DNA from: Tistrella mobilis
GTDB taxonomy: Bacteria > Pseudomonadota > Alphaproteobacteria > Tistrellales > Tistrellaceae
Length of the DNA stretch: 64,000 nucleotides
Assembly (NCBI RefSeq): GCF_041468085.1
Contig: NZ_CP121017.1
Location: 2,211,501 to 2,275,500, forward strand
Direction of reading: 5' to 3'
Position numbers and translations under genes: made by a program. Of the stretch, positions 1 to 64,000 are shown piece by piece (within the stretch, counting starts at the first letter, position 1; each line of letters opens with the position of its first letter). The notes beneath the pieces were generated by a model. That model was not told the origin of the DNA. It worked only from the letters and a program-made list of their open reading frames with translations, and did no database searches.

Positions 1-311
1 TCGAAGCCTTCCGGGCCATCGGCGGGACGATCGACAACATCAACGAGATCTCGACCACGATCGCGAGCGCCGTGGAAGAGCAGACCGCGGCAACGGGCGA
101 GATTGCCCGCAATGTTCAGCAGGCCGCCGTGGGGTCGCAGGAGGTGTCGACCACGGTTTCGCAGGTCAACCGCGCTGCCGACGATACCGGCTCTGCCGCA
201 CGCAGCCTGGCACAGGCAACCGATCTGCTGTCGGCGCAGGCGGGGCGGCTGCGGCAGGATATCGATGCCTTCCTGACCGACATGCGCAATCAGAGCCTCT
301 CTGCGGCATGA
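1..311 (+). CDS. Methyl-accepting chemotaxis protein, C-terminal fragment
   Basis: Only the 3' end is in the window; the frame is open from base 3 and stops with TGA at 309-311. The roughly 100 residues contain VEEQTAATGEIARNVQQAA followed by an Ala/Gln/Ser-rich helix and a last stretch ending FLTDMRNQSLSAA. This is the end of the long cytoplasmic coiled-coil signalling domain that drives CheA. The sensor part lies outside the window, so the ligand cannot be inferred. A closely similar tail ([19 protein letters not shown]) occurs in the receptor at 61655-63766. Confidence 0.93.
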   Translation, partial: EAFRAIGGTIDNINEISTTIASAVEEQTAATGEIARNVQQAAVGSQEVSTTVSQVNRAADDTGSAARSLAQATDLLSAQAGRLRQDIDAFLTDMRNQSLSAA

Positions 312-359
312 CATGAGGATATCACCACAGAGTCCTGATATTCCTGTAGTATGACAGTG

Positions 360-392
360 ACAGGGCGTCGCAGATCGGGCGGCGCCCTGTTT
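360..392 (+). terminator. Probable intrinsic terminator of the chemotaxis receptor
   Basis: ACAGGGCG (360-367) pairs with CGCCCTGT (383-390) and is followed by TTCCTG. It sits about 50 bases after the receptor stop and before the lipoprotein gene. The T-run is short. Confidence 0.5.
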
Positions 393-444
393 CCTGTCGA
401 TCCCGCCACCCGCCTTGTGACGTCATAGGGGATGTACAGAAATC

Positions 445-795
445 ATGGGCTTGCAGTTTCCGTTTCGGCCGGTCGCGGCCATCGGCCTCCTGGGGGCCGT
501 GCTCCTGGCCGGCTGCCTGCAGTTTCCGGCCGAACGCGATATGCGCTCGGGCATCATCGTGAAGGATGACCGGCACTTCGTTTTCGAGGCGACGGCCTTC
601 GATCGCGGGCGGTATGCCAAGGACAGCGACCAGGGTGAAGCGACGCGGACCGGACTCCTGATCGGAGAACTCGACCGTAAGCGCCTGTGTCCCAACGGAT
701 ATCGTATTGTGAAGCGCGAGGAACGGGTGATCGGCAATGCACCGGCATCCCAGGGCCGGGAATGGTTGCTGCAGTATATCGGGGAGTGCCGGTGA
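445..795 (+). CDS. Small lipoprotein of unknown function
   Basis: A 116-residue protein. A positively flanked hydrophobic N terminus ends in the lipobox LLAGC, with the lipidated cysteine at residue 24, so it should be an envelope lipoprotein processed by Lgt and LspA. The mature part is about 90 residues, charged, with two further cysteines (CPNGY and the C-terminal GECR) that could form a disulfide. I do not recognise the family. It stands alone between the receptor and the NTF2-like gene, with AGGGGA upstream as a weak ribosome-binding site. The lipobox and the continuous frame make it a credible gene. Confidence 0.75.
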   Translation: MGLQFPFRPVAAIGLLGAVLLAGCLQFPAERDMRSGIIVKDDRHFVFEATAFDRGRYAKDSDQGEATRTGLLIGELDRKRLCPNGYRIVKREERVIGNAPASQGREWLLQYIGECR

Positions 796-1119
796 TCGGG
801 ATCGGCAGATGCCTTGACCGGCGGTAGGCCCGGTAGGGCAGGGGGGAGCGAAGCGCATGTGATGCCACGTCACATCAATGCGGATATCGATGGCAGATCA
901 AGGGTATGGCTGGCACGACCGGCGCGGCGTCCCCTGTGAATCAGGGCTTGGCGAACCGGTCCGACCGTGCCATTGTGTCCCACGACACTGGCGCGCGGTA
1001 TATGCCGTGCCGCCGGGCTGGCACCGATGCCGCGGCATTGATTGATGCGGCAGACGGTGCCTGCGTTTCGACCTGCTCGTGAAGTTTCCGACCTGCTCGT
1101 GAAGCCGGAGTTCGCCTCG
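796..1119. other. Intergenic region, 324 bp, with one inverted repeat
   Basis: No convincing gene is seen. The region holds the interrupted palindrome ATGTGA-N7-TCACAT at 857-875, resembling a CRP/FNR-class site but with spacing 7 instead of 6, and the small tandem duplication listed at 1066-1104. No clear -35/-10 pair was found. Confidence 0.4.
1066..1104. repeat. Tandem duplication of a 19-20 base unit
   Basis: TTTCGACCTGCTCGTGAAG (1066-1084) is followed directly by a copy with one extra C (1085-1104). The 1-base length difference means the two copies cannot encode the same peptide. It lies immediately 5' of the preferred start at 1120. Confidence 0.85.
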
Positions 1120-1755
1120 ATGACCGTGAAGTCCCCGATCCGTGCCGGGCTGTTCGCCGTGACGATCGTCGCGCTGGGTGCCGCCCTGCCGCTTGCACCT
1201 GCGGCCCAGGCGGCCGCCGCGAAGACCAAGCCCGTCCAGACCGCGGCCCTCGCACCCGAACCGCGCCCCACGGCCAAGCCGACCCCGCCGGCCGGCAGCA
1301 CGGTGGTGGCTGCGGTGTCGCCGTCCGTGGTTGCGGGCGCTGCGGCCTATGATCCGAACAAGGTGAAGTCCGAGATCGACGCGGCCCTGGCCAGCTGGGC
1401 CTGGTCGCTGAACAGCGGTCAGCAGGGTGTCGTGGTCACCAACATGTATGGCCCGGACGCCATCATGATGAGCGACGATCAGAGCCAGGTGATGTTCAAT
1501 AATGGCGGCATCGTCCGCTATTACGGCACACTTGTCTCGCATCGCCCCGATCTGAAGGTGACCTTCGGCGACGGCTGGATCACCGTGCTCGGCCCCGATG
1601 TCGGGACGGCCACCGGCTTCTACACCTTCACCTATACCCAGGGCGGCAAGCAGGTGACGGAACCTGCCCGCTATACGCTGATCTACCGTAAGACCGTGGA
1701 TGGCTGGCGTATCGTGTCGCACCATTCCTCGCGGCTTCCCCAGGCGCAGAGCTGA
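1120..1755 (+). CDS. Exported NTF2/SnoaL-like (DUF4440-type) protein
   Basis: A 211-residue protein. An in-frame start also exists at 1042, but ATG 1120 is preferred: it has GGAG nine bases upstream and begins directly with a signal peptide (MTVKSPIRAGLF then a hydrophobic run ending PAAQAAAA). An Ala/Pro/Thr-rich linker follows to about residue 75, then an NTF2-like fold: an N-terminal helix (EIDAALASWAWSLNSG), a strand pattern including DAIMMSDD and GFYTFTYTQGGKQV, and the typical final strand YRKTVDGWRIVSHHSS. Such domains are often non-catalytic or bind small ligands; the true role is unknown. Confidence 0.8.
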   Translation: MTVKSPIRAGLFAVTIVALGAALPLAPAAQAAAAKTKPVQTAALAPEPRPTAKPTPPAGSTVVAAVSPSVVAGAAAYDPNKVKSEIDAALASWAWSLNSGQQGVVVTNMYGPDAIMMSDDQSQVMFNNGGIVRYYGTLVSHRPDLKVTFGDGWITVLGPDVGTATGFYTFTYTQGGKQVTEPARYTLIYRKTVDGWRIVSHHSSRLPQAQS

Positions 1756-1790
1756 TCCTTCACGGACCCGGTTCCGGCCGGGCACGACAT

Positions 1791-1826
1791 GAAGACGGCC
1801 CCGCAGTCGACTGCGGGGCCGTCTTC
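1791..1826. terminator. Bidirectional terminator between convergent genes
   Basis: A perfect 16-bp stem, GAAGACGGCCCCGCAG against its exact complement, closes on the loop TCGA. It is placed between the stops of the NTF2-like gene (+) and the aldehyde dehydrogenase gene (-), so it can serve both. Confidence 0.85.
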
Positions 1827-1836
1827 GTTCATGGCG

Positions 1837-3429
1837 TCAGCGCAGCATCACCGTCCGGCTCTGCTCACGCATGAACTGGGGCAGATACCAGGGGCCGAGG
1901 CCGCCCTTGCCGCCCGCGCCTCCGGACCCTTTCCAGCCGCAGAAGGGTTGGTGCCCGGGCCAGGCACCGGTGGTGGCGCCGCTTGCCCGGTTGACGTAAA
2001 GCGCGCCCGCCTCTGCCCGGTCGAGGAAGAGGTCGATCTCCGCCTGCCGTCCTGCATAGCAGCCGGCGGTGAGGCCATAGGCGACGCGGTTGCCGTCGGC
2101 GATTGCGGCAGCCAGGTCATCGAAGGGCTGCACCGAGACGAAAGGCAGGAACAGCTCGTCGCTGTTCAGGCGATGGTCGGGGCCGAGGCGGTCGACGACC
2201 ACCGGTGCCAGATAGCAGCCGCGGTCGTAGATCCCGCCGCCGAGGCGCTCGCCGCCCATGATCACCCGGCCGTCGCGCCGCGCCTCATCAAGTGCTGCGG
2301 CCTGACGGGCGGCGGCGCGCTCGTCGATCACCGGGCCCATGAACACCTCGCGCCGGCGCGGATCCCCAAGGGTGAGGGTCGCGGTACGGGCGGTCAGGCG
2401 GTCCAGGAAATCGTCATAGACGGCCTTCGCGACATAGACCTTGGACAGCGCCGAGCATTTCTGGCCCTGGAGGCCGAAGCCCGAGCGCGCCACGCCTTCC
2501 GCCGCCCGGTCCAGATCGGCGGTGGCCGTGACATAGGCGGGGTTCTTGCCGCCCATCTCCACGATCACCGGCCGGGCGAATCGCCTGCCGGCAAAGCGTC
2601 GATGGATCTCCATGCCCACGGCATGGCTGCCCGTGAAGGCGATGCCGTCGAGCCCCTTATCCGCGACCAGCGCCTCCCCGGTTTCGGCACCGCCGGGCAG
2701 GAAGGCGAGCACGCCGGCCGGCACGCCGGCCTTCAGGAAGGCCTGCACCAGGAGCGCACCCGTGAGTGCATTGATCTGTCCGGGCTTGTAGACCACGGCA
2801 TTGCCGGTCACCAGGGCGGCCGAGATCATGTTGACCGAGAGCGCCACCGGGAAGTTGAACGGCGCGATCACGCCGAAGACGCCATAGGGCCGCAGCAGCG
2901 AGCTGCAGCTTTCCTCGGGTTTCGCACGGGGCAGCAGGCGCTCGTAGCCGAGGTTCCGCTCCATCTCGGCGGCGTAATAGCGGGCCAGGTCGGCCGCTTC
3001 CTCGGCCTCGCCCATCGCCTCCAGGCGCGACTTGCCGACTTCGAGCACCAGCAGCGGGCCCAGCCGCCATTTCATGTCGGCCAGAATGTCGCCGGCCCGG
3101 CGGATGATCGCGGCACGCTCCGGCCAGGGCAGGGCGGCCCAGGCGGGCTGCGCGGCCCGAGCGGTGGCGACGGCGCGGGCGACCGTCGCTGCATCGGCCT
3201 CTGCGACCCCGGCCAGAACCATGTCGCGGTCGATCGGGCTGCGGATGGTGGCTGTTACCGGTCCTGCCACCGGCTGGCCGTCGACCAGGGGCAGAACGGT
3301 CTCGTGGCCGAGCCCGGCTTCAAGGGCCGGGAAAAGCATGTCCAGGCGATCATGTACCGGGCTGAAATCGGTGCCGGTGTTGGAATAGGTGACACGCGGC
3401 AGGGTCGTGTCGTCGAAGATGTCACTCAT
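1837..3429 (-). CDS. Aldehyde dehydrogenase, L-glutamate gamma-semialdehyde (P5C) dehydrogenase type
   Basis: A 530-residue NAD(P)-dependent aldehyde dehydrogenase. Visible signatures are APFNFP (transition-state Asn near 192), FTGS (265-268), VEMGGKNP with general base Glu291, and GQKCSA with catalytic Cys325. The QKCSA context and the end motif GATTGAWPGHQPFCGWKGSG are characteristic of 1-pyrroline-5-carboxylate dehydrogenases (PruA/RocA group), which oxidise glutamate semialdehyde to glutamate in proline and arginine breakdown. No PRODH domain is fused. It lies 75 bp downstream of the hydroxypyruvate-isomerase-like gene on the same strand, so the two are probably co-transcribed. The substrate is inferred; a related semialdehyde is possible. 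Confidence 0.88.
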   Translation of the reverse strand: MSDIFDDTTLPRVTYSNTGTDFSPVHDRLDMLFPALEAGLGHETVLPLVDGQPVAGPVTATIRSPIDRDMVLAGVAEADAATVARAVATARAAQPAWAALPWPERAAIIRRAGDILADMKWRLGPLLVLEVGKSRLEAMGEAEEAADLARYYAAEMERNLGYERLLPRAKPEESCSSLLRPYGVFGVIAPFNFPVALSVNMISAALVTGNAVVYKPGQINALTGALLVQAFLKAGVPAGVLAFLPGGAETGEALVADKGLDGIAFTGSHAVGMEIHRRFAGRRFARPVIVEMGGKNPAYVTATADLDRAAEGVARSGFGLQGQKCSALSKVYVAKAVYDDFLDRLTARTATLTLGDPRRREVFMGPVIDERAAARQAAALDEARRDGRVIMGGERLGGGIYDRGCYLAPVVVDRLGPDHRLNSDELFLPFVSVQPFDDLAAAIADGNRVAYGLTAGCYAGRQAEIDLFLDRAEAGALYVNRASGATTGAWPGHQPFCGWKGSGGAGGKGGLGPWYLPQFMREQSRTVMLR

Positions 3430-3504
3430 CTGGTCTGGCGTCTCCCATGGGCGACGGCCTGGCGCCGTTTCGCGTTTTTGAGGGGGGCGTCGGGGGAGCG
3501 GGGA

Positions 3505-4296
3505 TCAGCCTGGAGCACGTATGCCCCAGGGGGCGGCCCAGCCCAGGCCGTCTTCCGTCCGGCCGCGGGGCCGGTATTCAAGCCCCACCCATCCGTCATA
3601 GCCGAGTGTGTCCAGCCGGTCGAGCAGATGTGCCGGGGCGATTTCCCCCCGATCGGGTTCCGCGCGATCCGGCACCCCCGCGATCTGGACATGGCCGATC
3701 AGGGGAAGCTGGGCTTCCAGACGTCGGGTCAGGTCACCGCGGGTGATCTGGGTGTGGTAGAGGTCGAACTGCACCCTGAGGGCCGGATGCCCGATCTCGC
3801 GAACGATTGCCGCTGCGTCATCCGGATCGGCCAGGAAATAGCCCGGCATGTCGCGCGGATTGATGGCCTCGATCGTGGCGACGATACCGGCTGCCGCCGC
3901 GGTCTCGGCGGCCTCGCACAGGTTGCGCATATAGCTCGCGCGCGCGTGCGCGAGATCGGTGCCTGTTTCAGGGATCCCGGCCAGGACATGCAGGCGTCTG
4001 GCACCGACGGCGACCGCGCGCTCCACACCCTCGATCAGCGCCCGTCGGAAGCGGTCCTCCTGGCCGGGCAGGGCGGCGCAGCCGCGGCCGCCCTCGGCCC
4101 AGTCGTCGACGGCGATGTTGATCAGTGCCGCCTTGAGCCCGGCAGCGTCGAGAGCCGCCCTCAGTGCGGGCGCGGCCAGGCGATCGGGAAACAGCATCTC
4201 GATGCCGGCGAAGCCGCAGGCGGCGGCGGCATCGAACCGTGCCTCAAGGGGGCGATCGGTGAACAGGAAGTCGAGATTGGCGGCAAGGCGGGGCAT
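3505..4296 (-). CDS. Hydroxypyruvate isomerase-like TIM-barrel enzyme
   Basis: A 263-residue xylose-isomerase-like TIM-barrel protein. The start at 4296 (MPRLAANLDFLFTDRP) is preferred over an upstream frame extension because this is the family's usual N terminus. Signature segments are GFAGIEMLFPD, TIEAINPRDMPGYFL (metal-binding Glu), QFDLYHTQITRGDL and GHVQIAGVPDRAEPDRGEI, ending VGLEYRPRG. Hyi-family enzymes interconvert hydroxypyruvate and tartronate semialdehyde; relatives act on other keto sugars, so the exact substrate is open. It is upstream of the P5C-type dehydrogenase in a likely two-gene operon and divergent from the SprT-like gene. Confidence 0.85.
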   Translation of the reverse strand: MPRLAANLDFLFTDRPLEARFDAAAACGFAGIEMLFPDRLAAPALRAALDAAGLKAALINIAVDDWAEGGRGCAALPGQEDRFRRALIEGVERAVAVGARRLHVLAGIPETGTDLAHARASYMRNLCEAAETAAAAGIVATIEAINPRDMPGYFLADPDDAAAIVREIGHPALRVQFDLYHTQITRGDLTRRLEAQLPLIGHVQIAGVPDRAEPDRGEIAPAHLLDRLDTLGYDGWVGLEYRPRGRTEDGLGWAAPWGIRAPG

Positions 4297-4412
4297 GGGG
4301 CGGGGCGGCTCCGTGGCAACGGCATCAGGGGACGGGCGGTCGCGCCGGAGACTTGCCAAGCGGGCCCGCAGGGGCCAGTCTGGCACCCGGCCGCAATCTT
4401 CGTCGAGCCCGG

Positions 4413-5027
4413 ATGACGTCCCTTCCCCTTGATCCCGCCCTGCCCGGAACCGACCCCGCCGCCCCCGTTGGGGGGCCGGTGCCCAATCACCCGCTGGATC
4501 ATCGGCTGAAGTCGCTGGGCATGGTGATGGCACTGGCGACCCGCTGGCGTCTGCTCGGGCGGCTGAACGGCGCCGCAAAGGCCACGAGGGGGCTTGCCGC
4601 CTGCCTCGGCGCCGAGGTTACCATCGGCCGGCGTATGCGCACCCGCGCCGGCAGCGCCTGGCCCGGACGGCGGCTGATCATGCTGCATCCCGACCTGCTG
4701 AAGCCCGGCCACGAGACCGATCGGGATCAGACCTTCCTTCATGAATGCGCCCATCTGATCGCCGATCTGGAGCATGGCCGGTCCTGTGGCCATGATGCGC
4801 GCTGGCAGGCGGTGATGCTGGCGATCGGCGAGGTGCCGGCCACCACCCACCGGATCGACTATCTTTCCGCCTCGGCCCAGGCCCGGGTGATCTGGCGCTG
4901 CGTGTCCTGCGGCCGCGAACACGCTTTCGTCCGCCGGCCGCGCCGGCCCGTCTCCCGTTGCCACTGCCGGGCCTGCGGCCCCGATCGCGGGCAGCTGGAG
5001 GAGCTGGTGCCGCCGCGCGGCGACTGA
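4413..5027 (+). CDS. SprT-like zinc metalloprotease-family protein
   Basis: A 204-residue protein. The start at 4413 (MTSLPLDPALPG) lies just inside the longer frame from 4353. The core has the zinc motif HECAH (FLHECAHLIADLEHG) with a downstream HDARWQ that can supply a third ligand, as in SprT/Spartan proteins. The C terminus has a zinc-ribbon-like CVSCGREH and CHCRACG. The family is related to DNA-protein crosslink proteases, but bacterial members are little studied. It is transcribed away from the hydroxypyruvate-isomerase-like gene, with 116 bp between them. Confidence 0.8.
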   Translation: MTSLPLDPALPGTDPAAPVGGPVPNHPLDHRLKSLGMVMALATRWRLLGRLNGAAKATRGLAACLGAEVTIGRRMRTRAGSAWPGRRLIMLHPDLLKPGHETDRDQTFLHECAHLIADLEHGRSCGHDARWQAVMLAIGEVPATTHRIDYLSASAQARVIWRCVSCGREHAFVRRPRRPVSRCHCRACGPDRGQLEELVPPRGD

Positions 5028-5244
5028 TCGCGCGAAGACATGGGCTTTCGTGGTGGAGACTGTCATATTTCTAGGCGCCGCTGATCGGCTGCTGGCGAGG
5101 CCTTTGGTCTTTCGCCGCTGAGGTGCAATCCGGCATGCGGCCCCTGGAGGGCCAAAATAGCGCGTTGGGGTCATTTCCGTAGCCTGCATCGGACATGGGG
5201 GCGGGGTCCTGAATCGGCCGTTCAGGGGGCATTCGGGACCCCGA

Positions 5245-5262
5245 ATTTTTCTGCAGAAAAAT
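5245..5262. promoter_or_regulatory. 18-bp perfect palindrome upstream of ornithine decarboxylase
   Basis: ATTTTTCTGCAGAAAAAT is a perfect 18-bp palindrome in an AT-rich patch, about 36 bases upstream of the -10-like TATAAA at 5298-5303. The symmetry and AT content suit a repressor or activator site. It could also fold as a hairpin terminating the SprT-like transcript. Confidence 0.5.
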
Positions 5263-5303
5263 CCCATTTTTCTCTTTTCCTGCCCGTGGGTTGCCCGTAT
5301 AAA

Positions 5304-5448
5304 CCGCCTCCACCGACGTACCCCCCCGAAATGACGGGCCGACATGGCGCCCGTCCGCTACGTGACCAGGGACGACGGCAGCGGAATGGGAACAACCTGA
5401 GCGTCCCGGTCCATGCCGGGCCGCCGCCGGTTTGTAGGGGATCAGCCA
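5304..5448 (+). promoter_or_regulatory. Structured 5' leader of the ornithine decarboxylase gene (speF-type candidate)
   Basis: The leader follows a -10-like TATAAA (5298-5303). It contains stem GACGGGC/GCCCGTC (5333-5339 with 5349-5355), whose loop holds the ATG of a short ORF, and stem GGGACG/CGTCCC (5369-5374 with 5402-5407). Alphaproteobacterial ornithine decarboxylase genes are known to carry a conserved speF leader RNA. Position and structure fit, but I could not align it to the published consensus. The rest of the 5028-5448 gap holds the palindrome at 5245-5262 and nothing else recognisable. Confidence 0.5.
5344..5400 (+). CDS. Candidate 18-codon upstream leader peptide
   Basis: ATG 5344 to TGA 5398-5400 encodes MAPVRYVTRDDGSGMGTT. 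It ends 48 bases before the decarboxylase start, and its ATG sits in the loop of a leader hairpin. No strong Shine-Dalgarno sequence is visible. In Salmonella the speF mRNA has a leader peptide (SpeFL) that senses ornithine; an analogous role here is a guess based on position. Confidence 0.35.
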   Translation: MAPVRYVTRDDGSGMGTT

Positions 5449-6588
5449 ATGATGACTCCGAAGATCGAGCGCTTTCTCGCCGACCGACGAGAATACGACA
5501 GCAATCCTTGTGTGGTTGTCGATCTCGACGTGATCGCCGAGAAGTATCGGGAGATCAGCGAGCAGATGCCGCTCGTGCGGGTGTTTTACGCCGTGAAGGC
5601 GAACCCGGCTCCTGAAATCCTGTCCATGCTGGTCGAGCTCGGCTCGTGCTTCGATACCGCCAGCTTGCAGGAAATTGAGATGGTGCTCGCCGCCGGTGCG
5701 AGCCCGGATCGGATTTCCTTCGGGAACACGATCAAGAAGGAGCGGGACATCGCCCGCGCCTATCAGCTGGGTGTGCGCCTGTTCGCTTTCGACAGCGCCT
5801 GCGAGCTGCAGAAGATCGCCCGTTCGGCCCCGGGGTCGAAGGTGTTCTGCCGGATCCTGGTCGATTGCCAGGCCGCCGACTGGCCGCTGTCGAAGAAGTT
5901 CGGCTGCGCGCCGGAGATGGCGCTGGAGCTGCTGACCGATGCCGCGTCGTCGGGGCTGGATGCCTATGGCATCTCGTTCCATGTCGGCTCGCAGCAGACC
6001 GATCCTGAGCAGTGGGACCGGGCCATCAGCCAGGCGGCGGCGATCTTCCGCGACCTGGGGGAGCGGGGCGTGTCGGCGCGCATGGTCAATCTGGGCGGCG
6101 GGCTGCCGGCGCGCTACCAGGACGAGGTGGCCCCGATGGCTGCCTATGCGCTGGCGATCTCGCAGGCGATGACCCGTCATTTCGGCAACCAGCTGCCCGA
6201 GATGATCATCGAGCCGGGCCGCGGGCTGGTTGGTGACGCCGGTGTGCTCGAAGCCGAGGTGATCCTGATCGCCGAAAAGAGCTTCGACGACCCGGTGCGC
6301 TGGGTCTATCTGGATGTCGGCAAGTTCAATGGCCTGGCCGAGACCATGGACGAGGCCATCAAGTACCGCCTGCGCACCGAGCGTGACGGCAGCGAGACCG
6401 GCCGGGTGATCCTGGCAGGCCCCACCTGCGACAGCGTCGACGTGCTGTACGAGAAGGCGGGCTACGAGCTGCCGCATGCCCTGCAGGTGGGTGACAAGAT
6501 CACCTTCCTGTCCTGCGGTGCCTATACCACGACCTATGCCACGACGGGCTTCAACGGCTTCCCGCCGATCCAGGCCTATTACATCTGA
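5449..6588 (+). CDS. Ornithine (lysine/ornithine) decarboxylase, fold type III
   Basis: A 379-residue PLP enzyme of the alanine-racemase-fold decarboxylases. The start is ATG 5449 or the adjacent ATG 5452; GGGG lies about 8 bases upstream. The N terminus holds VFYAVKANPAPEIL with the PLP lysine. Later motifs are ISFHVGSQQ, the glycine-rich LGGGLP, EPGRGLVGDAG and the dimer-interface GPTCDSVDV followed by FLSCGAYTTTYA. The size matches the short bacterial/eukaryotic-like ODC class rather than the 700-residue inducible class. It converts ornithine to putrescine, feeding SpeD/SpeE at 46.4-47.8 kb. A dedicated terminator follows. Confidence 0.92.
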   Translation: MMTPKIERFLADRREYDSNPCVVVDLDVIAEKYREISEQMPLVRVFYAVKANPAPEILSMLVELGSCFDTASLQEIEMVLAAGASPDRISFGNTIKKERDIARAYQLGVRLFAFDSACELQKIARSAPGSKVFCRILVDCQAADWPLSKKFGCAPEMALELLTDAASSGLDAYGISFHVGSQQTDPEQWDRAISQAAAIFRDLGERGVSARMVNLGGGLPARYQDEVAPMAAYALAISQAMTRHFGNQLPEMIIEPGRGLVGDAGVLEAEVILIAEKSFDDPVRWVYLDVGKFNGLAETMDEAIKYRLRTERDGSETGRVILAGPTCDSVDVLYEKAGYELPHALQVGDKITFLSCGAYTTTYATTGFNGFPPIQAYYI

Positions 6589-6592
6589 TATC

Positions 6593-6655
6593 GGGCGCAG
6601 GCTGCGCCCGGCACGGACGGAAAACGCCGGCAGGAGATGCTCCTGCCGGCGTTTT
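6593..6655 (+). terminator. Terminator of the ornithine decarboxylase gene
   Basis: A small hairpin GGGCGCA-GG-C-TGCGCCC (6593-6609) is followed by a perfect 15-bp stem AAAACGCCGGCAGGA/TCCTGCCGGCGTTTT (6621-6635 with 6641-6655) ending in TTTT. It also lies at the 3' side of the convergent dehalogenase gene and can act in both directions. Confidence 0.9.
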
Positions 6656-6690
6656 CATCATGCTTGCATGGTATGTGCAGATGGGGGCCT

Positions 6691-7392
6691 TCAGGCCTTT
6701 CCAAGCAGTGCCGGCAGCTGCGAAAGGCTGCCCAGCACCGCCATCGGTGCACCCGGCAGGCCGTCGGGGGGGAGGTCGCCGCGGTTGATCCAGACGGCGC
6801 TGTAACCGAAATGGGCCGCACCGGCGACATCCCAGCCATTGCTGGAGACGAACGCGATTTCGCGGGCGGCCATGCCGAACGCCTCGGGGCCGAGGGCGTA
6901 GACCTCGCGCGCCGGCTTGAAGGCGCCTACGCTTTCCACCGAGAGGACCTGAGAGAAATGGCCGGTAAGGCCGGCGGTCGCCAGCACCGCCGACAGCATC
7001 ACCGGCGTACCGTTGGAGAGGATGCCGAGCGGCATGCCGGCAGCCGAGAGGGCCTGGATCACAGGGCGGGTGTCGGGGAAGGGCGGCAGGGCCAGATAAG
7101 CCTCCATCAGCTTCGCCCGCAGCACCTTGTCGCTGAGCCCGACCGAGGCCATCGCATAGTCGAGCGCCTGGCCGGTGATGGTCCAGAAGTCGACATGTTC
7201 CCCCATCACCGTGCGCAGCCAGGTGTATTCCAGCTGCTTGCGGCGCCAGGTGTCGCTGAGCGCACGCTCCACTGCCGGATCCCCCACGCGGATCAGCCGC
7301 GAACTGACCGGAGCATGGACATCGAACAGGGTTCCGTAAACGTCGAACAGGCAGGCGCGAATGCCTGTCGGCGGTTCAGTGGTGGCGGACAT
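6691..7392 (-). CDS. (S)-2-haloacid dehalogenase, type II (HAD superfamily)
   Basis: A 233-residue HAD hydrolase. Motif I is LFDVYGTLFD with nucleophile Asp17. Motif II is GILSNGTP. The later motifs are AFKPAREVYALGPEAFG (Lys) and FVSSNGWDVAGA, the last being typical of L-2-haloacid dehalogenases rather than phosphatases. The family hydrolyses 2-haloalkanoates to hydroxyacids through an aspartyl ester. It is a single gene downstream of the transglycosylase on the same strand, separated by 152 bp of GC-rich dyads. The natural substrate is unknown. Confidence 0.88.
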   Translation of the reverse strand: MSATTEPPTGIRACLFDVYGTLFDVHAPVSSRLIRVGDPAVERALSDTWRRKQLEYTWLRTVMGEHVDFWTITGQALDYAMASVGLSDKVLRAKLMEAYLALPPFPDTRPVIQALSAAGMPLGILSNGTPVMLSAVLATAGLTGHFSQVLSVESVGAFKPAREVYALGPEAFGMAAREIAFVSSNGWDVAGAAHFGYSAVWINRGDLPPDGLPGAPMAVLGSLSQLPALLGKA

Positions 7393-7544
7393 GCCGTCTC
7401 TTACCCCTCAAACAAAATGGCGTGCCGGGGACCCGGAACGTGGCAGCGATCCGGGGCGTGGCGGCGTCCCGGGACATGTCAGGGATCTGGCGTTCCGGAA
7501 TCCGGCCGTCAATATGCCGGATGAGGCAAAAGCCTGATCGGCGC

Positions 7545-9677
7545 TCACTCCCGCAGGCGGTTGCGGTCGAGCATGGCGGCATCGAAGGTGCCGGCAGCCG
7601 TGCCGAGGGCAAGCGTGGGCACCAGGCCCGGATCAGGCCGTCCCAGGCGGTGGCGATAGACGGTGAGCGCTTCCATCACCCGCTGAACATAGTTGCGGGT
7701 TTCGCCATAAGAGATCTTCTCGATCCAGTCGATGACGTCGATCGACGGATCACGCGGGTCGCCGAAGCGTGCGATCCATTCGTCGACCTTGCCGGGGCCT
7801 GCGTTGTAGGCGGCCACGGCCAGCACGAGATTGCCGTTGAAGCGGTCGATCATCTGGCCCAGATAGGCGCGGCCAAGGGTCATGTTGTAGAGCGGATCGG
7901 TCAGGCGCTCGGGCTGATAGGCCACGGCGATCTTGCCGGCGGTGACGCGGGCGGTGCCGGGCATCAGCTGCATCAGCCCCACCGCGCCCGCCGGGCTGAC
8001 GGCTTCGGGGTTGAATTCGCTTTCCTGGCGGGCAATGGCATGGACCAGGGCGAAATCCACCGGATCGTCGGGACGCGGATCGCGGCCGACACCCGGGGTG
8101 ACGCCGGCATCGTCGCCCACCGCCGGATATCGCAGCTCCACCGCCAGGCGATCGTCGATCTCGGCGAAGCGCTTGGCGAAGCGCAGCGCCAGATCCGGGC
8201 GGCCCATGGCACGCACCGCCTCGATATAGGCATGCTGCTCGTCGGGTTTGGCCAGGCTGTCGGCCAGCGCATAGGCAAAGGTCGACAGCAGGCGACTGTC
8301 GTCGGTGCGGGCAATCAGGGCAACCAGTACGGCGAGCGGCCGCCCGGTGATCGCGGCAAAGGCTTCTTCCGGCGCCCGCGCCTCGTTGGGTGCGGCGAAA
8401 CTCGCAAGCGTGGTCGGCAGATCGATGCGCTCGGCGGCCAGCTGGCCGTAGAAGGTGGTGCGGTCGCGTGCGGCTTCCATCAGCCAGTCCTGGGCAGCCT
8501 GGGCATCGCCCATCGCTCCGGCGGCGCGCCCGGCCCAATAGGCCGCGCGCGCCCGGCTGATCGGCCGGCTGACCCGCTCATACATGGCAGTGAAATGACG
8601 CAGCGCCGCATCGGGCCGCTCAAGGAAGCGGAGCGCGATCCAGCCCGCCAGCCACTCGGCCTCTGAAAAGCCCGAGGGATCCGTCTGCTCATGCGTCGCG
8701 ACCAGGTCATAGGCGCTGGCGACCTCGCCACGTTCCAGCAGCATCCGCACCACGATGTGGCGCTCCCGCCACCAGTCGTCGGGGGCCAGGTCGACGGCGC
8801 CCGCCTTGGTCGCTGCGGTGATCAGTGCCGCGGCATGATCCAGATCTTCGGCCCGGCGGGCGGCGCGAGCCTGAGAGAAGGTCAGTCCCGGATCCGCGCG
8901 AAACGCGGGGGGCAGGGCTGCGATCAGGGCGTCGGCCTTGCGGCTGCCGGCATTGAGCGCCAGCCGGGCCTCGGCGAGGGCCCGGGCATCGGCATCGACC
9001 AGCGGCATCACCATGCGGGCAGCGCCTTCCTGGCCGCGCCAGAGCATGATGTCCAGACGCCGGCGATGATCGGCGGGGCCGAGCAGACCGCCTGCGGCCG
9101 CGAGCACGTTGTTCTGTTGCCGCTCACTGAGCACCATGCGATCCCAGACGTCGCGGGCGACCTGAGCGGCGATGGCATCGCGCCCCAGCTGACGCAGCGC
9201 ATCGATCAGGCGGACCGCACCTTCGGCCGTGCGCGGCCGGTCGGCGCCGAACCAGCCGACCACCTGCTCCGGCGTCCAGCTCTCCGGCAGCACCGTTTCG
9301 GCCCGGGCCATCAGCCGGGAGATCCGCGGCCATTCGGGATGGGCGGCGGCAAAGCGTTCCAGCCGGTCGTAGACGGCCGGGGTGCGGGTGTCCTGAAGCT
9401 CTGCCCACTCGATGAAATCATCGAGCGGCCGGAGGTTCAGCCCCGCGGCAAGGCCGCGTGCATCGGCATACCGGCCGTCATCCACAGCCGTAAAGACTTT
9501 CCGCACCGCCGACATATCGCGCACGGGGGGGACCAGAGCGATGGTTGCCGCACGTGATGCCGTGGCTGGGGCAGGGGCCGCGGCCGGCTGTGCCGACCAG
9601 GCGGGGGCGGCGAGCACCAGGGCAAGCGCCGTGCCGGCGATCAGGTGGCGAAGGGGGCGGAGCGTAGCGGAGGGCAT
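7545..9677 (-). CDS. Soluble lytic murein transglycosylase (Slt70-like)
   Basis: A 710-residue protein. The start at 9677 (MPSATLRPLRHL) is chosen because it opens directly into a signal peptide ending APAWSAQ; the frame extends upstream without sense. Residues 40-530 are an alpha-helical, TPR-like superhelix typical of Slt70. The catalytic SLT domain begins with ARQESEFNPEAVSPAGAVGL, with Glu552 as the acid, then LMPGTAR and AYNAGPGKVDEW. It cleaves peptidoglycan glycan strands with 1,6-anhydro product formation in the periplasm. A promoter (9764-9791) lies about 80 bases upstream. Confidence 0.93.
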   Translation of the reverse strand: MPSATLRPLRHLIAGTALALVLAAPAWSAQPAAAPAPATASRAATIALVPPVRDMSAVRKVFTAVDDGRYADARGLAAGLNLRPLDDFIEWAELQDTRTPAVYDRLERFAAAHPEWPRISRLMARAETVLPESWTPEQVVGWFGADRPRTAEGAVRLIDALRQLGRDAIAAQVARDVWDRMVLSERQQNNVLAAAGGLLGPADHRRRLDIMLWRGQEGAARMVMPLVDADARALAEARLALNAGSRKADALIAALPPAFRADPGLTFSQARAARRAEDLDHAAALITAATKAGAVDLAPDDWWRERHIVVRMLLERGEVASAYDLVATHEQTDPSGFSEAEWLAGWIALRFLERPDAALRHFTAMYERVSRPISRARAAYWAGRAAGAMGDAQAAQDWLMEAARDRTTFYGQLAAERIDLPTTLASFAAPNEARAPEEAFAAITGRPLAVLVALIARTDDSRLLSTFAYALADSLAKPDEQHAYIEAVRAMGRPDLALRFAKRFAEIDDRLAVELRYPAVGDDAGVTPGVGRDPRPDDPVDFALVHAIARQESEFNPEAVSPAGAVGLMQLMPGTARVTAGKIAVAYQPERLTDPLYNMTLGRAYLGQMIDRFNGNLVLAVAAYNAGPGKVDEWIARFGDPRDPSIDVIDWIEKISYGETRNYVQRVMEALTVYRHRLGRPDPGLVPTLALGTAAGTFDAAMLDRNRLRE

Positions 9678-9763
9678 GGGGAAGCTTGTCCTCGTGGCCG
9701 GGATGACGGCCTTGACTGCGGGAGGTGGTGCTGGACGGCACCGGGCCGGAAGGGGCGCGAAAC

Positions 9764-9791
9764 AGTGTATCATGGCCCCCGAGGCGGGCAA
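9764..9791 (-). promoter_or_regulatory. Candidate sigma-70-type promoter for the transglycosylase gene
   Basis: On the minus strand TTGCCC (9786-9791), 16 bases, TACACT (9764-9769). The predicted start is near 9757, giving a leader of about 80 bases. Confidence 0.5.
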
Positions 9792-9858
9792 GGGCGGGGC
9801 CGGTGGTCGATCGGGCTGCGGTTGAACGGAATTCGGGCAGATCCGGCTGCCGCACGCC

Positions 9859-9887
9859 TTGTCGAAGCCTCCCCGCGGGGCTATGTT
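9859..9887 (+). promoter_or_regulatory. Candidate promoter for dapA
   Basis: TTGTCG (9859-9864), 17 bases, TATGTT (9882-9887). It would give a leader of about 165 bases before ATG 10059. This and the opposite promoter at 9764-9791 account for the 381-bp divergent gap; nothing else is seen in it. Confidence 0.4.
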
Positions 9888-10058
9888 GCGCGGACCTGCC
9901 GATGACCCGTCATAGCCGACGTGTCGCGGCCGGATCCGAAGAACGCCCGGCAGCGCGCCCCGAAAGGAACCGGAGCCGCCATTGACCGGGATTTTGACCC
10001 CGCAAAGGCCAGTCGCCGCCAGTCAGGCTTGACGCCTTCCGCTTCGAGGACGGACCCC

Positions 10059-10970
10059 ATGAACGCCGAACGCTTCCACGGCTCTATCGTCGCCACGCTG
10101 ACCCCGTTCAAGGACGGCAAGGTCGACGAGAAAGCCTATGCGTCGTTCGTGGACTGGCTGATCCGCGAAGGCAGCGACGGGCTCGTGCCCTGCGGCACCA
10201 CCGGCGAATCGCCGACGCTGTCGCATGAAGAGCACATGCGGGTCACCGAGATCTGCATCGAGGCCGCAGCCGGCCGGGTGCCCGTCATCGCCGGCGCCGG
10301 GTCGAACTCCACCCACGAGGCGCAGAAGCTGGCGATCCATGCCGAAAAGGCCGGCGCGGATGCGCTTCTGGTGGTGACGCCCTATTACAACAAGCCGACC
10401 CAGGCCGGCCTCTACGCCCATTTCAAGGCGGTGGCCGAGAGCACCTCGCTGCCGATCTTCATCTACAACATCCCCGGCCGTTCGGTGATCGACATGACGG
10501 TCGACACCATGGCCCGGCTGGCAGAACTGCCGAATATCCGCGGCGTGAAGGATGCGACCGCCGATCTGGTGCGCCCGCTGGCCGTGCGGCAGACGATCGG
10601 CACCGAATTCGTCCAGCTGTCGGGCGAGGATGGCACGGCGCTGGCCTTCCTGGCCAATGGCGGCCATGGTTGCATCTCGGTGACCGCCAATATCGCACCG
10701 CGGCTGTGCGCCGAGATGCAGGCGGCCTGGCGGGCAGGCGACGCGAAGACTGCCCTTGAACTCCACGAGCGGCTGATGCCGCTGCATCGGGCGCTGTTTA
10801 CCGAGACCAGCCCGGCGCCGGTGAAGTATGTGGCGGCAAAGCTGGGCCTCTGCGAGCCGGAGATCCGCCTGCCGCTGGTGCCGGTGACGCCCGGAACCGA
10901 GCGCGTGCTGGACGCCGCCATCGCCCGCACCGGCCTGGAGCCGGTCGGCCCGTCGCGCATCGGCAGCTGA
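10059..10970 (+). CDS. dapA: 4-hydroxy-tetrahydrodipicolinate synthase
   Basis: A 303-residue protein, the usual DapA length. ATG 10059 ([17 protein letters not shown]) is preferred to the upstream frame extension and has a GAGGAC site before it. Expected active-site residues are present: [11 protein letters not shown] (Thr47), [10 protein letters not shown] (Tyr110), YNIPGRS (Tyr136, Arg141) and GVKDAT with the Schiff-base Lys164. It condenses pyruvate with aspartate semialdehyde, the first committed step to diaminopimelate and lysine. It is followed by smpB after 39 bp, a common alphaproteobacterial arrangement. Confidence 0.96.
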
Positions 10971-11009
10971 GCCGGCGCGACGCCTGAGGCACGAAGCCCG
11001 AGGAACACC

Positions 11010-11486
11010 ATGGCCCGCAAGAGCGGCTTGATCAGTCACGGCGACGTCGCCGTCAATCGCAAGGCACGCTTCGACTATTTCATCGAGGATACGGTGGAGG
11101 CGGGCCTTGTGCTGACCGGCACCGAGGTGAAGAGCCTCCGCGGCGGCAAGTGCAACATCGCGGAAAGCTATGCTTCGGTGGAAAGCAACGAGGCCTGGCT
11201 GATCAACGCCAATATTCCCGAATATGGCGGCGGCAACCGCTTCAACCATGAACCCCGCCGTAAGCGCAAACTCCTTTTGCACCGCAAGGAGATCAACCGC
11301 CTCTTCGGTCTGATCAAGCGGGAAGGGGTTACCATCGTGCCGCTGGTGCTCTATTTCAACGACAAGGGCATGGCCAAGCTGAAGCTCGGCCTTGCCAAGG
11401 GCAAGAAGCTGCACGACAAGCGCGCGGCCGAGCGCGACCGCGACTGGGACCGCCAGAAGGGTCGACTGATGCGCGAGAAGGGGTGA
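11010..11486 (+). CDS. smpB: SsrA-binding protein SmpB
   Basis: A 158-residue protein, normal for SmpB. It has the family core [45 protein letters not shown]-type [21 protein letters not shown] and the C-terminal Lys/Arg-rich tail ([23 protein letters not shown]) that mimics mRNA/tRNA in the ribosome. It delivers tmRNA for trans-translation. The tmRNA gene itself is not in this window. The next gene starts 4 bp after its stop. Confidence 0.97.
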
Positions 11487-11490
11487 TGTC

Positions 11491-12180
11491 ATGGCCAGTG
11501 ACGACCGCAGGACCGGTGACGAGGACGGCCTGATCGGCCAGGTTCGTCGCAAGCTGATCGATACCAAGCGCAAATGGGCGGCGGAAGGCCGCGGACTGAC
11601 CGGCCGTGACGGGCCGCGGCCCGAGGCGGAACGCCTGCCGCCCGGTCAGCGGCTCGTGACCAATTTCCCGGTCCTGGACCTCGGCATTCAGCCCGAGATC
11701 CGGCCAGGCGATTGGGAACTGACCGTCGGCGGTGCGGTCGACAACCCGGTGACCCTGCGCTGGGCGGATTTCCAGGCCCTGCCGCAGGTGCGGATGCGTT
11801 CCGACATCCATTGCGTCACGACCTGGTCGCGCTATGACAACGACTGGGACGGTGTGTCGGCCTTTGCCCTGATGGATCTGGTGCAGCCGAAGCCCGAGGC
11901 GCGTTTCGTCCTGCTTCATTCCTATGATGGCTATACCACCAATCTCGACCTCGAAGGCTTTGCCGATGACGACGTCCTGCTTGCCCATGCCTGGCAGGGT
12001 GAGCCGCTGACGCGTGAGCATGGCGGGCCGGTACGTCTGGTGGTGCCCAAGCGCTATTTCTGGAAGAGCGCCAAGTGGATCCGGCGGATCGAGTTCTCCG
12101 AAACCGATCAGCCGGGCTTCTGGGAAGTCCGCGGCTATCACAATTACGCCGATCCGTTCGACGAAGAGCGCTATTCCTGA
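11491..12180 (+). CDS. Sulfite oxidase-like molybdopterin protein (YuiH-like)
   Basis: A 229-residue oxidoreductase molybdopterin-binding domain protein. The Mo-ligating cysteine is in SDIHCVTTWSRYDNDWDG, followed by ARFVLLHSYDGYTTNLDL, GGPVRLVVPKRYFWKSAKW and a C-terminal GFWEVRGYHNYADPF. There is no Tat signal and no membrane partner next to it, so it looks cytoplasmic, like Bacillus YuiH, and unlike periplasmic MsrP. The substrate is unknown. It starts 4 bp after smpB, and its last 10 bases overlap the convergent uracil-DNA glycosylase gene. Confidence 0.85.
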   Translation: MASDDRRTGDEDGLIGQVRRKLIDTKRKWAAEGRGLTGRDGPRPEAERLPPGQRLVTNFPVLDLGIQPEIRPGDWELTVGGAVDNPVTLRWADFQALPQVRMRSDIHCVTTWSRYDNDWDGVSAFALMDLVQPKPEARFVLLHSYDGYTTNLDLEGFADDDVLLAHAWQGEPLTREHGGPVRLVVPKRYFWKSAKWIRRIEFSETDQPGFWEVRGYHNYADPFDEERYS

Positions 12181-12902
12181 GCGATGTTCCCGCCCTCCGG
12201 CAACCGGCGACGGATGTCGGCGACGATCGCATCGAACATCTCCGTCGTAAGCCGTCCGGTGTTCACGTTGTAGCGGGAGCAGTGGAAGCTGTCGGCCAGC
12301 AGCAGAGGCCGCGTCACGGGTGACGCGGCCTTTTTGCCGGGCGACGCGGGCTCCAGCGCGTGCCATGCGCCGTGACTGAACGGATGATCCGCCAGCCGCC
12401 GGCCCAGGGTGCGCAGAACGGCATCATGCGCGATCCGCCCCAGCGCCAGAATGACCTGCAGCCCGGTCATGGCCCCGATCTCGGAAACCAGGAACGGCCG
12501 GCAGGTATTCGCCTCGGCCGGTGTCGGCTTGTTCTCGGGCGGCACGCATCGCACCGCATTGGTGATCCGGCAGTCGATCGGCTCCAGCCCGTCATCGGGT
12601 CTGCGGTCGAAGCGGCCGCGGATGAAACCGTGGTCGATCAGGGTGGGGTAGAGCAGGTCGCCGGCATAGTCGCCGGTGAAGGGCCGGCCGGTGCGATTGG
12701 CGCCCCGCAGCCCCGGTGCCAGCCCGACAACCAGCAGGCGCGCGGAAAGCGGGCCGAAAGCCGGTACCGGTCCGTTATGCCAGCCGGGTTCGCTTACCCG
12801 CCGTTCAGCGCGCCAAGCGGCAAGGCGAGGGCAGAGCGGGCAGTCCGGGTCGGGAACCACGGGCATGGGGGCGGCAGGGGCTGGCGGCATGGCGGCATCC
12901 AT
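12171..12902 (-). CDS. Uracil-DNA glycosylase, family 5-like
   Basis: About 243 residues from ATG 12902; starts at 12950, 12890 or 12866 are also in frame, and no strong ribosome-binding site decides. The start at 12950 would run into the hairpin at 12930-12992, so a downstream start is preferred. Motif A is VGLAPGLRGANRTGRPFTGD, the family-5 (UdgB) form, which lacks the catalytic Asp/Asn of other families. Four cysteines for an iron-sulfur cluster are visible (CPLC; CVPP...TCRP). The second motif reads DSFHCSRYN where HPSRxN is more usual. It would remove deaminated bases in DNA repair. It overlaps the upstream convergent gene by 10 bp at the 3' end. Confidence 0.85.
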   Translation of the reverse strand: MDAAMPPAPAAPMPVVPDPDCPLCPRLAAWRAERRVSEPGWHNGPVPAFGPLSARLLVVGLAPGLRGANRTGRPFTGDYAGDLLYPTLIDHGFIRGRFDRRPDDGLEPIDCRITNAVRCVPPENKPTPAEANTCRPFLVSEIGAMTGLQVILALGRIAHDAVLRTLGRRLADHPFSHGAWHALEPASPGKKAASPVTRPLLLADSFHCSRYNVNTGRLTTEMFDAIVADIRRRLPEGGNIAQE

Positions 12903-12929
12903 TACGAAGACAGCGGCTGCATGATTCGG

Positions 12930-12992
12930 ACCCCGGAACGACGACGCCACCCGGCGGAACTCCGCGCGGGTGGCGTGACGTCGTTATCCGGG
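12930..12992 (-). terminator. Long hairpin between the NYN-domain and glycosylase genes
   Basis: CCCCGG-AACGACG...ACGCCACCCG pairs with CGGGTGGCGT...CGTCGTT-AT-CCGGGG across the gap, with small bulges. It follows the NYN gene stop by about 25 bases on that gene's strand but lacks a T-run, so termination is plausible rather than certain. Confidence 0.5.
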
Positions 12993-13017
12993 GCGACGTC
13001 CGGACTCAGAGGTCGGA

Positions 13018-13851
13018 TCAGCTCTTGCGACGCGGCGGCGTGCGCGGCTTCACTGGGGCCGGCGCGGGTGCGGGCTTCGCAGGCGCAGGCGCAGGCGCGG
13101 GGGCCGGCTCGTCCTCTTCGTCCTCGTCGTCGTATTCCTCGTCGTCCTCGTAATCGTCATCATCTTCGTAGTCGTCGTCGTCCTCGTAATCCTCGTCGTC
13201 CTCCAGATCCTCGTCCTCGGGCTCCGGCTCGGAGGTGGGGAGCGGCGTATCTTCCATCAGCTTGCGACGACGCTCGCCGCGCTGCCGGCCGGCTTCTGCC
13301 TCGGCACGCGAGCGAGCGATCACCGGCTCCAGATCCTTGAGGTCAAGGAAGACATCGGCCTGGCGGCGCAGCTCGTCGGCCACCATCGGCGGCTGGGTGC
13401 GGATGGTGCCGACCACGGTGACACGCACGCCGCGACGCTGGATTGCCTCGACCAGACGACGGAAGTCGCCATCGCCCGAGAAGATCACGATGTGATCCAC
13501 ATGATCGGCCATTTCCATGGCATCGACCGTCAGCTCGACATCCATGTCACCCCGGACCCGGCGGCGGCCGGTGGCGTCGGTGAACTCCTTCGCCGGCTTG
13601 GTGACCATGGTGTAGCCGTTATAATCCAGCCAGTCGACCAGAGGCCGGATCGGCGAATAGTCCTGCTCGTCCAGCAGGGCGGTATAGTAGAAGGCACGCA
13701 CCACGTAAGCGCGTGAGCGGAAGTAATCCAGCAGCCGACGATAGTCGATGTCGAAGCTGAGGCTGCGCGCGGCCCCGTAAAGGTTGGCGCCGTCGATGAA
13801 CAGCGCAACACGCTCGCCTTCGTGGAAAATACTGTCGATGGACCGTGGCAT
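13018..13851 (-). CDS. NYN (LabA/DUF88) domain protein with acidic and Pro-Ala tail
   Basis: A 277-residue protein. Residues 12-165 form a PIN-like NYN domain: VALFIDGANLYG (Asp20), GDMDVELTVDAME and IFSGDGDFRRLVEAIQRRG, giving the acidic residues expected of a metal-dependent RNase. After a basic linker (RQRGERRRKL), residues about 205-248 are almost pure Asp/Glu with regularly spaced Tyr (repeats of YEDDDD), then PAPAPA repeats, then a basic RTPPRRKS end. The charge segregation suggests a disordered tail for protein or RNA interaction. It is divergent from folK. The RNA target is unknown. Confidence 0.88.
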   Translation of the reverse strand: MPRSIDSIFHEGERVALFIDGANLYGAARSLSFDIDYRRLLDYFRSRAYVVRAFYYTALLDEQDYSPIRPLVDWLDYNGYTMVTKPAKEFTDATGRRRVRGDMDVELTVDAMEMADHVDHIVIFSGDGDFRRLVEAIQRRGVRVTVVGTIRTQPPMVADELRRQADVFLDLKDLEPVIARSRAEAEAGRQRGERRRKLMEDTPLPTSEPEPEDEDLEDDEDYEDDDDYEDDDDYEDDEEYDDEDEEDEPAPAPAPAPAKPAPAPAPVKPRTPPRRKS

Positions 13852-13986
13852 GAGTATATCTTTCCCCAGAATTCGCCTATGGGTCGTCGTCAGGAGAGGC
13901 CGGTCGGGTCGCGTATCGGATCATCCGCCAGCGCGACGTACTTAATCCCTCATGGCCCCAGATTACAAGACGGAACACGTCCGATC

Positions 13987-14598
13987 ATGATGGAATTGCG
14001 TAAAGACACGATATTTATCGCGGTTGGTGCCAATCTCCCCGATGCTGAAGGTAGAATGCCGCGCGCTGCTTGTCAGGCTGCGGTGGTGCGACTTGGGGAA
14101 ATGGGCTTCGATGTGATCGGCGTGTCGCGGTGGTACGAGAGTCCACCCATGCCGGACAATGGGGGCCCGTGGTACGTAAACGGTGTCGTGCATGCCGAAA
14201 CGGCACTGGGGCCGGTCGAAGCCCTGGAGCGGTTGCATGCGATCGAGGCGGCGTTCGGCAGGGTACGTCGCCAGCGTTGGGAGTCGCGGCCGCTGGATCT
14301 TGATATCATAGACTACGCCGGCACCATCCGTCGCCCCCGGATCGCACCCATGCCGAACGTGCCCGGTGCACCGGTTCAGGCGATGACGGGGGCGCCCGAT
14401 CCGGAACTGCCGCATCCGCGCATGCATGACCGCGCTTTCGTTCTGCTGCCGCTTGCCGATGTGGCGCCGGGCTGGCGTCATCCGGTTCTGGACCGATCGG
14501 TCAAAGAGCTGATCGCCGCGCTGCCTGCAGGGCAGATCATCCGCCCATGCATGGACGAAACCCCTGATTCCGGCGGTGAGGCTTTGACTTCGGCATAG
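13987..14598 (+). CDS. folK: 2-amino-4-hydroxy-6-hydroxymethyldihydropteridine pyrophosphokinase
   Basis: A 203-residue protein from ATG 13987 or the adjacent ATG 13990. HPPK signatures are FIAVGANLPD, VSRWYESPPM, WYVNGVVHAET and the strongly diagnostic RWESRPLDLDIIDY, ending LPHPRMHDRAFVLLPLADVAP. It transfers pyrophosphate from ATP to the pterin in folate synthesis. It is longer than typical (about 165) because of a Pro-rich insert (residues about 115-135) between the LDLDI motif and LPHPR. It precedes rpoZ by about 100 bp, and no folP or folB lies nearby. Confidence 0.9.
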   Translation: MMELRKDTIFIAVGANLPDAEGRMPRAACQAAVVRLGEMGFDVIGVSRWYESPPMPDNGGPWYVNGVVHAETALGPVEALERLHAIEAAFGRVRRQRWESRPLDLDIIDYAGTIRRPRIAPMPNVPGAPVQAMTGAPDPELPHPRMHDRAFVLLPLADVAPGWRHPVLDRSVKELIAALPAGQIIRPCMDETPDSGGEALTSA

Positions 14599-14704
14599 TC
14601 GTGTCATAGTGTTCCGCGCCCGACGCGGGAGTACGGCCTTGCGGTCGCTTCTCCGTCGTCATACCTTTTTTGAGCGACTCTAAAAGTCATCGGAGCAACC
14701 AGCC

Positions 14705-15100
14705 ATGGCCCGCGTCACCGTCGAAGATTGCGTCCGTCTTGTCCCCAACCGGTTCGATCTGGTGCTGATGGCCGCCCAGCGCGCCCGCGAGATCTCGTCT
14801 GGTGCGGCGCTGACCGTCGACCGCGATAACGACAAGAACCCCGTCGTCGCCCTGCGCGAGATCGCCGACGAGACCATCGATCTCGATACCGTCTCGCGGC
14901 AGCTGGTGCAGACCCATCAGCGCGTCCCCGAAGTCGACGAGCCGGACGAGGATATCCTCGATGCCATCGGCGAGGTGGCTTCGATCGCCAGCCGTCAGCT
15001 GGCCGAGGACGAACTGGCGGGCGGCGGTTCGCTGTCGGTGTCGGATGACGACGGCGACGGCACCCCGCGCTTCGAGGATGTCGACCCCGAGGACGACTGA
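14705..15100 (+). CDS. rpoZ: RNA polymerase omega subunit
   Basis: A 131-residue protein. The N terminus [32 protein letters not shown] is the conserved omega fold, followed by [15 protein letters not shown]. The C-terminal third is longer than in E. coli and acidic ([16 protein letters not shown]), as is common in alphaproteobacteria. Omega stabilises RNA polymerase and contributes to one ppGpp site. It sits next to the ppGpp synthetase/hydrolase gene, the same functional neighbourhood as rpoZ-spoT in E. coli. Confidence 0.96.
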
Positions 15101-15110
15101 TCCTGATTCG

Positions 15111-15134
15111 GGGCCCGGATCTTTGACCGGGCCC
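15111..15134 (+). terminator. Weak terminator-like hairpin after rpoZ
   Basis: GGGCCCGG (15111-15118), 8-base loop, CCGGGCCC (15127-15134), 10 bases after the rpoZ stop. No T-run follows, so attenuation or processing is as likely as termination. Confidence 0.4.
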
Positions 15135-15318
15135 TGATCCCTCTCGGGGGTATTGGCGTCGCAACCCAGCAGCGGCCGGGCCGGCCGGCCGCGCACGGGT
15201 TTCGCTTGGAAGGCCGGTCATACGGGGGCCACGGCTTCCGTCGGCGGACCGGTCCCTGACGGGCCCGGCCGGCGGCGTGCGGTAAAGTGGCGTCCTGCCA
15301 TGCGGGTGACGCTGTTCG

Positions 15319-17475
<2,157 letters not shown>

Positions 17476-17561
17476 CCATCGGTTTCCACCCCCTCGGGGC
17501 CGCGTGTCGCACGGGCGATGCGCGGCTTCCACGCATCCCTATCACGGAGTTCGCCCGACCC

Positions 17562-18164
17562 ATGGACACCGAAGAAGTCCTGGACGTGTTCCGCGCCTGC
17601 GGCGCGCTGCTCGAAGGCCATTTCATCCTGTCCTCCGGTCTGCGCAGCCCGCGCTATCTGCAGTGTGCGCGGGTCATGATGCATCCCGTCCAGGGTGAGC
17701 GTCTGTGCCGGGCGCTGGCGGACCGAATCAATGCGCGTCTCGCCGATGGCACCATCGCCGGCGGCGGCATCGACTGCGTCGTTTCCCCGGCCATGGGCGG
17801 TGTGATCGTCGGCTACGAAGTCGCCCGCCAGCTGGGCGTGCCGGCCATGTTCACGGAACGGGTGGATGGCAGTTTCACCCTGCGTCGCGGCTTTGCGATC
17901 GAGCCGGGCTGGCGGGTGCTGATGGCCGAAGATGTCGTGACCACCGGCAAGTCGAGCCGGGAATGCATCGCGGCGATCGAATCGGCCGGCGGCAGGGTGG
18001 TCGGCGCCTCTGCGCTGATCGACCGGTCCGCCGGCAAGGTCGATCTGGGGGTGCCCCTGGTGTCACTCACCGGTCTCGACGTGCCAAGCTATGACCCGAA
18101 TGACCTTCCGCCTGAACTCGCGGCCCTGCCTGCCGTCAAGCCGGGCAGCCGCGGCCTCGCCTGA
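17562..18164 (+). CDS. pyrE: Orotate phosphoribosyltransferase
   Basis: A 200-residue protein. The PRPP-binding motif is [17 protein letters not shown], preceded by the substrate-binding [17 protein letters not shown] and [35 protein letters not shown]. It converts orotate plus PRPP to OMP in pyrimidine synthesis. It is 86 bp downstream of the RSH gene and starts the pyrE-pdxJ-acpS-lepB-rnc-era run typical of alphaproteobacteria. Confidence 0.95.
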
Positions 18165-18180
18165 GCGCGGGGTCGCTTCC

Positions 18181-18210
18181 GGTGCCGGGGGATCCCGTCC
18201 ACCCGGCACC
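18181..18210 (+). terminator. Hairpin between pyrE and the pdxJ-like gene
   Basis: GGTGCCGG (18181-18188) pairs with CCGGCACC (18203-18210) just after the pyrE stop. No T-run follows; it may only trim or pause the transcript. Confidence 0.4.
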
Positions 18211-18235
18211 AAAGCATGAAAAGGAACGCAAGCCA

Positions 18236-19027
18236 GTGACCCAGAACCGACCGCTCGCGGCCTGGTCCGCACCCCTGCAGGCCCATGGCGGCCGGCGTGG
18301 CGACGGGCCGCTCCGCCTGGGGCTCCGGCTCAATCATGCAGCTTTGCTCCGTCAGGCGGGTGACGGCCAACGCCCCGACATGGCGCGATTGGCTGAAGCA
18401 ACCGTCAAGGCCGGCGCCGACAGTGTGGTCCTGAGGGTGGACGACGGCAGCGGCCTGATCACCGCCGACGATGTCCGTCGCATCGCCGAGCGTGCCCGCG
18501 TGCCGCTGACCCTGGAGATGCGGCCCGATCCGGCGCGGGTTGCCTGGGTCACGTCGCTCAACCCGGCTGCGGTGATGCTGCTGCCCGATCCTGAAGTCGA
18601 TGCGGCGCGCATGGCGGCGGTTGCGGGCAGTCTGCACGAAGCCGGCGTGCCGGTGCTGGCACTGGTGGCGCCCGATATCCGGGTGATCGAGCAGGTGCAT
18701 ACCTCGGGGATCCGTGGCATTGAACTCGACACCACCTTCTATGGCGAAGCGGCGGAAGATCTGCGGGCGCCGCGGCTGCAGCAGATCCGCCATGCCGCCA
18801 GCCACGCCCACGGCCTTGGTCTGGGTCTGCAGGCCGGACATGCCCTGGACTATTCGACCCTGGCGCCGATTGCCGGGCTGCCGCATATCCAGGGTATCAC
18901 CTGCGGCCGCTTCCTGATCACGGAAGCGCTGTTCATCGGCATCGAAGAGGCCGTGCGCCATACCCGCCGGCTGATCGACGCCGCCCGCCGGCAGGCACGG
19001 CGTCATGCGATGCGCGGGGCCGACTGA
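18236..19027 (+). CDS. PdxJ-fold protein lacking most PdxJ active-site residues
   Basis: A 263-residue TIM-barrel protein aligned along its length with pyridoxine 5'-phosphate synthase and placed where pdxJ belongs, upstream of acpS. GTG 18236 with AAGGA upstream is preferred to GTG 18182. Retained features: LNHAALLRQ (His34), LEMRPDP (Glu94), [10 protein letters not shown] (His202). Lost features: the catalytic HLREDRRHI segment reads RVDDGSGLI (67-75), so both its His and Arg are gone. The VPE-R-E-TTEGGLDV loop is replaced by [17 protein letters not shown] by ELDTTFYG, and the phosphate-site NIGHAII by TCGRFLI. It may be a repurposed or regulatory paralogue; PdxJ activity is doubtful unless compensated. 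Confidence 0.8.
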
Positions 19028-19031
19028 CCCG

Positions 19032-19463
19032 ATGATGCGGATCATCGGCACGGGGATCGACCTGGTCGACGTCCGGCGGATCGAGAAGACGCTCGACCGC
19101 TTCGGCGACCGTTTCGTGCGCCGCTGCTTCACGGTGACCGAGCGCAGCCTGTCCGACGGGCGGGTGCGTCGGGCCGAAAGCTACGCCAAGCGCTATGCCG
19201 CCAAAGAGGCCGGCGCGAAGGCACTCGGTACCGGGCTCGACCGGGGCGTGGCCTGGCGTGATATCGGGGTCGTGAACCTGCCGGGCGGCAGGCCGACGCT
19301 GCAGCTGACCGGCGGAGCCGAACGCCTTCTGGCGCAACTGGTGCCGCCGGGGTACCTTCCGAAGATCGATTTGACGCTGACCGACGAATATCCATATGCT
19401 CAGGCGCTCGTGATCATCAGCGCCGTGCCGGATATCTCGGCGCAAGACGGGAGTTCAACGTGA
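19032..19463 (+). CDS. acpS: Holo-[acyl-carrier-protein] synthase
   Basis: A 143-residue protein from ATG 19032 (or the adjacent ATG 19035), 4 bp after the pdxJ-like stop. Motifs [21 protein letters not shown] (metal-binding Asp) and [18 protein letters not shown] (Lys-Glu of the second signature) are intact; the late strand [17 protein letters not shown] is family-typical. It transfers 4'-phosphopantetheine from CoA to apo-ACP for fatty acid synthesis. Its stop overlaps the lepB GTG by four bases (GTGA), implying translational coupling. Confidence 0.93.
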
Positions 19464-20260
19464 CGCGCGACACGAGCCGGACGGACGGCGACAATCCGCG
19501 GAACCGCAAACCGCGGGCAGCCGAAGACCGCTCGGGCGGCTTCGGCGAGATGGTGAAGACGGTGGTCATCGCCGTCTTCTTCGCCCTGGTGATCCGGTCC
19601 TTCGCCTTCGAACCGTTCAACATCCCGTCGGGGTCGATGAAGCCGACCCTGCTGGTCGGCGACTATCTGTTCGTGTCGAAGTACAGTTACGGCTACAGCC
19701 GCTATTCCTTCCCCGGCAGCCTGCCGCTTTTCGAGGGCCGGATTCTGTCGAGCCCTGTGGAGCGTGGCGACGTGGCGGTCTTCCGTCTGCCGACAGATCC
19801 TTCGGTCGATTACATCAAGCGCATCGTCGGCCTGCCGGGCGACCGGATTCAGGTGATCGACGGTGTCCTGCACATCAATGGCACGGCCGTAGAGCGGCGT
19901 CGGATCGAGGATTTCGTCGAGACCGGCCCCGGCGGGCAGGAAATCCGTATCCCGCGTTACGTGGAAACGATGCCGGATGGTGGCCGGTCCTATGAGACGC
20001 TGGACCAGACGCCCTATGGCGCGCTGGACAACACGCCCGTCTATACCGTCCCCGCAGGCCATTATTTTGCCATGGGCGATAATCGCGACAATTCGCAGGA
20101 CAGCCGGGTGCTCTCTGCCGTGGGTTTCGTCCCCGAGGACAACCTGATCGGCCGCGCCGAAGTGCTGTTCTTCTCGATCGACGACAGCGCCGCCTGGTGG
20201 CAGGTGTGGAAGTGGCCGTCGGCCATCCGCTGGTCGCGTCTGCTGGACGGTGTGGGTTGA
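19460..20260 (+). CDS. lepB: Signal peptidase I
   Basis: A 266-residue protein with GTG start overlapping acpS. One N-terminal membrane segment ([19 protein letters not shown]) is followed by the catalytic [21 protein letters not shown] (Ser59), then [20 protein letters not shown] (Lys120) and the conserved [15 protein letters not shown]. It removes signal peptides from exported proteins at the periplasmic face. The residues before the membrane helix are charged and longer than in E. coli. No second transmembrane helix precedes the catalytic domain. Confidence 0.96.
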
Positions 20261-20329
20261 GGATGGGCCGGGTGAAGAAGACCACAGGCATGAGGGCGGA
20301 GGCGGTTGAAGCCGGCCGCGGACGACGGC

Positions 20330-21058
20330 ATGGATGAACAACGCCAGGCCAGCACGCTTGCAGACTGCGCGCGTGAGATCGGCCATGACTTCGACGATCC
20401 GTCGCTGCTGGAAGCGGCATTGACCCATCCGAGTGTCGACGGCGGCGGCCGTGATCGGAATGGCCGGGTCCGGCTCAATTACGAACGGCTTGAATTCCTG
20501 GGCGACCGGGTGCTCGGGCTGGCGGTGGCAGACCAGCTGTATCACCGTTTCCCGGGGGAGAGTGAAGGCGCGCTTGCCCGTCGCTTTGCGGCGCTGGTCC
20601 GGCGCGAAACCCTGGCCCGGGTGGCGGAGATGCTGTCGCTTGGCCGCTATCTGCGCCTGTCGCGGGGCGAAGACGACAGCGGCGGCCGCAGGAATCCCGC
20701 CAACCTTGCCGACGCTTGCGAAGCGGTGATCGCGGCACTCTATCTCGACGGCGGATTCGATACCGCCCGTCGCTTCGTCGAACGCTATTGGGCGCCGCTG
20801 ATGGAGGAAGACCTCCGTCCGCCCAAGGACCCGAAGACCGCGCTCCAGGAATGGGCGCAGGCGCGGGGCCTTGAAGCGCCCGTCTACACCGTGATCGGCC
20901 GCGAAGGCCCGGATCACGCCCCGTCCTTCCGCGTCCGCGCCCTGGTGGCGCGGCTCGGCGCCGAGGAGGCCACCGGCGCCTCCAAGCGCATCGCCGAGCA
21001 GGCCGCGGCCCAAAGCCTGCTGAGCCGCGCCGAGGGGCGCGGTGGAGACCAGAAATGA
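20330..21058 (+). CDS. rnc: Ribonuclease III
   Basis: A 242-residue protein from ATG 20330 (MDEQRQASTLADC); TTG 20306 is in frame but its GGAGG site is too close. The catalytic signature LNYERLEFLGDRVLGLAVADQL is present, then ALADACEAVIAALYLDGG with the distal acidic residues, and a C-terminal double-stranded RNA-binding domain beginning DPKTALQEWAQARG. It cleaves double-stranded RNA in rRNA maturation and mRNA turnover. Its stop overlaps the era start (ATGA). Confidence 0.95.
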   Translation: MDEQRQASTLADCAREIGHDFDDPSLLEAALTHPSVDGGGRDRNGRVRLNYERLEFLGDRVLGLAVADQLYHRFPGESEGALARRFAALVRRETLARVAEMLSLGRYLRLSRGEDDSGGRRNPANLADACEAVIAALYLDGGFDTARRFVERYWAPLMEEDLRPPKDPKTALQEWAQARGLEAPVYTVIGREGPDHAPSFRVRALVARLGAEEATGASKRIAEQAAAQSLLSRAEGRGGDQK

Positions 21059-22149
21059 CGATTGAAACCCCCGGCAAGACCCCTGAGACGCCCGGCGACG
21101 ACGAGATCCGCAACGAGGATCTGCGTGACGACGATCTGTATGATGATGAGGCCGACGATCTCGACGACGACCGGGATGACGAGGACGACGGGGACGAGGA
21201 CGACGGCCTCGACATGCTGCCGCCGCCCGAGGCACCGGCCTCGGTGCCGGTCGACGAGCAGAAGACCGGCTTCTTCGCCGTGATCGGTGCGCCCAATGCC
21301 GGCAAGTCGACACTGGTGAACCGTCTTGTCGGCTCCAAGGTCTCGATCGTCAGCCCGAAGGTGCAGACCACCCGCAGCCGGATCGTCGGCATCGCGATGC
21401 ACGGGCCGGCCCAGCTGGTGTTCATCGATACCCCCGGCATCTTCCGGCCCAAGCGCCGGCTGGAAAAGGCCATGGTCCAGGCGGCCTGGAGCGGTGCCGG
21501 CGATGCCGGCGACGGGCTGCTGCTGATGATCGACGCCAAGCGCGGCATCACCGACGATGTGCGCCTGATCGTCGACGGGCTGAAGGCCGAAGGGCGCCGG
21601 GCCTGGGCAGTGCTCAACAAGGTGGACCTGCTCGCGCGCGAAAAGCTTCTGCCGCTGGCGGCGGAAGTGGACGGGCTCGGCATCTTCGACCGGATCTTCA
21701 TGATCTCGGCCGAGAACGGCTCGGGTGTCGACGACCTGGCCGATGCTCTGGCGGCGGTCGCCCGGAAGGGCCCGTGGATGTATCCGGAAGATCAGGCAAG
21801 CGACGTGCCGATGCGCTTCCTGGCAGCCGAGATCGTCCGCGAGAAGCTGTTCCTCAGCCTGCACGAGGAACTGCCCTATGCGCTGACGGTTGAGACCGAA
21901 GCCTGGACGGAGAAGCCGGACGGCAGCGCCCGCATCGATCAGGTGGTTTATGTTCAGCGCGAGAGCCACCGCAAGATCGTACTCGGCGCCGGCGGGCGGA
22001 CGATCAAGCATGTCGGCAGCGCGGCCCGGACGGAACTGCAGCAGATCCTGGAACGCCGGGTACACCTGTTCCTGTTCGTGAAGGTCCGCGAAAGCTGGGC
22101 GGATGATCCCGAGCGCTATCGCGAGATGAATCTGGACTACCCGCGCTGA
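21055..22149 (+). CDS. era: GTPase Era with acidic N-terminal extension
   Basis: A 364-residue protein, about 65 longer than E. coli Era. Residues 1-70 are disordered-looking and strongly acidic (DDDLYDDEADDLDDDRDDED). The GTPase follows: G1 GAPNAGKST (79-87), VQTTRSRIVGI, G3 DTPG, G4 NKVD and G5 SAENG. The C-terminal KH domain includes RESHRKIVLGAGGRTIKHVGSAAR. It assists 16S rRNA processing and 30S assembly. Its 4-bp overlap with rnc matches the conserved rnc-era coupling. The acidic extension is not needed for the canonical fold. Confidence 0.95.
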   Translation: MTIETPGKTPETPGDDEIRNEDLRDDDLYDDEADDLDDDRDDEDDGDEDDGLDMLPPPEAPASVPVDEQKTGFFAVIGAPNAGKSTLVNRLVGSKVSIVSPKVQTTRSRIVGIAMHGPAQLVFIDTPGIFRPKRRLEKAMVQAAWSGAGDAGDGLLLMIDAKRGITDDVRLIVDGLKAEGRRAWAVLNKVDLLAREKLLPLAAEVDGLGIFDRIFMISAENGSGVDDLADALAAVARKGPWMYPEDQASDVPMRFLAAEIVREKLFLSLHEELPYALTVETEAWTEKPDGSARIDQVVYVQRESHRKIVLGAGGRTIKHVGSAARTELQQILERRVHLFLFVKVRESWADDPERYREMNLDYPR

Positions 22150-22215
22150 CCGCACGCGCTCCCGTCAAGGGATTGATGTTACAGCATTCAATAACGGCTT
22201 GATCACCCGCACATA

Positions 22216-22246
22216 CCCGACCACCTCCTGAAAAGGAGGGCGGGTT
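22216..22246 (+). terminator. Probable era terminator
   Basis: CCCGACCACCTCC-TGAAAA-GGAGGGCGGG forms a bulged stem followed by TTTCC, 67 bases after the era stop. Confidence 0.5.
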
Positions 22247-22299
22247 TCCTGCGAGAGGTCCCGGTCCGGTTCGTGGACCCCGCACCGCCGATCCGGCTG

Positions 22300-22338
22300 C
22301 CGGTCCGGCGACGAGCGCCCGTGCGCCCGCCGGACCGG
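22300..22338 (+). repeat. Inverted repeat upstream of the ExbB-like module
   Basis: CCGGTCCGGC (22300-22309) and GCCGGACCGG (22329-22338) are perfect complements around a 19-base loop. Further CCGGTCCGG copies lie at 22261 and near 22351. The DNA between era and the module is full of such dyads and has no clear promoter. Confidence 0.6.
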
Positions 22339-22434
22339 ATGTGCCGGGCCGGTCCCCGATCCCGCCCCCCGTCCCACGCCGATGGCGCGTCTGTAACCGC
22401 GCCCGAGGCGCGCGCGTCCGAGGGGGTGGTTTGC

Positions 22435-23058
22435 ATGCATCATCGCTATCTTCTGATCTATCGTTTCCTGCTGGTGAATATGGTGGCCGCCGCGGGGCTG
22501 GCCATGGCCTGGGTCCATGGCTGGATCGACCGGGTGCTCGTGTCTGATTCGAGCCGGATTTCGGTTCTGATCTTTGCGGTCTTCCTGGTCGGCCTCACGC
22601 TCTGTGCCTGGCGGATCATCCAGATCAGCGAAGGGCTGAACGATCTCAAACGGGCCGAACCCGCAAGAAACGGCCGGGTTGCCGCCTATCTTGCCACATT
22701 GACCCGTGTGCCCGAGGCACGCCGCCCGGTGGTTGCCGAGGGGCTGAAGGCCAAGCTCTACGCCCGGGCGTCGAATGTGCGCTACATCGCCGACAGCCTG
22801 GTTCTGCTGGGCCTGATCGGCACGGTGGTCGGCTTCATCGTGGCGCTGTCAGGCGTTGATCAGGACCGTGTCGCCGATGTCTCGGCGGTCGGTCCGATGG
22901 TCGCCCAGCTGCTGGACGGCATGGCGATCGCGCTCTGGACGACCCTGGTGGGCAGCATCCTGCACATCTGGCTTCGGCTGAATTATCAGATCCTTGCGGG
23001 CGGCACCGTCACCCTGGTCGCGGATCTTGTCGCGCGGGGTGAAGGCGATGTTGTATGA
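22435..23058 (+). CDS. MotA/TolQ/ExbB-like proton-channel family membrane protein
   Basis: A 207-residue protein from ATG 22435, after GAGGGGGTGG. Membrane segments are predicted at about 5-25 and 42-63, then a cytoplasmic stretch of about 50 residues, then LVLLGLIGTVVGFIVALSG and MAIALWTTLVGSILHIW. The last two carry the GTVxGF and ALxTTxxG signatures of MotA/TolQ/ExbB channels, including the threonines that line the ion path in ExbB. It is smaller and less flanked than classical ExbB. It overlaps the next gene by 11 bases. I infer an energised ring complex with the product of 23048-23662; the job it powers is unknown. Confidence 0.8.
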   Translation: MHHRYLLIYRFLLVNMVAAAGLAMAWVHGWIDRVLVSDSSRISVLIFAVFLVGLTLCAWRIIQISEGLNDLKRAEPARNGRVAAYLATLTRVPEARRPVVAEGLKAKLYARASNVRYIADSLVLLGLIGTVVGFIVALSGVDQDRVADVSAVGPMVAQLLDGMAIALWTTLVGSILHIWLRLNYQILAGGTVTLVADLVARGEGDVV

Positions 23059-23662
23059 CGACCCTCTCAAACCCGATGGCGACGACGGTGCAGGAACCGT
23101 CTTTCGCGATGTCATCACCCTCACCCTGCTGGGCTTCGTGGCGGTGGTCATCCTGCTGCTGCCGCATCTCAACCCGCCCCGCAAGCAGGATCAGGCGGAA
23201 GTCACCGCCCCCGGCAATGTGATCGTCGAGGCACTGTGGGCGGCGGATCTCGACACGGATGTCGACCTCTGGGTCAAGGCACCGGGGGATGTACCGGTCG
23301 GCTATTCCAACAAGGGCGGGGTCATCTTCAACCTGCTGCGTGACGACCTCGGCCGCTATGGTGACGCCACCGACAGCAATCACGAAGTCTCCTACAGCCG
23401 GGGCATTCCGCCGGGCGAGTACATCGTGAACGTCCATCTGTTCCGTAACCAGAGCCGGCAGCTGCCGGTGCGGGTGAAGGTGGTCGCCAGCGTGAAGAGC
23501 GATCAGCAGTCGTCGGCCCGGCAGATCCTGGCGACCGAGGTGGCCCTGAACCGCGAGGGTGAGGAGATCACGGCGATGCGCTTCCGGCTCGACGACAAGG
23601 CGAGGCTGGTGCCGGACAGCGTCAACAGCCTCTATCAGCGCCTGCGCAGCCATCGCGGGTGA
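23048..23662 (+). CDS. Single-pass periplasmic protein, ExbD-like anchor with a beta-rich domain
   Basis: A 204-residue protein from ATG 23048, overlapping the ExbB-like stop. A short cytoplasmic N terminus leads to one membrane helix, FRDVITLTLLGFVAVVILLL, whose entry Asp-Val matches the position of the essential Asp in ExbD/TolR helices. The periplasmic part is unlike ExbD: a beta-sandwich-like domain with DTDVDLWVKAPGDVPVGYSNK, NHEVSYSRGIPPGEYIVNVHLFRNQ, resembling YfaP/DUF2135-type folds. I do not know a characterised homologue. Context makes it the stator-like partner of the upstream channel protein. Confidence 0.75.
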   Translation: MLYDDPLKPDGDDGAGTVFRDVITLTLLGFVAVVILLLPHLNPPRKQDQAEVTAPGNVIVEALWAADLDTDVDLWVKAPGDVPVGYSNKGGVIFNLLRDDLGRYGDATDSNHEVSYSRGIPPGEYIVNVHLFRNQSRQLPVRVKVVASVKSDQQSSARQILATEVALNREGEEITAMRFRLDDKARLVPDSVNSLYQRLRSHRG

Positions 23663-23677
23663 GGGAAGGAGAGACGC

Positions 23678-24202
23678 ATGAGCGATGTCGTCTACGTCTT
23701 CGCCGCCACGGCCGGCATCGCCGCCCTGCTTGCGACGCTTGCCATCTGGGCGCCCAGGCGCCTTCCGGTACGGATGGCCGCCATCGGGCTGACCGCCTTG
23801 CTGCTGCCCGCCGCCTATCTGGGCTTCACCACATTGTTGTCGCAACCCAAGCCGATCACGATGGAATGGCTGGACAAGGGGGCCGGCGAGGCCACCGTGC
23901 TGGGATCTGTGATACGGGAAGGCGAGGGGATCTATCTGTGGATCCAGCCCGAGGGCGACGATATTCCCCGCTATTATGTCCTGCCCTGGGATCTGAAACA
24001 GGCCCAGCAGTTGCAGAACGCCATGCGCGATGCCGACAAGAACCAGAACGGCCTGAAGATGCGCGCCCCCTACGAGCCCACCTGGGACCGGCGCGAGCCA
24101 CGATTCTATGCGGCACCACAGCCGGCACCGCCACCCAAGCGTGGCCCGGAAGAGGAGGATGACGGGCCGATGATCTATCGTCATCCCGGCTGGGACGTCT
24201 GA
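23678..24202 (+). CDS. Two-helix membrane protein, third member of the ExbB-like module
   Basis: A 174-residue protein starting 15 bp after the previous gene, with GGAAGGAGAG upstream. Helices at about 4-24 and 33-52 are followed by a soluble domain with EGIYLWIQPEGDDIPRYYVL, a helix (KQAQQLQNAMRDADKNQNG) and a tail FYAAPQPAPPPK ending in charged residues. No known catalytic motif is visible. Its 3' end overlaps the convergent SDR gene by 22 bp. Tight packing with the two preceding genes argues for one complex. Function unknown. Confidence 0.75.
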   Translation: MSDVVYVFAATAGIAALLATLAIWAPRRLPVRMAAIGLTALLLPAAYLGFTTLLSQPKPITMEWLDKGAGEATVLGSVIREGEGIYLWIQPEGDDIPRYYVLPWDLKQAQQLQNAMRDADKNQNGLKMRAPYEPTWDRREPRFYAAPQPAPPPKRGPEEEDDGPMIYRHPGWDV

Positions 24203-25158
24203 GCCGGGGGCAGGCAACCGAGTCCCGTCAGGGTCCGGCGAACCGCCTCGTCAAGCGGCGTGTGCGGTTCGACACCGATCAGCGCCAGCAGCCGGTCATT
24301 CGACATCCGAATCGGCATCTGCCACAGATGGCGCATCTCCCGAAGATTGCGGATCAGCGGCACGAATGGTGCGGCAAGGCCGAGCATCCGCCAGGGCAGG
24401 CGCCGGATCCTGACCGGCCGCCCCGCCGCCCGGGCGATTGCGGTGGTCATGGCGGTGCCGTCCGGATCCCAATGCCCCGCCATATGCAGGGTGGTGAAGG
24501 CCGGCAGCCGGTCGCGGATGGCCACCAGCCGCAGGAAGGTGGCGGCCATGTCGGGCAGATAGGTCCATTGATGACCGATACCCGGCCGGCCGGGATGGAT
24601 CACCCGGCGGACCGGCCGGCCGGGCTGTACCAGGCATTGCGAAAACCAGTTGTTGCCGGGTCTCGGACCGAAGAAGTCGCCGGCGCGCAACACGATGCTG
24701 CGCACCCCGCCATCTGCGGCCCGTTGGAGACGGCGCTCCATCTCGGCGCGGATGGCGCCTTTCGCGGTGTCGGGATGCTGCGGGGACGTCTCGGTCAGAA
24801 TGGGACAGGCATCGCTGCCGTAATTGTAGATGGTCCCGGGCAGCAGAATGGTGGCGCCGGTTGCATGGGCGGCGGCGATGGTGGCGTCGATCATCGGCAG
24901 CACCAGTTGATGCCAATTGCGATAGCCGGGCGGGTTCACTGCGTGCAGGATCAGCCGGCATCCCGCCGCAGCCCTGCGGACATCGTCGGGCGACATGGCG
25001 TCGCCCGGCACCCAGGTGATGCCCGGTATGGCCGGCATGGAGGTTGCGCGCCTGCTGAGGGCGTGCACCTGCCAGCCCTCAGCCACCAGCTGCCGCGCCG
25101 TCTCTCCACCGATGCCGCCGGACGCTCCAAGGACCAGGGCCTTAGCGTTCATGCTCAT
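24181..25158 (-). CDS. NAD(P)-dependent epimerase/dehydratase-family (atypical SDR) protein
   Basis: A 325-residue protein from ATG 25158 (GGCGGAG nine bases upstream) or ATG 25152. The Rossmann motif VLGASGGIGGETARQLVAEGW is clear; later LLPGTIYNYGSD contains the Tyr region, and FFGPRPGNNWF and YLPDMAATFLRL are typical of the NAD-dependent epimerase/dehydratase group. The classical YxxxK is not obvious (Tyr is in IYNYG), so catalysis is uncertain. It is divergent from a LysR regulator, the usual arrangement for a regulated target. Confidence 0.8.
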   Translation of the reverse strand: MSMNAKALVLGASGGIGGETARQLVAEGWQVHALSRRATSMPAIPGITWVPGDAMSPDDVRRAAAGCRLILHAVNPPGYRNWHQLVLPMIDATIAAAHATGATILLPGTIYNYGSDACPILTETSPQHPDTAKGAIRAEMERRLQRAADGGVRSIVLRAGDFFGPRPGNNWFSQCLVQPGRPVRRVIHPGRPGIGHQWTYLPDMAATFLRLVAIRDRLPAFTTLHMAGHWDPDGTAMTTAIARAAGRPVRIRRLPWRMLGLAAPFVPLIRNLREMRHLWQMPIRMSNDRLLALIGVEPHTPLDEAVRRTLTGLGCLPPAQTSQPG

Positions 25159-25219
25159 GTGTTCGCTCCGCCTTGTGGGGTGACGGAGCCAGCATCGCCC
25201 CCTCGGGTCCTCCAGAAAA

Positions 25220-25247
25220 TTGACGAGGTTCCTATGGTCGCTATACT
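25220..25247 (+). promoter_or_regulatory. Sigma-70-type promoter of the LysR gene
   Basis: TTGACG (25220-25225), 16 bases, TATACT (25242-25247). Transcription should start near 25254, directly at the ATG of 25255, so the mRNA would be leaderless or nearly so. Confidence 0.7.
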
Positions 25248-25254
25248 TTCGTGC

Positions 25255-26193
25255 ATGGCCATGGGTGATCCGAGCTGGGATCTGTATCGCACCTTTCTCG
25301 CAGTTCTGCGGGAGGGGTCGCTGTCGGCTGCCGCCCGACATCTGGGGCTGGCCCAGCCCACGGTCGGCCGTCATGTCGATGCCCTGGAACAGGCCGTGGG
25401 CCAGCAGCTCTTCACCCGCTCCCTGCATGGGCTGGTGCCGACCCCTGCGGCGCTGGAACTCGGACCCTATGCCGAAACCCTGCAGGCGACGGCATCGGCG
25501 CTGCTGCGTGCGGCCTCGGCCTCGGCCGCCGAAGTGGCGGGGACGGTGCGGGTCACGGCAAGCGAGGTGATCGGCGTCGAGGTTCTGCCTCCGATCCTGG
25601 CCGCCCTGCAGGACACCCATCCGGGCTTGACGGTCGAGATCGTGCTGTCGAATGCCGTGGAGGATCTGTTGCGCCGGGATGCGGATATTGCGGTGCGCAT
25701 GATTGCCCCGGCACAGGAGGCGCTTGTCGCCAAGCGTGTGGGGGCCGTCGCGCTGGGGCTGCATGCCCGTCGCGATTATCTTGACCGCTACGGCATGCCG
25801 TCCACCCCGGCAGATCTGAGCCGGCACCGGCTGATCGGCTTCGATCGTGAGACGGCAATCGTCCGGCGGTTCATGGCGGGGGCAGAGGAGCATGGCCTCG
25901 GCGGCTTTACGCGGTCGCGCTTCGCGCTCAGAACCGACAGCGACCTGGCGCAGCTGGCGCTGATCCGGGCCGGCGCCGGAATCGGCTTCTGCCAGGTGGC
26001 TGTCGCCCGCCGGAGCCCGGATCTGATTCGCGTGCTGCCCGAGGTGAACGGGTTGGTGCTGGACACCTGGGTTGCGATGCACGAGAACCTGCGCCGGGCG
26101 CCGCGTTGCCGGGTCGTCTTCGACGCCCTGGTGGAAGGGTTGCGCCACCATGTTGCGGCGGGCGGGGATGTCGCCGCAGGAGAGCCCGGATGA
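25255..26193 (+). CDS. LysR-family transcriptional regulator
   Basis: About 312 residues from ATG 25255; ATG 25261 is an alternative, and ATG 25234 lies inside the promoter and is rejected. The N-terminal winged helix reads FLAVLREGSLSAAARHLGLA, QPTVGRHVDALEQAVGQQLF, then the substrate-binding domain GTVRVTASEVIGVEVLPPIL. The RHLGLAQPTVGRHVDALE helix is close to VtlR/AaeR-like regulators. It is divergent from the SDR gene, which it probably controls, and overlaps recO by 4 bp (ATGA). Effector unknown. Confidence 0.88.
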   Translation: MAMGDPSWDLYRTFLAVLREGSLSAAARHLGLAQPTVGRHVDALEQAVGQQLFTRSLHGLVPTPAALELGPYAETLQATASALLRAASASAAEVAGTVRVTASEVIGVEVLPPILAALQDTHPGLTVEIVLSNAVEDLLRRDADIAVRMIAPAQEALVAKRVGAVALGLHARRDYLDRYGMPSTPADLSRHRLIGFDRETAIVRRFMAGAEEHGLGGFTRSRFALRTDSDLAQLALIRAGAGIGFCQVAVARRSPDLIRVLPEVNGLVLDTWVAMHENLRRAPRCRVVFDALVEGLRHHVAAGGDVAAGEPG

Positions 26194-26978
26194 TCGAGTG
26201 GACCGAAGAGGCGATCGTGCTGGCTGCCCGCCGCCACGGCGAGGCCGATGTCGTGCTCTCGGCCCTGACCGATGGCCATGGCCGCCATCAGGGGCTGGTT
26301 CGCGGCGGGGCCGGGCGGCGCATGCGCGGAACGATCGAGCCGGGCAACCGGCTGCTGGTCACCTGGAAGGGCCGCCTGGACAGCCAGCTCGGCGGCTATA
26401 CCATCGAGCCCCTGGACGAGCCGGCAGGCCGGATGATCGATGACGGGCTGCGGCTGACCGCACTTGGTGCCCTTGCCGCCGTTCTGGATCGCATCCTGCC
26501 CGACCGGCTGCGCATCGGCGGGCTGTTCGACCGGGCCGTCGCGCTGATCGCCGCGATCGAACATGCGCCTGAGACGGTCTGGGCGGCGGCTTTCGTGCTT
26601 CTTGAGCGAGACCTGCTTGCCGATCTGGGATATGGGTTGGATCTAGGGACCTGCGCCCTGACCGGGGTGACCGAGGATCTCAGCCATGTCTCTCCCCGCT
26701 CGGGTCGGGCGGTATCCCGGGCCGCCGGCGCCCCTTGGGCGGACCGTTTGCTGCCGCTGCCGGGCTTCATGAGCGGCACCGTGCCGCTGGACAGGGCAGA
26801 GGCGGCGGAGATCGTTGACGGCCTGCGTCTGACCCTTTACTTCCTCGATCGACACCTGTTTTCCGGTGCCGGCCAGCCCGTGCCGCCGCTCAGGATCGCG
26901 CTGGCCGATCGGCTGGCACGCCGGAGCGGCCGGGGGCCATCCTCCGCAGACGGCACCAACCCGATGGAGATCCGATGA
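26190..26978 (+). CDS. recO: DNA repair protein RecO
   Basis: A 262-residue protein. The N-terminal OB-fold [26 protein letters not shown] and the [16 protein letters not shown] segment are typical. The zinc-binding C-terminal module is reduced: only CALTG of the usual Cys cluster is obvious, as in other alphaproteobacteria. It loads RecA with RecR and RecF at gaps. It is coupled to the LysR gene in front and to parC behind by ATGA overlaps. Confidence 0.92.
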
Positions 26979-29293
26979 GCGACGAGACCGGAAGCCCGGA
27001 CAATGCGGGGCTGATCGAGACCGTACCATTGGCCGATGCGCTGGGTGAGCGTTACCTCGCCTATGCGCTGTCGACCATCACCTCGCGCTCGCTGCCCGAT
27101 GTCCGCGACGGGCTGAAGCCGGTGCAGCGGCGGCTGCTCTACGCCATGCGGCAGCTGAAGCTGGACCCCGCCCAGGGCTTCAAGAAATGCGCCCGCGTGG
27201 TCGGTGACGTGATTGGTAAATACCACCCGCACGGTGACACCGCGGTCTATGACGCGATGGTCCGTCTGGCGCAGGATTTCGCGCTTCGCTATCCGCTGGT
27301 CGACGGCCAGGGCAATTTCGGCAACATCGACGGCGACAATGCCGCCGCCATGCGATACACCGAGGCCCGGCTGACCGAGGTCGCGATGCTGCTGCTGCAG
27401 GATCTGGACCGTGACACCGTCGCTTTCCGCGCCAATTATGACGGAACCGACGAAGAGCCGGTGGTGCTGCCCGCGGGCTTCCCCAATCTGCTTGCCAACG
27501 GGGCAACCGGCATTGCGGTCGGCATGGCGACCAGTATCCCGCCGCACAACGCCGCAGAACTGGCCGAGGCGGCGCGCATGATGCTGGGCCATCGCAAGAC
27601 CGATCGGGATTTCCCGGAAGGGACGGCCGTCCGGCCCGAGGATCGTTATCGGGACTGCCCGCACGAGGCGCTGCTGAGCCATGTCCAGGGACCCGATTTT
27701 CCGACCGGCGGTGTGCTGGTCGAAAGCAAGGCTTCGATTGCCGAGGCCTATGCCACCGGCCGTGGCGGCTTTCGGGTGCGGGCGCGCTGGCATCGCGAGG
27801 ATCTGGCCCATGGCCGCTATCAGATCGTCGTCACCGAGATTCCGTTCCAGGTCCAGAAGGGCCGGCTGATCGAGCGGGTGGCGGAGCTGCTGACCGCCAA
27901 GAAGCTGGCGCTGCTCGCGGATATTCGCGACGAATCGGCCGAGGATGTGCGCATCGTGCTGGAGCCGCGATCGCGCGATGTCGATCCCAATCTGCTGATG
28001 GAGAGCCTGTTCCGGCAGAGTGATTTCGAGAACCGCTTCAGCCTGAACATGAACGTGCTCGACGCCGATGGCGTGCCGCAGGTTATGAGCCTGCGCGGCG
28101 TGCTGGCCGCCTTCATCGAGCACCGTATCGAGGTGCTGCGCCGGCGCACCCGCCACCGCCTGTCGGAAATCGCCCGGCGGCTGGAGGTGCTGCAGGGCCA
28201 GCTGATCGCCTATCTGAACCTCGACGAGGTGATCCAGATCATCCGGACCGCCGACGAGCCGAAGGCGGGGCTGATGACACGGTTCGAGCTGACCGAGGTT
28301 CAGGCCGAGGCCATTCTCAACATGCGGCTGCGGGCTCTGCACAAGCTGCAGCAGATCGAGATCGAGCGCGAGAGCAAGCAGCTGACCACGGAGCAGAAGA
28401 AGCTCAAGGGGCTGCTCGCCGACGAAGGCCGCCAGCGGGATGCATTGGATGTCGAATTCGCCGATCTGGTGAAGCGTTTCGGCCCCGAGACCGACCTCGG
28501 CCGGAGGCGCACCACGCCGGGTGAGGCACCGAAGACCGAGATGGTTTCGATCGAAGCGTTGGTCGAGCGTGAGCCGGTGACCATCGTGCTCTCGACCATG
28601 GGCTGGATTCGGGCGATGAAGGGGCATATCGGCCCCGATCAGGAGCTGCGCTTCAAGGAAGGCGATGCCGAGGCACAGCGCATCGAGGCCCAGACCACCG
28701 ACAGGATCCTGGTCTTCGCCGATGACGGCCGGGTCTATACCCTTCAGGGTGACAAGCTGCCGCCTGGCCGTGGCTTCGGAGAACCGTTGCGGCTGATGGT
28801 CGATCTGGCCGCCGATGCCCGGATCGTAACCCTGGCCCTGGCCGGGACGCCCGGGGATCTGCTGCTGGTGGCGAGCGACGGCCGTGGCTTCATGGTCAAG
28901 CCGGAGGACGCTGTGGCCCAGACCCGTACCGGCCGTCAGGTCCTGGTGCCGGGTGAGGGGCAGAAGCTGAAACTGGTGCGGCGGATCGATGCCGATGCGA
29001 CCCATCTCGCCATCGTGGGCGAGAACCGCAAGCTTGCGATCTATCCGATCGACCAGGTGCCGCATATGACCCGCGGCAAGGGCGTGCGGCTGCAATCCTA
29101 TCGCCAGGGCGGCCCGTCGGACGTGCGTGGCCTGAAGCTGGTAGAGCCGCAGGACGGCCTCTCCTGGCAGCGGGGGCCGCAGACCCGCAAGGTGCTGATG
29201 CCTGAACTGGCCCGCTGGATCACCAAGGCACGTGGCGGGCCGGGTGCTCTGGCACCCAACGGCTTCCCGCGCGACAACCGCTTCGGCGACTGA
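26975..29293 (+). CDS. parC: DNA topoisomerase IV subunit A
   Basis: A 772-residue protein. It has the winged-helix catalytic region [40 protein letters not shown] with active-site Tyr128, GPDFPTGG, and the C-terminal beta-propeller blades. The residue equivalent to E. coli ParC Ser80 is Thr89. Between the LxxH segment and GPDFPTGG there is an extra stretch of about 20 residues ([20 protein letters not shown]) compared with the common spacing. With ParE (not in the window) it unlinks daughter chromosomes. Its ATG overlaps the recO stop. Confidence 0.95.
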
Positions 29294-29319
29294 GCCTTCC
29301 GCATATCCGGCAAACGACA

Positions 29320-29359
29320 AAGAACGGCCCGGCGGATCCCCATCCGCCGGGCCGTTCTT
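29320..29359. terminator. Bidirectional terminator between parC and the TRAP permease gene
   Basis: A perfect 18-bp stem (29320-29337 with 29342-29359, loop CCCC) has AA at its left foot and TT at its right. It is placed between the two convergent stops. Confidence 0.85.
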
Positions 29360-29427
29360 CATGATTGATCCGCCGGCACCGCCCGGCCGCCCCGTCCCCC
29401 GACAAGGCCGGCCGGAAGATGTGCGGG

Positions 29428-31005
29428 TTACCTGTAGAGCAGATCGGGCAGGAAGGTGGTGATGCCCGGGAAGGTCCACAGAATGGCGAGCGCCAGAATC
29501 TGGATCAGCACGAAGGGAACCACACCCTTATAGATGTCCCAGGTCTTGACCGACGGCGGCGCAACACCGCGCAGATAGAACAGCGCGAAGCCGAAGGGCG
29601 GGGTCAGGAACGAGGTCTGCAGGTTCATGGCCATCATGACGCCCAGCCAGACCGGGTTCACGTCGAGCTGGAGCAGAACCGGGGCAACCAGCGGGACCAC
29701 CACGAAGGTGATCTCGATGAAGTCCAGGAAGAAGCCCATGATGAACATGACGATCATCACGATCAGCAGGGCCCCGAAGGCACCGCCCGGCATGCCGGTC
29801 AGGAGTTCGTGGACCAGATCGTCGCCGCCCAGCCCGCGGAACACCAGCGAGAAGGCTGCGGCACCGATCAGGATGACGAAGACCATCGAGCTGACCCGGG
29901 CAGTGCCGCGCATCACCTCGTTCAGCATGTTGGTCCGCGCCGCACGCAGAATAGAGATGATCAGCCCCCAGGCGATCAGCACCAGCAGGATCGCCGCGAC
30001 GATGATGCCGATATTCTCGGCCGTGCTGATCACGCTGCGCTGGAAGCGCAGGTCCATAAAGCCCGTGAGGACAAGAATCGCGATCAGGGCCGCGCCCGAG
30101 ATGTAGATCGGGATGGGGCTGCGTTCCGGATCGCGGGCGGCGCCGAGCATCAGCGAGCCGACGGCACCCACCGCCGCGGCTTCGGTCGGCGTGGCGAGAC
30201 CACCCAGGATCGACCCCAGCACGGCGATGATCAGCACCAGCGGCGGCACCAGGGCGCTGAAGATCCGCTTGCCGAAACCAGGACCACGGCCTTCGGCCAC
30301 CTCTTCCGCGGTGAGAGCGGGCGACCCGGCCGGATTGATGATGCCCGCGAAGACCTGGTAGAGAATGTACAGCCCGACCAGCATCAGGCCCGGGATCAGC
30401 GCACCGGCGAACAGGTCACCGACCGAGACGGTATCGGGCGAGAAGATACCCATCTTGAGCTGCGCCTGCTGATAGGCGGAGCCCATGACGTCACCCAGCA
30501 GCACCAGCACGATCGAGGGCGGGATGATCTGGCCGAGCGTCCCCGCCGCGGCGATGCCGCCGGTGGCGAGGCGCGGATCGTAGCCGCGCCGGAGCATGGT
30601 CGGCAGCGCGATCAGACCCATGGTGACGACGGTTGCACCGACGATACCGGTCGACGCCGCAAGCAGCGCACCGACCACCGAGACCGAGATGCCGAGGCCG
30701 CCGCGCAGGCGGCCGAACAGCAGGCCCATGGTCTCAAGAAGTTCCTCGGCAACCTTCGAGCGTTCCAGCACCACGCCCATGAACACGAACAGCGGCACCG
30801 CGACCAGGGTCTCGTTGGTCATGGTGCCGAAGATGCGCTGGGGCAGGAAGCTGAGGAACGACAGGTCGAACACGCCGAGGGCGTTGCCGATGAAGGCGAA
30901 GATGATCGATACGCCGCCCAGTGTGAAGGCGACCGGAAAGCCCATGAGCAACGCCCCGACCAGGACGATGAACATGGCGATGTCGAGATAGTCCTTGATC
31001 AGCAT
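29428..31005 (-). CDS. TRAP transporter large permease (DctM/TakM type)
   Basis: A 525-residue polytopic protein, about 100 residues longer than standard DctM because of an inserted hydrophobic region (about 290-365: PIPIYISGAALIAILVLTG and AENIGIIVAAILLVLIAWGL), typical of TakM-like subunits. Conserved features include GALLAASTGIVGATVVTMG, AAAGTLGQIIPPSIVLVLL, LATPTEAAAVGAVG and NLQTSFLTPPFGFALFYLRG. It is the transport subunit, using the sodium gradient. It starts 4 bp after the DctQ stop, and no other permease lies near the three binding proteins upstream. Confidence 0.92.
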   Translation of the reverse strand: MLIKDYLDIAMFIVLVGALLMGFPVAFTLGGVSIIFAFIGNALGVFDLSFLSFLPQRIFGTMTNETLVAVPLFVFMGVVLERSKVAEELLETMGLLFGRLRGGLGISVSVVGALLAASTGIVGATVVTMGLIALPTMLRRGYDPRLATGGIAAAGTLGQIIPPSIVLVLLGDVMGSAYQQAQLKMGIFSPDTVSVGDLFAGALIPGLMLVGLYILYQVFAGIINPAGSPALTAEEVAEGRGPGFGKRIFSALVPPLVLIIAVLGSILGGLATPTEAAAVGAVGSLMLGAARDPERSPIPIYISGAALIAILVLTGFMDLRFQRSVISTAENIGIIVAAILLVLIAWGLIISILRAARTNMLNEVMRGTARVSSMVFVILIGAAAFSLVFRGLGGDDLVHELLTGMPGGAFGALLIVMIVMFIMGFFLDFIEITFVVVPLVAPVLLQLDVNPVWLGVMMAMNLQTSFLTPPFGFALFYLRGVAPPSVKTWDIYKGVVPFVLIQILALAILWTFPGITTFLPDLLYR

Positions 31006-31009
31006 GGCG

Positions 31010-31552
31010 TCACGCAGCCCCGCCCGTTCGAGACTTGTTTGTGTCCGCCAGGCCGGCGATCACCAGGATCGAGCGCAGCGCAAGCGCCACGCCCTGGAGG
31101 CCGACCAGGACTGTGAAGGCCAGGATGGTGGTCTTGAACAGATAGACGCCGGGCAGACCACTGGTCTCGTTCGACGCTTCTTTCACCGCCCAGGATGAGG
31201 CGACGTAAGGATAAGCGACGTCCCAGATGACGTAGATGAACGGAGCGAGGAAGACGATGCAGCCGAAGAGATCGACCATCGCTTTCTTGCGGGGTTTGGC
31301 TTCGCCGTAGAACACGTCAACCCGGACGTGCGCATCGTAAAGCAGCGCATAGCCCGCGGCGACGAGGAACAGGATGCCGTGCATGATCAGGATCGATTCC
31401 TGAACCGCGATCGCGCCGACGCCATAGACGTAGCGCATCAGCACGATTGCGAACTGCACGACCACCAGCACGAGAGCAAGCCAGGAAACGACTCGTCCGA
31501 TCCCTTCGTTCACCGCGTCCACGGCGCTTGCAAGCGCTCTGAGGGCGTTCAC
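31010..31552 (-). CDS. TRAP transporter small permease (DctQ)
   Basis: A 180-residue protein with a GTG start after the strong site TTAGGAGGG. Four membrane helices are visible: VVSWLALVLVVVQFAIVLMR, ESILIMHGILFLVAAGYALL, LFGCIVFLAPFIYVIWDVAY and TTILAFTVLVGLQGVALALR, with DAHVRVDVFYG in between, the family signature. The small subunit stabilises the large permease and docks the binding protein. Confidence 0.92.
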   Translation of the reverse strand: MNALRALASAVDAVNEGIGRVVSWLALVLVVVQFAIVLMRYVYGVGAIAVQESILIMHGILFLVAAGYALLYDAHVRVDVFYGEAKPRKKAMVDLFGCIVFLAPFIYVIWDVAYPYVASSWAVKEASNETSGLPGVYLFKTTILAFTVLVGLQGVALALRSILVIAGLADTNKSRTGGAA

Positions 31553-31866
31553 GGTGTTCCCTCCTAATGGGTTCTTTCTGCCTTGTCACAGGCGGCTGCT
31601 GGGGGAGCGATCGGCCGCAACCCGGCCGAAACGTGCTCCTTGTATAGAAGAAGCGCACTGAAATTGCAGTCTTTTTGTCATTTTTTGACAGATCAGGGCG
31701 CATTTTCGTTCGTGTGAACGATCCGACTTCGAGTCAGTGAAGTAATTGGCGCAAGATGTCTTGTCTTCGCCGTTTCGTGAAACGACGTTTCAAGCCAGAT
31801 CCACCGACAACCGCGTTGGTTGAACCATCGGGCGGATTAGTGCCGTAATGTGGAACGCGACAGTCG
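31553..31866 (-). promoter_or_regulatory. Regulatory region upstream of dctQM, rich in inverted repeats
   Basis: On the minus strand a -10-like TATACA lies upstream of the DctQ site. Inverted repeats: TGTCA-N5-TGACA (31676-31690), TCGTTC-GTGT-GAACGA (31706-31721), CGTTTCGTGAAACG (31771-31784) and CAACC-N5-GGTTG (31808-31822). No gene is seen here. Such clusters suit operator sites for a regulator of the TRAP genes, but the regulator is not in the neighbourhood. Confidence 0.45.
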
Positions 31867-31869
31867 GGA

Positions 31870-31925
31870 CGGAAAAGCCCGTGTCTCCGCGGTGGTCCAG
31901 GCGGCGACACGGGCTCGGGATATCT
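31870..31925 (-). terminator. Terminator of the first TRAP binding-protein gene
   Basis: AGCCCGTGTC (31876-31885) pairs with GACACGGGCT (31916-31925), with an inner CCGC/GCGG; on the minus strand it is followed by TTTTCC. It separates the binding-protein gene from dctQM. Confidence 0.75.
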
Positions 31926-31971
31926 GCGGTCAGGCAGGCGGGTACAGGGTGAACCCCATACCCCGATCGCC

Positions 31972-33081
31972 TCAGACCGAGAACTTCGGACCGGCGGCCC
32001 GGATGTTCAGATAGGGCTGCTCTGCATGCTGCTGCCAGGTCATGCTGTTGTTGCGGAAGGTATAGTAGCTCTTGACGATCCGCTTCAGGATGTCGTCACC
32101 ACCGCCGCTCAATTCGTTGATGAACGATTCGGCGGCGTCACCCAGCACCTTGTAGACCGGATCGGGGAAGGGGCGAACCTTCACGCCATGCTCGTTGATC
32201 AGGGTCGCAACGGCTGCGGAGTTGCGGACGATGAACTGGCCCACACCTTCCTGATAATCGCTGTAGGCGGCCTGACGGACGATCGCCTTCAGATCGTCGG
32301 GCAGGGCATCCCAATGCTTCTTGCCGATGCCGATTTCGATGGTGGCCGAGGGCTCGCCGATGCCGGGGGTGTAGTAGTTCTTCGCAACCCGATGCAGACC
32401 GAAGGCCAGATCGTTCCAGGGGCCGACCCAGTCGGCCGCATCGACGGTGCCCGACTGCATGGCCTGGAAGATTTCACCACCGGGCAGCTGAACCACGTTG
32501 CAGCCAAGCCGGCGGAAGATTTCCGCGTTCAGGCCGGCGGTACGGAACTTCAGGCCCTTCAGGTCGTCGGGCGTGTTGATCTCCTTGGCGAACCAGCCCA
32601 CGGCCTGCGCGCAGGTGTTGACCGCCGGGAAGGCCTTCACGCCGAACGGGGCATAGAGTTCATCCTGGAGCTTCTCGCCGTCGCCGACCGCCCACCAGGC
32701 GAACTGTTCGGCGGCATAGAGGCCGTAGGGCGCGGTGGTGAAGAAATGGAAACCGGGATGCTTACCGCCATAGTAATAGGCGGCCGAGTGATAGATTTCC
32801 GCAGCCCCCTGCTGCACGGCATCGAAGGCACCGAAAGCCGGCACCAGTTCACCGGCGGCGAAGACCTTCACGGTCAGCCGTCCGCCGCTCATGCTGGTGA
32901 TCTTCTGCGCGATGCTCTCCGCGGCCGTCCCGAGGCCGGGGAAGTTCTTCGGCCACGAGGTGACCATGCGCCACTCGATCTTGCCCTGCGCGATGGCCGG
33001 CGCCGGGAAGTTGGAAGCGGCGACGGCGGCGGCAGCGGCACCCGCGGCGGCCGATCCCTTGAGGAACGAACGACGATCCAT
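31972..33081 (-). CDS. TRAP transporter substrate-binding protein 1 (TakP-like, Tat signal)
   Basis: A 369-residue protein from ATG 33081; the frame extends further but only this start gives a signal peptide. MDRRSFLKGSAAAG is a twin-arginine signal ending PAPAIAQ. The mature protein has the TakP-like sequence VTSWPKNFPGLGTAAE, ELVPAFGAFDAVQQGAAEIY, FRTAGLNAEIFRRLG and DAADWVGPWNDLAFGLH. TakP of Rhodobacter binds 2-oxoacids with sodium, so an alpha-keto acid is the likely ligand here. It is the closest of the three paralogues to dctQM. Confidence 0.9.
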   Translation of the reverse strand: MDRRSFLKGSAAAGAAAAAVAASNFPAPAIAQGKIEWRMVTSWPKNFPGLGTAAESIAQKITSMSGGRLTVKVFAAGELVPAFGAFDAVQQGAAEIYHSAAYYYGGKHPGFHFFTTAPYGLYAAEQFAWWAVGDGEKLQDELYAPFGVKAFPAVNTCAQAVGWFAKEINTPDDLKGLKFRTAGLNAEIFRRLGCNVVQLPGGEIFQAMQSGTVDAADWVGPWNDLAFGLHRVAKNYYTPGIGEPSATIEIGIGKKHWDALPDDLKAIVRQAAYSDYQEGVGQFIVRNSAAVATLINEHGVKVRPFPDPVYKVLGDAAESFINELSGGGDDILKRIVKSYYTFRNNSMTWQQHAEQPYLNIRAAGPKFSV

Positions 33082-33274
33082 CGATCGGTCTCTCCCTGAT
33101 GAATTTTTTGGCAGCTTTTCGTGCGTTTTGGTCGGTTGCCCGACGTCCCCGGATCCGGCGGGGGGGCGGATCGCCGGCGAACGTAGAGATACCCCCGAAA
33201 CCATCGCCGGCACGGCCCCTCCCTGGCCGCGGGTCTCTGCCGCGATCAGGCCCCGGTCCGGCGATCTGGGGGGT

Positions 33275-33302
33275 AGTATAAGGGGTCATCGAGTGAACGC
33301 AA
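33275..33302 (-). promoter_or_regulatory. Candidate promoter of TRAP binding-protein gene 1
   Basis: On the minus strand TTGCGT (33297-33302), 16 bases, TATACT (33275-33280). The inverted repeat at 33316-33342 lies upstream of the -35, in an activator-like position. The leader would be about 190 bases. Confidence 0.55.
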
Positions 33303-33437
33303 GCTGACATGGTGAGATTGGGTCAGTAATGTTCACCCAATCGGACCAAGGCTTTCTCTGCATTGCGCTGCAAAATTTAATGATGCAATGCAATATAGAT
33401 ACATGCAGCTCCGCTGCCGCGGGGACTGAAATGCGGC

Positions 33438-33475
33438 GGCCCTTGCGTCTTTACCAACCGGAACACGCAAGGGCC
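33438..33475 (-). terminator. Hairpin after TRAP binding-protein gene 2
   Basis: GGCCCTTGCGT (33438-33448) and ACGCAAGGGCC (33465-33475) pair perfectly, about 30 bases past the gene 2 stop. On the minus strand the following bases are GCCGCATTT, so termination is only partly supported. Confidence 0.5.
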
Positions 33476-33506
33476 GTGATTGGTGCGCAGAGTTCGCGCC
33501 TGGGTA

Positions 33507-34607
33507 TCAGTCGGTAAATGCGGGGCCTTTTGCCCGTGCATTCAGATAGGGCTGCTCGGCATGCCGTGTCCAGGTCATGCAATCGTTCCGGAAGCCATAA
33601 TAGCTGGCCCAGATCTTCTTCAGCAGGGCGTCACCGCCATCGCGCAGGCGGAGCATGACGGCTTCGCCGGCCCTGGCAAGAGCCGCATCCACGGCTTCGG
33701 GAAACGGCTGCACCTTGACGCCATGCTCGGTCTGCAGAGCCTTGAGCGCCGCTGCATTGCGGATCAGGAATTCCGACACATTGGCCTGGTATTCCGAAAT
33801 CGCCGCCTCGCGGACCACGGCTTTCAGATCGTCGGGCAGGGCATCCCAATGCCTGCGGCCGATGCCGATCTCGACAGCGCCCTGACCCTCGCCGATGCCG
33901 GGCGTATAGTAGTTCTTCGCCAGACGATGCAGACCGAAGGCGAGGTCGTTCCAGGGCCCCACCCATTCCGCAGCATCGATCATGCCGCTCTGAAAGGCCT
34001 GAAACATCTCGCGGCCCGGCAGCTGCACGACATTGCAGCCGGCTTCGCGCCAGAGTTCGCCGTTCAGCCCGGCGGTGCGGAACTTCAACCCTTTCAGGTC
34101 GTCCGGGCCAGTGATTTCGCGCACAAACCAGCCTGCGGCCTGAGCGCTGGTATTCGCAGCCGGGATCGCCTTGATGCCGAACGGGGCGTACAGCTCGTCC
34201 TGCAGCTTTTCCCCCTCACCATACAGCCACCAGGCCATATGTTCTGGCGCATACATGCCGAACGGCACGCTGGTGTAGAAGTTGAGCGCGGGATGCTTGC
34301 CGCCGTAGTAATAGGCGGCCGAATGATAGGCTTCTGCAGCCCCCTGCTGGACGGCATCAAACACGCCGAAAGCCGGCACGAGTTCATCAGCGGCATACAG
34401 CTTCACGGTCAGCCGGCCACCACTCATTTTGGTGATCTTTTGTGCAAGACGTTCGGCTGTCGTGCCCAGGCCGGGAAAATTCTTCGGCCAGGATGTGATC
34501 AGCCGCCATTCGATGCGGCCTTCGGCGATGGCCGGGGCGGCGAAGGTGGTGGCGGCTGCTGCAGCGCCGGTGGCAACACTGCGCTTGATGAATGAACGGC
34601 GGTCCAT
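33507..34607 (-). CDS. TRAP transporter substrate-binding protein 2 (TakP-like, Tat signal)
   Basis: A 366-residue protein from ATG 34607: MDRRSFIKRSVATG is a twin-arginine signal ending APAIAEG. Shared blocks are ITSWPKNFPGLGTTAE, ELVPAFGVFDAVQQGAAEAY, FRTAGLNGELWREAG and DAAEWVGPWNDLAFGLH. It is very similar to protein 1 and less so to protein 3. It has no own permease, so it presumably shares dctQM or works with one elsewhere. A 12-bp palindrome (34656-34667) lies 49 bases upstream. Confidence 0.9.
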   Translation of the reverse strand: MDRRSFIKRSVATGAAAAATTFAAPAIAEGRIEWRLITSWPKNFPGLGTTAERLAQKITKMSGGRLTVKLYAADELVPAFGVFDAVQQGAAEAYHSAAYYYGGKHPALNFYTSVPFGMYAPEHMAWWLYGEGEKLQDELYAPFGIKAIPAANTSAQAAGWFVREITGPDDLKGLKFRTAGLNGELWREAGCNVVQLPGREMFQAFQSGMIDAAEWVGPWNDLAFGLHRLAKNYYTPGIGEGQGAVEIGIGRRHWDALPDDLKAVVREAAISEYQANVSEFLIRNAAALKALQTEHGVKVQPFPEAVDAALARAGEAVMLRLRDGGDALLKKIWASYYGFRNDCMTWTRHAEQPYLNARAKGPAFTD

Positions 34608-34655
34608 CGGCCGGTCTTCCTTGCACGGTTCCTGACATCCGACGGACATACCGTA

Positions 34656-34667
34656 ATGGTATACCAT
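34656..34667. promoter_or_regulatory. Palindromic operator candidate ATGGTATACCAT
   Basis: A perfect 12-bp palindrome 49 bases upstream of the start of binding protein 2. TGGTATACCA is the usual operator form for FCD-type GntR regulators (FadR subfamily), which often control organic-acid uptake. The regulator is not in this window. Confidence 0.5.
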
Positions 34668-34716
34668 CGGGCGACCTGTCTAGGCCCGTGCGCTGCGGCT
34701 GTCCAGAAGCATCTGC

Positions 34717-34756
34717 AAAAAAATGATGCGCCGCACCATATTCTGGTGCGGCGCAT
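34717..34756 (-). terminator. Terminator of TRAP binding-protein gene 3
   Basis: Stem ATGCGCCGCACCA/TGGTGCGGCGCAT (34726-34738 with 34744-34756). On the minus strand it is followed by CATTTTTTT, a strong T-run (A-run at 34717-34723 on the plus strand). Confidence 0.9.
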
Positions 34757-34792
34757 TTTGATGCCGATCCGGTCGAAGGGGCTGACCAGGGG

Positions 34793-35905
34793 TCAGCTCA
34801 CCGGGATCGGGTCGAACTTCGCCCGAAGGGCCAGATAGCCGCCCTCGGCGCTGTTGCCATAAGTGCGGGCGTGGTCGAGATAGGTCATGTACGAGGTCCA
34901 GGCCCGCCGGGTCACGTCGTCGCCACGATCGCGCAGCTCCAGGGCCACGGCACGGGCGGCATCAGCCAGCACCTTCTGAACCTCATCCGGGAACGTCCGG
35001 ACCTGGACGCCGTGGTCGTTCTTCAGCACCACCATCGCTTCGGCGTTGCGGGTGAAATACTCGGTGAAGGCAGCTTCGTATTCGGCGGCGCAGGCGCTGC
35101 GGATGATGGCCTGGAGATCCTCGGGAAGCCCGCTCCAGTGCTTCTCGGAGATACCGAGTTCGGCTACGGCGCACGGCTCGTTAGTGCCGGCGACATAGTA
35201 GTTTTTGGTGATGCGGTGCAGGCCGAAAGCAAGGTCGTTCCAGGGGCCGATCCACTCCGCCGCGTCGACGGTGCCGGACTGCATGGCCTGGAAGATGTCT
35301 CCCGGCGGCAGGGTCACGACGTTGACGCCCAGACGGCGCAGGATCTCGGCATTGAGGCCGGCGGTCCGCATCTTGAGGCCCTTGAGGTCCTCAACGGTCT
35401 TGATTTCCTTGTTGAACCAGCCGGCAGCCTGGACGCCAGTGTTGATGCAGGGCAGGGCCTTGATGCCGAACGGCCTGGTCATCTCGTCCTGAAGCGCCTC
35501 GCCGCCGCCATGCAACCACCAGCCATGGGCTTCCCAGGCCGTCATGCCGAGCGGAATGGAGGTGAAGAGGGTGAGGCCCGGATTCTTGCCGGCGAAATAG
35601 TAGCTCGGGCTGTGATAGCACTCCGCAGCACCCTGCTGAACCGCATCGAAGGTGCCGAAAGCCGGGGCGAGCTCGCCGGCACCGAACACCTTGATCACCA
35701 GGCGGCCAGCGCTCATCGCCGCGATGCGATCGGCCAGCCGCTGGGCAGAGGTACCCACGCCCGGGAAGTTCTTGGGCCAGGACGTGACCATGCGCCACTC
35801 GATGCGCGACTGGGCGAGTGCAGGTGCCGCAAGGCCGCTGGCGGCCGCAGCTGTGGTTGCCGCGGCGGCGACGGCGCCACCGCGGAGGAAGGAACGGCGA
35901 TTCAT
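34793..35905 (-). CDS. TRAP transporter substrate-binding protein 3 (TakP-like, Tat signal)
   Basis: A 370-residue protein from ATG 35905 with the Tat signal MNRRSFLRGGAVAAA ending APALAQS. Blocks VTSWPKNFPGVGTSAQ, ELAPAFGTFDAVQQGAAECY, MRTAGLNAEILRRLG and DAAEWIGPWNDLAFGLH match the other two, but ligand-region segments differ (SPSYYFAGKNPG, AHGWWLHGGGEALQ). It is the most divergent copy and has its own terminator and promoter, so it is separately expressed. Confidence 0.9.
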   Translation of the reverse strand: MNRRSFLRGGAVAAAATTAAAASGLAAPALAQSRIEWRMVTSWPKNFPGVGTSAQRLADRIAAMSAGRLVIKVFGAGELAPAFGTFDAVQQGAAECYHSPSYYFAGKNPGLTLFTSIPLGMTAWEAHGWWLHGGGEALQDEMTRPFGIKALPCINTGVQAAGWFNKEIKTVEDLKGLKMRTAGLNAEILRRLGVNVVTLPPGDIFQAMQSGTVDAAEWIGPWNDLAFGLHRITKNYYVAGTNEPCAVAELGISEKHWSGLPEDLQAIIRSACAAEYEAAFTEYFTRNAEAMVVLKNDHGVQVRTFPDEVQKVLADAARAVALELRDRGDDVTRRAWTSYMTYLDHARTYGNSAEGGYLALRAKFDPIPVS

Positions 35906-36222
35906 CTTGGACGGGCCTCCCCACGTGGATGCTGTTCGGCCCGCTGCCGACGGCCACCGCCGCGCTCTCCCGATGCGGTGGGGCTTTCTTCTGCCGGTGC
36001 CGGGCCGATGGGCGCGCATATCCCGTCTGCGGGACGGACAGGCCGCGCGACCATTCTTGGTCGCCGATTATAGGAGGCGTGCGCCGAAAGTGAATAGGTC
36101 AACCATGCGTTCGCGAATACGATCATGCATGCCGCATGCCCGTGCCACCGTTGCGCGCCCGATGTATCGCGCAACGGGCGAACAGCCCTGTCGTCAGGCC
36201 CGGAGAATTCCGGCCGGCCGGG
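35906..36222. other. Intergenic region upstream of TRAP binding-protein gene 3
   Basis: A 317-bp gap. It carries the candidate promoter at 36067-36096 and the hairpin CCGTTGCGCG/CGCGCAACGG (36148-36157 with 36168-36177), which lies downstream of bpt on the minus strand and may end its transcript, without a T-run. No gene is seen. Confidence 0.55.
36067..36096 (-). promoter_or_regulatory. Candidate promoter of TRAP binding-protein gene 3
   Basis: On the minus strand a perfect TATAAT (36067-36072), 18 bases downstream of a weak TATTCA (36091-36096). Confidence 0.45.
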
Positions 36223-36951
36223 TCATGTCTGGCGGGGCAGGGGAACCCAGGCGCCATCGACCAGCGCCTCCATCGGGGCGAAGCGGGCCTTGTAGGCCAT
36301 CTTCCGGCTCTCGGCGATCCAGTAGCCGAGATAGACATAGGGCAGGCCAAGATCGCGTGCCCGGTCGATGTGCCAGAGCACGATCCGGGTTCCAAGGCTG
36401 CGGCGCGCCGCGTCGGGATCGTAGAACTTATAGACGGCCGACAACCCGTCGCGCACCCGATCGGTCAGGCAGACGGCGATCAGCTGCCCGTCTTCGCTCC
36501 GGAATTCGACGACCTGTGTGTCGATCGGGCTTTCTTCCACCATCATGCGGTAATCGTGGAAGGTCATGGTCGCCATCTCACCATCGGCATGGCGGCTCTT
36601 CTGGTAGCGCAGGAACAGTTGATACTGCTCCTGCGTTGCCGTCAGCGGTACGATGGTATGGGAAAGGTCTGCATTCCGTCGCAGCACGGTCCGCTGGCTG
36701 CGGGTCGGCTCCATGCCGGCCACCCGGATACGCACAGGCACGCAGGCCGAACATCCGGGGCAGGCAGGCCGATAGGCCATGTGCTGCACGCGTCTGAAGC
36801 CGGAACGCAGCAGCCAGTCGTAGAAGGACTGGGCGTTGGGCACGTTCAGGTCCGCCACGACGTCCCGCTCCAGCCGGCCTTCGATATAGGGGCACGGATG
36901 GGCGACGGTCATGGTGAACAGATGCTGCGCCCGATGCGGCCACTCCCTCAT
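36223..36951 (-). CDS. bpt: Aspartate/glutamate leucyltransferase
   Basis: A 242-residue protein. ATG 36951 (MREWPHRAQHLF) has CGGAG seven bases upstream and is preferred to the GTG at 36999, which would leave almost no leader after the promoter. Signatures are HPCPYIEGRLERDVVADL, MAYRPACPGCSACVPVRI with its cysteine cluster, and YVYLGYWIAESRKMAYKARFAPMEAL. It transfers leucine from Leu-tRNA to N-terminal Asp/Glu, making N-degrons for ClpS/ClpAP. Confidence 0.92.
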   Translation of the reverse strand: MREWPHRAQHLFTMTVAHPCPYIEGRLERDVVADLNVPNAQSFYDWLLRSGFRRVQHMAYRPACPGCSACVPVRIRVAGMEPTRSQRTVLRRNADLSHTIVPLTATQEQYQLFLRYQKSRHADGEMATMTFHDYRMMVEESPIDTQVVEFRSEDGQLIAVCLTDRVRDGLSAVYKFYDPDAARRSLGTRIVLWHIDRARDLGLPYVYLGYWIAESRKMAYKARFAPMEALVDGAWVPLPRQT

Positions 36952-37007
36952 GGCGATCTCCGAAGGCGGGAGCACGCGCGGCGTGTGACGCGCGTTCACT
37001 GACGGAA

Positions 37008-37037
37008 ACTATAGCAGTCGCTCCCACCCCCGACCAA
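37008..37037 (-). promoter_or_regulatory. Candidate bpt promoter
   Basis: On the minus strand TTGGTC (37032-37037), 18 bases, TATAGT (37008-37013). The predicted start near 37001 gives about 50 bases of leader to ATG 36951. Confidence 0.45.
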
Positions 37038-37053
37038 GGCCCCGCGGAGGGCC

Positions 37054-38310
<1,257 letters not shown>

Positions 38311-38346
38311 GTCGGGGGCTCCGGTACAGGCCCGTGCCGCGCCCGG

Positions 38347-40791
38347 TCAGTTCGCCGGTGCGGCCGCGGGCGCCAGGGTAAGGCGCTTCGTCCCGGCCGC
38401 GGCGTCGATCCGCGACCAGTCGGTGATCATGGGGATGAAGCGGGTCTCGGTCCAGCGCGATGCGAAGGCGTTATAGCCGGAGGAGAGCGGATTGCCGCTC
38501 TGCCCGGTGCTCTGGATGAACATCGAGCGCTGCGGATCGGCAAGGTCGTAGATTGCGCGATAGCCGGGGCCATGGGTCGAGCGGAACATCTGTGGACCCT
38601 CCGCTGCATCGGCAGCCCAGCGCTGGGCATTTACGGTGAACGGGTCGCCGCCGATCGGATGCGAGATGGCGAGCACGTCCTTGAGCACCGGTACGGCCGA
38701 CAGCACCCGGTTCTCGGAGACCGCCGGATGTGCCTTGCCCCATGTCCAGGCGGACATGTCGTCGCCCTGGGTGCGGATCAGCAGGGCGATCGCGTCATCC
38801 AGAGCACGCGAGATCTGGACGGCGCAACTCTCTGCTTCCGTGGTCCGCCGATCGTCGCACCAGACCGGGTTGCGGGTCAGTGCCACCTCCAGGAATTCGG
38901 TGCGGTGGCCGCGATAATCGTCGAACAGATCATCGCCCAACTCGTCGGCAGCGATGCGGGGCAACAGAACATCATACCAGGCCGAGAAGATCAGCGGCGC
39001 GGCCTGATCGGCCGCCATGTCGCCGTCCCAACGTTTCAACAGGTCGAGTGCGTCGGCAGCCGCCGGGTGTTCGGGGCTGGCATCGCGGACGCCGGCCATC
39101 ATCAGTGGCATGAACTGGCGGGCCATCAGTGAAACGGTATCGCCCATGATGGCGCGGAAGCTTTCCGTGTCGTGCTTGTCCGTCGCGTCGAGCATCTGGT
39201 CGATACGATCGGCACGGTAAGGCGCGGTCCATTCCCGGCTGATGAAATAGGGGTAGCCCTCGGGCGTGATCCGCTGATTGGCGGTGACGATCCGGCCGTC
39301 CTCGGGATCGGTCAGCTGTGGCAGCTCGTCATAGGGAATCCAGCCGGTCCAGTCGCCTTCACCGGTCCAGCCGCGGCTTGGCAGGAAACCGTCGCCCGAG
39401 GCCCGGATCGGTACGCGGGCCGGCGCCAGATAGGCGATCCGCCCGCTGGTGTCGGCGAAGACGATGTTCTGCTGCGGCCAGTAGAAATCGCGCAATCCCT
39501 CGCGGAAGCTGGCGAAATCGGTGGCCGTATTGGCAGCGAACGCCGCCCGCAGGGTGGGGTCGTCGTCGGTCAGCGCCACCCAGCGGAAGGCGAGCACATG
39601 GCGCCGGTCGGTGAGTTCGCCGCCGCCATTGACGACATCGGTCACGATCGGGCCATTGCGGCTTTCGCGGACCGTAAAGCTCTCCGGCCCGGCGCCCTTG
39701 ACCCGGATGGTCTCGCTGCGGGTGGTGAATTCTGCCGGGCCGGCCGGTGTTTCATAAGTGTCGGCGCCGGGCGCGGTCAGCCGTTCGATGACGAAATCCT
39801 GCGTGTCGGGGCCGGTATTCGTGAAGCCCCAGGCGAAGCTGTCGGTGCGTCCCAGCATCACGCTCGGCAGTCCGGGCAGGGTGGCACCGATGACGTCGAA
39901 GCCCGGGGCCGAGAGATGGGCCAGATACCAGAGCGACGGCGCGCCCAGACCCAGATGCGGATCATTGGCGAGCAGGGGCTTGCCGGTCGCGGTATGCGCG
40001 CCCGAAAGCACCCAGTTGTTGGAGCCGATTCCGTCGATCGGCGGCGTTGCCCCCTGGTCGAGCAGGGTAGAGAACGACGTGTCGCCATAGATCCTGGCCA
40101 AGGCATCAAGATCGGTGCCTAGTCCGGCGATTTCCGGCAGGGCGACATTGCCGTCGGCGTCGTAATCCGGCCAGAGATCGGAAATCTGGTCCGCGGTGAT
40201 GCCGGCGGCAAGCATCCGCGCGCGCAGCAGCTCGTCGCGCCAGTTCTTGGCCAGATCCCAGGCCATCATTTTCAGCCAGACCATCGAATCCGCCGGTGCC
40301 CAGGGCTCGGGCGTGATGCCGGTCAGCACGAATTCCAGCGGCCAGGCGCCATCATGGCTGGTGATATAGGCATTCACCCCGGCAACATAGGCGTCGAGCC
40401 GACGGCGGGTCTGCTCGTCGAGCTTCCGATAGGACCGTTCGGCATGGCCGTAGACACCGATGGTGCGGATGAAGCGGTCGATGGACAGCGTCGATTTTCC
40501 GGCGAATTCCGACAGCCGGCCCGATCCGACCCGGCGCTGGAACTCCATCTGCCAGAGCCGGTCCTGGGCGTGCAGAAAGCCCAGCGCGAAGACGGCGTCC
40601 TCGATGCTCCCGGCCTTGATATGGGGCACGTCGTTCTCGTCACGGATCACCGTAACCTCGTCCGAAAGCCCCTGCAGGGCCAGCCGCCCCTCGGTTTCGG
40701 GCAGGCTGGTGCGCAGCCAGATCACGCCGATCACCGTCGCGGCGATCACGATGAAGACGAGACCGCCCAGAATTCGACCGATCCAGCGCAT
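38347..40791 (-). CDS. Penicillin acylase-family N-terminal nucleophile amidohydrolase
   Basis: An 814-residue protein with an N-terminal hydrophobic segment (IGRILGGLVFIVIAATVIGV) for export. The alpha chain contains VIRDENDVPHIKAGSIEDAVFALGFLHAQDRLWQMEFQR (family signature split here as VIRDENDVPHI and FALGFLHAQDRLWQ). Autocleavage would occur before Ser257 in IDGIGSNNWV, the nucleophile of the beta chain. Downstream are LANDPHLGLGAPS, GFTNTGPDTQDF and the C-terminal SGQSGNPLSSGY. Relatives hydrolyse penicillins, acyl-homoserine lactones (PvdQ/QuiP) or cyclic imides; the substrate cannot be told from sequence. Confidence 0.88.
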   Translation of the reverse strand: MRWIGRILGGLVFIVIAATVIGVIWLRTSLPETEGRLALQGLSDEVTVIRDENDVPHIKAGSIEDAVFALGFLHAQDRLWQMEFQRRVGSGRLSEFAGKSTLSIDRFIRTIGVYGHAERSYRKLDEQTRRRLDAYVAGVNAYITSHDGAWPLEFVLTGITPEPWAPADSMVWLKMMAWDLAKNWRDELLRARMLAAGITADQISDLWPDYDADGNVALPEIAGLGTDLDALARIYGDTSFSTLLDQGATPPIDGIGSNNWVLSGAHTATGKPLLANDPHLGLGAPSLWYLAHLSAPGFDVIGATLPGLPSVMLGRTDSFAWGFTNTGPDTQDFVIERLTAPGADTYETPAGPAEFTTRSETIRVKGAGPESFTVRESRNGPIVTDVVNGGGELTDRRHVLAFRWVALTDDDPTLRAAFAANTATDFASFREGLRDFYWPQQNIVFADTSGRIAYLAPARVPIRASGDGFLPSRGWTGEGDWTGWIPYDELPQLTDPEDGRIVTANQRITPEGYPYFISREWTAPYRADRIDQMLDATDKHDTESFRAIMGDTVSLMARQFMPLMMAGVRDASPEHPAAADALDLLKRWDGDMAADQAAPLIFSAWYDVLLPRIAADELGDDLFDDYRGHRTEFLEVALTRNPVWCDDRRTTEAESCAVQISRALDDAIALLIRTQGDDMSAWTWGKAHPAVSENRVLSAVPVLKDVLAISHPIGGDPFTVNAQRWAADAAEGPQMFRSTHGPGYRAIYDLADPQRSMFIQSTGQSGNPLSSGYNAFASRWTETRFIPMITDWSRIDAAAGTKRLTLAPAAAPAN

Positions 40792-41000
40792 GAAGATCTC
40801 CGCCTCTTGCCGTCAGAACGCCGCGGAATCCGTGCCGCGTCACGGCGGCAGTCTGATGGAGGCGCAGCTCCGGATCAACCTCTGCGTCACGCGGCCGGTG
40901 GAAGAAGAGCCGATCGGCGGTCGCGGATCCGCAACGTCATTCCCATATGATGCGAGAAAGCTATGACCGCCGTCCCCAGATCCACAAGGAGCAGAACCGG

Positions 41001-42224
41001 ATGTCAGACCTCTTCCCCACCCGTCGACGCAGCACCCCGGGCCGTTTTCCGGACGTCGATACGATGGTGACGCGGCTGAAGCCCAGCTATCCGGTCTACT
41101 GCCTGAAACCTTCGCGCCTTGCCGACGCCGCCCGCACCTTCATCGAAGGCTTTCCGGGCGAAGTGCTGTATGCGGTGAAGTGCAACCCGGAGCGCGCGGT
41201 CATCTCCACGCTTTATGAAGCGGGCATTGCCGGCTTCGATGTCGCCTCGCTCGCCGAAGTGGCGCTGGTCGCCGATCTGTTCGAAGAGGCGGAGCTGCAT
41301 TTTCATCACCCGATCAAGAGCCGCGCAGCCATCGCCAATGCCTACCGGGTTTACGGCGTGGAGCGTTTTGCCGTCGATCATCCGGACGAGCTGGCCAAGA
41401 TCCACGCCGAAACCCGCGGGGGACCGGTGGTGATGATGGTGCGGCTGACGACCGACAGCAGCCGCAGCACCTATGATCTGTCCGCCAAGTTTGGCGCACC
41501 GGTGCCCGAGGCGGCTGCAATGATGCGCGAGGCCCATCGACTGGGCCATCAGGTCGGGCTCTATTTCCATGTCGGGTCGCAATGCCCGGATCCGCTGGCC
41601 TATGACGAGGCGATGGCGATCGTCCGGGCAGCAATGGATCACGCCCCGGATGTGCCTGTGGTGGCGCTGGATGTCGGCGGCGGCTTTCCGGGCCGCTACG
41701 ATATGGGGGTGGAGATGCCGCCGGTGGGCGATTATTTCGCCGCGGTTCGCCGCGCGCTTGACACCATTCCACCGCTGCCCGACCGCCGCATCCTGTGCGA
41801 GCCGGGGCGCGCGCTCGTCGCCGACGGCTTGTCGCTTGTGGTGCAGGTGCATCTGCGCAAGGGCGACCGGCTGTTCATCAATGACGGCATCTATGGCAGC
41901 CTGTCGGAAACCGTGACCGGACATCTGCGCTTCCCCGCACGTGCGATCCGGCCCGCGGGACCGCTTGGGGGTGAGCGTCAGCCTTTCACCATCTTCGGCC
42001 CCACCTGCGATTCGACCGATGTGCTGCCTGCGCCGCTGCTGCTGCCGTCGGACATCCGCGAGGGCGACTGGATCGAGATCGATATGATCGGGGCCTATTC
42101 CAATGCCCTCGCGACCCGATTCAACGGCTTTCTGCCTGAAGCCGTGGTCGAAATCGGCGAACCCGCCGCGAAGGCGGCGGGTTCGGTGCTGCGGCGGGCG
42201 GAGGCGATGCTTCCGGTTACTTGA
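41001..42224 (+). CDS. Second ODC-fold PLP decarboxylase
   Basis: A 407-residue protein from ATG 41001 with AAGGAG upstream. It has the fold-III decarboxylase pattern: VLYAVKCNPERAVIS (PLP Lys), LYFHVGSQCPDPLAYD, VGGGFPGRY, CEPGRALVADGLS and GPTCDSTDVLPAPLLLP, ending IEIDMIGAYSNALATRFNGF. The ending differs from the first ODC (SCGAYTTTYATTGFNGF at 6.5 kb). It could be an ornithine/lysine or other diamine decarboxylase. It is divergent from the penicillin-acylase-family gene, and its last 8 bases overlap the next convergent gene. Confidence 0.87.
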   Translation: MSDLFPTRRRSTPGRFPDVDTMVTRLKPSYPVYCLKPSRLADAARTFIEGFPGEVLYAVKCNPERAVISTLYEAGIAGFDVASLAEVALVADLFEEAELHFHHPIKSRAAIANAYRVYGVERFAVDHPDELAKIHAETRGGPVVMMVRLTTDSSRSTYDLSAKFGAPVPEAAAMMREAHRLGHQVGLYFHVGSQCPDPLAYDEAMAIVRAAMDHAPDVPVVALDVGGGFPGRYDMGVEMPPVGDYFAAVRRALDTIPPLPDRRILCEPGRALVADGLSLVVQVHLRKGDRLFINDGIYGSLSETVTGHLRFPARAIRPAGPLGGERQPFTIFGPTCDSTDVLPAPLLLPSDIREGDWIEIDMIGAYSNALATRFNGFLPEAVVEIGEPAAKAAGSVLRRAEAMLPVT

Positions 42225-43227
42225 CCGAAAGCTGTGCCTCCAGCGGCCCGCCCGGCAGGCCGGTATAGATGGCACGCACGACCTGCCCCTCCTTCAGCGG
42301 CAGCGGCCGGCTGATGGCGCCCAGGGTGATGAGGTCGCCAGGCTTCAGGCTTTCGCCGCGGGCCTTCAGATGGCCGATCAGCCAGACCAGGGCGTTCAGG
42401 GGCTGGCCCATGATGGCCGAGGACCGGCTGTCGACGATCAGCCCGCCATGGCCGTCGAGCACCCTGACCTGCATCTCGGCCATGGCGGCGACGAATTCCG
42501 GAGTGGCCTGGACCGGTACCGCCTTGCCGATCACGCCGGTGCGCATGCCGGCATTGATCATCGCCAGGGTCTCGGCGTTCAGCGGCTCCCCCGAGCCCAG
42601 CAGCAGGTCGGGGACGTCGATATAGGCCGAGACCGTGGCAAGATGGCCGGCGACCTCCAGCGGATTGGTCGCCTGCATGATGCCGGCGTCTTTCACCGTC
42701 ACGGCCAGATCGACCTCGACCGTCGGCCGCGAGCCGACGTCGCGGGGCACATCGGCTCCGTTCTCCAGAATCTGACCGGCGAAAATCCGTCCGACCACCG
42801 GGGCCCGGGCACCGAACATCTCCTGAGTGGTGCGGGCGGTGAGCGTGAGTTTCCAGCCGAGCTGTGCCGGGCGGGACGGCATGGCGGCGGCGAGGAAGCG
42901 ATCCTGGGCGGCATAGGCCTGCGCCAGATCCGGCTTCACGTCGGGTGCCTTGGGCTGGATGCGCGCGAGCCAGGCACGACCGAGGCGCTCTGCCTCTTCG
43001 ACCACCTTGGGTGGCAGGGCAACGGCTGCCGGCCGCGCCGCCGGCGGCTGGCCCGATGGCTGGGACACACCGGGTTGGGCCGGTGCGGCAGGGGCGGTCG
43101 GTGCTGCGGGCGCCTGCGGGACAAGGACCCGCGGCCCCGACTGCTGTGCCACGGCGGGCAGGGCGATGAGGGCGGTTGCAAGGCAGGTTGCAGCCGCCAT
43201 GGCCGGAAGACGGAACGAGATCGGCAC
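42217..43227 (-). CDS. Exported MhpD-like (2-keto-4-pentenoate hydratase family) protein
   Basis: A 336-residue protein from GTG 43227, with CGGAG seven bases upstream. The N terminus MPISFRLPAMAAATCLATAL then IALPAVAQQ is a signal peptide, followed by a Pro/Ala/Gln linker (about 30-60). The rest matches the FAH/MhpD hydratase fold: GWKLTLTARTTQEMFG, TVEVDLAVTVKDA, ATVSAYIDVPDLLL, SSAIMGQPLNALVWLIGHLK and LKPGDLITLGA. The usual second metal-ligand Glu near VExEIA appears as Asp (VEVDLA). These enzymes are normally cytoplasmic, so a periplasmic form is unexpected. Function unknown. Confidence 0.75.
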   Translation of the reverse strand: MPISFRLPAMAAATCLATALIALPAVAQQSGPRVLVPQAPAAPTAPAAPAQPGVSQPSGQPPAARPAAVALPPKVVEEAERLGRAWLARIQPKAPDVKPDLAQAYAAQDRFLAAAMPSRPAQLGWKLTLTARTTQEMFGARAPVVGRIFAGQILENGADVPRDVGSRPTVEVDLAVTVKDAGIMQATNPLEVAGHLATVSAYIDVPDLLLGSGEPLNAETLAMINAGMRTGVIGKAVPVQATPEFVAAMAEMQVRVLDGHGGLIVDSRSSAIMGQPLNALVWLIGHLKARGESLKPGDLITLGAISRPLPLKEGQVVRAIYTGLPGGPLEAQLSVK

Positions 43228-43285
43228 CTGGAACTCCGGAAACCGTCGGGGTCTGGGGAGAGAGTATGACGTGGAGAAGGGGGGC

Positions 43286-44539
<1,254 letters not shown>

Positions 44540-44553
44540 TCAGAGGAAACGAG

Positions 44554-45633
44554 ATGAGCGACGCGCAGATCCTGTTCGACCGTGCCGGTTCGGCCGGTAT
44601 CATCACCCTGAACCGGCCCAAGGCTCTGAACGCGCTGACCCTGCCGATGATCCGCCTGATGGCGCCGCAGATGAAGGACTGGGCTGCGGATGATGCGGTG
44701 GCCGTGGTGGTGGTGCGCGGTGCACCGCGCCCCGACGGCCGGCCCGCCTTCTGCGCCGGTGGCGATGTCCGCGCGCTCTGGGACGAGCGCGAGGATCCGA
44801 CCAGCACGCTGGCGGCAGAGTTCTTCGGCGAGGAATATACCCTCAACCGCGAGATCTTCCGCTATGCCAAGCCCTATGTATCGCTGATCGACGGTGTGGT
44901 GATGGGCGGCGGTGTCGGCCTTTCGGTCCATGGTCGCTGGCGGGTGGCCACCGAGAACACGCTCTTCGCCATGCCCGAGACCGCGATCGGCATGCTGCCG
45001 GATGTCGGCGGCACCTATATCCTGCCGCGTCTGCCCGGCCTTTCGGGGACCTATCTGGCGCTGACCGGTGCCCGGCTGAAGGCGGCTGACTGCCTGGCGC
45101 TGGGCATTGCGACCCATTTCGTGCCCTCGGCAAGGCTGGGCGAACTGACCGAGGCCCTGTCGCAGGTGACGGCCGGCGCCGGTGCCGATGCCGAGGTCGA
45201 GGCGGTGCTGAACCGCTTCTCGGATGCCGGCGCCGCCGGCACGCCGCAGATCACCCAGCATCTGCCCACCATCAATGCCTGCTTCGCCGGCGACGACATG
45301 GCCGGCATTCTGGCGCGGCTGCCGGTCGACGGCGGCGACTGGGGCGCGGGCGTCGCGAAGGAGCTGTCGCACAAGTCGCCGACCAGTATGGTCGTGGCGC
45401 TGCGCCAGATGCGGATCGGCGGCAGCCTGTCCTTCGAGGACTGCATGATCACCGAGTTCCGGGTGGCGACGCGCATCGTGCGGACCCATGATTTCGGCGA
45501 GGGCATCCGGTCGGTGCTGGTCGACAAGGATCATGCGCCGGTCTGGTCGCCGGCGCATGTCGGGGATGTGGATCCGGCAGCGATCGACGCGCTGTTCGCG
45601 CCCCTCGGCAGCCGCGATCTGCATTTCGACTGA
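44554..45633 (+). CDS. 3-hydroxyisobutyryl-CoA hydrolase-like enoyl-CoA hydratase-family protein
   Basis: A 359-residue crotonase-fold protein, in the size range of HIBCH rather than the 260-residue enoyl-CoA hydratases. GRPAFCAGGDVRALW and the oxyanion-hole region DGVVMGGGVGLSVHGRWRVA are followed by FAMPETAIGMLPDVGG, the classic HIBCH signature with acidic catalytic residues, and the C-terminal EFRVATRIVRTHDFGEGIRS. It would act in valine breakdown; related acyl-CoA hydrolases or isomerases cannot be excluded. It has its own promoter. Confidence 0.9.
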   Translation: MSDAQILFDRAGSAGIITLNRPKALNALTLPMIRLMAPQMKDWAADDAVAVVVVRGAPRPDGRPAFCAGGDVRALWDEREDPTSTLAAEFFGEEYTLNREIFRYAKPYVSLIDGVVMGGGVGLSVHGRWRVATENTLFAMPETAIGMLPDVGGTYILPRLPGLSGTYLALTGARLKAADCLALGIATHFVPSARLGELTEALSQVTAGAGADAEVEAVLNRFSDAGAAGTPQITQHLPTINACFAGDDMAGILARLPVDGGDWGAGVAKELSHKSPTSMVVALRQMRIGGSLSFEDCMITEFRVATRIVRTHDFGEGIRSVLVDKDHAPVWSPAHVGDVDPAAIDALFAPLGSRDLHFD

Positions 45634-45660
45634 TTTTGCGCCGATTCTGCGCCAAAGTAG

Positions 45661-45690
45661 ATGGCCGCACCGGAGAACCGGCGCGGCCAT
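45661..45690 (+). terminator. Hairpin after the HIBYL-CoA hydrolase-like gene
   Basis: ATGGCCGC (45661-45668) pairs with GCGGCCAT (45683-45690), with inner CCGG/CCGG; the next bases are CTTGACTT. The rest of the gap to 45874 is GC-rich with no gene seen. Confidence 0.5.
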
Positions 45691-45874
45691 CTTGACTTCG
45701 GCGCCGTGGTCTAGATGATCGCCTATTGGACTGCAACGCCGGCAGAGAGACCGGCGACAGCAGGACGTTCGTCAAAGTAAACGGCCCCGCTCATGGCGGC
45801 ACGGGCAGCGGACCGGCGACACCCGCAGCCCCGACCCATGGCCTGAACTCCCGCCGGGCAACGCCGAGGACAAG

Positions 45875-46330
45875 GTGCGACAGTCTTATCTGGAGACAAT
45901 TCGTCTGATCGAGCGGCTTCACCGCCGCTTTCTCGACGTGATCAAGGCCGAGCTGGATCGTCTCGGTATCAGCGACATCAACAACGTCCAGGCACTGATC
46001 CTGTCGAATATCGGCGAGGAACAGCTCACCATCGGCGAGCTTACCGTTCGTGGCTATTACCTGGGCTCCAACGTGTCGTACAACGTGAAAAAGCTGGTCG
46101 AGAATGAATATCTCGAACAGGAGCGTTCTCCGCACGACAAGCGGGCGATGCGCATTCGCCTGACCCAGAAGGGGCGCGATCTTTGCGACCGCGTCAATGA
46201 ACTCTACGAGCGCAACTGCATGGCTCTTTCCAAGGGCGTGCTGGAGGCCGACGACCTCACCGAGGTGAATGAAAGCCTGCGGACGCTGGAACGGGTCTGG
46301 TCGGATTACATCAATTACGGTCGCTTCTGA
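45875..46330 (+). CDS. MarR-family winged-helix regulator (LdtR-like)
   Basis: A 151-residue protein with GTG start after GAGGACAAG. It closely follows the LdtR pattern: LIERLHRRFLDVIKAELDRL, DINNVQALILSNIGEEQLTI, GELTVRGYYLGSNVSYNVKK and LVENEYLEQERSPHDKRAMR. In relatives this MarR branch controls envelope and stress genes, including an L,D-transpeptidase, and responds to small aromatics. No such target is adjacent here. A strong terminator follows. Confidence 0.88.
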   Translation: MRQSYLETIRLIERLHRRFLDVIKAELDRLGISDINNVQALILSNIGEEQLTIGELTVRGYYLGSNVSYNVKKLVENEYLEQERSPHDKRAMRIRLTQKGRDLCDRVNELYERNCMALSKGVLEADDLTEVNESLRTLERVWSDYINYGRF

Positions 46331-46360
46331 ACCGGCCGGCATAACCCCAGACGGACCAAG

Positions 46361-46396
46361 AGAAAAGGGCGCCCGAGGAAGCGGGCGCCCTTTCTC
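46361..46396. terminator. Bidirectional terminator between the MarR gene and speE
   Basis: AAAGGGCGCCCG (46364-46375), loop AGGAAG, CGGGCGCCCTTT (46382-46393), between two convergent stops with A- and T-rich feet. Confidence 0.85.
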
Positions 46397-46422
46397 GTTC
46401 CGGCGGATGGAAGGCCCGAGGT

Positions 46423-47301
46423 TCAGAGACCGTCGAGCACCGGCGCCAGATAACCCGACAGCGTCATGAGCGACACATGCACGCCCCGATTGTAGTAGCG
46501 GGTCGGGAAGGGTCGGGTCTCGATATCATCCCACCGCACGCCGTCATTGAGCTGCCGGCCCTTGCGGGCGATCGAGGAGGACCAGGTGCCGCCGCCATAG
46601 ATGACGGTGGGATAGGTCATGGGATGGCTGTCGACGAAACCCGCGCCGCGCAGGCAGCGATGGATCTCCTTCAGGCGGCCTTGATGGAAGAGCGGCGATT
46701 CGCTCTGCACGACCACCATGCCACCATCGGTCAGGATGCGGTGGCAGTCGGCATAGAAGGCGGCACCGAACAGCCCCTCCGCCGGACCGACCGGGTCGGT
46801 GCTGTCGACGATGATCACATCATAGCTGCCCGGCGCGGCATTGCGCACCCAGGCGACGCCATCCTCGAAACGGATCGAGGCGCGCGGGTCGTTGTTGGAT
46901 GCGGTGAGTTCGGGGAAGAACTTCTCCGACACCCGGACCACGCGCTCGTCGATTTCGACCATGTCGACATGGTCGATCGCGGGATGACGCAGTACCTCGC
47001 GCAGCACACCGCAATCGCCGCCGCCGATGATCAGCACCCGCCGGGGCCGTTCATGAATGAACAGCGCCGGATGGGCCATGACCTCGTGGTAGAAGAACTC
47101 GTCCTTGTCGGACACGTTCACGAACCCGTCGAGCACCATGGCCGTGCCGAAACCTGTGGTGCGGAACACTTCCAGGCGCTGGAACGGAGTCCGCTCGGCG
47201 TGGAGAACTTCAGCGACCTGCAGGCTGTACTGGAAGCCGGTTCCGGCCATGCGTTCGGTGAACCACAGCTCGCTGTCTGCAGCTGCGATGATCTTTTCCA
47301 T
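46423..47301 (-). CDS. speE: Polyamine aminopropyltransferase (spermidine synthase)
   Basis: A 292-residue SAM-fold protein. VLIIGGGDCGVLREVLRHP is the dcSAM-binding loop; MVEIDERVVRVSEKFFPEL, VIIVDSTDPVGPAEGLF and SGYLAP complete the family. The N-terminal beta-hairpin region ends TGFGTAMVLDGFVNVSDKDE, the polyamine gate-keeping segment. It transfers aminopropyl from decarboxylated SAM to putrescine. It lies 48 bp after speD on the same strand. Confidence 0.94.
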   Translation of the reverse strand: MEKIIAAADSELWFTERMAGTGFQYSLQVAEVLHAERTPFQRLEVFRTTGFGTAMVLDGFVNVSDKDEFFYHEVMAHPALFIHERPRRVLIIGGGDCGVLREVLRHPAIDHVDMVEIDERVVRVSEKFFPELTASNNDPRASIRFEDGVAWVRNAAPGSYDVIIVDSTDPVGPAEGLFGAAFYADCHRILTDGGMVVVQSESPLFHQGRLKEIHRCLRGAGFVDSHPMTYPTVIYGGGTWSSSIARKGRQLNDGVRWDDIETRPFPTRYYNRGVHVSLMTLSGYLAPVLDGL

Positions 47302-47349
47302 CTTGTCCGATACCTGAGCTGGAACGTCGGAAAGGGTCGGCGACCGGGG

Positions 47350-47751
47350 TCAGCCGTTCACGACCTTCTTGGGGGCTTCGGCAGGCACGCGGCCGGCGAG
47401 CATCGCCTGATGGCCGCGCTCCAGCGACATGGTCGAGAAGGTCCCCGACTTCAGCGCTTCGCGCAGATAGTGGAAGGCCTGTTCGGTATGCAGGCTGTCG
47501 CCGCAGGTGAACAGGTCTACCGCCGCATAACCGTATTCGGGCCAGGTATGGATGGCCAGATGGCTTTCGGCGATGATGATCGCGCCGCTGACGCCCAGCG
47601 GCGAGAAATGATGGAAGGTATGGGTGACGATGGTCGCCTTGGCGCGCTTGGCGGCTTCGAGCATCGCATCGGTCACGTAGTCGACATTCGCCAGAAGATC
47701 GCCGTCGCAGTCGTAGAATTCAGCGATGATCTGATGTCCGAGAGCCTTCAC
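47350..47751 (-). CDS. speD: S-adenosylmethionine decarboxylase proenzyme
   Basis: A 133-residue protein of the small SpeH class. The self-cleavage site is Glu62-Ser63 in IIIAESHLAIHTWPEYGYAA, where Ser63 becomes the pyruvoyl group; VDLFTCGDS follows with the catalytic Cys. It makes the aminopropyl donor for SpeE. It is the first gene of the speD-speE operon, with a promoter about 170 bases upstream. Confidence 0.95.
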   Translation of the reverse strand: MKALGHQIIAEFYDCDGDLLANVDYVTDAMLEAAKRAKATIVTHTFHHFSPLGVSGAIIIAESHLAIHTWPEYGYAAVDLFTCGDSLHTEQAFHYLREALKSGTFSTMSLERGHQAMLAGRVPAEAPKKVVNG

Positions 47752-47923
47752 GGCACACCCCCCTTTTCAGAGAAGGTGGCGATCCACCCCAGGTCTCACG
47801 CCACAGTTCGTTACACACCCAAGAGGACGAAAGCCGGGCCGCCCGATTTTCTTGCAATCGGAACACGGTCCGGCCATCGGAACGGGTCACCAGCATTGCC
47901 TCGTGCCCGGATAAAGTGGCTGG

Positions 47924-47952
47924 AACCTAGGGATGGGGGGAGGGGGTGTCAA
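47924..47952 (-). promoter_or_regulatory. Candidate promoter of speD-speE
   Basis: On the minus strand TTGACA (47947-47952), 17 bases, TAGGTT (47924-47929). The leader of about 165 bases carries a small hairpin GGTGG-CGAT-CCACC (47775-47788) close to the speD start. The rest of the 47752-48108 gap holds nothing else recognisable. Confidence 0.5.
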
Positions 47953-48108
47953 CCGAATTTCATGTGACGATCATTCCTGATTGTCGCAGCCATGACGGAC
48001 GTGAACCGGAGCGCGAGGTTATGCTGCAGAGCAGGGGCCCGCATTGCGGCGGTGACGGGCCTGGGCATGCAGAGATCAACGCCGCGGCAGGAGGAGACAA
48101 TCGGTCCA

Positions 48109-49002
48109 ATGTCCACAAGCTTTTACGATGATAACTTCACGCGTCGGCGCATCACCGTTGACGACGGTACCGGCATTCATCTGGTCGAGGGCGGCGAGGG
48201 GCCACCTCTGCTGTTGTTGCATGGCTACCCTGAGAGCCACGTCATGTGGCACAAAGTGGCGCCGGTGCTGGCGGGGCACTTCCGGCTGGTCATTCCGGAT
48301 CTGCGCGGCTATGGCGACAGCGACAAACCGGCCGGCGATCCTGCCCACGCGACCTATTCCAAGCGCCGCATGGCTGCCGATATGGCACAGGTGATGACGG
48401 CACTCGGCCATGACCGGTTTTCGGTCGCCGGCCATGATCGCGGGGCCCGGGTGACCCACCGGCTGCTGCGGGATCACGAGCCGCGGATCGTGAAGGCGTC
48501 GGTCATGGATGTCGTGCCCACGCTCGACGTCTACGAGGCGACCGACATCACCGTGGCCACCAGCTATTTCCACTGGTTTTTCTTCATTCAGGAGGGCGGG
48601 CTGCCCGAGCGGTTGATTGCAGGCGATCCCGGCTTCCTGCTCGACTGGGCCTGCGACCGGCTGTGCGTCGACCCGGCGGCGATCGGCCCCAGGGAACGCG
48701 AAGAATATAAGCGCTGGTTCGTCCTGCCCGAAGCCATTCATGCAACCTGTGAAGACTATCGGGCCGGCGCTACGATCGATCTGGACCATGACCGGGCGGA
48801 TCTGCACCGCAGGCTGCGGGTCCCCCTGCTGGTGCTGTGGGGCGCCCATCGTCTGGTCGGCAAACGCTTCGATCCGCTGGCGATCTGGCGCAATCATGCA
48901 GAGACGGTGGAAGGTGCGGCACTCGACTGTGGCCATTTCCTGCCGGAAGAAGCGCCGGATGATGTCGCCCGTCGGATGATCGCCTTCTTCAGCGCCGGTT
49001 GA
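48109..49002 (+). CDS. Fluoroacetate dehalogenase-type alpha/beta hydrolase
   Basis: A 297-residue protein from ATG 48109, with GGAGGAGAC upstream. The nucleophile Asp110 is in AGHDRGARVTHRLL, with Arg111 and Arg114 positioned to bind a carboxylate. SYFHWFFFIQ supplies His155 and Trp156, Tyr217 follows in CEDYRAG, and the base His276 is in DCGHFLPEEAPD. These match the halide and carboxylate pocket of Rhodopseudomonas fluoroacetate dehalogenase almost position for position. It would hydrolyse haloacetates; other small haloacids are possible. Confidence 0.88.
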   Translation: MSTSFYDDNFTRRRITVDDGTGIHLVEGGEGPPLLLLHGYPESHVMWHKVAPVLAGHFRLVIPDLRGYGDSDKPAGDPAHATYSKRRMAADMAQVMTALGHDRFSVAGHDRGARVTHRLLRDHEPRIVKASVMDVVPTLDVYEATDITVATSYFHWFFFIQEGGLPERLIAGDPGFLLDWACDRLCVDPAAIGPREREEYKRWFVLPEAIHATCEDYRAGATIDLDHDRADLHRRLRVPLLVLWGAHRLVGKRFDPLAIWRNHAETVEGAALDCGHFLPEEAPDDVARRMIAFFSAG

Positions 49003-49139
49003 CTGCGGCCTTCGCCACATAAAAGGTCTGCTGACACCATGTGTCCCAAGCTTGTCCCTTGAGCCCTGCCGCGGGCGATGCCCATGATGAGGCATTCGCC
49101 CGTGCAAGACATGCAGGGCATCAGGGGACCGGCCAGACC

Positions 49140-49886
49140 ATGAGCAGACGCGACCGACACGCCGACAGCGATACAGCCGAGCGACCGCATGGCGGCGGGC
49201 GGCTCAGGCGCTATTTCCTGGCCGGAATCGTGGTAACGGCGCCGATCGCCATCACCCTTTATGTCGCCTGGTGGTTCATCGCCTTCGTCGACGATCTCGT
49301 GCTGCGTTTCGTGCCGCCGGCCTACCACCCGGACCAGTATCTGCCATTCAGCATTCCGGGTGCGGGGCTGATCGTGGTGGTCATCGGCATCACCCTGATC
49401 GGCGCCTTTGCCGCCGGCCTCGTCGGCCGGGAACTGGTCCGGCTGGGGGAGGGCATCGTTGCCCGCATGCCGGTTCTGCGCAGCATATATGCGGCCTTGA
49501 AGCAGATCTTCGAGACGGTGCTGACCCAGGGGTCCCAGTCCTTCCGCGAGGTGGTGCTGATCGAATATCCCCGGCGCGGGCTCTGGTCGCTGGCCTTCAT
49601 CACCGGCACGACGGGGGGAGAGATTCAGCGGTTGACCAAGGCGCGGATGGTCAATGTCTTCGTGCCCACCACGCCCAATCCGACCTCGGGTTTTCTGCTG
49701 TTCGTACCCGAGACCGAAATCGTCCGGCTGGCGATGACGGTAGAGGAGGGGGTGAAGCTGGTCATTTCCGGCGGCCTCATCACCCCGCCGGATGCCGCAG
49801 ACCCCGAAGCGAGGGCGGCAGGTGCCCCTCGCGCCGTCGACCGGCGCGAGGGGCTTGATAAACCCGATCGGAATGCGCATGTTTAA
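49140..49886 (+). CDS. DUF502 family membrane protein
   Basis: A 248-residue protein from ATG 49140. A charged N terminus is followed by two membrane helices, YFLAGIVVTAPIAITLYVAW and GLIVVVIGITLIGAFAAGLV, then a cytoplasmic domain with MPVLRSIYAALKQIFETVL and NVFVPTTPNPTSGFLLFVP, the DUF502 hallmarks. The function of the family in bacteria is not established; a plant relative acts in membrane transport. The C-terminal tail is charged. Confidence 0.88.
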   Translation: MSRRDRHADSDTAERPHGGGRLRRYFLAGIVVTAPIAITLYVAWWFIAFVDDLVLRFVPPAYHPDQYLPFSIPGAGLIVVVIGITLIGAFAAGLVGRELVRLGEGIVARMPVLRSIYAALKQIFETVLTQGSQSFREVVLIEYPRRGLWSLAFITGTTGGEIQRLTKARMVNVFVPTTPNPTSGFLLFVPETEIVRLAMTVEEGVKLVISGGLITPPDAADPEARAAGAPRAVDRREGLDKPDRNAHV

Positions 49887-50167
49887 CCGATCATGATGCA
49901 TTTCGGCGTTCATCATCGGTCCGCCTGCCTGTTGCGCGGCGGCAATCTCGTCACGGGCTGACCGCCCGGACCGTTCGCGTCCGTTGAACCGGCGCCCGGT
50001 CCGGGTGCCTGCGCCGTCGCGGCGCCGTGGCCGTGTCCTCATTCCGGACCTGGGGCCACATCGACAATCCGGAACCGTCGATCCGCCCTGGCAACCGAGG
50101 CCGAAACCTCGGGGCAACGGGTGCAATCGGCCCGTTCTACTGCCTTTGCGACGAGAGTGCCGCCGAG

Positions 50168-50686
50168 ATGTCCGCCCGCCATGATCTGCCGCGGGGGCCC
50201 GAAACCCGGGCCACCGTGATCTGTTTTGTCTGTCAGCGCGCCCTTCACGCCGCCGATTTCCACCGCGACGGCTGTCCGGTCTGCGGAGCGGGGCGCCATC
50301 TGCCGCCCATCCGGCTGCTGCCGGCCGATGCGCGCCGGCTGGCGGCCCTTGCCGGGCGGCTGGCAACGCAGAATCCGCCGCTCGTAGCGGCGCTGACCCG
50401 CGAACTGGCCCGTGCCGTGATCGTACGCGACGCACATGGTGCCTGGGGCACTGCGCGGATCGGCGCGGAACTCCGCTTCCGTCTCGACGGGAGCGCAGAG
50501 CCGGTCCGTCGACGTCTTCATCTGCCCGAGACGGCCGGGCAGGCCGCCCAGGGCTTCGACCTTTCCCTCGCCACCCCCCTCGGCATCGCGCTGGTGGGGC
50601 TGGCTGCGGGTGCCGTCATGCCCTTCACCGACCTCTGCGGCACCCGACGCCTCGTCCGGCTGGACGCGGTGCGCGATGTCGCCTGA
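50168..50686 (+). CDS. Zinc-ribbon protein with a GreA/Rnk-like C-terminal domain
   Basis: A 172-residue protein from ATG 50168. The N terminus has CFVC-N13-CPVC (Cys19, 22, 36, 39), a zinc ribbon. The remainder, from about 55, resembles the GreA/GreB C-terminal (Rnk) domain, with FDLSLATPLGIALVGLAAGA near the end. It lacks a coiled-coil Gre finger. I infer an RNA-polymerase secondary-channel or nucleotide-metabolism regulator. It is followed within 45 bp by a second Rnk-like gene with which it is probably co-transcribed. Confidence 0.75.
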   Translation: MSARHDLPRGPETRATVICFVCQRALHAADFHRDGCPVCGAGRHLPPIRLLPADARRLAALAGRLATQNPPLVAALTRELARAVIVRDAHGAWGTARIGAELRFRLDGSAEPVRRRLHLPETAGQAAQGFDLSLATPLGIALVGLAAGAVMPFTDLCGTRRLVRLDAVRDVA

Positions 50687-50731
50687 ACCACCCGAAAACC
50701 TGAACCATCTCAAGACACTGGACATGGAATC

Positions 50732-51148
50732 ATGATCAAGAACGAAAGCCTTCAGCACGCCCCGGCCATTCCCGCTCAGCCACCGCCGGTGATCCTGGGC
50801 GAGAGCGATTTCGACCGGTTGAGCGCGCTGGCCGATATGGCCGCTGTGGAACCCGGCAGCGCCGTCGCCTTCCTTGCCGCTGAACTCGACCGCGCGACCA
50901 TCGTGGCCGACCACGAGCTGCCGGGCGACGTGGTCGCCATGCATCGCCGCCTCGCCTATCGCGCCGATGACGGCGCGGAGCATCAGGCCGTGCTGGTCTT
51001 TCCCCGTCAGGCGGATATCGCCGCCAACCGCGTGTCGATCCTGACCCCCGTTGGGGCGGCGCTGATCGGCCTCAGGGCCGGGGCCTCCATGGCCTGGCGC
51101 GACCGCATGGGCCGGGAACGTCATCTGACCGTAACGGCGGTCGGTTGA
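50732..51148 (+). CDS. Rnk-like GreA/GreB-family protein
   Basis: A 138-residue protein. PPPVILGESDFDRLSALADM is the typical short Rnk N-terminal helix pair, and residues about 85-138 form the GreA C-terminal domain with NRVSILTPVGAALIGLRAGA and a terminal beta strand. Rnk binds the RNA polymerase secondary channel and affects nucleoside diphosphate kinase levels in enterics. Its stop is immediately followed by that of recG on the other strand (TGATCA). Confidence 0.88.
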   Translation: MIKNESLQHAPAIPAQPPPVILGESDFDRLSALADMAAVEPGSAVAFLAAELDRATIVADHELPGDVVAMHRRLAYRADDGAEHQAVLVFPRQADIAANRVSILTPVGAALIGLRAGASMAWRDRMGRERHLTVTAVG

Positions 51149-53248
51149 TCAGCCCGACCGCAGATAGCGCACGGCCTGGTCGCGCTCGAACAGATAGAGC
51201 AGGGTTCTGAGCGCCTGCCCCCGGGGCCCGTCGAGTTCCGGTGTGCGCTCGATCTCCAGCCGGGCCTGCGCCTGGGCAATTTCGATCAGATCGGCATGCA
51301 GATCGAGATCGGCGAACCGCATTTCCGGTTCGCCGCTCTGTTTCGTGCCCAGCGCATCACCGGCGCCGCGGAGCTTCAGATCCTCCTCGGCAATCACGAA
51401 GCCATCTTCCGTCGCCCGCATCACCTCAAGGCGCTTGCGGGCGATTTCTCCCAGAGGGGCGGCATAGAGCAGCAGGCAACTCGCCTGGTCGTCACCCCGG
51501 CCGACCCGGCCGCGCAGCTGGTGCAGCTGGGCCAGACCGAAGCGTTCGGCATGCTCGATGATGATCACCGTCGCATCCGGCACATCGACACCGACTTCGA
51601 TCACCGTGGTTGCGACCAGGACATCGGTACGATCATCGGCTTCGGTGGCGCGGAAGCGGGCAATGGCGGCGTCTTTGTCGGCGCCCTTCATCTTGCCATG
51701 GATAAGGCCGACCCGCGGCCCCAGCTGATCCACCAGATCCTCGGCGCGGGCGCTGGCTGCCGACAGATCGGCCTTTTCCGAGACGTCGACCAGCGGGCAC
51801 ACCCAATAGACCTTGTGACCCTCGTCGATGGTGCGGCGCACGGCATCGATCACCTGATCCATCCGGTCCATCGGCAGCACCCTGGTCTGGATCGGTTTGC
51901 GGCCCGCCGGCTTCTGCCGGATCCGCGAGACATCCATGTCGCCATAGGTCGTGAGTGCCAGGGTGCGCGGGATCGGGGTCGCGGTCATGACCAGGGTGTC
52001 GACGCCGCGCCCCTTCGACGACAGCTGCAGGCGCTGATGGACGCCGAACCGGTGCTGTTCGTCGATGACGGCGAGGCCCAGATCCCGGAAGGCGACACCG
52101 TCCTGGAACAGGGCATGGGTGCCGACCAGGATGTCGATCTCGCCCGCCTCCAGCGCCGCCAGCACCTCACGCCGGGCCTTGGCCCGTTCGCGGCCGGTCA
52201 GAAGGCCGAAGCGCAGCCCGGCAGGCGCCCCCAGCTTGACCAGCGTCTCCATATGCTGGCGGGCAAGTACGTCGGTGGGGGCCATCAGCGCCGCCTGTGC
52301 CCCCGCCTCGACCGCGATCGCCATGGCGATCAGCGCCACCACGGTCTTGCCGCTGCCGACATCGCCCTGAAGCAGGCGGAGCATGCGCATCGGCCCCGCC
52401 ATGTCACCGGCAATCTCGGACAGGACCTGGCGCTGGTCCTGGGTCAGGCGGAAGGGCAGGCCGGCTTCGATCGGCCGGGTCAACCGGCCGGTGCCGGCCA
52501 GATGGCGCCCCGCCGCCCGCCGCTGACGATTGCGAACCAGCGCAATGGCGAGTTGATTGGCAAAGAGTTCATCATAGGCAAGGCGCCGCCGGGCAGGATG
52601 CAGCGGCGACAGATCATCCGCGTCGGCGGGGGCATGGGCCGTGGCCAGCGCGCTGCGCCAGTCTGACCAGCCTTCCCGGGCAAGCACGCCGCGATCGATC
52701 CATTCCGGCAGTTCGGGCAGGCGCGAGACTGCAAATTTCGCGGCCTTGCGCAAGAGCTTGGGCGAAAGACCATCGGTCCCGGGATAGATCGCCTCAACCG
52801 TTTCCACCTCGGCCCGCTTTTCCGGCGGAACGATGTGGTCGGGATGAGGCATCTGCACCTCGCCGCCATAGCGCTCCACCTTGCCGCTGACGATGCGAAC
52901 CTCGCCTTCGGGCATGAGCCGTCGCCAGTCCGCCTCGCGGCCGTGAAAGAAAACCAGGGTCACGCCGGTTCCGTCGGGATCGGCACAGCGCACCCGGTGC
53001 GGCTGGCGCGGGCGCTCCGCCGGCTGATGTTCCAGGATGGTGAGCGTGAAGGTCGCGATGCGTCCGGCCGGCGCAATCACGGCGGGTGGGGCATGGCGCC
53101 GATCGACCACCGAAACCGGCAATGTGTTGATCACGTCGATCACCCGGCTGCCGCGTGCGGCGCGTTCGACCAGTTTCAGCACGCGCGGGCCGATGCCGGG
53201 CAGGCTGGTGGCTTCGGCGAAAAGCGGGAAGAGGGCTTCGGGGCGCAT
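51149..53248 (-). CDS. recG: ATP-dependent DNA helicase RecG
   Basis: A 699-residue protein. The N-terminal wedge (OB-fold) domain is followed by the SF2 core: LLQGDVGSGKTVVALIAM (Walker A), AVIDEQHRFGVHQR (DEQH box), VMTATPIPRTLALTTYGD and LVATTVIEVGVDVPDA with QLRGRVGRGDDQA. It remodels stalled forks and Holliday junctions. It is divergent from sdhE with 180 bp between, the typical alphaproteobacterial recG/sdhE-mfd group. Confidence 0.96.
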   Translation of the reverse strand: MRPEALFPLFAEATSLPGIGPRVLKLVERAARGSRVIDVINTLPVSVVDRRHAPPAVIAPAGRIATFTLTILEHQPAERPRQPHRVRCADPDGTGVTLVFFHGREADWRRLMPEGEVRIVSGKVERYGGEVQMPHPDHIVPPEKRAEVETVEAIYPGTDGLSPKLLRKAAKFAVSRLPELPEWIDRGVLAREGWSDWRSALATAHAPADADDLSPLHPARRRLAYDELFANQLAIALVRNRQRRAAGRHLAGTGRLTRPIEAGLPFRLTQDQRQVLSEIAGDMAGPMRMLRLLQGDVGSGKTVVALIAMAIAVEAGAQAALMAPTDVLARQHMETLVKLGAPAGLRFGLLTGRERAKARREVLAALEAGEIDILVGTHALFQDGVAFRDLGLAVIDEQHRFGVHQRLQLSSKGRGVDTLVMTATPIPRTLALTTYGDMDVSRIRQKPAGRKPIQTRVLPMDRMDQVIDAVRRTIDEGHKVYWVCPLVDVSEKADLSAASARAEDLVDQLGPRVGLIHGKMKGADKDAAIARFRATEADDRTDVLVATTVIEVGVDVPDATVIIIEHAERFGLAQLHQLRGRVGRGDDQASCLLLYAAPLGEIARKRLEVMRATEDGFVIAEEDLKLRGAGDALGTKQSGEPEMRFADLDLHADLIEIAQAQARLEIERTPELDGPRGQALRTLLYLFERDQAVRYLRSG

Positions 53249-53428
53249 CTGGTCCGGTCAAAAGGCACGGTCGGGCGGGCTCGGTCGGGCGCCAACGATA
53301 GGGGCCGGGCCGGGCCGTGACAAGCTGCATGGCCGCAATGCCCTGAGACAGCGCCGGGGGGTGACAGCGCAGGGCGCGCGGGCTATATCACGGGACGCAG
53401 ACGACAAGCAGGAAGGGCACCAGCTCCC

Positions 53429-53737
53429 ATGGCCGAAGACCTCGAAATCCGTCGCCGCCGGCTGCGTTATCAGAGCTGGTACCGCGGTTGCAAGGAAACC
53501 GACATCCTGTTCGGCAAGTTTGCCGACGCCTGGATCGACCGTTTCGACGCCGGGCAGCTGGACGCTTTCGAGGCATTGCTCGACGAAAGCGATGTCGATC
53601 TCTACAACTGGTTGAGCGGCCGTGAGCCCCTGCCGGAAGACCTGGCCGCCAATCCGGTCATGCAGATGATGATGCAGTTCGACGTGGCAACCGCGCCCGA
53701 TCGCGGTCTCGCTGAAGGCGGGCTCGGCAGCGTCTGA
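53429..53737 (+). CDS. sdhE: FAD assembly factor SdhE (DUF339)
   Basis: A 102-residue protein. The essential RGxxE motif is present as WYRGCKETDILFGKFAD, followed by FEALLDESDVDLYNWLSG. It promotes covalent FAD attachment to the succinate dehydrogenase flavoprotein. Its genome position between recG and mfd is conserved in alphaproteobacteria. Confidence 0.94.
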   Translation: MAEDLEIRRRRLRYQSWYRGCKETDILFGKFADAWIDRFDAGQLDAFEALLDESDVDLYNWLSGREPLPEDLAANPVMQMMMQFDVATAPDRGLAEGGLGSV

Positions 53738-53860
53738 GATCAGGCGCTCGGGAACAGGCCGCGGCCGGCCTTCACATTTCCGTCAACCTTTCACGCCCCA
53801 GACTGTTTCGATGAACGACGTCGCCGCCCCGGTCCGGTCCTTCGGGGACGGAGGACGCGC

Positions 53861-57424
<3,564 letters not shown>

Positions 57425-57538
57425 ATCCTGCCGGGGCAGGTCGCGCTCCTGTCACGTTCGAACCTCAAAACGGTCACACGCCACAGGTTACACCCGGCGG
57501 CCATCCTTCCCATATGTGCGGTGCCCTGAATTTTATTG

Positions 57539-57561
57539 CCTGCAGGCGGGACGCCTGCAGG
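57539..57561. repeat. Inverted repeat upstream of the DUF883-like gene
   Basis: CCTGCAGGCG-GGA-CGCCTGCAGG, a perfect 10-bp stem, 35 bases upstream of ATG 57596. It could be an operator or a leader hairpin. Confidence 0.6.
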
Positions 57562-57595
57562 TGCACCCCCATCGCGACAGGAAAGGACGTCAGCC

Positions 57596-57928
57596 ATGGC
57601 GAATGCCGAAACCGCTGCCGGGAAGGCCGTCGATACCGAGATGGAAACCCTGAAGGCCGATCTGGCAGCCCTGAAGGCCGATCTTGCGAAGGTAACCCGA
57701 CAGGCGGGACGCACTGCCGGTATCGGCGCCGAAGAGCTGGGCGACAAGGCCAATGAAGAGATCAGCCGCCTGAAGACCGAGGTCGATCGCCTGATGCAGC
57801 TGGCAAGCGAGCGCGGCCGCGGTGCCGTTGCCGCTGCGGAGCACAAGATCGAGGAACGGCCGCTGACCAGCGTTCTGGTGGCCTTCGGTGTGGGGCTGGT
57901 GATCGGTAAGCTGATCGATCGCCGGTGA
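57596..57928 (+). CDS. DUF883/ElaB-like membrane-anchored protein
   Basis: A 110-residue protein from ATG 57596, with GAAAGGA upstream. A long amphipathic coiled-coil region (METLKADLAALKADLAKV to RLMQLASERGRGA) ends in a single C-terminal membrane helix (SVLVAFGVGLVIGKLIDRR). This is the ElaB/YqjD layout; the E. coli proteins tether ribosomes to the inner membrane in stationary phase. The role here is inferred. It is followed by another small membrane protein. Confidence 0.8.
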   Translation: MANAETAAGKAVDTEMETLKADLAALKADLAKVTRQAGRTAGIGAEELGDKANEEISRLKTEVDRLMQLASERGRGAVAAAEHKIEERPLTSVLVAFGVGLVIGKLIDRR

Positions 57929-57992
57929 GCGGGGATCTCCCCGGGATCACCCGATCCGCCCCCTCATCCAACCGACACCGGAGCCTGCAGCC

Positions 57993-58481
57993 ATGCTGAT
58001 GAGACGTATCGAAGCGGCACTGGCACGAGCCGGTGCCGCTGCAGGCCTCTACGGCCTGGCCGGCCTCGTCCTTTTGGGCGCGGCCGGCTTTGGTGTGGCG
58101 GCCTTCTACATCTGGATCGACGGCATCACCTGGCACCCGGCTTCGCCAGCGCTTTGGACGGCACTGCTTCTGACCGTCATCGGCGTGCTGGCGATGGTGG
58201 CGGGGAAAGTCGTTCTGCGGGCGCCGAAGGTACCTGCGCGAGATCATGCATCGTCGTCCGGAGCACCGGCCGCCGGCACACCCGGCGCTGCGGATGTTGC
58301 GGCCATGACCGGCCTCGTTTCGCAGATGATCCGTCGCAATCCGGCTGAAGGCGTCACGATCGCGGCCCTGGCCGGTGTTGCCATCGGCGCGTCACCCGAG
58401 GTTCGCCGGATTCTGGCCGATATGGCCCGCTCCGCACTGGCGCCCAAGCCGCCATCCGATGATCGTCAGAGCAGAACCTGA
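57993..58481 (+). CDS. Small two-helix membrane protein
   Basis: A 162-residue protein, 64 bp after the DUF883-like gene. Two helices (LYGLAGLVLLGAAGFGVAAF and ALWTALLLTVIGVLAMVAGK) precede a soluble tail with MTGLVSQMIRRNPAEGVTIA and a last hydrophobic patch. It resembles DUF1469/YqjE-like partners of YqjD, but I am not certain of the family. Its end overlaps the convergent PleD-like gene by 16 bp. Confidence 0.7.
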   Translation: MLMRRIEAALARAGAAAGLYGLAGLVLLGAAGFGVAAFYIWIDGITWHPASPALWTALLLTVIGVLAMVAGKVVLRAPKVPARDHASSSGAPAAGTPGAADVAAMTGLVSQMIRRNPAEGVTIAALAGVAIGASPEVRRILADMARSALAPKPPSDDRQSRT

Positions 58482-59794
58482 CGGGCCCTGAGCAGCAGGG
58501 AATCGGCCGTGTCCGACGGTTCAAGCGTCGCATGGCCCATCTGCATCCAGATCGGCGTCGTCGGCAGCCCGCCCAGCCCGTAATCGGTGGTGGCGAGGCT
58601 GCCGGCAATCTTGTGAAGCGCTTTCATCGACCGCTCGCCGGGGGTATCGGGCAGAACCACCACCAGAGTGGAATCATCCGCGCGCGCCACCATGTCCTCT
58701 ACTCGAACGAGCCGTTTCAGTGTGTCGGTCGCGCGCTTCATCACTGACCGGGCTGCGGCAGGACCACGGCGCTCGATCAGCAATGAGAGATTGCGGTATG
58801 AAACCGTTGCGATGCTGAGCGGCTTCTCCCACTTTGCCGCCTCAAACACCAGTCGCGACAGGTGAACGCGCAGAAATTCCTGCCGATAGGCGCCGGTTTC
58901 CGCATCGACCGTCGATGGCGCTTCAAGCGAGGCAAAAAGGTCGGTCAGACGCCGCCGGATACGTCTGCGACGCAGGGCCGACAGCACCCGGCCATGGAGC
59001 TCGTCAGGCGGATACGGGCGCGGAATCAGGTCGTCGATGCCGGTCTTCAGCAGAGTGGCCGCATCGGGCGCAACCGAAGCATGGCCGACAGCCAGTACCG
59101 GCACGTCGTAAAGAGCCGGCGTATCGCGTACATGCAGCGCCAGACCCAGCCAGTCTTCGCTGCTGCCACCGTCGAAGGACAGGATCAGGGTATCAACCGG
59201 TTGCTCGTGCAGAAGCTGGGCCGCTTCGGCAGCGCCGGCGGTTCTGAGCAGGCGATAGCGCGATTGCAGCAGCTCCGCCACATCGTCGAGATCCTCACCC
59301 ATCTGAGCGGCCAGCAGCAGGGTGGGCGGGCCGTCATTAGCGATCGGACGGCGCTTGTCCAGTTCCACCCGGAAGCTTCGGGCGGTGGCGGTCCGGCGGC
59401 GCAGTTCCGCCTGCATGATACCCAGCCGCACCAGTTTGGCCATGCGTGCCGCCAGGAAACCAAGATTCAGGCCGCCGGTCAGCAGCTCGTCGACTCCGAC
59501 CGAGAGCGACCGTCGCCGCAGGGCCGATGATGCCTGTGTGCCGATCATCAGCACCGGAATATGCTGGGTGTCGGGGTCGTTGCGCAGCATGTCCACGAAA
59601 TCGCAGCCATCGCCGTCAGGCAGGCGGTCGTCTATGACGATCACGTCGGTCAGAAGCTGTCGGGACAGGCGAAGGCCTTCGGCACCGGTACGGGCGCTGA
59701 ACAGAAACATGTTCTGTGCGCGCAGGCCGTCCATCACCTGCTGCGCAATCCGGGGATCTTGCATGACGACCAGGACGCGCGCGATATGAGCCAT
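58466..59794 (-). CDS. PleD-like two-receiver protein with degenerate GGDEF domain
   Basis: A 442-residue protein from ATG 59794. Receiver 1 has the phospho-acceptor in DVIVIDDRLPDGDG (Asp55), but its N-terminal acidic pair reads MQ (VLVVMQDP) and the usual Lys-Pro is absent. Receiver 2 lacks the acceptor Asp (TLILSFDGG) and has PRPY for KPF. The third domain follows PleD's diguanylate cyclase, but the active-site GGEEF is ADDST (372-376) within VARADDSTLVVVLPDT. It should not make c-di-GMP and may be a scaffold or a c-di-GMP/partner sensor. Confidence 0.85.
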   Translation of the reverse strand: MAHIARVLVVMQDPRIAQQVMDGLRAQNMFLFSARTGAEGLRLSRQLLTDVIVIDDRLPDGDGCDFVDMLRNDPDTQHIPVLMIGTQASSALRRRSLSVGVDELLTGGLNLGFLAARMAKLVRLGIMQAELRRRTATARSFRVELDKRRPIANDGPPTLLLAAQMGEDLDDVAELLQSRYRLLRTAGAAEAAQLLHEQPVDTLILSFDGGSSEDWLGLALHVRDTPALYDVPVLAVGHASVAPDAATLLKTGIDDLIPRPYPPDELHGRVLSALRRRRIRRRLTDLFASLEAPSTVDAETGAYRQEFLRVHLSRLVFEAAKWEKPLSIATVSYRNLSLLIERRGPAAARSVMKRATDTLKRLVRVEDMVARADDSTLVVVLPDTPGERSMKALHKIAGSLATTDYGLGGLPTTPIWMQMGHATLEPSDTADSLLLRARQVLL

Positions 59795-59844
59795 GGGCGC
59801 CGGAATCTCCCGTCGCGAAAGATGTCTCTGCCGTCGTTCTGCAA

Positions 59845-61509
59845 TCATCCGGCGCCGAGAGCCCGCCGGAGGATCTTGCCGTTCACCCCACGGGGGAGGC
59901 TGTCGACCAGGATGAGATCGCGGGGCCATTTATAGCGGGCGAGATGCTTGCCGACCCAGGCATTCAGGCCGTCGAGATCCAGCTCTCCCGCGCGGCCGGG
60001 TTTGGGAACCACATAGGCCGCAATAATGGTCAGCGCATCGTCGACTTTCCGTGGACCGACGGCGACTTCGGCAATCGCAGGATGGGCGCTCAATGCCGCT
60101 TCCACTTCAATCGGCGAGACCCGATAGCCCAGAACGGTCATAACTTCGTCCGAGCGCCCATCGTACCAGTAGTATCCGTCGCTGTCGACGCGCGCGAGAT
60201 CACCGGTGAGGAACCAGTCACCACGCCAGGCGGCCGCCGTGTCGTCCGGGCGGTTCCAGTAGCCGAGCATTAGCCCCGGTTCGTCGCGATGCACGGCGAT
60301 CACCCCGACATCGTCGGGCCCCACGGGCTCCGTCCCTCCGTCCAGCGGCAGGACCTGAATCCGGCGGCCCGGCTGCGGCCGGCCAGGACTGCCCAGGCGG
60401 AGCGGTGTCTCGGGCCCGCTGGAGATGTATGTCGACACCTCGCTCATCCCCAGGGCTTCATAGAGCGGCAGGGATGCGGCATCGAACCAGCGATGCGTCA
60501 ATGGTGGCGGCAGCGCTTCGCCGGCGGTCAGACCGTGGCGGAGCGTCCGAAGGCGTTCGGGTGTCAGGGTGCCGTATTTCAGCATCTGGCGGTAGACCGA
60601 CGGGACGGCGGCGAAAATCGTCGCCTCTGCCCGTTCGATCAGCAATGGCCAGACCGAGGGGTCGCGCGGCCCGGCATAGAGGATGGCCGTTGCGCCATGC
60701 GCCCAGGGGTCCATCAGGCCGACGCCGAGCGTATATGTCCAGTTCAACTGTCCGGCATGCAGCACACGGTCCTCGGGGCCCATGCCGTGCCAGCCCGGCC
60801 CCATCGGCCGGCGGCCCCAGACGGCGCGGTGGGCGTGGAGCACGCCTTTAGGGCGGCCGCTGGTACCCGAGGTATAGATCATGAGGGCGGGGTCATGGGC
60901 GGGCAAGGGCAGCGGTGCCATGTCGCGACGCCCCTGAACCGCTGCATGCAGCCAGTCGAGACCAAGCAGGCGCATGCCCCCGGGATGGGGCGGGGCGATC
61001 TCCAGCCCGTCGGCGATGAAAGCCACGGCAGCACCGCAGTCACGGGCGATGAAGCCCGCCTCTGCCGGTGTCAGCTGTGCCGAGGTCGGCACGGCGATCA
61101 GGCCCGCAGCCGCTGCCGCGAAGTAGACCAGAGCGAACTCCAGACGGTTGCCCATGCGGATCATGATCCGTGAACCGGGTGCCAGATCCAGCGCGTGAAG
61201 CGCTGCCGTCACCCGGCGGACCTGATCGTACATCCGCCCGAAGCTGACCTCGCCGCGAATACCGGTGTCGTCCAGCAGGATCAGTGCCGCCTTGTCGGGC
61301 TGCCGTTCGGCATTCCAGGCCAGGCAGTATTCCGTGAGATTGAACCGTTCCGTGTCGAAGACGTGCTGCGCCGCAGGCATCGCCGGCAAAGGTGCCGGCG
61401 TGGCGGCAGGCGAAACGGCAGCCGCCCCGTCAGGCTGACCGACAGGGGCGGGGGCGGCGGGGGCGGATGCGGGCACCGTGGCACCCTCTACGGAAGCGTC
61501 ACTGATCAT
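59845..61509 (-). CDS. Acyl-CoA synthetase (AMP-binding family)
   Basis: A 554-residue protein from ATG 61509. After an Ala/Pro-rich N-terminal stretch (to about residue 45), the adenylate-forming motifs are in order: MIYTSGTSGRPKGVLHAH, QLNWTYTLGVGLMDPW, YEALGMSEVSTYISS, WFLTGDLARVDSDGYYWYDG, GRSDEVMTVLGYRVSPIEVE and the catalytic Lys in PRGVNGKILRRAL. It activates a carboxylate to acyl-CoA; the pocket is not clear enough to name the acid. It resembles benzoate/acetate-type ligases. Confidence 0.85.
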   Translation of the reverse strand: MISDASVEGATVPASAPAAPAPVGQPDGAAAVSPAATPAPLPAMPAAQHVFDTERFNLTEYCLAWNAERQPDKAALILLDDTGIRGEVSFGRMYDQVRRVTAALHALDLAPGSRIMIRMGNRLEFALVYFAAAAAGLIAVPTSAQLTPAEAGFIARDCGAAVAFIADGLEIAPPHPGGMRLLGLDWLHAAVQGRRDMAPLPLPAHDPALMIYTSGTSGRPKGVLHAHRAVWGRRPMGPGWHGMGPEDRVLHAGQLNWTYTLGVGLMDPWAHGATAILYAGPRDPSVWPLLIERAEATIFAAVPSVYRQMLKYGTLTPERLRTLRHGLTAGEALPPPLTHRWFDAASLPLYEALGMSEVSTYISSGPETPLRLGSPGRPQPGRRIQVLPLDGGTEPVGPDDVGVIAVHRDEPGLMLGYWNRPDDTAAAWRGDWFLTGDLARVDSDGYYWYDGRSDEVMTVLGYRVSPIEVEAALSAHPAIAEVAVGPRKVDDALTIIAAYVVPKPGRAGELDLDGLNAWVGKHLARYKWPRDLILVDSLPRGVNGKILRRALGAG

Positions 61510-61606
61510 GGCGCTGAGGGTAAGCCCGGACGCGCGGTTTCGGAAGTGCCAAAAAACAGCCATCGAAACGTCGCGAAACCACGCGAGCGCCGGTCACGAA
61601 TGGCAA

Positions 61607-61631
61607 CCCCCCGCTCCGGGGGAGCGGGGGG
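61607..61631 (-). terminator. Hairpin after the chemotaxis receptor gene
   Basis: CCCCCCGCTCC (61607-61617), loop GGG, GGAGCGGGGGG (61621-61631), a perfect 11-bp stem 24 bases past the receptor stop. On the minus strand it is followed by only TTGCC, so the tail is short. Confidence 0.5.
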
Positions 61632-61654
61632 CGCGGGGGCCGATGATGTCCGGA

Positions 61655-63766
61655 TCAGAGGCCCAGGCGTTCGCCGGTTTCCCGGGCCTCGCGGCGGAGC
61701 GAATCCACCACATTCTCGACCGACCGGCGGAGGGCTTCAGAGCTGTGGGCAAGATGGGCGGTGGCGTCGGCGACGGATGTGGCGGCTTCCGCCGTGCGGC
61801 CGGCGCCTCCTGCGACCTCACCGATAGCCGACGAGATGGTGCGGGTGCCGTCAGCTGCCTGATTGACGTTATGTGCAATCTCGCCGATTGCGGCGATCTG
61901 CTCTTCCACTGCACTGGCGATGGTCGCGGAGGCTTCCCTGACCCGACCGATGGTTTCGACGATCCGGGCGATGGCGCTGACCGCCTGTTCAGTATCACCC
62001 TGGGTGGCGGCAATGCGTGCGGTGATCTCTTCCGTCGCTTTTGCGGTCTGTGTGGCCAGGGTCTTGACTTCAGAGGCCACCACGGCGAAGCCCTTGCCGG
62101 CCTCACCCGCGCGGGCCGCCTCGATCGTGGCGTTGAGGGCAAGCAGGTTGGTCTGCGACGCGATGTCGTTGATCAGCTGCACCACGTCGCCTATCTGGCG
62201 GGCCGAGCCGGCCAGCCTCCGGACGATCCCGTCGGTGTCCGCCGCGCGGCTCGATGCCTCGGCGATGATGTCTGATGCCGTGGTGACCTGCCGGCCGATT
62301 TCGTGGGCCGACGCGGTCAGTTCTTCGGTGGCGGTGGCGACGGTCTGGACGTTGACGTTGGTCTCTTCACCGGCAGCGGCGACGGTCGCCGAATTGGCCG
62401 AGGTGGTGTCGGCGATACCGCGCATTTCGGCCGCGCCGCGCTCCAGCTCCTGGGCAAGACCGGTCATCTCGTCGGCGATGCCCCGCACCTCGCGTTCCAA
62501 CGTGTCGGCAAGGCCCAAAGTCGATTCCCGACGGGCTTCTTCCGCCCGGCGTTCGGCGGCAGCCTGAGCGAGGCGCAGACGCTCGGTCTCGGCAAGCGTG
62601 TCGCGGAAATTCACCAGGGCCCGATTGAGCCCACCAATCTCGTCATGGCGGTCCGTCCCGGGAATCTCGATGCCGGTGTGACCTTCGGTCAGCCGGCCGA
62701 TAACGCCCATTGACGCTGTCAGCGGGCGCTTGATCAGCATAATGACAGTGACGGCAAGTGCGATGACAACCAGGATGACGAGAATAATGCCGCCGAGGAC
62801 CATGCTGTCACGAACATCTACCGATGCGGCGCGCATCGAGTCTTCCGGGATGTTGATGAACAGGCTCCACGGCTTATCGTAGCCGGTGATCTTCACCGGC
62901 ACCACCAGTCGAAAAACGCTCTTCTCCAGGCTGGGAGACCAGGAGACAGCTTCCAGGCCGCGGCCTTCGGCGACGGCCTGGACGTATTCCGTGACGTCCT
63001 CGCTGGTCAAATCCTTCATCGGCCGGCCACGCAGGTCGGGATTGGGGTGGTTGACCACAAGCCCCCCGTCGGTAAACAACAGCACATTGCCGGTGCCGAA
63101 GGGTTTGGTTTCGTTCAGACGCTTGTTCCAGCCGTCGAGCTCGACATCGACGCCCGCCACGCCGATCGGCTTGCCACCACTGAAAATCGGCACCGATGCC
63201 GACAGTGTCATGACATCTTTGCCGGCAATGTCATAAAGGGTGGGGGGCGTGAGGTACGTTTTCCCGGTGCTCATCGGGGTTGTGTAGTAATCCGAATTCG
63301 CGTCGTCATACGCCGTGAGATGGCTGATGTTGGTGGTGCCACCGATACGGTTCACATAACTCAGGAAACGACCGGTCGCGTCCGAACGGGGCGTGTTGCG
63401 GAACCCGGCATCATTCCCGTCGAGCGCATCAGGCTCGAAGCCGGCCCAGACACCGAGCAGATGGGTCTTGTCTGCAAAAGTCCGGTCGATGATGGCGTCA
63501 TAGGCACTGCGCTCCGTCGTGCCATTCGCCTTGAGTGCACCGAGTGAGCCGGCGAGGGATGCCGCGGTGCCTACATCAAGGGCAAGGTCGCGCCCGATCT
63601 CGGCAGCCAACTGCCTTGACAGGGTTCGTCCCGCCTCCAGCGACGATTCAAGAACCCTGTTCTCTGCGATCCGGGTGACCGCCGTAATCCCGGAAGTCAG
63701 CAATACGGCGAGCGCTCCGCCGCCGATGAGGATGATCTTTGATGAAAGCCCGAGCGTGAGACGCAT
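61655..63766 (-). CDS. Methyl-accepting chemotaxis protein, double Cache type
   Basis: A 703-residue receptor from ATG 63766 ([10 protein letters not shown]), GGGGTA upstream. A first membrane helix ([20 protein letters not shown]) is followed by a periplasmic dCACHE domain (about 50-330, with [20 protein letters not shown] and [16 protein letters not shown]). A second helix ([20 protein letters not shown]), HAMP, and the signalling domain with the hairpin tip [20 protein letters not shown] and [16 protein letters not shown] complete it. Cache receptors often sense amino acids, organic acids or polyamines. The ligand is not known. Confidence 0.93.
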
Positions 63767-64000
63767 ACGGTACCCCGCGTTTATTTCCTGCGTGTTCCGG
63801 ACACGCGGATACTTAGCTGCAGCCGACCGGCGCAGCATTTTCGTGCATTGCGAGGTACTTTAGACGAAATGTGTTAATCAACTCCTTCGGTCATCAAGGA
63901 ATACAGGCCATAAGATCGAAATTTATTCTGTAATATAAAACCAGAAAGAGAATTTTGTATTTCATGGCGAGCAGGATGTATGTTTATGGTGGCCAGTGCA
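63767..64000. other. AT-rich upstream region, end of window
   Basis: The last 230 bases are distinctly more AT-rich than the rest. They contain the leader of the receptor gene and, further right, a stretch with AATATAAAA. A short open frame from ATG 63964 runs off the end and cannot be judged. No gene is claimed. Confidence 0.4.

Follow-up and report, generated by a model that had tools for sequence, protein, structure and literature searches.

What does an ExbB-like membrane protein drive when it is encoded together with two proteins that are not recognised as any of its known partners? To our knowledge, few ion-driven machines of the 5:2 type have been described, namely those of flagella, the Ton and Tol systems, gliding and Zorya. 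We considered this question for a locus situated in 64,000 nt of the Tistrella mobilis genome (contig NZ_CP121017.1, positions 2,211,501 to 2,275,500; hereafter, the window). In the open-access literature we found no publication on these three genes, on DUF2135/YfaP with ExbB or phage, or on PQQ with ExbB.

Structure of the locus

Three plus-strand ORFs located downstream of era (g1, g2 and g3; together, the trio) make up the locus. The initial annotation had placed them at 22435-24202, overlapping or lying within 15 bp, and this holds: g1 and g2 overlap by 11 bp, while the gap between g2 and g3 is 15 bp. The likely start of g2 is ATG at 23048, located 3 bases upstream of TTG at 23051; from this choice follow the 11 bp overlap and the numbering of the conserved Asp as residue 21 (the same residue is Asp20 if counted from the TTG). 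The features discussed below are as follows.

22435..23058, + strand: g1, 207 aa; MotA/TolQ/ExbB-family ring protein
22819..22836, + strand: GTVVGF motif, third helix of g1; Thr130 aligns with the GTV-motif Thr of ExbB/TolQ
22942..22944, + strand: codon of Thr170, fourth-helix channel threonine of g1; aligns with ExbB/TolQ ATAIG
23048..23662, + strand: g2, 204 aa; single-pass axle-like protein with a periplasmic beta-sandwich
23087..23170, + strand: predicted membrane helix of g2 (AlphaFold2 helix 13-40; hydropathy)
23108..23110, + strand: codon of the conserved Asp21 of g2; Asp in 92/106 distinct g2 proteins
23207..23611, + strand: periplasmic beta-sandwich of g2 (AlphaFold2 strands 56-180; TDVDLWV, RDDLG, NxE and GEYxVN motifs)
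23678..24202, + strand: g3, 174 aa; two membrane helices and a small mixed domain

As also annotated initially, no TonB, TolA, Tol or flagellar genes lie beside the trio in the window; we saw no neighbours kept across the window's own clade. To T. mobilis KA081020-065, g1 has 97% identity, and a search of genome contigs with g1 produced matches in Tistrella only.

The putative ring protein

The assignment of g1 to the MotA/TolQ/ExbB type, made from the signatures GTVxGF and ALxTTxxG, is well founded: the signatures are present as GTVVGF and ALWTTLVG, and the protein matches family PF01618 with E-value 1e-7, its 32.2 bits exceeding the curated cut-off of 22.9. Among PDB structures the g1 profile matched MotA, ZorA, TolQ and ExbB, with MotA (8gqy) as the best match (E-value 8e-7). 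When compared by hhalign with the host's own TolQ/ExbB/MotA-type proteins, g1 aligned at Prob 96.7% and E-value 5e-10, with GTV over GTV and TT over AT. In the host genome PF01618 occurs at seven places and ExbD at four, none of the latter beside g1.

Four helices are predicted in g1, with a short cytoplasmic loop leading from helix 2 to helix 3. Gly126 and Gly129 are present in 69/69 aligned rows, Thr130 in 61/71 and Thr170 in 69/69. The span from the conserved Asp38 to Gly129 has a median of 91 residues in bacteria versus 41-50 in the short phage forms described below.

The axle-like protein and its beta-sandwich

In the AlphaFold2 model of g2 (13 sequences, mean pLDDT 73.7) a single helix (residues 13-40) is followed by a beta-sandwich extending to residue ∼187, in agreement with the original reading of a single-pass protein whose helix begins with FRDVIT. 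Nine residues (W63, D70, D72, L95, D98, G101, E112, N127 and E172) were found in 100% of 71 loci. The claim that the periplasmic domain does not have the ExbD fold is supported, as PF02472 (ExbD) matched neither the window protein nor any of 15 members at E-value 1; no other Pfam family matched the window g2. The further claim of a YfaP/DUF2135-like domain is unproven. The motif style of g2 (TDVDLWV...P.G) is similar to that of DUF2135/YfaP domains, but the match was never significant: DUF2135 (PF09906) was seen weakly in 3/15 homologues (best E-value 0.032) and not in the window g2, and therefore we treat this label as a lead only.

Foldseek searches of solved structures with the g2 model gave nothing at E-value 0.001. 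VIA-align reached a best Z of 7.0, within the background range, with TerD-like structures among the best matches; TerD (PF02342), considered because of these fold matches, was dropped when the profile comparison failed (hhalign Prob 0.8%). A PHROGs search returned weak, unannotated families only, phrog_1735 being the best.

The third gene and possible additional subunits

That g3 is a two-helix protein with no recognised motif agrees with its AlphaFold2 model (pLDDT 71.4), which contains helices 2-24 and 29-53, a mixed alpha/beta domain (71-145) and a Pro-rich tail. No notable fold match was obtained: Foldseek gave nothing at E-value 0.001, and OB-like barrels such as eIF5A, with middling VIA-align Z values up to 6.9, were set aside as uninformative. 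Pro97 is conserved in 98% and Arg98 in 87% of 71 loci. Judging from charges, the loop between the helices would be inside, with the domain and the C-terminus in the periplasm. The g3 protein is likely to be a third subunit.

Tandem g3 pairs occur within one module at two loci (L092:8653-9630, L131:5279-6242). In both classes of bacteria considered below, a lipoprotein with the pattern YFPL..G..W.Y often follows g3 directly (L099:6823-7518, L103:9152-9844, L113:9221-9985, L204:8237-8956, L205:8285-8989); the two of these lipoproteins that were scanned had no NCBIfam match, and a role as a fourth subunit is possible. Several Gammaproteobacteria have a small secreted protein with [TN]DK.F.DV (DUF302-like by eye) encoded upstream of g1 (L191:8783-9253, L200:8819-9325, L201:8988-9464), and the same loci have genes for a secreted protein of ∼500 aa and a tilS-like gene downstream of g3.

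Distribution in bacteria

Matches to the g2 profile were found in 64/385 of the Alphaproteobacteria genomes sampled and in 39/350 genomes of the class taken to be Gammaproteobacteria, a few of the weakest matches being doubtful. Flanking DNA was examined at about 90 g2 places. The initial annotation had proposed co-occurrence of the three genes in other genomes as a check, and we observed all three together in 71 non-identical loci; their co-occurrence extends over two classes and phages. The trio was on one strand in 71/71 of them and in the order g1-g2-g3 in 69; g1 and g2 overlapped or were no more than 20 bp apart in 64. Nearly all of 29 further loci repeated the one-strand g1-g2-g3 arrangement. 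Recurrence on this scale far exceeds what chance would give. Pairwise correlations of the g1, g2 and g3 distance matrices are 0.76-0.80 versus a shuffled maximum of 0.15, with shared ancestry contributing to these values. It is established that the trio is a conserved three-gene module of an ExbB/MotA-type ring protein and an Asp-bearing axle that is not ExbD.

Phage-encoded copies

A direct search of phages with g1 gave nothing, while g2 produced matches. Phages of Rhizobium and Sinorhizobium that belong to several genome types encode g2: 16-3 and its relatives, the N3_19 type, I1_18 and Pootjesviridae (P10VF, N34). Wherever proteins were examined, phage g2 was flanked by g1 and g3, all annotated as hypothetical; 14 viral contigs (metagenomic viruses) add further copies. 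Phage rows are scattered among bacteria in the g2 tree, with six changes as drawn and only one forced by strongly supported branches.

Some phage g1 proteins are of 138-147 aa with almost no cytoplasmic loop (L015:4265-4678, L017:4540-4980, L019:4540-4980); such a size is unusually small for the MotA/ExbB family. In 16-3-like phages and at a prophage-like locus, a gene for a trypsin-like, probably periplasmic, protease is located just upstream of g1 (L015:3238-4137, L016:3045-3767, L122:9389-10033, L146:3385-4098). One of these loci (L122, in G554:C38) is probably a prophage, since its trio clusters with copies from 16-3-like phages and is preceded by the protease gene of phage type. Other sampled members of its genus (g280) had no g2 match, suggesting that these hosts lack a chromosomal trio while their phages carry one.

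Linkage to PQQ-dependent alcohol oxidation

A PQQ alcohol dehydrogenase gene was situated within about 5 kb of the trio at 15/88 bacterial loci (12/49 families), with 1.0 expected. The expectation was determined from genome-wide counts of TIGR03075 genes in 80 trio-bearing genomes under an assumption of random placement; the resulting P-value of 3e-14 ignores kinship, and a per-family estimate with a doubled rate is 4e-9. Neither this linkage nor the phage copies had been foreseen in the initial annotation.

Two loci have the trio inside a PQQ-alcohol cluster. At one (L204), the ATPase gene of an ABC cassette and g1 overlap, and a lipoprotein gene comes after the trio; this cluster includes a PedC-type permease (TIGR03861), a TIGR03866 beta-propeller, a TIGR03863-like binding protein and the PQQ alcohol dehydrogenase. 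At the other (L205), the trio comes after a SoxYZ-like protein (TIGR04557), a TIGR04558 metallohydrolase and a CXXCW protein (TIGR03865). That arrangements differ between families argues for a functional link rather than an inherited position. At most loci, including the window, and at the phage loci examined, no PQQ gene was found near the trio; thus, a role in PQQ metabolism cannot be the general one. PQQ-dependent oxidation is the best lead for one branch, while for phages the lead is a role at the envelope in the course of infection.

Occurrence of the trio in several unrelated groups of phages, together with the patchy spread seen above (64/385 Alphaproteobacteria), could also speak for defence or superinfection exclusion, in which a membrane motor would sense an incoming phage at the envelope and block infection; phages would use it against competitors and bacteria against all phages. 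Zorya is a precedent for motors of such kind in defence, and the channel core of ZorA is the part matched by g1 (10/15 members, best E-value 3e-9). Still, we regard such a function as unlikely. The trio has no long ZorA tail, g2 is not like ZorB with its OmpA-like domain, and ZorC, ZorD and ZorE were not seen beside the trio; its linkage is to PQQ metabolism, not to defence genes. Also, the trio is kept in many genomes of 1.0-1.8 Mb and, within one genus of large genomes (g266), in at least nine members, which suits a housekeeping role better. Identification of g1 as ZorA itself was rejected, as the protein of 207 aa aligns to the front part of ZorA models only and does not reach curated NCBIfam cut-offs, and so was membership in Zorya, with no PADLOC match for g2 and no ZorC/D/E noticed among the neighbours examined.

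The membrane aspartate and its exceptions

It had been claimed initially that g2 has an Asp at the position of the essential Asp of ExbD/TolR; the claim was to fall if homologues did not conserve this residue. The outcome is mostly in its favour: we observed the Asp in 92/106 distinct proteins, but one subtype does not have it. The unguided hhalign alignment of g2 with ExbD proteins of the host puts Asp on Asp; it covers 17 columns with a Prob of 4%, so that its register alone is informative.

The 14/106 proteins with no Asp include 13 membrane-anchored ones (L091, L118-L121, L089, L112, L124, L093, L200, L201, L203, L207) and one that is secreted and helix-less (L102). Nearly all of the anchored proteins have FD(P) shortly before the position and Lys shortly after it, L093 having neither exactly. 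In the first-survey tree, nine of the anchored Asp-less proteins form one group (one change, support 77), and the g1 partners of Asp-less g2 proteins keep both channel threonines. With this subtype in view, reliance on the Asp cannot be claimed for every member: either proton drive of the ExbD kind is not universal here, or the carboxylate now sits elsewhere. The Asp-less subtype may work differently from the Asp-bearing members.

At the locus of the secreted protein (L102:1018-2254) there are two tandem g2 copies with no adjoining g1 or g3; in the second copy a signal-peptide-like start replaces the Asp-bearing helix.

A whole subtype has lost the Asp and acquired a Lys one turn away, with the channel threonines retained; one could read this as a sign of a non-rotary sensor or a regulated proton leak, whose channel would open or signal when the periplasmic domains of g2 and g3 bind a ligand or calcium. 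The conserved Asp-rich loops of the g2 sandwich (DVD, RDDLG, NxE) do resemble metal-binding sites, and TerD is among the best, though non-significant, fold matches (Z 7.0). Nevertheless, 92/106 proteins retain Asp exactly where motors need one, TerD has no profile support (Prob 0.8%) and no linked signalling partner was seen; we regard this explanation, too, as unlikely and rate it marginally below that of defence.

Comparison with known systems

The trio is like ExbB-ExbD and TolQ-TolR in the PF01618 channel core of g1 with its GT...T/TT signatures, in the single helix of g2 with Asp in the same register, and in an operon that includes a third subunit, cf. TonB or TolA. It differs from them in the g2 beta-sandwich with no PF02472 match, in the four predicted helices and small loop of g1, and in g3, a two-helix protein that shows no recognised likeness to TonB or TolA. 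The four-helix topology of g1 and its best PDB match relate the trio to MotA-MotB stators; unlike these, the trio has neither a large cytoplasmic domain nor an OmpA-like peptidoglycan-binding domain nor flagellar genes. A survey of generic ion transporters covers ExbBD/TolQR-like pairs that carry various domains whose function is unknown (PMC12505986). The accessible part of that survey, unlike the trio, has DUF3450 and DUF2341 on A subunits, and neither YfaP nor a phage-encoded pair was found in that part.

That the trio is an unusual ExbBD paralogue, a spare energiser for TonB- or TolA-type transducers encoded elsewhere, is very improbable: g1 does align with the host's own TolQ/ExbB and the host has other ExbB/ExbD-type pairs, but g2 has no ExbD domain and is accompanied by g3, which is probably a third subunit in its own right, TonB genes are not linked, and phages would depend on the TonB of the host.

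Proposed mechanism

On balance, we favour the trio being a compact ion-driven envelope machine related to ExbBD, TolQR and MotAB, with g1 as the ring, a new type of axle, g2, inside it and the output in the periplasm. Homology and conservation make a proton-driven motor likely. We infer the ring and its stoichiometry, the use of protons, the force and all targets. The g1 proteins would form a ring in the inner membrane with two copies of g2 within it, the channel holding their Asp; protons passing this Asp and the g1 threonines would turn or shift g2, and the g2 beta-sandwich, with g3, would transmit force to a periplasmic target. As g1 has little cytoplasmic matter, and its phage forms of ∼140 aa almost none, work would be done on the periplasmic side. 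No force-bearing target such as TonB, Pal or a peptidoglycan-binding domain was identified.

This could be a general envelope machine with a target that varies by host. In many genomes it may serve periplasmic PQQ-dependent alcohol oxidation, perhaps in delivery of substrate, metal or cofactor; in phages, their own copy may serve to maintain or change some function of the envelope while infection proceeds. The full picture, to which we give slightly less than even chances, is a new branch of envelope motors powered by protons, in which the axle is a beta-sandwich protein and the third subunit has two helices. It would operate in dozens of proteobacterial families, in many cases on behalf of PQQ alcohol oxidation in the periplasm, would be used by phages as a membrane motor of their own and would include one subtype with no canonical Asp.

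If true, the trio would add an ion-driven machine with a different output domain, as well as very small phage ring proteins, and its Asp-less subtype would be a natural test of the purpose of the Asp. With the link to PQQ dehydrogenases, one branch has a concrete, testable function, and through the phage-encoded copies a membrane motor would belong to the phage programme.
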